38,009 nt of DNA from a virus: positions 1 through 38,009 of IMG/VR virus record IMGVR_UViG_3300043409_001203; one strand, 5' to 3'. This document shows positions 1 through 38,009 of this stretch, piece after piece. Every line of letters begins with the position of its first letter. Positions within the stretch are counted from its first letter, which is position 1. The notes beneath the pieces are model-generated. The model was not told the DNA's origin. It searched no databases and worked only from the letters and a program-made list of their open reading frames with translations. The translations under genes and the position numbers were made by a program.

Positions 1-291
1 TGAGATCGAAGCCTTAAGACTTTCGCCTTGGATCTCACACATTCCTTCGCTTGCCATTGATTGCTTAATGCCATTCTCGATTAGCTCTTGAAAGTCTTTG
101 TAACGCTTAACTTGGGCTTGTAATGACCTCACCTCAGCCGTTAATCGCTTAATGTGAGCTTCAGGCCAGTCTGACATTGCTATCGCATAGTCGATCTTTA
201 ATGGTGCTTCATCTGGGATAGGCCCAAGATGCGCTATTGCGTTTTCTACGATGTCTGATTTTTCATCTAATATTAATTCTAAAGCTTTCAT
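1..291 (-). CDS. Gp157-like phage protein, N-terminal part (runs off left edge)
   Basis: This frame starts at ATG 291 and is open to base 1, giving 97 codons. The region around residues 45-75 is predicted to be a charged, helical coiled coil, followed by a GMCEIQGESLKASIS stretch, which fits the siphovirus Gp157 family that normally sits beside ERF-type annealases. The frame ends on a complete codon at base 1. The minus-strand frame at 38009-37848 continues it in phase and supplies the family's typical C-terminal end (LLPPELF, then K.IKAMLVLGHEIQGARL). Together they make 150 residues, a normal family length, so the window is a circular genome cut inside this gene. ATG 291 directly follows the stop of the upstream gene at 294-292. 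The molecular role of Gp157 is unclear; a link with recombination or resistance is only inferred from gene context. Confidence 0.8.
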   Translation of the reverse strand, partial: MKALELILDEKSDIVENAIAHLGPIPDEAPLKIDYAIAMSDWPEAHIKRLTAEVRSLQAQVKRYKDFQELIENGIKQSMASEGMCEIQGESLKASIS

Positions 292-519
292 TTATTTACC
301 TCCAACATTCATTAAGTAAGATTCAATTAAAGATCGTGCTAATCTATCAGCCTTTTCTTGGGCTTTAGAATTATGTAAGTCATCGACATTAAGCCATAGG
401 TCTGAATACGGAATGTAAACAAACGACTCTTGATGTGCTACTTGGCTTTCTTCATCTAAGTAAAAAGAAACCATGAACTCGTTTTCATCTTTATTTGAGA
501 AAATTTCTATTGCAGACAT
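292..519 (-). CDS. Small hypothetical protein, first gene of the early operon
   Basis: This is a 75-residue acidic protein of unknown function with no recognisable motif. It lies directly upstream of, and abuts, the Gp157-like gene. The frame can be extended to an ATG at 606 (104 residues), but that codon overlaps the -10 hexamer TACTAT (610-605) of the leftward promoter, so a transcript from there would begin near 598 and could not use it. ATG 519 has an AAAGG Shine-Dalgarno-like element about 9 bases upstream and is preferred. If another promoter is used, the longer form remains possible. As the first gene after the operator it is a candidate early regulator or anti-repressor, but nothing in the sequence proves this. 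Confidence 0.55.
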   Translation of the reverse strand: MSAIEIFSNKDENEFMVSFYLDEESQVAHQESFVYIPYSDLWLNVDDLHNSKAQEKADRLARSLIESYLMNVGGK

Positions 520-604
520 TGGAGCCAGCCTTTCGTCCTTATATAAGGTTAAAATTTGACTACGGCTTAGGTGAGCATCAAGATGTGTGTAGTAAGTTAT
601 AAAC

Positions 605-650
605 ATAGTACACTAGTCACTTGACATTTGTCAATAGCATGGTGTACAAT
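605..650. promoter_or_regulatory. Symmetrical divergent promoter and operator (immunity switch candidate)
   Basis: Rightward promoter: TTGACA at 621-626 and TACAAT at 645-650, with an 18-bp spacer. Leftward promoter: TTGACA at 634-629 and TACTAT at 610-605, also with an 18-bp spacer. The two -35 boxes form one palindrome, TTGACATTTGTCAA (621-634). An outer inverted pair, GTACAC (608-613) and GTGTAC (642-647), shares exactly the same centre (627.5). The rightward unit reads the HTH repressor gene, the leftward unit the early operon. A dimeric regulator bound at the centre would cover both -35 boxes. The function is inferred; the bases are directly visible. Confidence 0.8.
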
Positions 651-657
651 AATTATT

Positions 658-918
658 ATGAGACGATTAAAAATAATGAAAATCACAGAAGTATTAGCAT
701 GGAACCTTAAAAAGTTTAGAGAATCTAGAGGCTTAACCCTGGAGCAGATGGGAAGGGCTTTAGGCGTTTCTAGACAAGCCATATGGAACTTAGAGAATGA
801 AACGTCTTGGATCACAGTTGACAAGATTGAAAAATTTTCAGTGTTTTTCAATATAGAACAACATGAATTGTTTCAAATAGAACCAAGTAAAAATAAGTCT
901 AAAAAACAACTAAAGTAA
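658..918 (+). CDS. Cro/CI-type HTH transcriptional regulator (repressor candidate)
   Basis: The protein has 86 residues. Residues 10-70 form an XRE-type helix-turn-helix: a LKKFRESRGLTLEQMGRALG stretch, then VSRQAIWNLE and a C-terminal helix around DKIEKFSVFFNI. It has no peptidase or oligomerisation domain, so it is the size of Cro or a short repressor. The consensus rightward promoter places the transcript start at about 657-658, the position of the ATG, so the message may be leaderless, as known for lambda cI made from PRM. ATG 676 is an alternative start but lacks a Shine-Dalgarno. The gene diverges from the early operon across a palindromic operator and is followed on the same strand by a lipoprotein gene, an arrangement expected of a prophage-expressed unit. 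Confidence 0.75.
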   Translation: MRRLKIMKITEVLAWNLKKFRESRGLTLEQMGRALGVSRQAIWNLENETSWITVDKIEKFSVFFNIEQHELFQIEPSKNKSKKQLK

Positions 919-960
919 AAAAAATAATGTTCCGATAGCTTTTTAAACAAAAGGATGTAT

Positions 961-1410
961 ATGAAAATGATTTTAATTCTTGCTGCTTTACTACTTTCTG
1001 GTTGCGCAACACTAACACCGCCCGTTAAAAAAGACATTGTTAAGTCTGCTGTAATAAATAAAGACTATGATAAAACTTGGTCTTCTTTAATTAGGGCTTT
1101 CGCTGATAAAAATGTTACCTTTAAAAATATGGATAAAGCATCCGGTTTAATTACTTCCGATCTAAAAACTTTTGACCCGTTCGATAATAATGGCCTTATT
1201 GATTGTGGTAAATTAAGCGGTCATTCAATAGTACAACAATTTGGAGCTGCAACTTACAATGTCTATGTAGAAAAAGAGACCGCATCTACTACTCGCGTTA
1301 CTGTTAATATAAAGCCAGTAATGACTTCAAAATCAGGCGGTCAATTTACAAGTCTAGACTGTTACTCAACTGGATTATTTGAAAAAGACATTTTGGATTT
1401 GATAAAATAA
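961..1410 (+). CDS. Outer-membrane lipoprotein, possible lysogenic conversion gene
   Basis: The 149-residue protein begins with MKMILILAALLLSGCATL: a short positively charged start, a hydrophobic core and a lipobox LLSGC, so cleavage and lipidation at Cys15 by signal peptidase II are expected. The mature part has no recognised domain; it contains two further cysteines in the second half (in LIDCGKL and SLDCYS) that could form a disulfide. The AAAAGG element at 949-954 lies 6 bases before ATG 961 and overlaps the alternative ATG 955, so 961 is chosen. It follows the repressor-like gene on the same strand, so it is probably expressed in the lysogen. Surface lipoproteins in this position sometimes block superinfection, but that role is inferred from position only. 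Confidence 0.7.
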   Translation: MKMILILAALLLSGCATLTPPVKKDIVKSAVINKDYDKTWSSLIRAFADKNVTFKNMDKASGLITSDLKTFDPFDNNGLIDCGKLSGHSIVQQFGAATYNVYVEKETASTTRVTVNIKPVMTSKSGGQFTSLDCYSTGLFEKDILDLIK

Positions 1411-1411
1411 A

Positions 1412-1549
1412 TTATCTCTTAACCAGCTTAAAGTTCTCAAGGATCACTTTAGACACTTGATCGGCTATAATCTCTTCAATGTCACCGCTAACTCTCGCGT
1501 TGTGAATACCAGATCTTGCAAATACGGAATGTATAAGCTCGCTACACTC
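1412..1549 (-). pseudogene. Leftover C-terminal fragment of an HExxH metallopeptidase gene
   Basis: This 45-codon open stretch begins just after an in-frame TAA and ends at TAA 1414-1412. Its residues ELIHSVFARSGI..IEEIIADQVS align without gaps with ELFHVFWYRTGM..VEEIIAENFS of the intact metallopeptidase encoded at 2161-2505, including the ELxH and EEIIA positions. It has no start codon and no N-terminal half. It overlaps the 3' end of the HNH gene by 8 bases. I read it as the original 3' end of the peptidase gene, displaced when the HNH endonuclease arrived with its own version of that end. Tandem duplication is the alternative. Confidence 0.65.
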
Positions 1550-2228
1550 TTTTTACTTTTTTGTTGCTATTTTTATAAACCCAATCAAAAAATATCGAAT
1601 CACTCTTTCTTCGATAATATCTTCCATTTTCATGATTTAAATTTAAGCGTTTACACAGGTCGCTATAACACAATTTTTCTCCATCGAGCATAAAATTTAC
1701 GTTTCGACTTTGATTTCTCATTTGTTCATGTTGAGTAGCCCATTTACAGTTTTCTTTAAAATAACCCTTGTCATTGTCTATGCGCTCAATAGAGTGTTTT
1801 TTGCTAGGTCTTAGACCCATATCATTTAAAAAATATTCAAAACTTAGCCAATCTTGTGAAATTGGATTTTCTATTTTAGAGTAATTTCCTTTTTTGTTGT
1901 GTATACTGCCCACCGTGCATCGTCTTCTTAAATTATCCCAGATAACATATTCATCAGTCCTGTTTTTATTTTTAACTTTACCTCGAAAAATTCCATGTTT
2001 AATATTTCTACTACAAATATTAGATCCACATGACTTAGTTGTTCCATTTTTTACATTAGCCCTAGTGACTATTTTTACAGAGCCACATTCACACATAATT
2101 TTATAATGGAGTTCATTTCCCCTAGCTGTTCGTGCTCTAAATTTTTCAAGTATCGTAATCTTATGGAACTTTAGTCCTATTTCGTTTTCTGTTGGTATTT
2201 CTAGGTTTTTTCTTGTTAAGTTTTTCAT
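1542..2228 (-). CDS. HNH homing-type endonuclease
   Basis: The 228-residue protein has a zinc-ribbon-like N-terminal half (CECGS and CGSNIC around residues 47-72). A phage HNH core follows: WLSFEYFLNDMG.RPS, then HSIERIDNDKGY and ENCKWATQHEQ.RN. The C-terminal part resembles the small DNA-binding segment found in such enzymes. It should cleave a specific DNA site so that its gene spreads by recombination. It overlaps the peptidase gene by 68 bases, so the basic tail of the peptidase is read from endonuclease DNA in another frame. It sits between a complete peptidase gene and a second copy of that gene's 3' end. ATG 2228 has AAGG closely upstream. Confidence 0.8.
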   Translation of the reverse strand: MKNLTRKNLEIPTENEIGLKFHKITILEKFRARTARGNELHYKIMCECGSVKIVTRANVKNGTTKSCGSNICSRNIKHGIFRGKVKNKNRTDEYVIWDNLRRRCTVGSIHNKKGNYSKIENPISQDWLSFEYFLNDMGLRPSKKHSIERIDNDKGYFKENCKWATQHEQMRNQSRNVNFMLDGEKLCYSDLCKRLNLNHENGRYYRRKSDSIFFDWVYKNSNKKVKRV

Positions 2229-2505
2229 ACACCTTAATTATATCTTTTAAGTTTTCAGTCAACAGTATTGAAAAATTTTCAGCGATAATCTCTTCGACAG
2301 TTGGATCAACAATATACTGCCTCATTCCAGTTCTATACCAAAAAACATGAAATAATTCGTGACTGAAATCTTGAAACTGTGTCTGCGATCTTGGGTCAAG
2401 AGTGATTAGATTTTTAACCGGATCATATAGTGCTACAGCATTTAGGCTATCATCTATTTTTTTTATAGAAATTTTCGTTTTTAATCCAAATACATATATG
2501 TTCAT
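2161..2505 (-). CDS. Small HExxH metallopeptidase (ImmA/IrrE-like)
   Basis: The 114-residue protein contains DFSHELFHVFW with the zinc motif HELFH at residues 49-53 and a downstream EEIIAEN (71-77) that can provide the third ligand. This is the layout of short phage ImmA/IrrE-type peptidases, some of which cleave repressors. Residues 97-114 are a lysine/arginine-rich tail that overlaps the HNH gene and is probably not native. The start ATG 2505 overlaps the stop of the metallophosphoesterase gene (ATGA), so the two are translationally coupled. No substrate is identifiable; repressor cleavage is a family-based guess. Confidence 0.7.
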   Translation of the reverse strand: MNIYVFGLKTKISIKKIDDSLNAVALYDPVKNLITLDPRSQTQFQDFSHELFHVFWYRTGMRQYIVDPTVEEIIAENFSILLTENLKDIIKVYEKLNKKKPRNTNRKRNRTKVP

Positions 2506-3587
2506 AAGTTCCCATCAAATACGTGACCGTTAAAACTCATGAGTCCATTATTGATTTTAGGTTTATAAAAGTTGTATGAGCCGTCAGGAAAAAACTCAAA
2601 CACTCCGAAAGCGTGAACCCAGTTATTAGGCTTCCCTTTTAAGAACTTTGCATCTAAGCGGCTCAATGTCCCTAGGGCTGAGGCTTCAATATTGCCTTCC
2701 ATAGAGGTCTCGTTATGCTGTTGATCGTCATGTACGTGCCCGTAATAAATGTTTGATTTAAAAGTAGACAAATGTTTTTTAGCATGGCCGTTGCCTGCAT
2801 AAATGCCATGCGTAAAATGAGCTTTGCCGATTCTGACTAGATGATTTACTTCGAATAAGTCATAACCAAACTTATCTAGGTTTAAAAGTTTCTTTAAATT
2901 AATATCAAGGTCTAAGTCAGCAAGACCGTCAAATAGCTCCGGCATGCGCGTAAATGCTTGATCAATCCAAGCTTCATGATTTCCCTCTAAGTAAACTCTC
3001 GTTGTCGTGTTAGGCGTTTTATCGACGATTTCCTGGAGTAGCTCACGAGCTTCTTTCATCTCTGGAATAAGTCTTCTAGGCTCTAAAGATTCACTAGGCC
3101 AGTGACTAATCCCTTCGCAGTCTACGAAGTCACCCATTATCATGTGCACGTCTGGCTTGAAGTAAGAGCAAAATTTAATAAAGCAATTCACGGCGGCAAC
3201 ATCTCGGTACTTAACATGCGTGTCAGGTTCAGCTACGAGCTTGAGTGACTTTGGGTTTCCAGCCCTGTCAAACATCTCTTTTAAATCTAAAGTGTGAACA
3301 AAGAAGCCCTGAATCTGTTCAGTCTTAGAGCATAACTTTTTGTAGTTTTTTAAAAGTGTTTCTTCTGAAGTGATTTTTTTGCTAGGTAATTTTTTTGATT
3401 CACTGACTGACTTTAAATCAGCAGCATCTAATAAGTTTTGATAAGTGTTATATTGGCTTTTCTCTAGTCGATACTTGCCGCCGACCATCGAATTTTCAAA
3501 CTGTGCGCGCGTAGGCGTGTGCCCTAATTCAGCAGCGAGTTGTTTAACGAAAGCGACTAGATCATGTGAATTTTGCTTTTCAGACAT
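2502..3587 (-). CDS. Metallophosphoesterase with N-terminal DNA-binding-like repeat
   Basis: The protein has 361 residues. Residues 8-35 (LVAFVKQLAAELGHTPTRAQFE) resemble the short helix-turn-helix called the homing-endonuclease-associated repeat. Residues 116-330 form a calcineurin-like phosphoesterase domain with every metal-binding block visible: DTH (122-124), GDFVD (152-156), GNHE (202-205), FTHG (258-261) and GHVH (283-286). Such enzymes hydrolyse phosphodiesters of DNA, RNA or nucleotides using two metal ions. The DNA-binding segment favours a nucleic acid substrate. An AGAGGT Shine-Dalgarno precedes ATG 3587. It heads a short leftward cassette with the metallopeptidase and the HNH gene. 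A role in recombination, repair or anti-defence is possible but unproven. Confidence 0.75.
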   Translation of the reverse strand: MSEKQNSHDLVAFVKQLAAELGHTPTRAQFENSMVGGKYRLEKSQYNTYQNLLDAADLKSVSESKKLPSKKITSEETLLKNYKKLCSKTEQIQGFFVHTLDLKEMFDRAGNPKSLKLVAEPDTHVKYRDVAAVNCFIKFCSYFKPDVHMIMGDFVDCEGISHWPSESLEPRRLIPEMKEARELLQEIVDKTPNTTTRVYLEGNHEAWIDQAFTRMPELFDGLADLDLDINLKKLLNLDKFGYDLFEVNHLVRIGKAHFTHGIYAGNGHAKKHLSTFKSNIYYGHVHDDQQHNETSMEGNIEASALGTLSRLDAKFLKGKPNNWVHAFGVFEFFPDGSYNFYKPKINNGLMSFNGHVFDGNL

Positions 3588-3733
3588 AACACCTCTAATT
3601 CATTTTAATTAAGCATTTAAAATATTGAACAATTTAAGGATTTTTAAGATTTAACTCGATTGGAATCGTATCATTATTACACAGTATGTATTTTTATATG
3701 TATTTTTATATGTATATATGATATAGTCTATAT
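3588..3733. promoter_or_regulatory. Divergent A/T-rich regulatory region with a 12-bp tandem repeat
   Basis: This 146-bp interval separates the leftward phosphoesterase gene from the rightward DUF4160 gene. Two exact copies of TATGTATTTTTA (3685-3696, 3697-3708) and a third degenerate copy (3709-3720) lie just upstream of the DUF4160 start. A TATAGT hexamer (3722-3727) is placed so that transcription would begin at the ATG itself, and there is no Shine-Dalgarno. The repeats could bind the ribbon-helix-helix protein encoded downstream, as in autoregulated toxin-antitoxin operons. That link is inferred. Confidence 0.45.
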
Positions 3734-3979
3734 ATGCCAACGGTTTTTAAATACAGAAGCTTATTATTCATAATACACACGAACGATCACAACCCTCCTC
3801 ATGTGACTGTGTACTATGGCAATCCGAAAAGCTTTGAAGCCAAAGCTAGAATTGACATAATTAAATGTGAGTTAATGGACTCTCAAGGCTTCAGTTCTAA
3901 AGCTTTAAAAGAGATCCTAATAATATGTGAAAATAAAAAAGATTTATTCTTAGAGGTATGGCATGACACAAGATTTTAA
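3734..3979 (+). CDS. DUF4160 family protein, toxin-like partner
   Basis: The 81-residue protein has the family signature: the MPTVFKYRSLLFIIHTND opening, then HNPPHVTVYYG (19-29), and a C-terminal WHDTRF. DUF4160 genes are usually paired with a small second gene, commonly DUF2442, in suspected toxin-antitoxin modules. Here the partner is instead a ribbon-helix-helix protein whose gene overlaps this one by 17 bases. The biochemical activity of the family is not established. The ATG has no Shine-Dalgarno and lies at the likely transcript start, so translation may be leaderless. The gene is read against the dominant strand of the phage, as expected of a prophage-expressed accessory module. Confidence 0.7.
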   Translation: MPTVFKYRSLLFIIHTNDHNPPHVTVYYGNPKSFEAKARIDIIKCELMDSQGFSSKALKEILIICENKKDLFLEVWHDTRF

Positions 3980-4274
3980 AAAAAATAAAAACATTCATCT
4001 TGGTAAAGTTGATCTAGATTTTACAGCCAGCGAAGCTATTGGTTCAAGAGACGCTAAGGTTAGAATTACTGCAATGATTGACGGTGATATTTATGAAAAG
4101 CTTAAGGAGCGCGCTTCTAATGGTGAGGGCGGCGGTAAGTATCAAACACTATTAAATAAGCTTTTACGAGATGTTGTTTTTTCAGAAACAAGACTTTCTG
4201 AGTTTGAGGTTGTTCGGCTTAAGCAAATAGTTGAGTCTTTCGAAGAAAAACAAATAAAACGCAAAGCAAAATAA
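3963..4274 (+). CDS. Ribbon-helix-helix protein (BrnA/CopG-like), antitoxin candidate
   Basis: The protein has 103 residues. The central part reads VRITAMIDGDIYEKLKERA, then GGGKYQTLLNKLLRDVV: a beta strand, two helices and the (K)YQTLxNxLLR pattern typical of BrnA-type antitoxins, which bind operator DNA as dimers. The N-terminal 30 residues are polar and probably disordered, as in toxin-binding tails. AGAGGT 7 bases upstream supports ATG 3963, inside the end of the DUF4160 gene. The overlap makes coupled synthesis likely. The pairing of a BrnA-like protein with DUF4160 instead of a BrnT toxin is unusual. Confidence 0.65.
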   Translation: MTQDFKKNKNIHLGKVDLDFTASEAIGSRDAKVRITAMIDGDIYEKLKERASNGEGGGKYQTLLNKLLRDVVFSETRLSEFEVVRLKQIVESFEEKQIKRKAK

Positions 4275-4298
4275 CTATTACTTTTGACTGAGTACATT

Positions 4299-4324
4299 TT
4301 TCATCATGCAATTGAATGATGAAA
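4299..4324. promoter_or_regulatory. Operator-like inverted repeat over the start of the MqsA-like gene
   Basis: Nine-base arms TTTCATCAT (4299-4307) and ATGATGAAA (4316-4324) are separated by 8 bases. The right arm includes the ATG codons of the downstream gene. TTGACT at 4284-4289 and TGCAAT at 4307-4312 form a possible promoter with a 17-bp spacer. A dimeric regulator bound here would block transcription, which fits autorepression by the HTH protein encoded immediately downstream. Confidence 0.5.
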
Positions 4325-4723
4325 TGTTTAAAGTGTGATAAGAAACTAAAAGCTAAATACGTAGACTATGACTATTCCGATAAGTGTGGGATTCCAGGCA
4401 CTACACTATCCAACATCAAGCAATATACTTGTAAAAAGTGTGAAGAAACTTATCACGACCTGGGATCACACGAAGAAATAAATAGAATGATTGCTAATAT
4501 TTTACTAGATCAAGCCGAAGTACAAAGGAATCAAATTAGATTTATCAGAGAGCAAATTTTTAATATGAGTTATTTTGAGTTTGGAGAATTAACAAAGATC
4601 AATCCGCAGATGATTAAAGACTTGGAATCGAAAAGAAAAACTTTGAATAAGGAAAATTCAGATAAGATATTGACCGCTTTGTTTATGAAAACTCAGCGCC
4701 CTACTATTATTATGGGGAGTTGA
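4316..4723 (+). CDS. MqsA/YgiT-type zinc-finger HTH regulator
   Basis: The 135-residue protein has an N-terminal zinc site (C4xxC7 and C39xxC42) and a C-terminal helix-turn-helix-like stretch (about 85-128, MSYFEFGELTKINPQMIKDLE). This is the domain order of MqsA-family antitoxins. No MqsR-like toxin is next to it, so it is either an orphan or acts as a phage repressor. A 9-bp inverted repeat covers its start, consistent with self-regulation. There is no Shine-Dalgarno, and ATG 4316 and 4319 are both possible starts. Its last 14 bases overlap the end of the convergent virion gene at 4710-5117. Confidence 0.7.
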   Translation: MMKCLKCDKKLKAKYVDYDYSDKCGIPGTTLSNIKQYTCKKCEETYHDLGSHEEINRMIANILLDQAEVQRNQIRFIREQIFNMSYFEFGELTKINPQMIKDLESKRKTLNKENSDKILTALFMKTQRPTIIMGS

Positions 4724-5117
4724 TAAATTTAGTCCCTACGAATTTTATTGTATAAGTTGAACTTGTATATCCGTTCACATTATTATAACCACGGATCGAA
4801 ACAGTAGACCCAGGTGGGATTTTAATTTGAGGACTAGCTGACATAGCAGCAGCAGGATTGGCTACTCCTGATATTCCACCGAACTTATATAATTCTACTG
4901 TGTTAGACGATACCACTTTTATTTGTACTGTGTCGGTATAACCATATCCGCCAGCGGTTCTAAATGACGAATACGAAGCAATAAAAATATCTATGTATTC
5001 ATTGACTCCATTTGTAAACAATGTGGCATCTGTTAAATCTGCTATTGTTCCACTGTATGTAGGAGAAAAATCTTGTATTTTAATACTTTGATTGCTAGCT
5101 ATAACTGCTTGACTCAT
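4710..5117 (-). CDS. Small beta-rich virion protein, unknown
   Basis: The 135-residue protein is rich in Ser, Thr, Gly and beta-branched residues, with no charged clusters and no signal peptide, as in phage tail or decoration proteins. No family is recognised. It is the last gene of the leftward tail operon and lies after another beta-rich protein of similar style. AGGAGA upstream of ATG 5117 is a strong Shine-Dalgarno. A role as a host-range accessory or fibre tip is plausible only from position. Confidence 0.5.
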   Translation of the reverse strand: MSQAVIASNQSIKIQDFSPTYSGTIADLTDATLFTNGVNEYIDIFIASYSSFRTAGGYGYTDTVQIKVVSSNTVELYKFGGISGVANPAAAMSASPQIKIPPGSTVSIRGYNNVNGYTSSTYTIKFVGTKFINSP

Positions 5118-5126
5118 ATTCTTCTC

Positions 5127-5654
5127 CTAAACAGGTCTTGTTTTTACTTTAATTGAAAGATTTTTTGCGTCTGTCGCAGCACTTTGCAAAACGAATCTTA
5201 GCTTGTCGTTTTTAGCTAATTCGATAGTTGATAAAATTGGAAGTGTTACGCCCGAAGGTGCCGCCTCTAAAGTAGAAAAATATAAATTGTCTGCTGCTGT
5301 ATTTACGATTTGCGCATTAGTTGAAAAAATAGTTGTCCACGCGCCAACGCCCGATTGTTTTTCAATGTAAAAAACAGTGGTGCCACTTATTCCAGACACT
5401 TCGTTAAATACTTCTATTGAATGAATTTTGCTATCTGTGAATACGTTTTCCATACAACCAGTAAAAACATAAGGATAACTTGATAGGCCGGAGTATACAC
5501 CGCCCGTTACGCCAAACTTGTAGACAATAAATTCATCTAAAATGAAATTAATTGCGGCCCCAATTTTATTAGCGACTGCCTCACTCACTGAGCTTGAAAA
5601 TTGAACGTCTTCTGTATAGATCTTTTTAGGTTCTGATGTTACATATGATGCCAT
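5127..5654 (-). CDS. Beta-rich virion protein, unknown
   Basis: The 175-residue protein lacks a signal peptide and membrane segments. Residues 75-175 alternate polar and hydrophobic residues, with an EVSGISGTTVFYIEKQSGVG stretch suggesting a beta sandwich. It lies between the large tail protein (5727-8192) and the small virion protein (4710-5117), all on one strand. Its start codon lies next to a stem-loop (5656-5677) that also holds its weak GAG ribosome-binding element. It may be a tail-tip accessory or receptor-binding component; the family is not recognised. Confidence 0.5.
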   Translation of the reverse strand: MASYVTSEPKKIYTEDVQFSSSVSEAVANKIGAAINFILDEFIVYKFGVTGGVYSGLSSYPYVFTGCMENVFTDSKIHSIEVFNEVSGISGTTVFYIEKQSGVGAWTTIFSTNAQIVNTAADNLYFSTLEAAPSGVTLPILSTIELAKNDKLRFVLQSAATDAKNLSIKVKTRPV

Positions 5655-5655
5655 T

Positions 5656-5677
5656 ACTCAAATTTAATTCTTTGAGT
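5656..5677 (-). promoter_or_regulatory. Stem-loop at the ribosome-binding site of the 5654 gene
   Basis: Seven-base arms ACTCAAA (5656-5662) and TTTGAGT (5671-5677) enclose an 8-base loop. On the minus-strand message the second arm, TTTGAGT, lies immediately before ATG 5654 and contains the only Shine-Dalgarno-like GAG. Folding would limit access of ribosomes. There is no U-run, so it is not a normal terminator. Confidence 0.4.
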
Positions 5678-5726
5678 GGCTTTGTTTTATTTATTGGTAT
5701 TTTTAAGGCCCTAACTATCTACGAGT

Positions 5727-8192
5727 CTAAAGGAACCGATAAGGCGAACCGCCGTCTGGATAACCTAGAAACTCAATAATCATATCTGTTGTAGGTGTGA
5801 AACCCAATGGCTTACTTAAGGTCACATAACTTGGAGACACACTTGATAAAAACACTTCTTTGATTTTTACTTCGATCGACTTAACAGTCCAATCTTTGCT
5901 ATGGACTATGACCGGAGCGCCTACCACAAAAGCCGGAGCGTCTAAAGAATTAAATATTAATGTCGTGTCGGTTGATGTTGCTAAAACCTGTCTTGTCATA
6001 TTCCAAGAGCAATGTGCAGCCTTGTAAATGGCTTGATCGGCCGCATCTGTTGAGTTTGGATAACGAGGCGTATCTAATATCATGCCTTCAGTAGGAGCGA
6101 TTGATAGCGCAGGGCTTACGATTAGATTGTAAGGATTCGAAGGATCAACCGCCGTGATTCTAACGATCTCTTGGAATGACCAGTCATCATTTCTAACGAG
6201 AACCTTTTCGCCAATATAGTTCAGCCATTTAATCGTCGGTAGTCTGTCCGTTAAAACGTCGCCATAGGATTTATTTAAAGAAATTTTATTTGTGGTCGAA
6301 CCTGTCCCGATCGTTGAACTAGGAGCTATTACCCCGTAACGACCATCCAAACTGTAAACCGTATCAACTAACGTCAAAGTAATATCCGTCCCTTTGAGAG
6401 ACATCGATTTATTCTGCACTTCGAACAAACGAGGCAAGAAAGTTCTAGTCCCGTTTGCTGCCTTAGTGTCTGAAATCTGCAACAGTTGGCCGTCTAAGAT
6501 TACAGTATCACCGATCTCGATAGTGAAAGCGTCACCGAACAATACCTGCACGTCTAAAGATTCAGCACCGAATTGATAACGGTCTAAGAATCTACGCGTC
6601 TGAGTCTGAAACAAATAATCAAAATTGCTAGACGCGCGGATACCGTCTGAATCAATTTGAAGTGGCTTGTTTGAAATATTAATTCTATTTGTCGAGTTGG
6701 CTGATTGCGTGATTTTACCACGAGTATATTTGTCCTCGACCGCATCTTTATCGTATCTATAGATAATAGAGTTGTAAAAATTCTTAGAGATCGAACGATT
6801 GATTTTAATGTTCGAAGCTTTGGTCACATTTAGATTAGATAGCTTCTTTGTCCCGCTCTGAGCAAGTGGTGGGATCGTAAGACCTATCGAAGTCTTAGCC
6901 TTGCGAGGGAGCGCGTAACAACCCGAGGGGTAAAGAATTTGAGTATTAATAAAATCAGATCCGTTGATTTGATCTTTAATGTAGAAATCATATTGAAAAA
7001 ATTGACTTTGAAACTGAGTGTAGACCTTTTCAAACTCTGAAACGTCTACTTGATCCGGTGTCATTTCTAACCCTGCAAACTTTGGGAGCACGTTGTATTT
7101 AGTTTTAAATGCAATCAATGCGCCCGCACCTTCGCTTATTAATGTCTTATTTAAAATTAAAAAGGAGCCTACATCATTTGTCGCAATAGATAAAATTTGA
7201 GCTGTTCCATTGTTGCCAGGGTTCAAACTTCCAGTGATGTTAACCGTATCGCCTATGACAATCCCGTAGATTTGATCCGGGTAGAACGTCGGCAAATAAA
7301 CAGCATTAGGGTTTGAACTTAAGCCATAACTGTTAAAGCTTAAAACTTCTATATCACTTGTATGATATTCAGGGCCGCCCGATAACATTAATTTTAAAGA
7401 GAGATCCCGCAAGTTTCCTTGCAATCGGTAGAATGTTTCTAAGCTTGCCTCAACAGCGTGAGCCGTAGCGATCGTTCCGAACCGTCCACGAACGCAACCT
7501 GTGAAAGTCGTCGCTGTGGCCCCGGTATATTCTACGATTTCGTCACCGATTTTAAAGTATGATCTTAAAGTGCCAGAATCAGCAGGCAAAATAAATTGCG
7601 CTGTGTCTACTACTGTGAAAGTTGTTGCCGATGAATTAACAGCTATCGCGAGCTCTGTAGAAACCTTTGGGAATATTTCCAGGTTCTTAAGTCTTTCAGG
7701 GGATGAAATATTAATATTAACATAGCCCGAGCCTGATTTAACATCTGACACGATTCCTGAGAAGAACAAAATAGAGTCTTCTGGATGCCCGGCACCCTCT
7801 AACGATAAATAGATGCGCGCTTTACGGGCTAAGATGTCTTCGATTACATATCCGGGTGTAATTACTTTAGTGATATAACCGTCAATATCTACCAATGAAA
7901 TGTCGAAATTTGTACTTGATGAATACCCGCCCTTATCAATTAATAATTGTTGCGTGATATTGTTCGTAGATTTTCCGAGATCAATGTAAGGAAAGCTTAG
8001 CTCATCATTAATTAAACCGCCGTAAACAAATCCCGGTATACCGTAGATTGCACCTGGATCACCGTATTTTGCATACTTCTTATTCTGCAATGACGAGAAC
8101 GTAGGAAGGCCATCGATCTCGACAATGAGCTGTGGACTTTTAACAGTCCTCGTAAGTAAATCTAAAATAAGGTTCGACGCAGGCAATGACAT
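5727..8192 (-). CDS. Large tail-tip / central hub protein candidate
   Basis: With 821 residues this is the second-largest protein of the genome. It is almost entirely beta-rich and has several apparent repeats of an SFQEIVRITAVDPSNPYN-like layout (a value changes, then a strand, then a turn), as in tail hub and tip proteins. It follows the tape measure, a distal-tail-like protein and the fibre gene in transcription order. It overlaps the stop of the membrane protein gene at 8192 (TAATG), so its synthesis is coupled. I could not identify a peptidase, lysozyme or intramolecular chaperone domain. The tail-tip assignment rests on size, composition and gene order. Confidence 0.55.
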   Translation of the reverse strand: MSLPASNLILDLLTRTVKSPQLIVEIDGLPTFSSLQNKKYAKYGDPGAIYGIPGFVYGGLINDELSFPYIDLGKSTNNITQQLLIDKGGYSSSTNFDISLVDIDGYITKVITPGYVIEDILARKARIYLSLEGAGHPEDSILFFSGIVSDVKSGSGYVNINISSPERLKNLEIFPKVSTELAIAVNSSATTFTVVDTAQFILPADSGTLRSYFKIGDEIVEYTGATATTFTGCVRGRFGTIATAHAVEASLETFYRLQGNLRDLSLKLMLSGGPEYHTSDIEVLSFNSYGLSSNPNAVYLPTFYPDQIYGIVIGDTVNITGSLNPGNNGTAQILSIATNDVGSFLILNKTLISEGAGALIAFKTKYNVLPKFAGLEMTPDQVDVSEFEKVYTQFQSQFFQYDFYIKDQINGSDFINTQILYPSGCYALPRKAKTSIGLTIPPLAQSGTKKLSNLNVTKASNIKINRSISKNFYNSIIYRYDKDAVEDKYTRGKITQSANSTNRINISNKPLQIDSDGIRASSNFDYLFQTQTRRFLDRYQFGAESLDVQVLFGDAFTIEIGDTVILDGQLLQISDTKAANGTRTFLPRLFEVQNKSMSLKGTDITLTLVDTVYSLDGRYGVIAPSSTIGTGSTTNKISLNKSYGDVLTDRLPTIKWLNYIGEKVLVRNDDWSFQEIVRITAVDPSNPYNLIVSPALSIAPTEGMILDTPRYPNSTDAADQAIYKAAHCSWNMTRQVLATSTDTTLIFNSLDAPAFVVGAPVIVHSKDWTVKSIEVKIKEVFLSSVSPSYVTLSKPLGFTPTTDMIIEFLGYPDGGSPYRFL

Positions 8193-8380
8193 TAGTAGAT
8201 TTTTTCCTCTAATTTTTCGATTCTTTTTTCATGATAGTGAGTCTTTTCGATAATAACAGCCATGTTTATATTAAGCTTGTCGATCGAATCTTTTATGCTT
8301 GATAGAATTGTGACTAAATAGATAGCGCAACCGCTGACGATTCCATAAAAAGCCCACTCGACAAACTTAACAAATTCCAT
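8192..8380 (-). CDS. Small membrane protein with coiled-coil tail
   Basis: The 62-residue protein has one membrane segment (residues 10-28, AFYGIVSGCAIYLVTILSS) followed by a predicted coiled coil with heptad-like spacing (IKDSIDKLNINMAVIIEKTHYHEKRIEKLEE). This resembles small phage membrane proteins of the XhlA or holin-accessory type, but the order is reversed relative to XhlA. It lies just after a 27-aa membrane micro-ORF and is coupled to the tail-tip gene through TAATG. A holin, a spanin-like or a DNA-ejection pore role are all conceivable; none is proven. Confidence 0.6.
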   Translation of the reverse strand: MEFVKFVEWAFYGIVSGCAIYLVTILSSIKDSIDKLNINMAVIIEKTHYHEKRIEKLEEKIY

Positions 8381-8381
8381 G

Positions 8382-8465
8382 TTATGCCTTCTTGTACTTA
8401 CAAACTAAGTAGCCAATTACAAAACCAAAGCCTAGTACGATGAAGAATGGGAATGGCTCACACAT
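8382..8465 (-). CDS. 27-aa membrane micropeptide
   Basis: This short ORF starts at ATG 8465 with GGAG about 7 bases upstream and encodes an almost entirely hydrophobic segment (FFIVLGFGFVIGYLVC, residues 8-23) ending in KYKKA. The basic end predicts its C-terminus stays in the cytoplasm. It is followed after one base by the ATG of the 62-aa membrane protein, so the two are probably made together. Very small hydrophobic phage peptides can be holins, antiholins or pore modulators. The reading frame and ribosome-binding site are visible, but the function is unknown. Confidence 0.5.
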   Translation of the reverse strand: MCEPFPFFIVLGFGFVIGYLVCKYKKA

Positions 8466-8474
8466 ATAAAACTC

Positions 8475-8909
8475 CTATTTGTTTGCGTTTATATAGTCTA
8501 AAATTAATTGTTTATTTTCTGCGCTAAAGTATGAATCAGGTACATTCGTAATCAATTGCGTTGCGCTTCCTAAAGAACCATTTAAAAGAAGTCTTTCGAT
8601 TACTTTTAAAGTTGGATCATTCAACAAAGCTGAAAGATTTTCTTGAGTCAAAAGACCTAAGTTAGTTTTCTCGTCATTGATTGCGTATATAATTGCTAAA
8701 ACTTCTCGGCCGATATTTTGATTTTTCAATCCTTTTCTCTTAGCTTGTTCGAATTTTAGAATCTGAGCGATATTGATAATTTGAGAAGTATATCCTTCAG
8801 GAAAATAATCATGATTCTCTTTAACCCAGGATTCGCATTCCGGGACCGACTTAAATTCAGCCGCGTTTGTTTCTACATTTTGTAAGCTTTTAATTGAAAC
8901 TTTAAACAT
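8475..8909 (-). CDS. Hypothetical protein after the fibre gene (possible fibre chaperone)
   Basis: The 144-residue protein is mostly helical and soluble, and ends in FSAENKQLILDYINANK. It lies 4 bases after the stop of the 902-aa fibre gene, the place where tail-fibre assembly chaperones are usually found. Middle residues (VLAIIYAINDEKTNLGLLTQENLSALLNDPTLKVIERLLLNGSLGSA) are predicted helices. No named family is recognised. The chaperone idea comes from position and size only. Confidence 0.45.
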   Translation of the reverse strand: MFKVSIKSLQNVETNAAEFKSVPECESWVKENHDYFPEGYTSQIINIAQILKFEQAKRKGLKNQNIGREVLAIIYAINDEKTNLGLLTQENLSALLNDPTLKVIERLLLNGSLGSATQLITNVPDSYFSAENKQLILDYINANK

Positions 8910-8913
8910 TATC

Positions 8914-11622
8914 TTACTCCATTGAAAATTGTAGGTAATTGTAGGTCGTGTTAGCTAACAAGCTTAAAGATCCAACGGAATTGTGGAAAATTTTAACTGT
9001 CCATTTAGTCCCAGCGACTCCGTCAACATCGACGCAGATCGGGTTAGGCGAGTCATTAGTATTCTGAGCTGGCTTTGTATAACGCCCCACTTCTCTTACT
9101 TGAACGCCGTCTTTAAATAAAATAAAAATATAAGTTAGAGAAACGGTCGTCGAACCAAATAAGCATCCTGCTTTTATTTGTCCAAAGCCAGCGCGCGGGA
9201 AAGTTATCTCTCCAGTTGATGGATTAAAAACTCCGTGAGTATCCCACTCTTTTACATTCGGAATAAAAACTGTAGCTGAGCCTGTTGGTATAGATTGCCC
9301 GGAATTTGCGGCGTAACTCATGCGAATTTTTTCTGAAGCCGAAATTGTTGTCGGTGCAGAAAGTCTTTCAATATTTAAGTTTGTTAAATCTTGAGCTGAA
9401 CCATTTCCTCGCACAGTTAACGACACGCCAGCGTTATGAGTGGCGTATATTTCTACCGTATCGCCTGCTTTTAATTCTTGTCTAAAAATAAACGGTGAAG
9501 ATTGAGATATTGATCCAGTGCCAGATTTTGAGCCTTGATTTAATTTTAAAAAACCGCCGTTTATGTATAGCCGTACGTCAGCCTCAAAAGACAAGGCAGT
9601 AGCGGCATAATTTATTACCCCACTAATTTGATAAATACCTGCGGTTGGAGTTGTAAAGGTTCCGGTAGTTAGATTTAAAGAGCTTGTTTTATCAAAACCA
9701 TTTGCAATAGTATTAAAAACTATTTTAGTTGCCGCTCCAGAAGTTAAACTTTGAGTACCACTAATAGAAGCACTTACCGCTATGGCACGAGCGTCATACC
9801 CGTCGCTCATTTGAGTATTCGAAGACCAGCCAAGAATAGGCACTTTTGCTGAAAAATTATAAGTAAGAGCCGTCGCGAGGGAGTTGTACGTACTAGAACA
9901 CATTATTGGGTCTGTTCCACTGTTGCCAATTGCAATTCCTAAATTTGTTGCATTGTAAGGGAATACAAAACCAGACTTGGCAGCCGAATCAAAACCGCTG
10001 GCGGAACCACAATGTGCTTGGTTTTGGTCACCAACTGGAATTAGCTTATTAATATCAATTGAGTATCCTGGCGGTAAACTGAACAAATAAATACCACTTC
10101 CTGCGGTACCTAAAGTAACTTGATAAAAAGAATAATTAATTTCCATTGAATCGCCAACCCGCCTCCATCTTGCTATGTCACGAATTAAAGTAGTCCCCTT
10201 TGTAGGATTTGTAGTTGTTGCTGTAATAGCTAGAGAATATGTTTGCCAATCCGTCACGGGACTTCCATAAACATAAACGCTAGGGCTTACTGTGATGTTA
10301 TCAACTTTTAATGAGTAAGCCAGTGCCGAGACTGTAGCGATGTGTGCGATTAATTGGTATGAGCTTCCTGTTGCAGATGTTTGGAATGTTGCTTCATATT
10401 TATCAGACAATGTAGTTGAGTTTGATAACATTTTAATATTCGACGGCTCAATCATTACGTTGTTCGTAACATCATAAATATACCAAATCACATCTGAATC
10501 AGCTGTTGTACTACCAGCGACAAATGTTCCTGAGTTAACAATGTAATCAACAGATATTTTTAAAGACTTAGCGCGATAGCTTGGATCAACAGTAAATGGA
10601 ATCTGCCAGCCACCGCCTCGTCGGTTTGCTGCGTCCTTGGTTAATGTAAAAGATTTTAAGCCAGTCAGAGGAGTCGTCGAAGTGATAGCAGTTGTAATAC
10701 CTGTAGTCGGCGAACTATTTGCACCGGTAGGTCTTGCACCACTTAAATCTTGGTATGGTGTAAATATTGAAGTTACTGCATCGTCAGCATTTCCGTTAGT
10801 AATTAAATTAATAGAACCACCGCCGCCTCCGCTACCTGAACCCACGGCTGACCGTCTTACTTTTTTCTTAACTCCACTTGCCGCAGAGTCTTCGATTAAA
10901 AACAAATCGTCTGGATCTAAAGTCACCTTTTCAGTGAACACGCTAAAATCATTTGCAGCTCGTTTTAATTGAGCATCATTTGTAACATCTGAAAGCCCTA
11001 CCGCCGCCTTATTTAATGGCTGAAAGGTTTTGTCACCACGGTAGTAATCGGCCGATGTAGTGGCTGTAATAGTTGGTTCTTTGCCAGATAATGACGTTGT
11101 GACTGTAGTCGCGAAGTTAGGATCATCGCCTAGGGCCGCTGCTAATTCGTTGAGTGTATCTAAAGCCCCGGGCGCTGAATCGATTACTGCTGAAATGGCG
11201 CTATTAACTTGAGCCGCCGTTTGGTATCCAGACGGGTTTGTAGCGTCGTATTTTAAAGCTAGGCCGTCTGCTAAATCTGTGTCGGTCGCATATTGCGGAT
11301 GCGGATCTGAAGCCGCTTCGTGAGCATCTAATTCGTCTTGAGTTGTTTTTAATTGTGCATCAAGTTTTTCAATAGCTACTTTTCTATTGTCACCGTCAGT
11401 AATAAAATTAGAATTTGCGTAATCATTTGGAGTTGCGTCGACTTCAGTAGTTCCAATAACATCTAAAAGTTTATTAATAGTATTCTGAGTATCGTCAACA
11501 GCCGATCCGCTGCCTAATTTATTTAAAGTAACTTTAGACACAACAGTTGAATCAGTCGTTTTAGAAACAAAAGCCGCATTTGTTACGGCTGCATTTACGG
11601 GTTGACCATTTGCTACAGACAT
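8914..11622 (-). CDS. Tail fibre / receptor-binding protein with two C1q-like domains
   Basis: The 902-residue protein starts with a virion-attachment part. Residues 90-220 carry the fibre repeat found in many phages (SDPHPQYAT, then LNELAAALGDDPNFATTV and KEPTI). A glycine-rich linker (about 268-274) leads to a beta-sandwich region (275-460) resembling carbohydrate-binding folds. Residues about 612-752 look like a C1q/TNF-type jelly roll (PTAGIYQISGVINY, then LKAGDTVEIYATHNAG), and residues 765-902 repeat this style (FPRAGFGQIKAGCLF). Such domains trimerise and bind receptors. The fibre most likely decides adsorption to the host envelope. Confidence 0.75.
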   Translation of the reverse strand: MSVANGQPVNAAVTNAAFVSKTTDSTVVSKVTLNKLGSGSAVDDTQNTINKLLDVIGTTEVDATPNDYANSNFITDGDNRKVAIEKLDAQLKTTQDELDAHEAASDPHPQYATDTDLADGLALKYDATNPSGYQTAAQVNSAISAVIDSAPGALDTLNELAAALGDDPNFATTVTTSLSGKEPTITATTSADYYRGDKTFQPLNKAAVGLSDVTNDAQLKRAANDFSVFTEKVTLDPDDLFLIEDSAASGVKKKVRRSAVGSGSGGGGGSINLITNGNADDAVTSIFTPYQDLSGARPTGANSSPTTGITTAITSTTPLTGLKSFTLTKDAANRRGGGWQIPFTVDPSYRAKSLKISVDYIVNSGTFVAGSTTADSDVIWYIYDVTNNVMIEPSNIKMLSNSTTLSDKYEATFQTSATGSSYQLIAHIATVSALAYSLKVDNITVSPSVYVYGSPVTDWQTYSLAITATTTNPTKGTTLIRDIARWRRVGDSMEINYSFYQVTLGTAGSGIYLFSLPPGYSIDINKLIPVGDQNQAHCGSASGFDSAAKSGFVFPYNATNLGIAIGNSGTDPIMCSSTYNSLATALTYNFSAKVPILGWSSNTQMSDGYDARAIAVSASISGTQSLTSGAATKIVFNTIANGFDKTSSLNLTTGTFTTPTAGIYQISGVINYAATALSFEADVRLYINGGFLKLNQGSKSGTGSISQSSPFIFRQELKAGDTVEIYATHNAGVSLTVRGNGSAQDLTNLNIERLSAPTTISASEKIRMSYAANSGQSIPTGSATVFIPNVKEWDTHGVFNPSTGEITFPRAGFGQIKAGCLFGSTTVSLTYIFILFKDGVQVREVGRYTKPAQNTNDSPNPICVDVDGVAGTKWTVKIFHNSVGSLSLLANTTYNYLQFSME

Positions 11623-11626
11623 CGCA

Positions 11627-12403
11627 TTACTCCATTAATCTAAATTTTAGCTTGCCAGATCGGTAGTACAAAGGAAGGCTTCTATCATAAAGCTCTATTA
11701 GTTCATAATCTAAACCCTTAGAATCTTGCTCCGTACTTTCTAAAGTAAACTTCTGAAATTCTTCTGAATTTGCCTCGTTAATCATAACCTCAAACGGATA
11801 CTTTTCAGTCATCCACTCGATCAAAGATATATAGTCTTCGACACCTGTCGTGTTTGTTCTAATAATTGATTCATTGTTTTGAATGATGTTTGTTATGAAT
11901 AACAACTCACCCTCCATAAATCGCTCATTGCCGAACTTAATAACCTCAACCAATCCGCTTGCTGACTTATTAATTACGCCGTCAATTGCTTTTCTGTTTT
12001 GAGTGGTTGATTTGTACGATTGAAAATAGAACTGTGTAGAATAAGACAATCCGACCGCATTAACACTTGTGTAGGTGTTATCGCCCAAATAGTCGTTGTA
12101 ATTAAAACCTAATAAGTTTGCAGCCGATCTAGTAGCATTTACGCCTGAGCTAAATAGCAAATCAAAATCAAGTAGGTTGAAAAAAGTAATACGTCTTAAG
12201 TCTCTGTTAACTGTTACCGTGAAGCTGCCACCTGTCGTCTCGTTGATCTTAGATGCGACATGATTAGCTAAATCCGTTATGGTGTACGAGCCAGATGATA
12301 GCTCAATGACGTAGGTCGTGCCGTCAAATACAAGGTCGATAAATTTATTCGTCTCTGTAATTCTTGGGCCATAGTAAATCTTAGAGTGTTGTTCTAATGC
12401 CAT
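11627..12403 (-). CDS. Distal tail-like protein after the tape measure
   Basis: The 258-residue protein is read directly after the tape measure, sharing base 12403 with its stop (TAATG). Its N-terminal half (IDLVFDGTTYVIELSSGSYTI, then DLANHVASKINETTG) resembles a domain frequently seen in tail components, and the C-terminal half (IEWMTEKYPFEVMINEAN, ESTEQDSKGLDYELIELYDRSLPLYYR) resembles the adaptor part of distal tail proteins. It probably joins the tube end to the tip complex. The call is based on gene order and general features. Confidence 0.55.
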   Translation of the reverse strand: MALEQHSKIYYGPRITETNKFIDLVFDGTTYVIELSSGSYTITDLANHVASKINETTGGSFTVTVNRDLRRITFFNLLDFDLLFSSGVNATRSAANLLGFNYNDYLGDNTYTSVNAVGLSYSTQFYFQSYKSTTQNRKAIDGVINKSASGLVEVIKFGNERFMEGELLFITNIIQNNESIIRTNTTGVEDYISLIEWMTEKYPFEVMINEANSEEFQKFTLESTEQDSKGLDYELIELYDRSLPLYYRSGKLKFRLME

Positions 12404-14322
12404 TACGCAAATGCTCCTTGTGAAATGACCACGCCTTTTTTATCAAAAGCTGAATTGATTAAGCTTACGATTCTAGATCCTGATTCGTCCGAGTCTAATA
12501 CGTCGCCTTGAATGACGACACTGACTGCAGTCCCAGGCTCTTGACGTGTTAATTCTTGTGTGGGAGTTAGCTCTGTATTAGCGCCAGGGCTTGCCGCGAT
12601 ACCGCCGCCTGAGTTTGTAGCGGTTGAGCTAGCCGATGATTTTCCTCCCGATAAAGCTTTTAATACTCCGCCAAATGTAGCAAGAGCAGCTCCGGCACCA
12701 ATCAAAGGGCCTCCGAGTCCAGGTGTTGCAGGATTTAAAGAGTATGCAATACCTTGCAAGATGAAACTTGTTCCTAGCTGAATTGCAATGTCAGCAAAAA
12801 GACCTAGCATCGAATCCAAGAAAGCTTTACCAGCATCCTCACCGCTTGCGAGAGCTTGACCAAACTTTGCAAAGGCGTTTCCAATTCCAGTTCCTAAAGT
12901 ATTAAAGGCTTGCTTCCCAACTTCTTGGAAATTCTTTTTTGCGCTATTTGAAAACTCAATAGCTTGCGCATTGAAACCCGCGACAAACTCACCAAATAAT
13001 CCGCCCACGCTTGTAACAGGTTGTTCGATAGATTGTATTGCATTTTTAAATTCATTTGTAGCTTGCTTGCCTTGCTCCATTGAATCTTTAAAACCTACTA
13101 ACCAAGAATTTACTGAGTCTGTAACTTTAAAAGAGAAAACACTGTCGGCATTATCAGCCAATGAGTTAAAGGTCTTTTCTTGAATGCCCGTTACTTTTGT
13201 AAGTTCATCCTCTAAGGGTTTAGTGAAAAACTCTCTGAAGCTTTTTGCTCCACCTTGTAAGCTTTCACCTAAATCTTTATTTACTAAAGATGCAATTTTG
13301 CCGATACCTGAGACCAATCCTTCAATGGGAATCACGATCGCTTCAACTAATAATTTAGAAAATCCTACGACCGCGACTACTAAAGTATCAAAGCCAAGTT
13401 TTAAAGCACCAATACCAAAAATAAAAGATCTAACAAATAATTCAATTGGAGCCACAATAAAGTTATTTAATACGGCAGCTATTTGCACTAAAGTCCCTAG
13501 TAAGTCTTTTAAAACATCCTTGCCTTTAACTGCGCCAGCGATTGATTCACTTAATTTAAAAAATGATTCCGCTACGAAATTAATTGCACCTCGAAGGCTT
13601 CCTGAATTTGTGAATACTCCGCCGATTGCTTCTTCAACTTCTCCAAAAGCATTACTGAGATTAGCGAGTGATCCCTCAAGAGTGTTCAGTCTTGTTTCGG
13701 CTAATCCCCCAAATCGAGTCTCAATAAGCGCCAAAGTCTCGGCCCATTTTTGGCCCTTTGGAATACTCTCATCTAATTTTATTCCGTATCTGCCTAAAGC
13801 TGCTGTGTTACCTTGAGCGGCTTTCGCTACTAAATCAAAAGATGAACTAACGTCAATTTGCAAAGCTCGCGAAAGATCTAATGCGGCCTTTGTTCCGCGC
13901 TCTAAACCTTGTCCTGAAAGATTCCCAACAGAAACAAGCAAGGCAGCGTTTTGCTTTATTAAATCATCGCCTATTCCTGTTGTTGCCTGAAGGTTTGAAG
14001 CGTAATTAGAAAAGCTATCTACAGCTTCACGGCTAAATTTTCCAATCTGAGCAAGGCTTGAACCTAAAGCATTAGTGGCAGTTTCCGCCTCCATTGCTGC
14101 CTTAGCCGAGTCTTTAAGAAAGCCCACTAACTTTGTTGCAGCCAAAGCGCCAGCCAATACAGTTCCTAAAGCAAGAAAACCTTTACTAATGCCGCCTGTT
14201 AACGAAGAGAAATCACCCTCAAGCTTTTTTGTCGTTTTGTCAGCAGACTTTTCAAGGGATAAAAAACCTTCCTTTACGGAGCCGTCGTCTAAAATAATCT
14301 TTAGCTTTAATTCGTCAGCCAT
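12403..14322 (-). CDS. Tail tape measure protein
   Basis: The 639-residue protein has a helical, Ala/Gly-rich sequence with a hydrophobic stretch (around 50-65, FLALGTVLAGALAATKLVGFL) and others near 275-330 and 520-560, as in tape measure proteins that set tail length and enter the membrane during DNA ejection. The C-terminal part is Ser/Gly-rich. It follows the frameshifted tail chaperone pair, the standard siphovirus order. At about 1.5 Å per helical residue it would measure a tail near 95 nm. No lytic domain was recognised. Confidence 0.85.
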   Translation of the reverse strand: MADELKLKIILDDGSVKEGFLSLEKSADKTTKKLEGDFSSLTGGISKGFLALGTVLAGALAATKLVGFLKDSAKAAMEAETATNALGSSLAQIGKFSREAVDSFSNYASNLQATTGIGDDLIKQNAALLVSVGNLSGQGLERGTKAALDLSRALQIDVSSSFDLVAKAAQGNTAALGRYGIKLDESIPKGQKWAETLALIETRFGGLAETRLNTLEGSLANLSNAFGEVEEAIGGVFTNSGSLRGAINFVAESFFKLSESIAGAVKGKDVLKDLLGTLVQIAAVLNNFIVAPIELFVRSFIFGIGALKLGFDTLVVAVVGFSKLLVEAIVIPIEGLVSGIGKIASLVNKDLGESLQGGAKSFREFFTKPLEDELTKVTGIQEKTFNSLADNADSVFSFKVTDSVNSWLVGFKDSMEQGKQATNEFKNAIQSIEQPVTSVGGLFGEFVAGFNAQAIEFSNSAKKNFQEVGKQAFNTLGTGIGNAFAKFGQALASGEDAGKAFLDSMLGLFADIAIQLGTSFILQGIAYSLNPATPGLGGPLIGAGAALATFGGVLKALSGGKSSASSTATNSGGGIAASPGANTELTPTQELTRQEPGTAVSVVIQGDVLDSDESGSRIVSLINSAFDKKGVVISQGAFA

Positions 14323-14609
14323 TATCTACCTAACACTTTCGCTAGATCTTCGGGTGTAATATAGTTTTTCTTTTTTAATTGAGAGGGATAAGCTTGATTG
14401 TATAAATCTTTATGTAGCTTGGTTCTTTGGTTCTTTTTCATATTAGACCAGTCAGAAGCAACAAATGTTTTTAACTGTTCTTGTGCTTCAATCATCGTAA
14501 TACACTCCCAAAGTTTTTCCACCGCATCATTAGGCAGATTCAAAATTTCTAGAGGACTTATCGAGTAGAAAAAACTAAGCTTTGCGAGCTTAAAGTCCTC
14601 TGATTCTAC
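14322..14609 (-). CDS. Tail assembly chaperone GT extension, made by -1 frameshift
   Basis: This reading frame has no useful ATG start but is open from GTA at 14609 to the stop at 14322, encoding 95 residues. A -1 slip on A-AAA-AAG at the end of the 84-aa chaperone gene (14606-14860) joins the two into a 179-residue protein, exactly the G/GT arrangement of lambda-like tail chaperones. The extension is helical and charged (AVEKLWECITMIEAQEQLK, ending in YITPEDLAKVLGR). A TTG at 14543 could be mistaken for an independent start. The next gene downstream is the tape measure, which GT normally binds. Confidence 0.8.
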   Translation of the reverse strand, partial: VESEDFKLAKLSFFYSISPLEILNLPNDAVEKLWECITMIEAQEQLKTFVASDWSNMKKNQRTKLHKDLYNQAYPSQLKKKNYITPEDLAKVLGR

Positions 14610-14617
14610 TTTTTTTT
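14551..14617 (-). promoter_or_regulatory. Programmed -1 ribosomal frameshift signal
   Basis: On the minus-strand message, eight A residues and a G (14617-14609) contain the classic slippery heptamer A-AAA-AAG in the zero frame, followed at once by a UAG stop. Seven bases later a perfect 9-bp stem begins: AGAGGACTT (14601-14593) pairs with AAGTCCTCT (14559-14551). A smaller AAGCT/AGCTT stem lies in its loop. Heptamer, spacing and stem match known frameshift sites such as dnaX. Confidence 0.85.
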
Positions 14618-14860
14618 GCTATCAAATAAATATTCGCCGATTGCTTTAAAGTGGCTTAATTCTAAACCCTCTACAACTTCGGTCGGTAAGCCCAACTCAA
14701 CTAGCAAATCGGAAAATGCTTTTAACAGTGGTCCAGTTTCATCGCCCGCTTCTTTGACTAAAGCTTCGTGTTTTATTGCCTGGGCTTTTGTAATAGTTTT
14801 TAAGTTGTAAGTTTGTTCATCTAACTTAATTGCTTTTGTGCTTCTAACTAGTTCTAACAT
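14606..14860 (-). CDS. Tail assembly chaperone G
   Basis: The 84-residue helical protein ends in YLFDSKKK at a slippery A8G run. It lies between the tail tube gene and the tape measure gene, where the short chaperone of the G/GT pair is expected. Ribosomes that do not slip release this form; those that slip make the longer GT form. An AAAGGAG ribosome-binding site lies 8 bases before ATG 14860. The two forms keep the tape measure protein soluble while the tube polymerises around it. Confidence 0.8.
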   Translation of the reverse strand: MLELVRSTKAIKLDEQTYNLKTITKAQAIKHEALVKEAGDETGPLLKAFSDLLVELGLPTEVVEGLELSHFKAIGEYLFDSKKK

Positions 14861-14935
14861 TTCTTATTCTCCTTTAAGAAATGACACGCCTGAACGAGCG
14901 GAGACTCTCGAACAAGCGCATCAAGATTTATATTT

Positions 14936-15832
14936 TTAGTATCCGGCCTTAGCTGCATCACCGATCATGAAGAACTGGATGCCTGTTGGTTTTGATTCGT
15001 CAGGGTAGATTGAGAACGTCGCTGGGATTTCTGAAGTGCTTTCGCCTGAGAATGTGAATGTGTCTAGACCAAGTTCAGCAGTCCAGATGTTCCAGTCTTG
15101 AGATTTGTCAGTAGCGTCTAATTCAACCGGGTGTAAATTGATAAATACCTTTGGATTTGAACCACCGATATTAGCTACTCCGTAACCAAATACCGCTTCT
15201 TTATCAGAACCAACAGGTGTGAAAACTGGCATTCCGTACATGACTAAAATATCTTGTAATGATTGCTTGTCAGTCTCTTGTAATACTAAAGACAACTCAG
15301 GCTTAGAGTATCCAGTAATACGCTCGTCTTTAACTGTCGTGCCTGAAGCATGACAAGTGATCTCGATTTTAGTTTGCTCGAACCCACTGATTTCAATATC
15401 ACCTTTAATGCAACCCGCTGATTTAGCGATTTGACCTAGTGTAGTTACTTTGAAAGAAAATGTTGAGTTTACGTCACGTGCAGGTTGAGCATATCCCGGA
15501 GCTGTGTGAGTCAACGTAACTACTGAACCAGACGCAACCGCATCGAATCCTGTGACCGCTGTTAATACCGCTGCCAATGCTGTAGCTACAGCCGCCGCTG
15601 AATCAGCCGCCGTGATTGTAACTTCATGGCCGATCCATCCGCCCGCAGGTGCAGGATCTACAGATGAACCAGTATCGAACCAAGCGTAATGTTTAGCGCC
15701 TAAAGCTGAATGAAATACGAAATATTTTGCACTTAATGTTGTGCCTGGGACGCAAGTAATAGTTTCAACTTGTGGCGTGTCTTTTCCGATCGTTACTAGC
15801 ATCGGGCGAACTGCGATATTTTGAATAGCCAT
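14936..15832 (-). CDS. Major tail tube protein
   Basis: The 298-residue protein is beta-rich, beginning MAIQNIAVRPMLVTIGKDTPQ. It has an inserted alanine-rich helical or Ig-like segment (about 60-130, VTITAADSAAAVATALAAVLTAVTG, then VTLTHTAPG) and a conserved tube-like ending (WTAELGLDTFTFSGESTSEIPATFSIYPDES). It is followed by the tail chaperone pair and tape measure and preceded by a terminator-like protein, which is the usual order. AAGGAGA supports ATG 15832. The 109-base leader upstream contains TATAAT (15881-15876) without a clear -35 element, so a separate late promoter is possible but not established. Confidence 0.75.
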   Translation of the reverse strand: MAIQNIAVRPMLVTIGKDTPQVETITCVPGTTLSAKYFVFHSALGAKHYAWFDTGSSVDPAPAGGWIGHEVTITAADSAAAVATALAAVLTAVTGFDAVASGSVVTLTHTAPGYAQPARDVNSTFSFKVTTLGQIAKSAGCIKGDIEISGFEQTKIEITCHASGTTVKDERITGYSKPELSLVLQETDKQSLQDILVMYGMPVFTPVGSDKEAVFGYGVANIGGSNPKVFINLHPVELDATDKSQDWNIWTAELGLDTFTFSGESTSEIPATFSIYPDESKPTGIQFFMIGDAAKAGY

Positions 15833-15941
15833 GATAATCTCCTTTGAGAGTTTATTTGTTAAACGTACAAAGAAAATTATAGAGACGATCTAAACGGAAT
15901 GACCGCACAGTCTGTTTTTGTATTGATATTTAGATTATAAA

Positions 15942-16385
15942 CTAACAGTTAAGATTGACTGCTGTTCCAAAGATTACGCTGATTGAGAATTGAAGTGTGA
16001 CCTTAATAGAATTGTCATTTGTATCAAGTGGCTCCGCTTGAATTGAATTACATACCACACGCTTAATAAAATCCTGCGCTCTTAACGGCGCTATCTTTAA
16101 ACAATTTAATCGGTAGACATTAGCTAAGTCCATAGACTCATCAAGTGACTCGGTAGCGTTTCTGTAACCACGAAAGAACAATGACACTGTGGCATTTACG
16201 ACATCATTTGTAGTGTGTTGGTTATCGACCGATGTGGCCACGTTGCCATAAAATATGTGATAGCGTTTGTCGAAATCATTGTTACCGATATTCTCTAAAC
16301 TAAAAGCGTCGTCATGCACTTCGAAGTCCCGGTCTACTTCAAGCAAGCGAGCCTCTAAGAAAGATCTTACGGGTTTAAAGCTCAT
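15942..16385 (-). CDS. Tail terminator / completion protein candidate
   Basis: The 147-residue alpha/beta protein begins MSFKPVRSFLEARL, a helix typical of tail terminator proteins. A beta region (YHIFYGNVATS, then VNATVSLFFRGYRN) follows, then a helix and final strands (IKVTLQFSISVIFG). It lies between a connector-like protein and the tail tube gene, where lambda U-type terminators normally lie. Its ATG shares a base with the preceding stop. The fold is inferred from order and pattern, not from a recognised family signature. Confidence 0.55.
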   Translation of the reverse strand: MSFKPVRSFLEARLLEVDRDFEVHDDAFSLENIGNNDFDKRYHIFYGNVATSVDNQHTTNDVVNATVSLFFRGYRNATESLDESMDLANVYRLNCLKIAPLRAQDFIKRVVCNSIQAEPLDTNDNSIKVTLQFSISVIFGTAVNLNC

Positions 16386-17086
16386 TATCCACGAACCACA
16401 GTCACGACGTGAAGGTCGGTTTTTTGATTAGCCTCGGCCACATTTCCCGAATAGTTCAAAGATAATTGTGACCGCGAAGCCTTCTCACTAGCCATTAATT
16501 TGTATTTATCCCGCTTTGTTGACGAGATATCACCGACGATGTTCGAGTTACCCTCGTATATAAATTCTAGAGTTTTATAAACAGACCATTGCTTAACTTC
16601 TTGTAAGTCTAACAAATCATTTACAACGTATTTAGTTCCGTCTTTTCTAAAGATTCTTTTCTCATCTAACCAATCAATGATATATTCTTGAGCTTTTAAA
16701 TGAACAAGATTCCAAGACGACCAACGCTTAGGAAGGTATTGATCAATTTCTGGCTCGATAATATACAAATCAGAATCAAGGGAAAATAACTTTTGAGCTG
16801 TTAAGTCTAATACTTTAACTGTCTTTGTAAACGTCTGAGAGGTCGGTGTAGAGGTCGTAAGTCTTAAGGTTATGATCTTATCGCCTGCTGTTGAAAAGAT
16901 CCAATCAGCAATACCTTTTTTCGGTGTTACGTTAAACCAAGTCACACCCTCATCGACTGAAATCTCATGTGATGTAGAAGTGGCAAAGGTTAAGCCCGGA
17001 GCTAAAAAAGAAGTCCAGGTATCAATCCGCAATTGATCGCCTGTGAATACTTTGTCATCTGTCTTTATAACTCCGAATATGCTCAT
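16385..17086 (-). CDS. Head-tail connector-like protein with N-terminal beta domain
   Basis: In this 233-residue protein, residues 1-95 form a beta-rich, Ig-like segment (TSHEISVDEGVTWFNVTPKKG, then DKIITLRLTTSTPTSQTF). Residues 110-230 are helical and charged (AQEYIIDWLDEKRIFRKDG, DLLDLQEVKQWSVYKTLEFIY, DKYKLMASEKASRSQ), a pattern that resembles phage head-tail adaptor proteins. It precedes the terminator candidate. Its ATG directly follows the stop of the papain-like gene. The connector role is inferred from position. Confidence 0.5.
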   Translation of the reverse strand: MSIFGVIKTDDKVFTGDQLRIDTWTSFLAPGLTFATSTSHEISVDEGVTWFNVTPKKGIADWIFSTAGDKIITLRLTTSTPTSQTFTKTVKVLDLTAQKLFSLDSDLYIIEPEIDQYLPKRWSSWNLVHLKAQEYIIDWLDEKRIFRKDGTKYVVNDLLDLQEVKQWSVYKTLEFIYEGNSNIVGDISSTKRDKYKLMASEKASRSQLSLNYSGNVAEANQKTDLHVVTVVRG

Positions 17087-17602
17087 TTAATCGTCCTTTA
17101 GTAAATTGCTTAAAGCAATCTTTTCTATTTCATCCAAAGATAAAAACTCTGGGCTCTTATCAAATCTGTAGCCGCATGCTTCTTGCATAAATATGCCTGC
17201 AAGCTCTGTACAAATTAGATACTTCGAAAGATTAGGCTTAACTAAATTTAATTTAGAAAGCGAACCCTTCGTTAGAATTTTAATACCTGTAAGAATAACC
17301 TGAGTAAAAGAGTAAGGCTTACCGCATAGGCTATCTAATATTAATTCACAACTCGAGTCGGGATATTTAGTTTTTAAAGGGACCATTCTCTCGACTTTGT
17401 AATGTTTCTTAAGTTCAATTAAAGATATCTTTCGAGACTTTGGGAATACTGAGCCCCATGCAATCGCTTCGTCAGTTTTGTAGTCTGTTACTTTTACGAT
17501 CTCGACGTGCGAAGTTTCTCTTTTTTCGACAATTTCAATGAGTCGAGCAAACGGATTAAATCTGTTTTTATTCTGAACAAAAGCTATGTAATATTCTGTC
17601 AT
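17087..17602 (-). CDS. Permuted NlpC/P60 (YiiX-like) papain-fold protein
   Basis: The 171-residue protein has the permuted order of the YaeF/YiiX group: a histidine in TSHVEIV (His32) comes first and the cysteine in LICTELAG (Cys131) second. YSFTQVI (98-104) lies between, which is the family spacing. Members are thiol hydrolases or acyl-transferases of lipids or peptides. ATG 17602 overlaps the preceding stop (ATGA); the frame is open further upstream but only from a TTG with no ribosome-binding site. Being placed among head-tail genes it could be packaged and act on the envelope at infection. That role is speculative. Confidence 0.65.
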   Translation of the reverse strand: MTEYYIAFVQNKNRFNPFARLIEIVEKRETSHVEIVKVTDYKTDEAIAWGSVFPKSRKISLIELKKHYKVERMVPLKTKYPDSSCELILDSLCGKPYSFTQVILTGIKILTKGSLSKLNLVKPNLSKYLICTELAGIFMQEACGYRFDKSPEFLSLDEIEKIALSNLLKDD

Positions 17603-17988
17603 AATGTGCTCGCATATACCCAAATATTATCTAGGTCTTTGGATGTTAATCCTAAATAGGTAGCCATTGAATTGACTAAAGGATTGTTTCGAAGCATTTC
17701 GTTAGAATATTCCCATTGCTGAATCGATAACGATCTGTTTGGCTCTGGCAATGTTTCAATAAAACCCTTAATTGCTTCAGGATGTATTTGCGGCTTGTTT
17801 TGTTGAAATGACATAAGAACCAATGCCGTTCTTAACTGTTGATTTGTTACTGCTGGGATCATTATAGTGAATACGTTTGCTACGCCATTAAAATCGTTTC
17901 TAACTTTTTGTTTCTGATCTTCACTAAGATTCGTGATTTGAGTTTCAACTTCTTCGATCGTTGTGCACAACACTCCATTGATAATCAT
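17599..17988 (-). CDS. Hypothetical helical protein
   Basis: The 129-residue helical protein has no signal peptide or membrane segment. It contains DNLTGVANVF-like and TNQQLRTALVLMSFQQNKPQ stretches and ends in GLTSKDLDNIWVYASTL. It lies in the virion gene cluster, overlapping the papain-like gene by 4 bases and sharing base 17988 with the preceding fibre-like gene. No family is recognised; it may be an assembly factor for the neighbouring decoration proteins. Confidence 0.5.
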   Translation of the reverse strand: MIINGVLCTTIEEVETQITNLSEDQKQKVRNDFNGVANVFTIMIPAVTNQQLRTALVLMSFQQNKPQIHPEAIKGFIETLPEPNRSLSIQQWEYSNEMLRNNPLVNSMATYLGLTSKDLDNIWVYASTL

Positions 17989-18938
17989 TATGTCCCAACC
18001 TTTTTAAATATGACCGTTGAATTCGGTCTGATAGAAACACCAGTCCCGTTGTTTTCGGATCTGATTTGAATCGCCACTGTACCAGCGACACTTACTCTAA
18101 ATACTCCATCACCGTGGGCTGCAAAATTTGCATTAGCCGTAACTACTGAGGCAGATGTAATATTGTCTGCAAGTGATATTTGTTGATATTCAAAATCTTT
18201 ATCTGTACCAGCTCCAGCCTGAGTGAAAGTCCAATTTATAGCCACTTCACTTATGGTCGCTGTACCAACTGCGAGTCGGAGTCCGTAGCCTGTCGCCAAC
18301 ACTGTAGATTGTCCAAGGCCTCTGAATCTTATCGCATACAATCCTGCTTCAAGGGGCTGCGTAACCAATTCTGTGATATTAGCGTAGGTATTTAGGGTCG
18401 TTGTTTGAATTGCTGTCGTATTTAAATTCGTTTCAAAAGCCCAGTATGCCCCTGAATAAAAGCAAAGAGCGTTAAGAGTGATATCGTAAACGCAAAGCCC
18501 TTGTGGTGGCGTAGCGATTGCTAATCGTTGAGCTGAAGTCATTCTCGGAGGTAAAAAGCCTTGTGTAGTGGAATCTATTTGAACTTTTGCAACGGATGAC
18601 GGGGCTGTTGAGCCAATTGCCAATTGTCCTGTGCTTGTAATTCTCATTCTTTCATTAATAGGATTTGTTGCAGCTCCTGGGTTCTTTGTATAAAAACCTA
18701 AAAACGCGCTGAAGTTGTCATCGAAAGCAGCCACTCTCGCGCCGGGCTCAATCCCACCGGCTACATCGTAAGTGTGAAAATCAATTGCAGATCCCGCTCC
18801 TGGGCCGCCGCCGGCATTGACTAAATTAAGCTGAGTTTTTAGTGCGCCCGCTTCAGAGTTTACTAAGTTAACGGGAACGACTGGAATATTTACCAACGGC
18901 TCCCCGATTATTAATTGAGTCAATACCTGTTTAGCCAT
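17988..18938 (-). CDS. Fibre or decoration protein with collar-type repeat
   Basis: The 316-residue protein begins MAKQVLTQLIIGEPLVN, like the following gene (MAKQVLTNLDFIN), so the two share an attachment motif. The middle part has ERMRITSTGQLAIGSTAP and GFLPPRMTSAQRLAIATPPQGLC, hallmarks of phage fibre proteins and the segment before their tip. The last 130 residues form a beta jelly roll resembling C1q (LEAGLYAIRFRGLGQST, then HGDGVFRVSVAGTVAIQIRSENNG). It should be on the virion surface as a capsid or neck fibre. Which structure it decorates cannot be seen. Confidence 0.6.
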   Translation of the reverse strand: MAKQVLTQLIIGEPLVNIPVVPVNLVNSEAGALKTQLNLVNAGGGPGAGSAIDFHTYDVAGGIEPGARVAAFDDNFSAFLGFYTKNPGAATNPINERMRITSTGQLAIGSTAPSSVAKVQIDSTTQGFLPPRMTSAQRLAIATPPQGLCVYDITLNALCFYSGAYWAFETNLNTTAIQTTTLNTYANITELVTQPLEAGLYAIRFRGLGQSTVLATGYGLRLAVGTATISEVAINWTFTQAGAGTDKDFEYQQISLADNITSASVVTANANFAAHGDGVFRVSVAGTVAIQIRSENNGTGVSIRPNSTVIFKKVGT

Positions 18939-18942
18939 TTAA

Positions 18943-19737
18943 TTAACCGCCAATGATTGCTCTGAATGCCGCCGCAGCAGGCGCAGTCGCAAATCTAAAG
19001 ATGCAAGTGTTTACTGTTGGAAATTCAATGTCACAAATGACTTCATCAAACGCGCCTGAAGTTCTTCTAACTATTGCGTTCAAATCTTGAGTACCTAAGT
19101 TGTGAGTTACTGTGATTTGAGTCGAAGTCCCGTCGCCGATGTTTTGAGAGAACTTTAATTTTCTCAATGAATAGTTTGCTAATGTTTGAGGAGTGACAAT
19201 TTTATCTGTTACAGTTCCTGCGTCTACTTCGACCTGTGTAGCTAAAGCAGCCTTACCTTTTACCGCTGTTGTAGCGTCCGGAGTGTTAACACCAAAAGCA
19301 CCGAACACTAATGAAGTTGTTCCTAATGTAATATTGATTGCAGATTGCCTCCAAGTAGTCCCACCGTTTGCAGTACCTTGATCGACTGACACTGTAGCGT
19401 TTAATAATTCATTTGCTAAATTTGCATCCGGTGCACGAGTCGCTACTACAGCGGCGCCATTCCAAATATAGATACCATTTTCTGAACCAACGGTTTGATC
19501 TTTTGCTAAGAAGCGATCATTTGTAACCATTGTGATACCGTCGATTGTAGCGCCCGGAGCTGAAATCGTGATGTTAACTGTAGAGGCTACTTTAACATTG
19601 TCTTTCCATGCGATACCTTCTACTAAAACGTCTACATAGTTTTTAGTCGCTGCGTCTTGTGCTGCTGTAGGATCTGGTAAGTTTACGATCTTTGCTGCGT
19701 TTATAAAATCTAAATTTGTGAGTACTTGCTTTGCCAT
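18943..19737 (-). CDS. Fibre-like virion protein
   Basis: The 264-residue protein has NLPDPTAAQDAATKNYVD at residues 18-35, the common fibre-attachment motif, followed by VATRAPDANLANELLNATVSVDQGTANGGTTW. Its C-terminal domain (ITVTHNLGTQDLNAIVRR, then CIFRFATAPAAAAFRAI) is shared with the neighbouring 109-aa protein at 19756-20085. It is probably a head or tail fibre subunit. The duplicated C-terminal domain suggests that the neighbours arose from one another. Confidence 0.6.
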   Translation of the reverse strand: MAKQVLTNLDFINAAKIVNLPDPTAAQDAATKNYVDVLVEGIAWKDNVKVASTVNITISAPGATIDGITMVTNDRFLAKDQTVGSENGIYIWNGAAVVATRAPDANLANELLNATVSVDQGTANGGTTWRQSAINITLGTTSLVFGAFGVNTPDATTAVKGKAALATQVEVDAGTVTDKIVTPQTLANYSLRKLKFSQNIGDGTSTQITVTHNLGTQDLNAIVRRTSGAFDEVICDIEFPTVNTCIFRFATAPAAAAFRAIIGG

Positions 19738-19755
19738 TTTGTTATTCCCTTTTGT

Positions 19756-20085
19756 TTAGCTAAACCTTGCAGATCCTGATTGAGGACCTACAAAGCTAAT
19801 TATTGTTTGATTAATTGATGTGTGAAAAACCTCTGCTTCAACGATCATGTTACCTGGAGAAAAAACCGCCACGTCTGGATAAAAACCCAGATTGTGATTT
19901 ACTGTCCAAGACGCAGACGAAGAAACTTGAGCATGAACATAAGTAGGACTTGGTGCAAATGGCGTTATTGTCCCATTTTCATCAATGATTGCCGGGACAC
20001 CGAGAGTCTGCGAAAAATATAAACCAACATATCCCGGTGACGGTAAATCTGCGGTAGGTTTTTTCTTATAATTACTTTGACTCAT
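19756..20085 (-). CDS. Short virion protein sharing a fibre C-terminal domain
   Basis: The 109-residue protein has an N-terminal segment (KKKPTADLPSPGYVGLYFSQTLGVPAIID) and a C-terminal domain (SWTVNHNLGFYPDVAVF, then TIISFVGPQSGSARFS). The second part matches the end of the 264-aa fibre-like protein: HNLG, a beta pair and a final aromatic/Ala tail. Its start overlaps the 20082 stop (ATGA). It is likely a small surface protein that assembles with the fibre. Confidence 0.55.
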   Translation of the reverse strand: MSQSNYKKKPTADLPSPGYVGLYFSQTLGVPAIIDENGTITPFAPSPTYVHAQVSSSASWTVNHNLGFYPDVAVFSPGNMIVEAEVFHTSINQTIISFVGPQSGSARFS

Positions 20086-20330
20086 AAAATTGTGTTTACT
20101 CCGTCAATTGTTAAAACACCGTCAATTATTTGAGTTCTAGTGACGATATTTTCTAAGTCCTCTTTAATTAAATAGTATTTGCTTACAGCTATTTTTTTAA
20201 AGTTTAATCCCGTAAATGGATTCAATAAAGTCCCTGAGCCAGAGCCGCTACCCGCACCACGGATGGTATCACTCGCAGGGATCTGCGAAATTTTACCATT
20301 TATAAGTGCGAGAGCTACTTGTTCTGCCAT
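20082..20330 (-). CDS. Small virion protein with NGKI motif
   Basis: The 82-residue protein begins MAEQVALALINGKISQIPASD. The NGKI-QI element recurs in the neighbouring 169-aa protein (QLVNGKLTQIEA), so both probably use it for virion attachment. The middle is Gly/Ser-rich, and the end (IIDGVLTIDGVNTIL) repeats a beta motif. It is read immediately after the GIY-YIG endonuclease gene, which probably inserted upstream of it. Function beyond decoration is unknown. Confidence 0.55.
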   Translation of the reverse strand: MAEQVALALINGKISQIPASDTIRGAGSGSGSGTLLNPFTGLNFKKIAVSKYYLIKEDLENIVTRTQIIDGVLTIDGVNTIL

Positions 20331-20891
20331 TTATTTCTCCGTATGACCTCGACGAATAGCTTCCTTGTGTTCATCTGAAAGTTTTCGTCCAGTTAATGCT
20401 TTCTTAAGATTATTTACATGATCTTTTGAAAGTTTTTTTCCTTTGTTCCAAGCGGTTTGTCCGCTATGTGATTCGGAAAGTTTTTTTCTTGTTTCATCTG
20501 AAACTTTAAGGCCTTTTCGTGCCAATCCCATTAATTGTATATGCATCAATTGCTCTAGTGTTGGAACTCTAGCTTTTAATGTTTTTTTAATTTTTTCTTT
20601 AGTAACAGATGCATGGCGGTTGCCGTCCATTATATTATAACCAATTTTTGGATCATTAGATTTCAACAATAAAATATAATTCAATTCTTTTTCTAGAGCC
20701 TTATGTCGTGATTTGCACAAATCTAAAAGCTCACATTTAAATGAGTCTATTCCATGCGTTCTAATATCCATATACATAGGACCACGCTTTAGATCTCGAT
20801 GACTAGCCATTCGATCAAAAAGCGATCTTCTGGTTTGTCCTATGTATATTTTCCCATTAATCATATTTGTCACCTTATAAACTTTAAACAT
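20331..20891 (-). CDS. GIY-YIG homing endonuclease
   Basis: The 186-residue protein starts MFKVYKVTNMINGKIYIGQT, the GIY-YIG core, with R and E residues following in the expected places (SLFDRMASHRD and EKELNYI). The C-terminal third has NUMOD3-type DNA-binding repeats (SDETRKKLSESHSGQTAWNKG, then LSKDHVNNLKKALTGRKLSDEHKEAIRRG). AGGAGAGG before ATG 20891 selects this start over an in-frame upstream one. It is free-standing between two virion genes, interrupting neither, and is probably a selfish gene that spreads by cleaving phages without it. Confidence 0.85.
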   Translation of the reverse strand: MFKVYKVTNMINGKIYIGQTRRSLFDRMASHRDLKRGPMYMDIRTHGIDSFKCELLDLCKSRHKALEKELNYILLLKSNDPKIGYNIMDGNRHASVTKEKIKKTLKARVPTLEQLMHIQLMGLARKGLKVSDETRKKLSESHSGQTAWNKGKKLSKDHVNNLKKALTGRKLSDEHKEAIRRGHTEK

Positions 20892-20959
20892 TTGCCTCTC
20901 CTTATATTTAGAGGCAATGTATACACTAAACACAGACAACGGTCAATTTTTAACTTTAT

Positions 20960-21469
20960 CTATGCTAATACGACACAATCATCGATATCAGTGTCGATCT
21001 CTGTTGCTGAAATCGCTGAGCCAACTAATTGATGAATAGTCGCGCCGCCTAAGAATGTTGGAGGGGTAGCTGTTACTCCGCCTGCTGTTCCTAAATACTG
21101 ACGTGCTCCCGGAGTTAAAGCCGATAAATCGTCATTAGTTCCTTCGAAGTAAACAGTTCCGTTCGCTGCACTTGCTACAGAATCTTTTACGAATCCGTGT
21201 GCTTCGCGACCATTTGAATTATCAGCTAAGCGGATTGTAGGAACCCCGCCGTCATTCCAAATGTTGATATATTTTCCTGCTCCGATAGCTTCTGAAGCTA
21301 CGAGAACTTTTACGTTAGGTCCAACGCCTGTCGGCAATACGGAAACGTCTAATTTACCAGACGAATCTAATGCTACTACTTCGCCTGCATCTGTCGCGCC
21401 TGTAGATATTACAGTTGCTTCGATTTGTGTTAATTTTCCGTTTACTAATTGAATCGGTTTATGAGCCAT
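20960..21469 (-). CDS. Capsid decoration-like protein
   Basis: The 169-residue protein begins MAHKPIQLVNGKLTQIEA and contains GKYINIWNDGGVPTIRLADNSNG, then EAHGFVKDSVASAANGTVYFEGTNDDLSAL and GARQYLGTAGGVTATPP. This layout is a well-known small beta domain of phage structural proteins, often near the capsid gene and used as decoration. The acidic ending (SATEIDTDIDDCVVL) is usual for it. It follows the 161-aa structural gene in the same operon. Confidence 0.6.
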   Translation of the reverse strand: MAHKPIQLVNGKLTQIEATVISTGATDAGEVVALDSSGKLDVSVLPTGVGPNVKVLVASEAIGAGKYINIWNDGGVPTIRLADNSNGREAHGFVKDSVASAANGTVYFEGTNDDLSALTPGARQYLGTAGGVTATPPTFLGGATIHQLVGSAISATEIDTDIDDCVVLA

Positions 21470-21483
21470 ATTTTAAATCCTTT

Positions 21484-21969
21484 TTATAGTGTTATTGTTT
21501 CTTGTATATTAATAAATATTTGTCCCGGACCTTGAGAATTTGCTACTAATGTCCTGAATCCTAAACTCGGGGCTATATCAGTCAGTGAGCCATTAGCTCC
21601 GAGATATAATTGCGTGCCACTTGTCCATGTAAAACTTGAATCCCTTAACGTCCCAGCCGTTTGAATTTGCATCGACTCATTAGTGTTCGCTGCTGTGATC
21701 GCAATCCCAAACACAGACGCCTTTAAGAAACTTACATTGTCAGTTGATAAAGCTACTGAGTTGGCATCAACAGAATACAAACATTTTAATGCGCTAATAG
21801 TTTCCGATGCGTTTCGTATCTCAAGATTTGCAGCTAGCCCACCGCCGCCTCCGCCTGATATGTCGCCAGGATTGGCAATGACAACTTCAATCGCGGATTT
21901 GTTAGGCCGATTAGGACTCTCAACAAACTTGTCATATTCTCTTTCTTGCAATGTATTTCTAATTGGCAT
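21484..21969 (-). CDS. Virion structural protein
   Basis: The 161-residue protein opens with MPIRNTLQEREYDKFVESPNRPNKSAIEVVI, contains a Gly-rich hinge (residues 38-44) and continues as a beta domain (LEIRNASETISALKCLYSV, then DSSFTWTSGTQLYLGANGSLTDI). It shares the attachment-then-domain plan of its neighbours. It lies just downstream of the capsid gene and its terminator, separated by a 72-aa ORF. Decoration or fibre roles fit. Confidence 0.55.
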   Translation of the reverse strand: MPIRNTLQEREYDKFVESPNRPNKSAIEVVIANPGDISGGGGGGLAANLEIRNASETISALKCLYSVDANSVALSTDNVSFLKASVFGIAITAANTNESMQIQTAGTLRDSSFTWTSGTQLYLGANGSLTDIAPSLGFRTLVANSQGPGQIFINIQETITL

Positions 21970-22187
21970 TATCTATTTCTCTTTTTTATAACTGGATCGA
22001 TGTTTACTTTCTCATAAAACCACGCAATAAATTTGCCTTGGTTTTTTCCGACTGTTATTTGAGAGATAAATTCATACTTAACTTCTGCACCTAAGCGGCT
22101 ATTGTTTTCGAACATAGCTTGCTTTAAAGCTTCAGGGTTTGAAGCGATAATGAAGTTTGGTAAGTTAAAGATATCTGCCTGAACCAC
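21969..22187 (-). CDS. Small hypothetical protein after the capsid gene
   Basis: This 72-residue ORF uses GTG 22187, preceded by GGAG 7 bases upstream. Starting further upstream (to 22217) would place the start inside the terminator hairpin, so that start is rejected. Its sequence (NLPNFIIASNPEALKQAMFENNSRLGAEVKYEFISQ) is neutral with no recognised motif. It shares base 21969 with the start of the next gene. It resembles small conserved phage proteins of unknown function found after capsid genes. Confidence 0.55.
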   Translation of the reverse strand: MVQADIFNLPNFIIASNPEALKQAMFENNSRLGAEVKYEFISQITVGKNQGKFIAWFYEKVNIDPVIKKRNR

Positions 22188-22200
22188 TAATACACTCCAA

Positions 22201-22231
22201 GAAAAAGAACCCCTCATATTTCAGAGGGGTT
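22201..22231 (-). terminator. Rho-independent terminator after the capsid gene
   Basis: Arms AACCCCTC and GAGGGGTT (8 bp, positions 22208-22215 and 22224-22231) enclose an 8-base loop. On the minus strand the stem is followed by C and five U residues. It lies 7 bases after the capsid stop. Partial read-through would make capsid mRNA far more abundant than the downstream tail genes. Confidence 0.85.
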
Positions 22232-22237
22232 TGTTCA

Positions 22238-23098
22238 TTAACCGATTTCAGCAATGAAAGGAGACTTGTTTAATGCTAATGCAGCGCCAGCGAAATCAAG
22301 ACCTTCAGTTAAACGAAGAGCTTTGAATCCGTAGTGTTGATCGATAGCAGCAAGCATTGATCCAGTTCCGTACTGAATAGCTTTTTGCTCGTCATACTTA
22401 GGAGCTAATTGTAAACCAAATGCCACGCCTTCTTTAGAGTACATGAACGATTTAGCTAAAGAAGCCTTAGTGTGAACGATTACGTTTACGCCGTAAACTT
22501 TACCGATAACGCCATTAGGGATGTTTGAAGATCCGTAAGCGTCAGCGCGAACAAACTCAGCAATGTCTAATAACAATGCTTCGTCGTCTGGGTTTACAAC
22601 TAAAGTTAAATCAGAAAGCTGAGCCTGGTTTTTTAATAACCATTTACGAGCGTTTAAGATTTTAGTTTTGTCGATACCAGCAGTTTGTTGGTAGCCAGAG
22701 TAAGTATCTAATTGAGTTAAAATAGCGTCGTCTAAGTTACGAGCGTGAGCAGATGCTGCACGTTTAACAAACTCACCTTGGATATTTACGTTTGATTGGT
22801 ATTGGTCAACATTGTCAACAATCCAAGAAATGTAAGCATTAGTGTTTAAATCTAAAGTGTCGTTTGTAAAAGCCATTGTTTGTGCGTTGCCAGAAGTTCC
22901 AGAAGCGCGGTTTTCAACAACTAATGATCCAGTCTTAGGGAAAGAAATTGATTTCATTCCAGGGGCTGCAAACGCTGTTACGTCTGAAATTGTTGGGACT
23001 AAGATTGCTTTGTGCTTAAGTTCACGTTGAACTAATGCCGCAATGATGTCTTGTTTAGTAGCTACTAATTGTGTGTTGCCTGTGATTACGTCTGCCAT
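22238..23098 (-). CDS. Major capsid protein
   Basis: The 286-residue protein is of a common short capsid type with the HK97 fold: MADVITGNTQLVATKQDIIAALVQ, then FAAPGMKSISFPKTGSLVVENR, the spine-helix segment LNTNAYISWIVDNVDQYQSNVNIQGEFVKRAASAHARNLDDAI, and the A domain with LTLVVNPDDEALLLDIAEF. Its position between scaffold and terminator, and its strong ribosome-binding site, fit an abundant structural protein. No maturation protease gene was seen nearby, so scaffold removal probably does not need one from this phage. Confidence 0.85.
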   Translation of the reverse strand: MADVITGNTQLVATKQDIIAALVQRELKHKAILVPTISDVTAFAAPGMKSISFPKTGSLVVENRASGTSGNAQTMAFTNDTLDLNTNAYISWIVDNVDQYQSNVNIQGEFVKRAASAHARNLDDAILTQLDTYSGYQQTAGIDKTKILNARKWLLKNQAQLSDLTLVVNPDDEALLLDIAEFVRADAYGSSNIPNGVIGKVYGVNVIVHTKASLAKSFMYSKEGVAFGLQLAPKYDEQKAIQYGTGSMLAAIDQHYGFKALRLTEGLDFAGAALALNKSPFIAEIG

Positions 23099-23112
23099 GA
23101 TATAACTCCTTG

Positions 23113-23676
23113 TTATTTAGCGTTTTTTAATAATTGTTTAAGATCAGTTTCGGAGAGGTCAGACAGTGGTTTAGATGTAGCGACACCATTCGAAGGGACT
23201 AAATTGCCAGGAAGTTTAAAGTCTTTTTTAAACAAGTGCGGCTTTGTCTTTGTCAGCTCTTGAATTTTTGCTTCAAGCTTTACTGTTTCAAATTCAAAAT
23301 CGTCGTTCACTTCAATGTCATCGAACGTGCAGGCTGTAAAAGCGAGTTCAGGATCAACACAACCAAGCTTTTCACTCATACTCTTGAACTGGCTTTTGAT
23401 TGTTTTAGTCGTGATGTTTCTAACGATTTGAAGGTTTTTATTCTTAAATTCGTCAGCTTGCTTTTTATTTGCCTCTGCTAGTTCTTTCCATTTTCCCTCA
23501 GCTTGCAATTTCTCTTGGCTAATCTGTTCAAGAATTGCTTCTTTCTCAGCGAGCTTTGATTGCATGCTTTTCTTTTCGTTTAGTACTTTTGCGTATGAAT
23601 CGTAACTTACTAAGTCTTTGCTTTCTGTCGCGCCACTGGCTTGATCAGGAATCCCACTGGGATTTGCGTCTGTCAT
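23113..23676 (-). CDS. Scaffolding protein
   Basis: The 187-residue protein is highly charged and helical. A central coiled coil (residues 30-75, LNEKKSMQSKLAEKEAILEQ and on through QEKLQAEGKWKELAEANKK) leads to a C-terminal part ending in SETDLKQLLKNAK. It is read directly before the major capsid gene. Its ribosome-binding site AGGAG overlaps a stem-loop (23685-23717), which might limit its production. Its job is to guide shell assembly and leave the head before DNA enters. Confidence 0.8.
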   Translation of the reverse strand: MTDANPSGIPDQASGATESKDLVSYDSYAKVLNEKKSMQSKLAEKEAILEQISQEKLQAEGKWKELAEANKKQADEFKNKNLQIVRNITTKTIKSQFKSMSEKLGCVDPELAFTACTFDDIEVNDDFEFETVKLEAKIQELTKTKPHLFKKDFKLPGNLVPSNGVATSKPLSDLSETDLKQLLKNAK

Positions 23677-23684
23677 AAATTTCT

Positions 23685-23717
23685 CCTATGTAGTGACATT
23701 TTTTCATCACTCATAGG
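23685..23717 (-). promoter_or_regulatory. Stem-loop masking the scaffold ribosome-binding site
   Basis: Arms CCTATG-t-AGTGA (23685-23696, one bulged T) and TCACT-CATAGG (23707-23717) give 11 pairs around a 10-base loop. On the minus-strand RNA the right-hand part of the stem ends in AUAGG, which is the beginning of the AGGAG ribosome-binding site of the scaffold gene (start 23676). Folding would hide it. The 92-base interval 23677-23768 otherwise holds no gene. Confidence 0.55.
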
Positions 23718-23768
23718 GATTTAGAATTTAAGACTATTTAATATAGGGATAATTAGATTGCTGTTTAG

Positions 23769-24329
23769 CTATTTGAGTTTACGAACGATCTTGTTATATA
23801 GACTTAGCTTACGTCTTAACTGTTGAGTGATTTTGTTTTCTAAAAGCGTGTTGAGCTTTTCGGATATAAAAAAGAATTTAAATCCGCGCTTTTCTAGATC
23901 GTCTTTTATCTCAACATTATCTTTGTTCTCTAAAGGTTGACCGGATTTCCCTTTGTAGGGATTACGTTGTTTCTTTATTAAAAGGACTACCGTGCTGATT
24001 GACTCATTAATTCGAAAGTAGATTGAGTCTAATAATTGACCTGACATTGATAAATTTGATCTATTTGGGTTTACTATTTTTTGATCAAAGCTATTGCCTT
24101 GCTTGATTAAAGTCTTGCGTCGATCAACCGTGCTGTCTTCTAAAGGTGGTTGAAAGTAAGCGGGATCTGTTCTGCCTCCGGCTCTTACTGCGCTTCTAAT
24201 TTGATCGGCCGCTGTTTGGCCTACGAAATCAAGAAACTCTCGATCCTTAGTTGTGCTATTAATAAACTTTAAGGCGTTGTCCCGGGCTTGACTTATTCCT
24301 GTGATCTTAACGGTTGTTTTCTTAGCCAT
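23769..24329 (-). CDS. Minor head or tail-joining protein
   Basis: The 186-residue basic protein has helical ends, a central segment (GGRTDPAYFQPPLEDSTVDRRK, then SNLSMSGQLLDSIYFRIN) and a coiled C-terminal part. The pattern SGQLLDSI with a following strand resembles HK97 gp10-type joining proteins. It is read between another head-assembly gene (sharing base 24329) and the scaffold. The assignment is tentative. Confidence 0.5.
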   Translation of the reverse strand: MAKKTTVKITGISQARDNALKFINSTTKDREFLDFVGQTAADQIRSAVRAGGRTDPAYFQPPLEDSTVDRRKTLIKQGNSFDQKIVNPNRSNLSMSGQLLDSIYFRINESISTVVLLIKKQRNPYKGKSGQPLENKDNVEIKDDLEKRGFKFFFISEKLNTLLENKITQQLRRKLSLYNKIVRKLK

Positions 24330-24859
24330 TAGCCGACCAACCGATCGATCAAGCGCAATATGACTTCGTCTTTAACGAGGTCATTTGATTTTGTCTCTGT
24401 TCTAAACTCGCGAGCTATGGCCTTTAATTCTGAGTCAGTCCATCCAAAGAATTTTCTAGGTGCCACTTTGCCATCTAATGTTGGATGTCCTTGATAGCCT
24501 GTCATATGAGCGTAAGCCTTAACGCTTTCCTCGCCTTCAAAGCCGACCTTCATTTTCGTATTAGTTGATTTAAGAATTTGAAGTGAATTAACCATTCCGC
24601 CTGTTAATTGCATATTGACGGTTTTATCTTTCCCGAAGGCTGCAAACTCTAGACTGTTCATGTACGCTGTAGAGTACTTACCTAATTTCTTCCCATCCGC
24701 TCCAATGCCATTATCCAAACGCTCTAACATCTTATCAAATGCCAATTGAAAGAACGTCTCTTTAACAGAGGCGTCTTTCGCTGAGCTACCTAGTAAGCTT
24801 TCAGTATCAATTTCTATCGATACATCGTCTTTTTTAAGATTGGACTTCTGTAATGCCAT
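24329..24859 (-). CDS. Head morphogenesis protein (Mu gpG-like candidate)
   Basis: The 176-residue protein contains DNGIGADGKKLGKYSTAYMNSLEF and then VNMQLTGGMVNSLQILKS and VGFEGEESVKAYAHMTGYQG. The order KxLGKYSxxY, then MxLTGxMxNSL, is characteristic of virion morphogenesis proteins of the gpG type. The gene overlaps the end of the portal gene by 26 bases, so it is translationally coupled. It probably works in head completion or head-tail joining. Confidence 0.55.
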   Translation of the reverse strand: MALQKSNLKKDDVSIEIDTESLLGSSAKDASVKETFFQLAFDKMLERLDNGIGADGKKLGKYSTAYMNSLEFAAFGKDKTVNMQLTGGMVNSLQILKSTNTKMKVGFEGEESVKAYAHMTGYQGHPTLDGKVAPRKFFGWTDSELKAIAREFRTETKSNDLVKDEVILRLIDRLVG

Positions 24860-26342
24860 TTACGTTAGACTCCGGTACTTCTTGAGGGTTTTGCTCAATC
24901 ATTAAACGCATTGACTCAATCTTTCTCTCTTCAATCTCTAAGATTCTCTCCTCGGCTTCGTCTTCAGATATGCCGTCAATTTGAGATAGTGCGATAACCT
25001 TGTCAGATATTCCCATGTCGATTCTTGCTTGCTCGTTAGCTAATTTCTCTGAAACCGTTTCAATCATTTGAGGTTCTTTAAACTTAAGCTTTAGTGTTGA
25101 GCTTTGAACCGCTTGTGTCGTCCAATACTTAGGCTCTAAGACATTAGTCCCAGACAATAGTGATAAGTATTTAGTGACGATCTTATGAAGCTTTAACTCA
25201 ACCACATGATATAAATCGAAGTCTTCTTTCGAAGCTCTAAATTGATCAAGCATTGCAAGTAATCGCTCTAAGGCTGACGAGTATGAAGCGTTACCAGAAT
25301 TGTTCGAGCTAATTGCTTTAGTATCAAGACCGCGAGTCGTTAAGAATGTAGAGATAAGAGAGTCGATAGTTTTAAGAGAAGCCTCTGTGTTAGGATTAGG
25401 ATTCTTAAAATCTAGCTCTAATTTAGAGTCAGGGTTTGAAGGATTTGAAGGTAAGAAAATAATCTTATTGGCACCTAATGTTAACGTATCAGGTTTTAAG
25501 TTTGCATCGCCTGATAGCACACCGATTGAATATCCTTGCATGCGAGTAGTAAACATTTGATCAGACCATGCAACGTTAAAGTCCACTGTGAAATCTGTTA
25601 ATGCTTGTCCAATACGAACGAAGAATTCGAAGTCTTTATCTTTAGCAATATCAACAAAAGGTAACATCTCGATCGCATTAGGAATAATTTCGCTAGTGAT
25701 TTCGCCTTTACCATTCATAGTAAAAACCATTTCATTAGTCCATACTTGATAACGCTCTAACGTCTTTTTGTAGTCATCTGAATCAGCAATAGTTTGGTTT
25801 ACACCGTCGCTATTTGTTTTTAGCCAATAGGCTTTATCAAAGCTTGAAACGATATATGCAAAAGCTTGCTCTGGATCGTCGTTATCAGGAATTACGTCAA
25901 TGTTGTGACCATGCAAAACTCTTAACTGAATCTTAGAGTCCTTTGGTACAACTTGAATGAATGATTGATTATTTAATTTGTAGTACTTATTTGATTTTCC
26001 AAGCAATGAGTCAAAGCCTGAGTCTTTGTAAACATTCTCTAGAACTTCCTCATCTTTTTCTTGGATGTCTTCATAGTCACGCTCTGGACAATCTGTGTAG
26101 ATATTAGCTTCTTTATTAACAATAGCTTTAGCGATATTAAGATTTGATACAACTTGCATCTGCTCAACTGTTGATGTTGATAGCTGTGAAGTTAAAGCCT
26201 CTCGTACGTAAGGCATTGCTTTATCATTATAGATTTCATAAGCCTTTAATGAATCACGCTTTCTCTGGATATTTTCTTGGCCTTTAATTTCGTCAATGAT
26301 TGATTTTCTAACTAAAGGATCTAATAAATTAGGATTAGCCAT
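24834..26342 (-). CDS. Portal protein
   Basis: The 502-residue protein lies directly after TerL (shared base 26342) and is of the length and composition of SPP1-type portals. It starts with a helix rich in charged residues (KSIIDEIKGQENIQRKRDSLKAYEIYND). A wing and stem region follow (around 100-300), then helical crown parts (ASYSSALERLLAMLDQFRASKEDFDLYHVVELKLHKIV) and an acidic tail (ISEDEAEERILEIEERKIESM). Portals form the dodecameric channel through which TerL packs DNA. Confidence 0.85.
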   Translation of the reverse strand: MANPNLLDPLVRKSIIDEIKGQENIQRKRDSLKAYEIYNDKAMPYVREALTSQLSTSTVEQMQVVSNLNIAKAIVNKEANIYTDCPERDYEDIQEKDEEVLENVYKDSGFDSLLGKSNKYYKLNNQSFIQVVPKDSKIQLRVLHGHNIDVIPDNDDPEQAFAYIVSSFDKAYWLKTNSDGVNQTIADSDDYKKTLERYQVWTNEMVFTMNGKGEITSEIIPNAIEMLPFVDIAKDKDFEFFVRIGQALTDFTVDFNVAWSDQMFTTRMQGYSIGVLSGDANLKPDTLTLGANKIIFLPSNPSNPDSKLELDFKNPNPNTEASLKTIDSLISTFLTTRGLDTKAISSNNSGNASYSSALERLLAMLDQFRASKEDFDLYHVVELKLHKIVTKYLSLLSGTNVLEPKYWTTQAVQSSTLKLKFKEPQMIETVSEKLANEQARIDMGISDKVIALSQIDGISEDEAEERILEIEERKIESMRLMIEQNPQEVPESNVNGITEVQS

Positions 26343-27724
26343 TAGAAGTTACCGCCTTTTATAATTACTTTATTTTTAGATGTGAATGAAATCCTGTAGC
26401 CCAAACTCGTGGTCACATGTTGATAGGGGTGTTGAGGACCGTCGTCCTCGATGTAGTCGGCACCTTTTTTAAGCGTTGTCAGTTTCATACCCTCGTTAAT
26501 AGTTTTACATTTTTCGTACACAAATAGCCGCTGCTCACCTAAACTATTTGAACAATAAGCATTAACAATATTATGACGTTCTTTAATTGGTGGATTGGAT
26601 TTTGGAACTAAAAGACTATAGTTCAACTTGAGTCCAAGTTTAGTCCTGTAATTACTTAAAAAGTTTTCTATGATCTCATAGTTAGACCATTGAGAATTTG
26701 TTGATCTAGCCCCACCTGTTGCATCCCCGTGTATTTCGAACACGACAGGCATTTCAAATATTCCCTTAGCTGACATCTCTTCTAAGGTGTCTAAAGTTCT
26801 AAATCCGTGAACGATAACCTCGTCAAAGAAATGGAATGTGTCTGTAGCTTTATCATACTGACTTAAGCAGCATGACATTGGCTTTCCAATCCCTATGTTA
26901 AAGTCAAAAGATATGCTGACAGGTAAATCATTACGAATAGTGTAAGCTGTTGGTTTAAAGTTAAGTTCTTGAGAATAAGCATAATATATTTTCTCTCTAT
27001 CAATCTCTACCCATTTACCATAAAGCATTCTTTCAGCTTCTTTGGGTGGTAGATCTCTTTTTAATTGTTCAATGTATGTGCGAGGCAAGAAAGGATTTTT
27101 CTCAGTTAACGAGAAGTAAACGTGGCGAGTTTCAGATTTTTCATCAAAGAAGTATTTATACAGCGGATGACTTGGACCGCCTGGATTCGTGCAATAGATT
27201 ATCAGGTTACGCTTTATGTGTGGTTGACGACCTAGCCTCTGACGTATCTCAATCATTGCTTTGTAATCATCCCCTTCGTTCTCGATTGCTTCCTCTATGA
27301 TAGCCATTGATAACTCTAGGGATCTAAACTTTCGATACTTCTTATCAGCCCAAGACTTCCCCATAATGATTGAGCCATTTTTAAATTCAATGTAAGCAGA
27401 TGAATAATTGATTTTATAATCAACCCCATCAACTAAAGCTGTTCCCTCTAAGTGCTCTACTATCTTTTGAAAGATAGTATCTTTTAAGTCCGGTAGTGAT
27501 CGTCTGCCTATTAGGATCTTTGCACCACTATTGCGTGTAGCGTGAGCTAAAGCGATATTTGCAGCGAGTAATGATTTACCGGAGCCGATTGAGCCACTGA
27601 ATAATAACTCATGTGTTCCGATGTTATAGTTAAGATTGTACTCAACATCTCTAATGACCTGGGCATGGAATGGCAATATCCAAGGGTTAAACTCATCGAT
27701 GTTAGGTGTTGATTTATCTAGCAT
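26342..27724 (-). CDS. Terminase large subunit (TerL)
   Basis: The 460-residue protein has a Walker A motif GSIGSGKS (residues 44-51), a Walker B motif MAIIEEA (140-146) with the catalytic glutamate, and a coupling motif near IIYCTNPGGPSH (TNP). The C-terminal nuclease domain starts near VSISFDFNIGIGKP, with a further acidic residue in FEIHGDATGGARS. This is a DNA-packaging motor with an endonuclease that cuts concatemers. It overlaps the preceding gene by 7 bases and shares a base with the portal gene. Confidence 0.9.
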   Translation of the reverse strand: MLDKSTPNIDEFNPWILPFHAQVIRDVEYNLNYNIGTHELLFSGSIGSGKSLLAANIALAHATRNSGAKILIGRRSLPDLKDTIFQKIVEHLEGTALVDGVDYKINYSSAYIEFKNGSIIMGKSWADKKYRKFRSLELSMAIIEEAIENEGDDYKAMIEIRQRLGRQPHIKRNLIIYCTNPGGPSHPLYKYFFDEKSETRHVYFSLTEKNPFLPRTYIEQLKRDLPPKEAERMLYGKWVEIDREKIYYAYSQELNFKPTAYTIRNDLPVSISFDFNIGIGKPMSCCLSQYDKATDTFHFFDEVIVHGFRTLDTLEEMSAKGIFEMPVVFEIHGDATGGARSTNSQWSNYEIIENFLSNYRTKLGLKLNYSLLVPKSNPPIKERHNIVNAYCSNSLGEQRLFVYEKCKTINEGMKLTTLKKGADYIEDDGPQHPYQHVTTSLGYRISFTSKNKVIIKGGNF

Positions 27725-27924
27725 AGAAAGCGTTGATCTGCGTCTTTCAATACTTCACAACTAAATTTTAATACTATGTTTGGATTCGGATAACTTGATA
27801 TTGAGTCGCTCTCAGTAACTTCTAACATTGCATAGATGATATCGAACATAGCGTCGATTTCCTCCTGTAGACGTTCCTCGCTCATTTGAGAGTACATTGC
27901 CATGAGCCTGTTATGGTTTGTCAT
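27718..27924 (-). CDS. Small hypothetical protein between TerS candidate and TerL
   Basis: The 68-residue acidic helical protein (MTNHNRLMAMYSQMSEERLQEEIDAMFDIIYAML) has no recognised motif. It overlaps both neighbours. ATG 27924 is used because the longer frame relies on TTG without a ribosome-binding site. In this position it may be part of the packaging machinery, perhaps a small-terminase accessory, but this is inferred from position. Confidence 0.5.
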   Translation of the reverse strand: MTNHNRLMAMYSQMSEERLQEEIDAMFDIIYAMLEVTESDSISSYPNPNIVLKFSCEVLKDADQRFLC

Positions 27925-28309
27925 TCTTAGGCTCAATATACTGGAATGTTAATGTCTTCACTGATTCTTTATCGACGGTATGCTCAACCGCTTTCTTCTT
28001 TGAATATACAAAAGACATGTAAGTCTTAGCAGCATCCGCACGGTCGCTTAATGATATGCGGTCTTCATAAGAGACCACCCCTTGAAATCCTTGTCGTTCG
28101 ATCTCAGGGCTTGGATAACCTAAAGCCTTCCAATTGTTATTCATGATATGAATTAAGATCAAAGCGGGATCTGTTCCGTGCTCTTCTAACAAATCAAAAA
28201 GATGCTGAGTGTTTTTATTCAAAGCACCTTTAGGACGACCACCTTTGTTCTTTTCTGTATGGGTTTTTTCTAGTTTTTTACTGTCTGATTTTTTAGCATT
28301 ACTAGCCAT
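27911..28309 (-). CDS. Terminase small subunit candidate
   Basis: The 132-residue basic protein has an N-terminal GGRPKGALNKNT, an AT-hook-like DNA-binding segment frequently found at the start of small terminase subunits, then helical parts (DLLEEHGTDPALILIHIM and SDRADAAKTYMSFVYSKKKAVE). It lies two genes before TerL in transcription order. ATG 28309 overlaps the preceding stop; ATG 28324 is an alternative that adds five residues. The role is to recognise the packaging site. The call is supported by order and motif, not by a certain family match. Confidence 0.6.
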   Translation of the reverse strand: MASNAKKSDSKKLEKTHTEKNKGGRPKGALNKNTQHLFDLLEEHGTDPALILIHIMNNNWKALGYPSPEIERQGFQGVVSYEDRISLSDRADAAKTYMSFVYSKKKAVEHTVDKESVKTLTFQYIEPKNDKP

Positions 28310-28568
28310 TTGCTTTATTCCCATTCTCTAGAATCTTTCCCAATAACTGCGCTCGTCCGTTTACTTTGCATTTAATATAAATATTGGTGAGGTGATATTT
28401 TACGGTCTTATGAGATATGAACAAGCTCTTAGCCATTTCTCTTTGGTTCATCGGAGAATATAGAAGCTCATAAACTTCTCTCTCACGCTTTGACAGAAGC
28501 TTTAAGTGATTAGCCACTGTATGAAAGGGATCAAAGCCTGGGGGTAATCCTTCAGGTAAGCTAGCCAT
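28302..28568 (-). CDS. Stand-alone LuxR-type HTH protein 2
   Basis: The 88-residue protein consists nearly entirely of a LuxR/GerE DNA-binding domain: LLSKREREVYELLYSPMNQREMAKSLFISHKTVKYHLTNIYIKCKVNGRAQLL (about 24-76). It has no receiver or autoinducer domain. Its gene overlaps the DNA methyltransferase gene upstream and the TerS candidate downstream. Together with a second such protein at 29263-29652, it brackets the methyltransferase. It could be a late-gene activator or the DNA-recognition partner of packaging. Confidence 0.75.
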   Translation of the reverse strand: MASLPEGLPPGFDPFHTVANHLKLLSKREREVYELLYSPMNQREMAKSLFISHKTVKYHLTNIYIKCKVNGRAQLLGKILENGNKANG

Positions 28569-29262
28569 TCTCGATCCTTTTTTTAGCGCTGCTGAAATAG
28601 CTCTCGTCTCGCTCTATACCTATGAAATTACGATTAGTATTTTTACAAGCGACACCTGTAGATCCTGAACCCATTGTGAAATCTAAGACTGTTTCATTTT
28701 CTAGCGTGTAGGTTTTTATTAAGTATTCTAATAGTGCGACTGGCTTTTGAGTTGGGTGAAGCCCCGTTTCGCTTTTAAATGGAACATTAGATATTGGAAA
28801 CCTATCACCATTATTTTCGGTTACCCAGCCAGCTACAGATTGGTCTTGCGTTGTCTCTCCCGCAGATGCACTCGTGCATCTGTAGGGCTTTCCTTTTGTT
28901 TTTTGCGGATAATAAGAACTTTGTTTTTTTGAGAAAACTGAAATTTGCTCATGTCTTTTAAGCGGCTGTCGATTGGCATTTAAAAAACCGCCCCCATTTG
29001 ATTTTAGCCAAATCCAGTCGTACTTAAACTCTTTAATATTACTCATTCTCAAATGACTAGAAAATGGCTCAGATCCAAATAAAACAATCGCGCATTTCTC
29101 TTTTCTAATTCTCTTTAGCTCTTTCCACATTGGTTCAAAAGAAATAACAGAATCCCATTTGCAAGCTGTTGTTCCGTATGGAGGATCTGTTAAAACAAAA
29201 TCAATCGAATTGTCAGGGATAGTTTTCATAAGCTCTAAGCAATCGCCTAAAAGTAACGTCAT
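28561..29262 (-). CDS. DNA adenine-N6 or cytosine-N4 methyltransferase
   Basis: The 233-residue protein shows the motifs of amino-methyltransferases in the beta order: the catalytic DPPY at residues 26-29, then HPTQKP (169-174), then the S-adenosylmethionine motif FTMGSGSTG (195-203) and a following IGIERDE. There is no restriction gene nearby, so it is a solitary enzyme that could protect phage DNA from restriction or mark packaging DNA. It follows LuxR-type gene 1 by TAAATG and overlaps LuxR-type gene 2. DPPY cannot separate adenine from cytosine targets with certainty; adenine is likelier. Confidence 0.85.
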   Translation of the reverse strand: MTLLLGDCLELMKTIPDNSIDFVLTDPPYGTTACKWDSVISFEPMWKELKRIRKEKCAIVLFGSEPFSSHLRMSNIKEFKYDWIWLKSNGGGFLNANRQPLKRHEQISVFSKKQSSYYPQKTKGKPYRCTSASAGETTQDQSVAGWVTENNGDRFPISNVPFKSETGLHPTQKPVALLEYLIKTYTLENETVLDFTMGSGSTGVACKNTNRNFIGIERDESYFSSAKKRIENG

Positions 29263-29652
29263 TTATTCGATGTCCTTATTGTGAGCCTGTAAGTTAACTT
29301 TGTTGTGAAATGTGTGTTTAATTAGGTCTTCGCTCATAAACTGAAGCCCTGTTGTTGAGGCTTTCTCAATAAGCTGAAGCCTGTTCTCAACCCCAAACTT
29401 CCAATAGACCTGAGTGAGTCTCCATTTTACACCGTGGGTTGATAGGAATATCTTTCTCGCAATATCTGTGATCTCAAGCCCTGACAAAACCATGTGCATA
29501 ATTTGAAACTCTCGTCCGGTAAGAATCGGGTTCTCTTGCCCGTACTTTTCTTGCAGCGGATTAACAGGGAGAAAGCTTTGCTGTTCATATTGTTTATATG
29601 ATTGCTCGTTCTCATCTTTTGACGCTAATAAGTCGGGTTGAAATCCGTTCAT
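29263..29652 (-). CDS. Stand-alone LuxR-type HTH protein 1
   Basis: The 129-residue protein has a low-complexity N-terminal region (about 45 residues) and then a GerE helix-turn-helix: ILTGREFQIMHMVLSGLEITDIARKIFLSTHGVKWRLTQVYWKFGVENRLQLIEKA. The final 30 residues are polar. ATG 29652 is the best start; the frame opens further only from a TTG. It is the first gene of the packaging block, so a regulator of late expression is the natural guess. Confidence 0.7.
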   Translation of the reverse strand: MNGFQPDLLASKDENEQSYKQYEQQSFLPVNPLQEKYGQENPILTGREFQIMHMVLSGLEITDIARKIFLSTHGVKWRLTQVYWKFGVENRLQLIEKASTTGLQFMSEDLIKHTFHNKVNLQAHNKDIE

Positions 29653-29842
29653 AAATATATTTCGACATGACAAATAGGGTTACTCAAAGGAAGTAAAAGT
29701 AATCTTTAACTTACAAATCATTTCTTCTTTTTTCTTGCATCTTTGGAATTTTAATCTTGAAATGTTTTTACGGAGACTATTGCAAGACCGTTTCGATAAT
29801 GCTGGAAACTCTTTATTGAAGCGGTTAAGCGATTTATAAAAT

Positions 29843-30031
29843 ATGGAATTAAAAGACCTGCCAAAAATCAAAGGATCTAAAGCTAAGATTAAAAAGACTT
29901 TCAATATTTCGAAAGAAGCTATTGAAGTTTATGAGAAGGCTAAAGAGTATCATGATATTGATACCCCTGGAATGTGCACCCAGGCTATTGAAAAGGCTAT
30001 GCTATCAATTAAGCATCTGATTAATAAGTAA
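29843..30031 (+). CDS. Small plus-strand ORF, possible DNA-binding protein
   Basis: This 62-residue basic, helical protein (MELKDLPKIKGSKAKIKKTFNISKEAIEVYEKAKEYHDIDTPGMCTQAIEKAM) resembles ribbon-helix-helix proteins: a strand FNIS followed by two helices. TATAAA at 29835-29840 lies just before the ATG, and no Shine-Dalgarno is present, so the message may be leaderless. It is transcribed against its neighbours. It abuts the end of the convergent o-spanin candidate. A leftward frame across it (29680-29904) is less protein-like. The call is tentative. Confidence 0.5.
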   Translation: MELKDLPKIKGSKAKIKKTFNISKEAIEVYEKAKEYHDIDTPGMCTQAIEKAMLSIKHLINK

Positions 30032-30307
30032 CTACTTTTGACACTCAGTTTTCCAACGAACAAAGCCCTTGTTAAATTCTGAGGGCGTTAGGCAAATCAA
30101 GCCTTGCTGATTAGATCCTAAATTCTCCGTTAAAACGAATTTACTCGACATTGAGCATTTCTTATTATCAAAAATGACCTCTCGGTGGTTAACCAAGTTG
30201 TCTTTGATGTTTAATGTCTGGACTTGAACGACTTCTTTAGATTTACAGCCTAGTATTGAACTAAGGGCGATTAAAAAAATCGTCTTCTGCTTTAATGATT
30301 TGCTCAT
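30032..30307 (-). CDS. Lipoprotein, o-spanin (Rz1-like) candidate
   Basis: The 91-residue protein begins MSKSLKQKTIFLIALSSILGC: a basic start, a hydrophobic core and a lipobox SILGC, so a mature lipoprotein of about 71 residues anchored in the outer membrane is expected. The GGAGAG ribosome-binding site 6-7 bases before ATG 30307 decides this start over a longer frame to 30472. Its first 47 bases overlap the end of a gene for a membrane-anchored coiled-coil protein. Overlapping inner- and outer-membrane lysis genes are the hallmark of spanin pairs. It is not proline-rich as lambda Rz1 is, so some doubt remains. Confidence 0.6.
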   Translation of the reverse strand: MSKSLKQKTIFLIALSSILGCKSKEVVQVQTLNIKDNLVNHREVIFDNKKCSMSSKFVLTENLGSNQQGLICLTPSEFNKGFVRWKTECQK

Positions 30308-30527
30308 TAGTACTCTCCGGGTTTTTAATGACTTCGTGAAGCTTCTCGAGCTTTTCTTCAGCTTCTTTTTTAGCTTCGATCTTATTGTCGATATTTTCGC
30401 CGACTTTAACGACTTGCTTTTGAAAGATCTTATAAAAGAATTTAAGAGCAAAGCCCCAGAAACCTGAGGCACTTGCTACAAAAACCCCTATAGCATCGGT
30501 GAGATATTTTAGGAGTTTTTCGTACAT
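30261..30527 (-). CDS. Membrane-anchored coiled-coil protein, i-spanin candidate
   Basis: The 88-residue protein has an N-terminal hydrophobic segment (residues 12-35, AIGVFVASASGFWGFALKFFYKIF) followed by a charged, helical coiled coil (VVKVGENIDNKIEAKKEAEEKLEKLHEVI). That topology suits an inner-membrane spanin whose coiled coil crosses the periplasm and contacts the outer-membrane lipoprotein encoded by the overlapping gene. Start ATG 30527 overlaps the previous stop (TAATG). A class of holin or membrane scaffold is an alternative, because the coil is short for a periplasm-spanning protein. Confidence 0.55.
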   Translation of the reverse strand: MYEKLLKYLTDAIGVFVASASGFWGFALKFFYKIFQKQVVKVGENIDNKIEAKKEAEEKLEKLHEVIKNPESTNEQIIKAEDDFFNRP

Positions 30528-30760
30528 TAGCTGATTTGTCCGGCTTGCTGTAAAGCTAACTCTTTTAACTTAGCCTTAATAAATGGAGCTTGAGAAGCGA
30601 TAATCGCATCGTCAATTTGACCTGGGATCAGTTCTTTTAAGTATGACAATACTTTATCAACTTGCTTGTCTGATTCAGCTTCGATCAATTCTTTTACTTT
30701 TACTTCTACGATTGGCAATAAGTAATCGCCCACTTCTTTTAATACTTTTTTGATGTCCAT
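30527..30760 (-). CDS. Small helical hypothetical protein upstream of the spanin pair
   Basis: The 77-residue protein consists of amphipathic helices (MDIKKVLKEVGDYLLPIVEVKVKELIEAESDKQVDKVLSYLKEL) without a membrane segment or signal. It has a strong AGGAG ribosome-binding site and is translationally coupled to the spanin candidate. A 12-bp palindrome (AGTGT-GA-ACACT, 30775-30786) lies just upstream and could be a regulatory site. Function is unknown; a lysis accessory is possible. Confidence 0.5.
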   Translation of the reverse strand: MDIKKVLKEVGDYLLPIVEVKVKELIEAESDKQVDKVLSYLKELIPGQIDDAIIASQAPFIKAKLKELALQQAGQIS

Positions 30761-30852
30761 ATTTTCTCCTAGTTAGTGTGAACACTCAGAATAAAATATG
30801 GGGCTTAATACTCAATTTATAAGGGTGGTTTTGATGTTTGTTCTACTTGAGG

Positions 30853-31074
30853 TTAGAGGTTAAATTTAAGTCTATTGTGGTTCTGATTGCCATATTTTGG
30901 CTTGTTCCGACTCATTGCTCGAAGTGTTTTGATTAAAGGGTGTGATATAATTTCGATTTTTTCAGCCCAGCTCGCCGTGAACCCAGCTTTTGACATCGAC
31001 ATGCTTAATGACCAGCCATCTTGAAAGAATAGAACTGCTTTCATGGCTTTGATTTCTACTTCCTCATTTGACAT
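30853..31074 (-). CDS. Small HTH-like protein
   Basis: The 73-residue protein has a core (IKAMKAVLFFQDGWSLSMSMSKAGFTASWAEKIEIISHPLIKTLRAM) with a predicted helix-turn-helix pattern and a basic tail (RNKPKYGNQNHNRLKF). ATG 31074 overlaps the RusA-like gene stop; GAGGT lies about 11 bases upstream. A regulatory or replication accessory role is inferred only from the pattern. The 78-base interval to the next gene has no other ORF. Confidence 0.45.
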   Translation of the reverse strand: MSNEEVEIKAMKAVLFFQDGWSLSMSMSKAGFTASWAEKIEIISHPLIKTLRAMSRNKPKYGNQNHNRLKFNL

Positions 31075-31420
31075 TTTCAATTGATACCTCGATTCGTTGA
31101 TCAATTTTCTTGCACTTTTCCCATTTGTATTCAGACTTACCGATCACAGAAAACTTATCATCAACGATCACGCCCGCTTTGACCAAACCATCGACCACAT
31201 ACTTAAACGATCCCACTAGCCCGTCATAGTCAGGTTCACGCATCGAATACCTTGTAAGTATTAGCTTTGCCTTTTTAAATGGAGCCTTGGGCACGTTATG
31301 GCGTAAATAGATCTTAACTAAGCCGTGCCACTTCTTTGATTCTGCCTGAACATTTCTCCAATGCGCATGAAGAATCATATTCGGCATTTTAGGAAGGTCG
31401 TTGATCGTAAGGCTAATCAT
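31064..31420 (-). CDS. RusA-like Holliday junction resolvase
   Basis: The 118-residue protein carries the family's central signature: ILTRYSMREPDYDGLVGSFKYVVDGLVKAGVIVDDKF. The acidic residues of PDYDGL and of VDDK are those that bind metal at the active site. Enzymes of this type cut four-way junctions and debranch DNA before packaging, and they often occur with ERF-type annealases as here. AGGAGA before ATG 31420, which shares its A with the stop of the preceding ORF, sets the start. Confidence 0.8.
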   Translation of the reverse strand: MISLTINDLPKMPNMILHAHWRNVQAESKKWHGLVKIYLRHNVPKAPFKKAKLILTRYSMREPDYDGLVGSFKYVVDGLVKAGVIVDDKFSVIGKSEYKWEKCKKIDQRIEVSIENVK

Positions 31421-31593
31421 TATACTTCTCCTAACGGTATCCAAGTTACAGAAGTCATTGGATTTTCTATTTTATAATATTGTAAAACGACTAAAACTTC
31501 TGGGTCCCATTCAAACATAATTGGACAGTCATCCATAATAGTCTGAAATACGATGCTGTTTAATTGTGGACTGTACCAAGCATATTGCCTCAT
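31420..31593 (-). CDS. Small hypothetical protein upstream of the RusA-like gene
   Basis: The 57-residue ORF starts at ATG 31593 with a perfect GAGGAG 4 bases upstream and ends in TAATG at the RusA-like start. Its aromatic-rich sequence (MRQYAWYSPQLNSIVFQTIMDDC, then PEVLVVLQYYKIENPMTSVTWIPLGEV) has no recognised motif. Operon position and ribosome-binding site make it a credible real gene. The function is unknown. Confidence 0.55.
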   Translation of the reverse strand: MRQYAWYSPQLNSIVFQTIMDDCPIMFEWDPEVLVVLQYYKIENPMTSVTWIPLGEV

Positions 31594-31594
31594 A

Positions 31595-31870
31595 TCACTC
31601 CTCGATTTCTTTCAGTGTTTCAATAGCTTTCAAACCGCCTCGAGGAATCCCAATTGAAATGTCATCAATATAAACATCGCAATAATCAATTTCAGCTCCA
31701 CCGTTACCCCAAACTGAAGGATTAGCATAAAACTGAAGTGCTAATTTCGCTTTTTGGAGTTTAGCTTCAAGCTTTTCATAATCAGAGAAAAGTACATAAT
31801 CGCCTATGTTGTGGTGATACACGCCTGGTTCTGATGGCTCTGGATGATATCGCTTAACATTACTTTTCAT
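31595..31870 (-). CDS. Hypothetical protein with coiled-coil segment
   Basis: In this 91-residue protein, residues 28-48 (FSDYEKLEAKLQKAKLALQFY) form a short coiled coil, followed by GGAEIDYCDVYIDDISIGIPRGGLKAIETL. Short early/late phage proteins with a central LEAKLQKAKxAL are common and unassigned. ATG 31870 overlaps the preceding gene by 11 bases; a longer frame would require TTG 31894. No function is claimed. Confidence 0.5.
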   Translation of the reverse strand: MKSNVKRYHPEPSEPGVYHHNIGDYVLFSDYEKLEAKLQKAKLALQFYANPSVWGNGGAEIDYCDVYIDDISIGIPRGGLKAIETLKEIEE

Positions 31871-32012
31871 TGTACTTATCTTTCTGTGCTTCAAATTTTA
31901 TTAGCTTTTGTATAAACGCTATTTGGCAAGCCAGCATGTGCGACCTCTCGCCTGGAATTGCGTGTAGTTTGGCAAGCTCTACATATGTTTTTAATAGTAA
32001 TTCAAGTTTCAT
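31860..32012 (-). CDS. 50-aa hypothetical protein
   Basis: The ORF begins at ATG 32012 with AGGAG 7 bases upstream and encodes a helical, neutral peptide (MKLELLLKTYVELAKLHAIPGERSH, then MLACQIAFIQKLIKFEAQKDK). It overlaps both neighbours by 11 bases and is a typical small, translationally coupled phage gene. No domain is recognised. Confidence 0.5.
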   Translation of the reverse strand: MKLELLLKTYVELAKLHAIPGERSHMLACQIAFIQKLIKFEAQKDKYNEK

Positions 32013-32253
32013 TCGACTCTCCTTTATATTCTGCGAGGGCTGTGTGCGCTATGCGGTCGGCACTGCATTGCACGCAAGCCCTTTGAATACTTAATTCTAA
32101 AGCCTCAACCAAAATCTTCGCTTGCTCAGTTACTTCTTGAACTCTTGAAAGCTCTTTGTGATATTCTTCATATAACTTATGCCAAGTATTTCGGTGCATT
32201 TTAATATCAAACGCACCTCTAGATTCATTGTTTATTTCTTCATGTTTACTCAT
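32002..32253 (-). CDS. Small hypothetical protein with paired cysteines
   Basis: The 83-residue helical protein has a CVQC motif near residue 60 (in the stretch LSIQRACVQCSADRIAHTALAEYKG). Similar ends occur in many short phage proteins without known function. Its ATG lies immediately after the stop of a membrane micropeptide. The cysteine pair may bind a metal, but two cysteines are not enough for a firm prediction. Confidence 0.5.
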   Translation of the reverse strand: MSKHEEINNESRGAFDIKMHRNTWHKLYEEYHKELSRVQEVTEQAKILVEALELSIQRACVQCSADRIAHTALAEYKGESNET

Positions 32254-32391
32254 TTAAAACCACCGTCCTTTTGGAGTGAAGAAAAAAACACTTAATACAA
32301 TCCATGTGATAAGAAGCATAAATACAACAATAGGCACTCCAATAATTGCGCCTAGTGTGTATAAAATCCAAAGTGGAATTTCTATAATCAT
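32254..32391 (-). CDS. 45-aa membrane micropeptide, holin candidate
   Basis: This ORF starts at ATG 32391 in an ATGA overlap with the preceding micropeptide and ends just before the next ATG. Residues 5-38 (IPLWILYTLGAIIGVPIVVF, then MLLITWIVLSVFFF) are hydrophobic enough for two closely spaced membrane passes, with a basic end (PKGRW). Small two-pass proteins beside endolysin genes are often holins. A distance of about 1 kb to the amidase and the missing second evidence leave this tentative. Confidence 0.5.
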   Translation of the reverse strand: MIIEIPLWILYTLGAIIGVPIVVFMLLITWIVLSVFFFTPKGRWF

Positions 32392-32459
32392 TCCCCACCC
32401 CACAAGACACTAAATACAAACACCATAAATGCGACTGCTAATAATAAATCTGTGATCAT
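32388..32459 (-). CDS. 23-aa membrane micropeptide
   Basis: This ORF starts at ATG 32459 in an ATGA overlap with the pentapeptide gene and stops in an ATGA overlap with the next membrane peptide. It is mostly hydrophobic (LLLAVAFMVFVFSVLW, residues 5-20) and ends in GGE. Two successive ATGA junctions in a row make chance less likely and suggest that ribosomes pass from one to the next. It may be a regulator of the larger membrane peptide. Confidence 0.45.
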   Translation of the reverse strand: MITDLLLAVAFMVFVFSVLWGGE

Positions 32460-33007
32460 TTTACATCCTTGCGATAATATCGAATCATTTCAGTTATTAT
32501 TTTCTTGTTAAATTTAAATTCGTTTTCATTCCACTCGCTTGTGCAATCTTTTAATCGAAACGCTTTCACTTCATCAAATGTCATTTTCTTACATCCCCAA
32601 ATCACATAGTCGTCGAATATTGTAATGAAAAATCTTGTATTCACAACTTGCAAAGGAGTGAATTTAAAACCTATTGCGTAACTAAGGTTAGCGAAACTAA
32701 GGTCAGCGTAACTAAGGTTAGCGTAACGAAGGTTAGCGTAACTAAGGTTAGCGTAACTAAGGTTAGCGAAACTAAGGTTAGCGAAACTAAGGTTAGCGTA
32801 ACGAAGGTTAGCGTAACTAAGGTTAGCGTAACGAAGGTTAGCGTAACTAAGGTTAGCGTAACGAAGGTCAGCGTAACTAAGGTTAGCGTAACGAAGGTCA
32901 GCGTTGTAAAAACTCTCCCCCTGTTTTGCAACGAGTCTCTCACCTTTTGATTGATCCAAAAGCCACATTTTATGTTGTTCTAATCTAGTTTTTAATTCTT
33001 CATTCAT
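32456..33007 (-). CDS. Pentapeptide repeat protein
   Basis: In this 183-residue protein, residues 1-34 are a helical start (EELKTRLEQHKMWLL). Residues 36-110 consist of fifteen uninterrupted A(D/N)L(S/R)(Y/F) units, which fold into a square right-handed beta helix of nearly four turns. The C-terminal 70 residues are unrelated and charged. Some members imitate DNA and bind gyrase; others have unknown roles. The repeat is almost pure at DNA level. AAAGG precedes ATG 33007. It is the first gene downstream of the structured RNA region. Confidence 0.85.
   Translation of the reverse strand: MNEELKTRLEQHKMWLLDQSKGERLVAKQGESFYNADLRYANLSYADLRYANLSYANLRYANLSYANLRYANLSFANLSFANLSYANLSYANLRYANLSYADLSFANLSYAIGFKFTPLQVVNTRFFITIFDDYVIWGCKKMTFDEVKAFRLKDCTSEWNENEFKFNKKIITEMIRYYRKDVK
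32676..32905. repeat. 15-bp tandem repeat, about 15 copies
   Basis: Copies of GCG(T/A)AAC(T/G)AAGGT(T/C)A follow one another without spacers inside the pentapeptide gene. Differences are limited to a few positions, and alternate units tend to alternate ACTAA with ACGAA. Because 15 is divisible by 3, all six frames stay open here, which explains the opposite-strand and shifted ORFs. The array is likely to change copy number by slippage without breaking the reading frame. Confidence 0.9.
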
Positions 33008-33014
33008 AAATACC

Positions 33015-33434
33015 TTTCGTTAAACTCAAGGAAGTGATTCAGCAAAGCCACTCATTCGTGATGAGCTGATATAAGGACCACGACGTCCGGACTGAATCAC
33101 TTCATTCAATCTACAAACTCAAGTGAATGAACCAAGGCCATGCGCGACTATGGCTCCCTATTTATTCAGCATCACTCTCTTGCTGCCCATCGGCCTCTAG
33201 ACTGGCTAGAATTTGATTAAAGCAATTAAGCTACTTCTGGTTATTTCAGGACTTGGGTCAATCAATGCGTGTCTCCAGTAGTTCACTTTTGTACGTTTGC
33301 GTTCCGACTAACTACAGCTTCCACGCCTCTTGATTCATTCACTTCAGTGCTCGTTTCGACCACATGACGAGCGGCATGTTATCAAATTAATTTAAATTAA
33401 GTTTGGTCTAATAATCCGAACCACTCGGATTAAA
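33015..33434 (-). ncRNA. Large structured RNA candidate (about 400 nt)
   Basis: No credible ORF lies here on either strand, yet the minus-strand RNA can form nested helices. A 16-bp long-range pairing joins 33344-33329 to 33136-33121 (15 Watson-Crick, one G-U). Inside it are 33326-33322/33271-33267, 33315-33310/33283-33278, an 8-bp pairing 33265-33258/33220-33213, and hairpins at 33210-33196, 33185-33167 and 33154-33137. A second domain is closed by a perfect 12-bp stem (33103-33092/33042-33031) that holds two hairpins (33088-33075, 33065-33051). Further stems are at 33372-33349 and 33431-33413. Both long pairings with a mismatch on the plus strand have G-U on the minus strand. It may be an independent RNA or a giant leader of the pentapeptide gene. 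A 14-bp perfect A/T palindrome (33387-33400) may mark its promoter region. Confidence 0.6.
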
Positions 33435-34241
33435 TTAAAGTCCTAATTTTGCAGCTTTAGTTTTTACTAAGGCTCTTAGTTGAGGCATCGTCAAAGACAA
33501 TGAGCCACCCGGATCTTGCTTGTCCCCAAGTTTGCCAGCTTCTTTTCTTAATTCGTCATGGCCTGCAATATAATCAAGATCAAACTCTTTATTATTCTTC
33601 TTGAACCATAAAATTAAATTGATCAAAGATGCTTCTTGCTTTTCGGTATACTTTTCGTAAGTACCAGCAACGATGTAGCCTTGCGCTGTTGTCACTGTGC
33701 GAGTGTCAGACTTTGGAACCGATGAAGGTGGGTTGCGTCCCCATGAGCACATCTCTAAACCAAAGTTGACATCAGAAACACTTGAGCGACCTTTCCATTT
33801 AGAAACGCCTGAGTGATAACCCCATGTTCTAAACATATCGAAATTTTCAGGAACATAAATAATCCCGTCTTCGTCCATTGCCGCACAGCCAAAACCTTGC
33901 GATGCCAAGTAGTTGATAATACCGCGAGCTGATGACGCTTTCTTGCCACTTACGGCATAATGAACTGTCATGCCTTTGAACTTGCCTGAAGGCGTCTTGT
34001 AGTCACCACGGTCTTTAAACTTAACACCCTTCACAACAACGACTGTCGGTTCTACAATCCCGTCTACGTGCACTGTGGGCTCAACCGGAGGCGTTAAATC
34101 ATCCGGGATAGCTTCGATCTTTAATTCGAAAGCTTCTGATGCTGCGTCTGATTTTTTACCCCATTGACCGTCCACAACTAATCCCGCGCCCTTTGCATTC
34201 ATAGCTTCTTGTGCTTTTTTTACTAATGTTTCAATTTTCAT
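33435..34241 (-). CDS. N-acetylmuramoyl-L-alanine amidase endolysin
   Basis: The 268-residue protein starts with a wall-binding-like segment (GLVVDGQWGKKSDAASEAF, residues 20-38). A linker rich in Pro and Val precedes a zinc amidase (PGRP/amidase_2) domain from about residue 85. Likely zinc ligands are His94 (MTVHYAV), His228 (AGHDELR) and Asp243 (QDPGG). YHSGVSKWKG (142-151) and NFGLEM are typical of the fold. It cuts the bond between muramic acid and the first alanine of the peptide. No signal peptide is present, so a holin must release it. Its ATG overlaps the stop of a 35-aa ORF (ATGA). Confidence 0.85.
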   Translation of the reverse strand: MKIETLVKKAQEAMNAKGAGLVVDGQWGKKSDAASEAFELKIEAIPDDLTPPVEPTVHVDGIVEPTVVVVKGVKFKDRGDYKTPSGKFKGMTVHYAVSGKKASSARGIINYLASQGFGCAAMDEDGIIYVPENFDMFRTWGYHSGVSKWKGRSSVSDVNFGLEMCSWGRNPPSSVPKSDTRTVTTAQGYIVAGTYEKYTEKQEASLINLILWFKKNNKEFDLDYIAGHDELRKEAGKLGDKQDPGGSLSLTMPQLRALVKTKAAKLGL

Positions 34242-34345
34242 TTTTCTTCCTTTTTGTTATTTTCTAATTTCATTCCTACTAAATTCTCAATCGTGTGCAC
34301 TTGTTTATTTTTACCTGTTAACCAGTTCCAAAATCTTTTAAACAT
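34238..34345 (-). CDS. 35-aa ORF coupled to the endolysin gene
   Basis: This peptide begins MFKRFWNWLTGKNK. The strongly basic, tryptophan-rich amphipathic start could bind membranes; the remainder is hydrophilic (LVGMKLENNKKEEK). GTGGAG lies 8 bases before ATG 34345, and the stop overlaps the amidase ATG, so amidase translation is probably coupled to it. It may have no protein function beyond the coupling, or be a lysis accessory. Confidence 0.55.
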   Translation of the reverse strand: MFKRFWNWLTGKNKQVHTIENLVGMKLENNKKEEK

Positions 34346-34361
34346 TGCTTAGCTCCACTAG

Positions 34362-34616
34362 TTAAAAAGGCATCTCGTTAGTTACTGGCTTTTTGTATGG
34401 AGTTTGAAAGTCTGGATGATTGGCGCTTTGCTTTCTGTCGTTCTTGAAAAGATTTGCGTTTAACACAATTTCTTTATCTAAAGAATTTATGTGCTGTTTA
34501 GCCAATGCGATAAAATCGTCCTTGTTTATTTTAATTTGCATAGATAAATAATTGCCACTTCCATTTTTTAACGGTTTTTCCCATGCCGATGCTTTTACTT
34601 CTAACTTATTTTCCAT
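34362..34616 (-). CDS. ssDNA-binding-like / DUF736-type phage protein
   Basis: The 84-residue protein has LEVKASAWEKPLKNGSGNYLSMQIKIN at the start and FKNDRKQSANHPDFQTPYKK near the end, a combination found in small phage proteins described as DUF736-like or OB-fold-like. It ends in NEMPF, which resembles the tip of bacterial SSB (acidic residue, then PF). It is located between the helicase-loader-like gene and the endolysin region. GAGGGG precedes the ATG. DNA binding is inferred. Confidence 0.5.
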   Translation of the reverse strand: MENKLEVKASAWEKPLKNGSGNYLSMQIKINKDDFIALAKQHINSLDKEIVLNANLFKNDRKQSANHPDFQTPYKKPVTNEMPF

Positions 34617-34631
34617 TTTCTACCCCTCGCT

Positions 34632-35210
34632 TTATGTGTTTTCATATCCAAGATCAGTCCAATATTTTTCTGATCTTTTAATTTGTTTTTTCCATTCATT
34701 AACTTTTTTCATTATTTTTTCGTTAGCTAATTCTTCAGTTGTGTCTGGAGTTATATTTGGATTAAACCAAGCTGCGTTTAATGCTTTTTTAACAAAGCCG
34801 CCTTTAAGTGAACTATCCCATCTAGGCATATTTGAGTTATTCGTTTTTCCAGTCTCACAGTCGCAACGAATTAAGTATTGAAAACCGTCTGGCTCTGTAT
34901 GTTCGAATTTTACTATCCCAGTATCGAAACAATAGTCGCATCCAATTTTCGTGTACTGAGCTTCAATTACTTGATTGTAATAATTATTTTTCTTTTTCCA
35001 TGCTGTCGCAGCATCAAAAAAATCACTAGGCGTAGGGGCGTATTTAAAATTATCAATGATTGTATTTATAATTTCGTCGATCCCATCTTTAGGAATATCT
35101 TTTAGAAAATTATAAATTCTTTCAATTTTAGTTTTTGATTTCATTGATGGGAAACATTCAACCAATGTCTCAAATCTACTTAAAAAATATTGTTGATGTC
35201 TCATCTCCAT
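34632..35210 (-). CDS. Helicase-loader-like protein with zinc motif
   Basis: The 192-residue protein has an N-terminal helical part (FLSRFETLVECFPSMKSKTKIERIYNFLKDIPKDGIDEIINTIIDNFKYAPTPSDFF) like the phage replicative helicase loader/inhibitor family (G39P-like). A zinc-ribbon-like part follows (CDYCFDTG and RCDCETG, residues 90-125). ATG 35210 overlaps the initiator stop (TAATG). It probably brings the host helicase to the origin bound by the initiator encoded just upstream. Confidence 0.65.
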   Translation of the reverse strand: MEMRHQQYFLSRFETLVECFPSMKSKTKIERIYNFLKDIPKDGIDEIINTIIDNFKYAPTPSDFFDAATAWKKKNNYYNQVIEAQYTKIGCDYCFDTGIVKFEHTEPDGFQYLIRCDCETGKTNNSNMPRWDSSLKGGFVKKALNAAWFNPNITPDTTEELANEKIMKKVNEWKKQIKRSEKYWTDLGYENT

Positions 35211-36004
35211 TATGACCAACCCATCATACTCATAAGCTCGTCAACACTAGATGCTTTCGCTTTGTTAGCTGGTATTGTTTGTTGATATTTAGGCCAGGAG
35301 TTATCTAACCAAGTTGACACGAAACCAAGCCATCCACGCTTAGTTTTATTATTCTTTTTCGGATTACGATCGAGCCAATTTTGTATCTTATAAAATTCAC
35401 GCTTTATAAAATCAGAGTCACCATACAACTCAAAAAATATAAGTTTATTTTTTTCATCAAGTATGTCCACGAGCTGTTTAGGTGATTCGATTTTGATTGT
35501 TTGTTTTTTTGATACTGTACCCACTTCATTTTTTGAAGTGGGTACAATATTATTAATTAAAGAGTTAGTATTTAGAGAAGGAGGAAGAGTAAGAGAAAGA
35601 GTAAGAGGGTTCGAGCCGATTTCTTCCGATAAGCGGTCGCTTTCTTCCGCTTTTGGTCTTCCACCCTTTTTACCAGCTTTTTGCCTTTGAATTAACCAAC
35701 CGAACTGTTCATTACTGCCAATAACATATACGCCTTGCTGTTCTTTAAGGCATAAATCTTCAGTTGACTGATAAGTCTTGATTTCTGCCAATCCAACATC
35801 AATTACCTTATCTTCCGCTTGTCTTCGTTTCCATTCGTTTAACGGAATTAAACGGTCGCTTTCTAGATTAAGATAAAATTTCTGTGCAAGGATAAAAGCA
35901 TCTACCACAGCGCCTAAAGCTGCGTGTCTATTTCCCATTGATATAATTAAATTTTGATAACGACCGTCTGTGAATAGAGAGTCTTCTAAATTGATTCGCG
36001 CCAA
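35210..36004 (-). CDS. Replication initiator protein (O-like)
   Basis: In this 264-residue protein, the N-terminal part (INLEDSLFTDGRYQNLIISMGNRHAALGAVVDAFILAQKF) belongs to a phage replication initiator type. A middle linker with KKGGRPKAEESD follows, then a Ser/Leu/Asn-rich region, and a C-terminal part (ELYGDSDFIKREFYKIQNWLDRNPKKN, then RGWLGFVSTWLDNSWPKY) typical of DnaT/O-type helicase-interacting domains. The start is TTG 36004, with AAGGGG 5-6 bases upstream and conserved residues close behind it. A long stem-loop and purine-rich repeats inside the gene may mark the origin, as for lambda O. Confidence 0.7.
   Translation of the reverse strand: MARINLEDSLFTDGRYQNLIISMGNRHAALGAVVDAFILAQKFYLNLESDRLIPLNEWKRRQAEDKVIDVGLAEIKTYQSTEDLCLKEQQGVYVIGSNEQFGWLIQRQKAGKKGGRPKAEESDRLSEEIGSNPLTLSLTLPPSLNTNSLINNIVPTSKNEVGTVSKKQTIKIESPKQLVDILDEKNKLIFFELYGDSDFIKREFYKIQNWLDRNPKKNNKTKRGWLGFVSTWLDNSWPKYQQTIPANKAKASSVDELMSMMGWS
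35516..35611. other. Candidate replication origin inside the initiator gene
   Basis: A perfect 13-bp hairpin, TGTACCCACTTCA (35516-35528) and TGAAGTGGGTACA (35534-35546), with a 5-base T loop, is followed by an A/T-only tract (35547-35560) and a purine-rich repeat with AAGAGTAAGAGAAAGAGTAAG (35585-35605 region). Just beyond lie repeated TTCTTCCG units (35631 and 35643 areas). CGGTCGCTTTCT occurs twice in the gene (35633-35644, 35852-35863). Structure, easy melting and location within the initiator gene fit an origin. Confidence 0.45.
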
Positions 36005-36174
36005 GCGTTCCCCTTAACGCCAAGCGATTATGGGGATCTTAGGATCGGTTTAGATATTTAATAAGAAGACACAAATTGGAGGTGGCGGAGGGACTTGCCC
36101 TGGCACCCTATGTCTCATTACTAAACACCCAAACCGACCTAGATCGGCTTGTAAAGCTTGGCAGTAATTACAAG
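36005..36174. promoter_or_regulatory. att region with direct and inverted repeats
   Basis: This 170-base interval between the integrase stop and the replication initiator holds no gene. It contains CGCCAAGCG twice (35999-36007, 36018-36026). It also has a near-palindrome around CCGACCTAGATCGG (36134-36147), whose left part is inverted relative to AGGATCGGTTT (36041-36051). CTTGTAA/TTACAAG (36148-36154, 36168-36174) directly follows the integrase stop. These may be arm-type or excisionase sites, or the last could be a terminator stem without a U-run. Confidence 0.5.
36077..36097 (-). other. attP core candidate: 3' end of a tRNA (Cys-like)
   Basis: Read on the minus strand from 36097, the bases divide as CAAGT (end of a T loop), CCCTC (T-stem), CGCCACC (acceptor), T73 and CCA. 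That is exactly the 3' end of a tRNA. U73 with encoded CCA and an acceptor beginning GGTGGCG on the other strand suggests tRNA-Cys. The rest of the tRNA is absent, and the sequence to the 5' side diverges. Phage integrases commonly carry such an end to rebuild the host tRNA gene. It lies 78 bases beyond the integrase stop. Confidence 0.65.
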
Positions 36175-37101
36175 TTAACAGGACTTTATATTATTAAATT
36201 TTTGAATCAAGTCTTTTTTATTTAAATGCAGATAATTTAAAGTTGTTTTTATATCGCTATGTCCCATTACATCTCTTATCTCAAACGCTCCAAAACCCAT
36301 TTCAATCAATCTTGCAGGCAGGCTATGTCTTATGCCATATACTGTTAAATCGTTAAACCCTAAGCGTCTTAGCCATTTTCTAGCGTAATGAGAAAGTCGG
36401 TCTGTCTTTAAATCCTTATCGCTTAAATAAAAAACTTTATTTCCTTTAAAAGGCAACGAATGGAGTAAGATATCAAGCTCTTCATATATGGGAAATTTTC
36501 TAGCAATGTGTGAATTTTTTCCGCATCTAAAAGTTATCTCTTTTGACTCATAATCAATGTCTGTCCAATTTAAGTTTATTAATTCTGTTGGTCTACAACC
36601 TGTTAACCATAGAAATTTAAAACATCCTGTCATATGGTCACCTATGGAATTTATAAAACTTTCGTATTGAAATTGTGTCCAACTTTTTCTGCGATTAATT
36701 TCAAATTTTAAAGGTCTCATGCCTACGAATGGTGATTTATAAACATAGTTCCAATGAATACACTTATTAAAAAAATGTTTAAAGGTTGATAGTCTTTTTC
36801 TAACACTTTGGGGACTCATTCTTTTTAGTAAGACATTTTGGAAAGCATCAATGTGTTCAACATTTATTTCGTGAATATATTTTAGTTTGAATTGATCAAG
36901 ATGATCTAAGAATATTGGGAAATATTTTCTCTCTAACCTTTGAGAGGGCACACTTTTAAAGGCCGTACAATCAGTTAAGTATTTTTCGACGGCCTTATTT
37001 ATTTCAATTTTTTTCAGAGCAGAAAATCCATTTAATAGGTCCAGGTGTAATTCTTCAACTACTCCGGTTTCAGTGTCCTTAGTGCATAATACTTTTGCCA
37101 T
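36175..37101 (-). CDS. Tyrosine integrase
   Basis: The 308-residue tyrosine recombinase has a core-binding domain (about 35-125) and a catalytic domain with Arg170 (LTGCRPTEL), Lys195 in the beta-hairpin (CGKNSHIARKF), Arg258 (VYGIRHS), His281 (VMGHSD) and the nucleophile Tyr290 (TTLNYLH). The usual first His of box II is replaced by Tyr255, a tolerated change in this family. It joins attP to the host chromosome at a tRNA end located just downstream. A hairpin over its ribosome-binding site may control translation. It lies inside the leftward early operon, not alone. Confidence 0.9.
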   Translation of the reverse strand: MAKVLCTKDTETGVVEELHLDLLNGFSALKKIEINKAVEKYLTDCTAFKSVPSQRLERKYFPIFLDHLDQFKLKYIHEINVEHIDAFQNVLLKRMSPQSVRKRLSTFKHFFNKCIHWNYVYKSPFVGMRPLKFEINRRKSWTQFQYESFINSIGDHMTGCFKFLWLTGCRPTELINLNWTDIDYESKEITFRCGKNSHIARKFPIYEELDILLHSLPFKGNKVFYLSDKDLKTDRLSHYARKWLRRLGFNDLTVYGIRHSLPARLIEMGFGAFEIRDVMGHSDIKTTLNYLHLNKKDLIQKFNNIKSC

Positions 37102-37128
37102 GAGGGTACTCCTTTGTGTGTCCCCTCA
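37101..37128 (-). promoter_or_regulatory. Stem-loop covering the integrase start
   Basis: Arms TGAGGG (37101-37106) and CCCTCA (37123-37128) pair on the message. On the minus strand the A of the integrase ATG is part of the stem, and the loop holds the AAAGGAG ribosome-binding site. The structure would lower initiation unless ribosomes or a factor melt it. Its existence is read directly; the regulatory effect is inferred. Confidence 0.55.
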
Positions 37129-37160
37129 TATTCGGTTTTTATTTAACAGAAAAGGTCTAG

Positions 37161-37844
37161 CTAGAATGGCACCTTTTCAGTCTCATCAAGCTTTGGCTCT
37201 GCTTTGATTGATATTGTTTTAATATATGACTCCATTGACAAGTAATCGTCCTTTAAAGCTCCAAAAATATTATTAACTTTTGATAGTTTTTCAATTGATT
37301 CTTTAATGTAAAGCGTCTCTAAGTCGATTAACTTCTTGCCCTGGTTATAACCGTTCTTAAGTTTGTATTGACCAGTTCCAAAAGTTTCATCTTTTTGCTC
37401 AGTCTTCATTCCTTGAACTGCTTTTTGTGTATCAATTTTTTCATTATTTATAGGATGCTTTTCAGCTTCTTGTCCATCGTCGTCTGCTTGTGCAATATTT
37501 AACATTGCTGCAAGTGAATATCTACGCGCATAAGTACACGCGCTGCCTAATCCTTGCATAGTAGGCTTTTCAATCATCAATTCAAAAGATGATTCGATCC
37601 ACTCACCGCTAATATGTAATAGCCTTGTGACCATTGACTTGTCTTGCAAGGCTTGAATGACAACGATCCCATTTTTTGATAAAAGATCTTTTGTTTCATC
37701 AATTACAGCGGCTAAAGTTGCATATGTTTTTTTAGTTTTATCATTAGAAAACTGTCCGGTCGCATCTTTAACGACATTCTTAATTTCTGTTTGAGAAGCT
37801 GCTAAAGCTGTCGCTATATTTACGATTGATTCACTTGTTTTCAT
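37161..37844 (-). CDS. erf: ERF-family single-strand annealing protein
   Basis: In this 227-residue protein, residues 1-135 form the ERF domain (ALAASQTEIKNVVKDATGQ, then FSNDKTKKTYATLAAVIDETKDLLSKNGI), ending with the family hallmark GLGSACTYARRYSLAAMLNIAQADDDG. The C-terminal region is variable and ends in DETEKVPF, similar to the tip of bacterial SSB. ERF proteins anneal complementary strands during recombination and circularisation. It is followed by the integrase and is preceded by the Gp157-like gene, with which it is usually associated. ATG 37844 lies 3 bases after that gene's stop. Confidence 0.85.
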   Translation of the reverse strand: MKTSESIVNIATALAASQTEIKNVVKDATGQFSNDKTKKTYATLAAVIDETKDLLSKNGIVVIQALQDKSMVTRLLHISGEWIESSFELMIEKPTMQGLGSACTYARRYSLAAMLNIAQADDDGQEAEKHPINNEKIDTQKAVQGMKTEQKDETFGTGQYKLKNGYNQGKKLIDLETLYIKESIEKLSKVNNIFGALKDDYLSMESYIKTISIKAEPKLDETEKVPF

Positions 37845-37847
37845 GTT

Positions 37848-38009
37848 TTATCCCTTTTTAATTTCTGATTTAGTTAAGCGAAAGCCCTGTTTTAATCTTG
37901 CACCTTGGATTTCATGGCCTAGAACGAGCATAGCTTTAATCCTTTTATCATCTGTAGACCTGACCATTTCTTCTTTGAATAACTCAGGAGGCAGTAAAGA
38001 CTCGTCATA
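37848..38009 (-). CDS. Gp157-like phage protein, C-terminal part (enters at right edge)
   Basis: This frame is open from base 38009 to the stop at 37850-37848, with 53 codons. Its residues DESLLPPELFKEEMVRSTDDKRIKAMLVLGHEIQGARL are the conserved ending of Gp157-family proteins. The first codon begins exactly at base 38009, in phase with the codon ending at base 1 of the frame 291-1, and the two together make a complete protein. The stop is followed at once by the ERF gene. The continuity shows that the two window ends are adjacent in the genome. Confidence 0.8.
   Translation of the reverse strand, partial: YDESLLPPELFKEEMVRSTDDKRIKAMLVLGHEIQGARLKQGFRLTKSEIKKG

Follow-up and report, generated by a model that had tools for sequence, protein, structure and literature searches.

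The gap between the endolysin gene and the pentapeptide-repeat protein gene of this uncultured phage contains an interval of ~370 bases for which, on the evidence of one sequence, an elaborate RNA fold is very probable. By computation, the interval is non-coding, has a stable fold on the minus strand with stems beyond chance expectation, and is absent from the related phages examined. Its description as a structured, minus-strand, non-coding element, modelled from a single sequence, is well supported. With regard to its role, we tentatively propose that the ~370-nt minus-strand RNA is an untranslated, intercistronic leader of the pentapeptide gene, that it is borne on a cassette, and that its stems protect the mRNA or serve RNase III.

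Genomic setting of the element

The window, i.e. the whole stretch of DNA that was analysed, comprises the 38,009 bases of a virus record, and the genes surrounding the element are on its minus strand (Table 1). Apart from the gap between the endolysin and the pentapeptide gene (33008-33434, 427 nt), no non-coding stretch in the window reaches 200 nt. The initial annotation had described the interval as free of protein-coding frames, and this is correct: in six frames, the two flanking genes excepted, the longest ORF touching the gap has 32 aa. The G+C content of the RNA core is 0.44 compared with 0.38 for the window, which would fit a structured RNA better than the usual A+T-rich phage spacer. 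Within the pentapeptide gene, a 15-nt tandem repeat (32676-32904, 15.3 copies, 91% matches) codes for the pentapeptide repeats.

Table 1 Features of the endolysin-pentapeptide region in the window.
Feature	Position	Strand	Basis or remark
Endolysin (Amidase_2)	33435-34241	-	Pfam PF01510, E 4.7e-6; PHROG endolysins; upstream of the RNA
Hairpin UAAUCCGA-guggu-UCGGAUUA	33412-33432	-	Fold of the minus strand; directly after the endolysin stop
A+T-rich stretch	33378-33411	-	Sequence; follows the endolysin-proximal hairpin and precedes the RNA; might harbour a promoter
Structured RNA module, 368 nt, predicted four-way junction P0-P1-D1-D2	33010-33377	-	Fold z, helix probabilities, no long ORF
P0, 5' strand AUGCC	33373-33377	-	Predicted fold
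P1 hairpin GCUCGU...ACGAGC (33372-33367/33354-33349)	33349-33372	-	Predicted, probability 0.96
Domain 1 (D1)	33117-33348	-	Predicted; closed by 3 + 16 bp with one G-G mismatch between
Domain 2 (D2)	33017-33116	-	Predicted; closing stem of ~22 bp with two mismatches; includes the perfect 12-bp stem 33103-33092/33042-33031
P0, 3' strand GGUAU, pairs with AUGCC 33377-33373	33010-33014	-	Predicted; overlaps the pentapeptide gene's ribosome-binding site
Pentapeptide-repeat protein gene	32456-33007	-	Pfam PF00805, E 3.2e-22; downstream of the RNA

On the minus strand, no promoter-like site was found upstream of the RNA, and none of the sigma-70 type in the A+T-rich stretch. The hairpin behind the endolysin gene has a terminator-like position but lacks a U-run and was not called as a terminator. 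The RNA has a feature of structured leaders in that it lies upstream of a same-strand gene with no terminator-like site predicted from the sequence between the two. A transcript through the RNA should therefore enter the pentapeptide gene unless it is processed, and this expected read-through favours a leader over a discrete trans-acting RNA and over a DNA-level repeat.

Folding of the minus strand compared with chance

The structured minus-strand RNA proposed in the initial annotation withstood the comparison with dinucleotide-shuffled controls: the minus strand of 33015-33434 (420 nt) folds with -124.4 kcal/mol and a z of -3.73, and none of 100 shuffles was as good. Similar values were obtained for 33015-33350 (z -4.03, 0/200 shuffles as good), for domain 2 alone (33015-33113; z -3.85, 0/200) and for the whole 368-nt module (z -3.29, 0/100), all on the minus strand. 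The endolysin-proximal 84 nt (33351-33434), with a z of -1.35, fold no better than shuffled sequence. When the best ungapped arm pairs were scored, the arms of the 16-bp helix in domain 1 outscored all of 150 dinucleotide shuffles and those of the 12-bp stem in domain 2 all of 300. Across the window, a z of -4 or lower was reached by 2 of 84 sampled minus-strand segments, so that fold energy alone is not decisive for the region 33008-33434. What sets this region apart is fold energy taken together with the lack of coding capacity and with stems that are long, specific and far apart.

The best z among the 84 segments (-5.2) belongs to a segment with a near-perfect 17-bp hairpin (ATATTGTACCCACTTCA/TGAAGTGGGTACAGTAT, 35512-35550) inside the ORF 35210-36004, to which no function was assigned. 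The minus strand of 23601-23936, which straddles the junction of two genes, has a z of -4.17. The strongest 200-nt fold of the window is located beside the integrase gene (36011-36180, minus strand), where GGTGCCAGGGCAAGTCCCTCCGCCACCTCCA resembles the 3' end of a tRNA or tmRNA and is flanked by 27-nt inverted repeats; this is a probable phage attachment site.

The plus strand of the element folds weaker than the minus strand (z -2.71 and -2.40), yet likewise beats shuffled sequence, as would be the case for a DNA-level inverted-repeat element or for the scar that a recent insertion or recombination event leaves behind. The similarity between the arms of domains 1 and 2 would then reflect their being termini of related repeats, with the RNA fold as a by-product. 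Direct repeats labelled D2 and D3 (81% and 80%) indeed coincide exactly with helix arms, and inverted-repeat elements are present elsewhere in related phages. However, the minus strand is consistently the better one, and G-U pairs are found where the plus strand has A-C. The initial annotation had deduced minus-strand transcription from these wobble pairs; the direction of the argument is right, but it counts only three events, one in the 16-bp helix and two where the 12-bp stem is extended outwards. Extra copies are also lacking, both in the window, where 9 loose matches to the arm motif compare with 6.2 expected by chance, and in the phage and plasmid records searched. We thus consider an origin at the DNA level unlikely.

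Predicted architecture of the RNA

The four-way junction is predicted to be almost linker-free, with its junction helices at probabilities of 0.78-1.0. Domain 1 is closed by the pairs 33348-33346/33119-33117 and by the long-range 16-bp helix 33344-33329/33136-33121, which had been located by eye and is predicted here at a probability of 1.0. Inner stems are formed by 33326-33322/33271-33267 and 33315-33310/33283-33278, together with a hairpin at 33154-33137, while the interior (33266-33155) is uncertain and its pairs are predicted at 0.4-0.8 only. The nested 8-bp helix 33265-33258/33220-33213 that had been drawn in the initial annotation is absent from both the MFE and the MEA structure. The perfect 12-bp stem of domain 2, also reported there, recurs at a probability of 0.99. 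From the ornate RNA of ~400 nt originally envisaged, the minus-strand fold and the long stems are retained, whereas the 8-bp helix and any structure beyond shuffles in the endolysin-proximal part are not confirmed.

Domain 2 holds two hairpins (33088-33075 and 33066-33050), and its stem stops ~3 nt short of GAAAGG, the pentapeptide gene's ribosome-binding site. The short helix P0 reaches a probability of 0.94 in one context, with a range of roughly 0.1-0.9 depending on the flanks. That P0 occludes this ribosome-binding site is speculative and is not claimed here; the predicted occlusion is not beyond chance, as it was equalled by 12 of 120 shuffled 5' flanks. The arms of domains 1 and 2 resemble each other (AAACTCAAG..., ...TTCACTTCA), which makes an exchange of partners between the domains conceivable.

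The loops of the two domain 2 hairpins, UCGUG and CACGA, show perfect complementarity (chance probability ~0.002 for this pair alone, picked post hoc). Either a kissing interaction or an alternative 7-bp helix could result. Such loops, the two separable domains and the nearly linker-free junction would also suit a stand-alone phage non-coding RNA that acts in trans, for example by binding to itself or to an RNA or protein of the host. It might have its own promoter in the A+T-rich stretch and be freed by processing; the A+T-rich gap and the hairpin set the RNA apart from the endolysin, and pentapeptide relatives manage without it. Against this stand the missing promoter-like site upstream and terminator-like site at the 3' end on the minus strand, and the lack of homologues, whereas trans-acting RNA classes usually recur. 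A stand-alone RNA is a possible explanation, somewhat less likely than a leader. That it is the first member of a new class of compact, ornate phage RNAs, present as a discrete molecule during lysis and either trans-acting or engaged in an RNA-only assembly, appears quite improbable.

Searches for relatives and context in related phages

No Rfam family matches the RNA at the gathering score, including group I and group II introns, tmRNA and RNase P, and at E <=10 only two chance-level matches were obtained. GOLLD, ROOL and HEARO are not among them, so that the suspected kinship to these RNAs was not borne out. ARAGORN found neither tRNA nor tmRNA in the window. The element shares with the giant classes that it is non-coding and strongly folded, lies in a phage genome and adjoins a lysis gene. 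However, it is shorter and has no tRNA neighbours, and with neither a match at gathering thresholds nor one to these families at E <=10, a divergent member of GOLLD, ROOL or another described family is highly improbable, and this reading is largely refuted.

In blastn searches of 50,697 phage and 72,556 plasmid records, no relative was found at E 0.01. Three short matches at E 10, the best of them 34 nt with E 0.3 in a structural-gene region of Staphylococcus phage DELF3, were judged to be chance. The RNA sequence was matched neither in 71 loci of pentapeptide relatives, where a weak match in L002 sits within a coding frame, nor in the TerL relatives (L073-L146) and 36 whole related viral records, in which paired matches in G034 and G035 turned out to be one virus seen twice with an 18-nt chance match. 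In 2.9 million viral contigs, four patterns were sought as exact short matches only (two 15-mers, one 16-mer and a repeated CTTGAGTTT pair). Every match to the three k-mers, and every one among the matches listed for the CTTGAGTTT pair, was spurious after re-alignment; one match, L331, was inspected by eye and rejected. A covariance model of domain 2, run on 84 sources and 40 records, finds the window alone. Likewise, no relative of the RNA was found in 398 Pseudomonadota genomes, picked around a weak integrase match (24%) as a loose guess at the host, and the genome collection gave no TerL match. Absence from these collections is not proof, since records closely similar to the window may be missing from them and since a search with a single sequence has little power for RNA.

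In one related phage (L075), the homologous endolysin gene (2066-2872) shares 13 nt with the next ORF and is followed by neither the RNA nor a pentapeptide gene; another (L076) has a 299-nt gap without excess structure (z about 0). None of the four closest pentapeptide relatives is preceded by a leader of this kind: in L001, L002 and L004 the gene overlaps its upstream neighbour and in L003 the gap is 63 nt. The pentapeptide gene thus does not need the RNA. From these contexts the RNA and the pentapeptide gene look like additions to the lysis region, and the RNA would be no fixed companion of the endolysin or of the pentapeptide gene.

Other non-coding structures were seen in related phages. 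A structured element of 250-400 nt with repeated TTATTCTGC/GCAGAATAAC arms and no Rfam match is common to several of them (L135 5940-6204, L138 5788-6111, L143 3853-4100, L144 3713-4112) and might represent an origin of replication or a region of divergent promoters. We rejected these elements as positional analogues of the RNA because those of L138, L143 and L144 are flanked by divergently oriented genes, next to a gene resembling a primase/helicase. An A+T-rich gap in L109 (3392-3710) carries long inverted repeats (CTGACAGATTGACA...; plus strand z -6.2), and L010 has a 620-nt non-coding array (2418-3037) of palindromic repeats (TTAGCCTACATTGATGTAGGCTAA and variants) with a fold z of -22 and no Rfam match.

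Discussion

A structured leader of the pentapeptide gene, which the initial annotation had offered as its alternative, is at least as likely, because no terminator was seen between the RNA and the pentapeptide gene and the stem of domain 2 ends just upstream of the ribosome-binding site. We hypothesize that the RNA and the pentapeptide gene probably arrived together as a recently acquired cassette in the lysis region, and that the RNA would be transcribed on the minus strand as the leader of the pentapeptide mRNA. It would fold into a compact four-way junction with two long helices (19 and ~22 bp), which may protect the downstream mRNA or act as RNase III processing sites. Protection or processing could then set the timing and amount of the pentapeptide protein. 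The leaderless pentapeptide relatives, an occlusion no stronger than that given by 12 of 120 shuffled flanks, and the lack of a homologue argue against a leader.

T7 early mRNAs have structured 5' leaders with long stems that are processed by RNase III. As in these leaders, long stems are predicted here just before the ribosome-binding site of a phage gene, but the RNA is much larger and is built around a four-way junction. HEARO/OMEGA RNA has a few hundred nt and multiple stems, both of which apply to our element; in contrast, its covariance model is not matched and no IscB or IsrB gene was recognised nearby among the scanned proteins.

The GOLLD and ROOL classes comprise large RNAs from phages and prophages that are often near tRNA islands and form RNA-only cages, and many GOLLD RNAs exceed 800 nt (PMC12286853). 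Like them, the element is a long non-coding, extensively folded RNA in the genome of a tailed phage, with possible kissing loops in its predicted fold. Unlike GOLLD, it has ~370 nt in a 427-nt gap and no tRNA in the window, and the covariance model of neither class is matched. The homo-oligomeric ROOL cage is held by kissing loops and A-minor contacts, for which the predicted fold of one sequence offers only a possible loop-loop pair. The element, which is similar to GOLLD and ROOL in its setting and in how extensively it folds but has none of the tested features of membership, is best called an orphan structured phage RNA. As a one-of-a-kind sequence it is for now a good candidate and not a discovery. 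To our knowledge, no function is known for elaborate phage RNAs like GOLLD and ROOL. An RNA that is smaller and simpler, and that is linked to a lysis region and to just one downstream gene, would lend itself more readily to testing.
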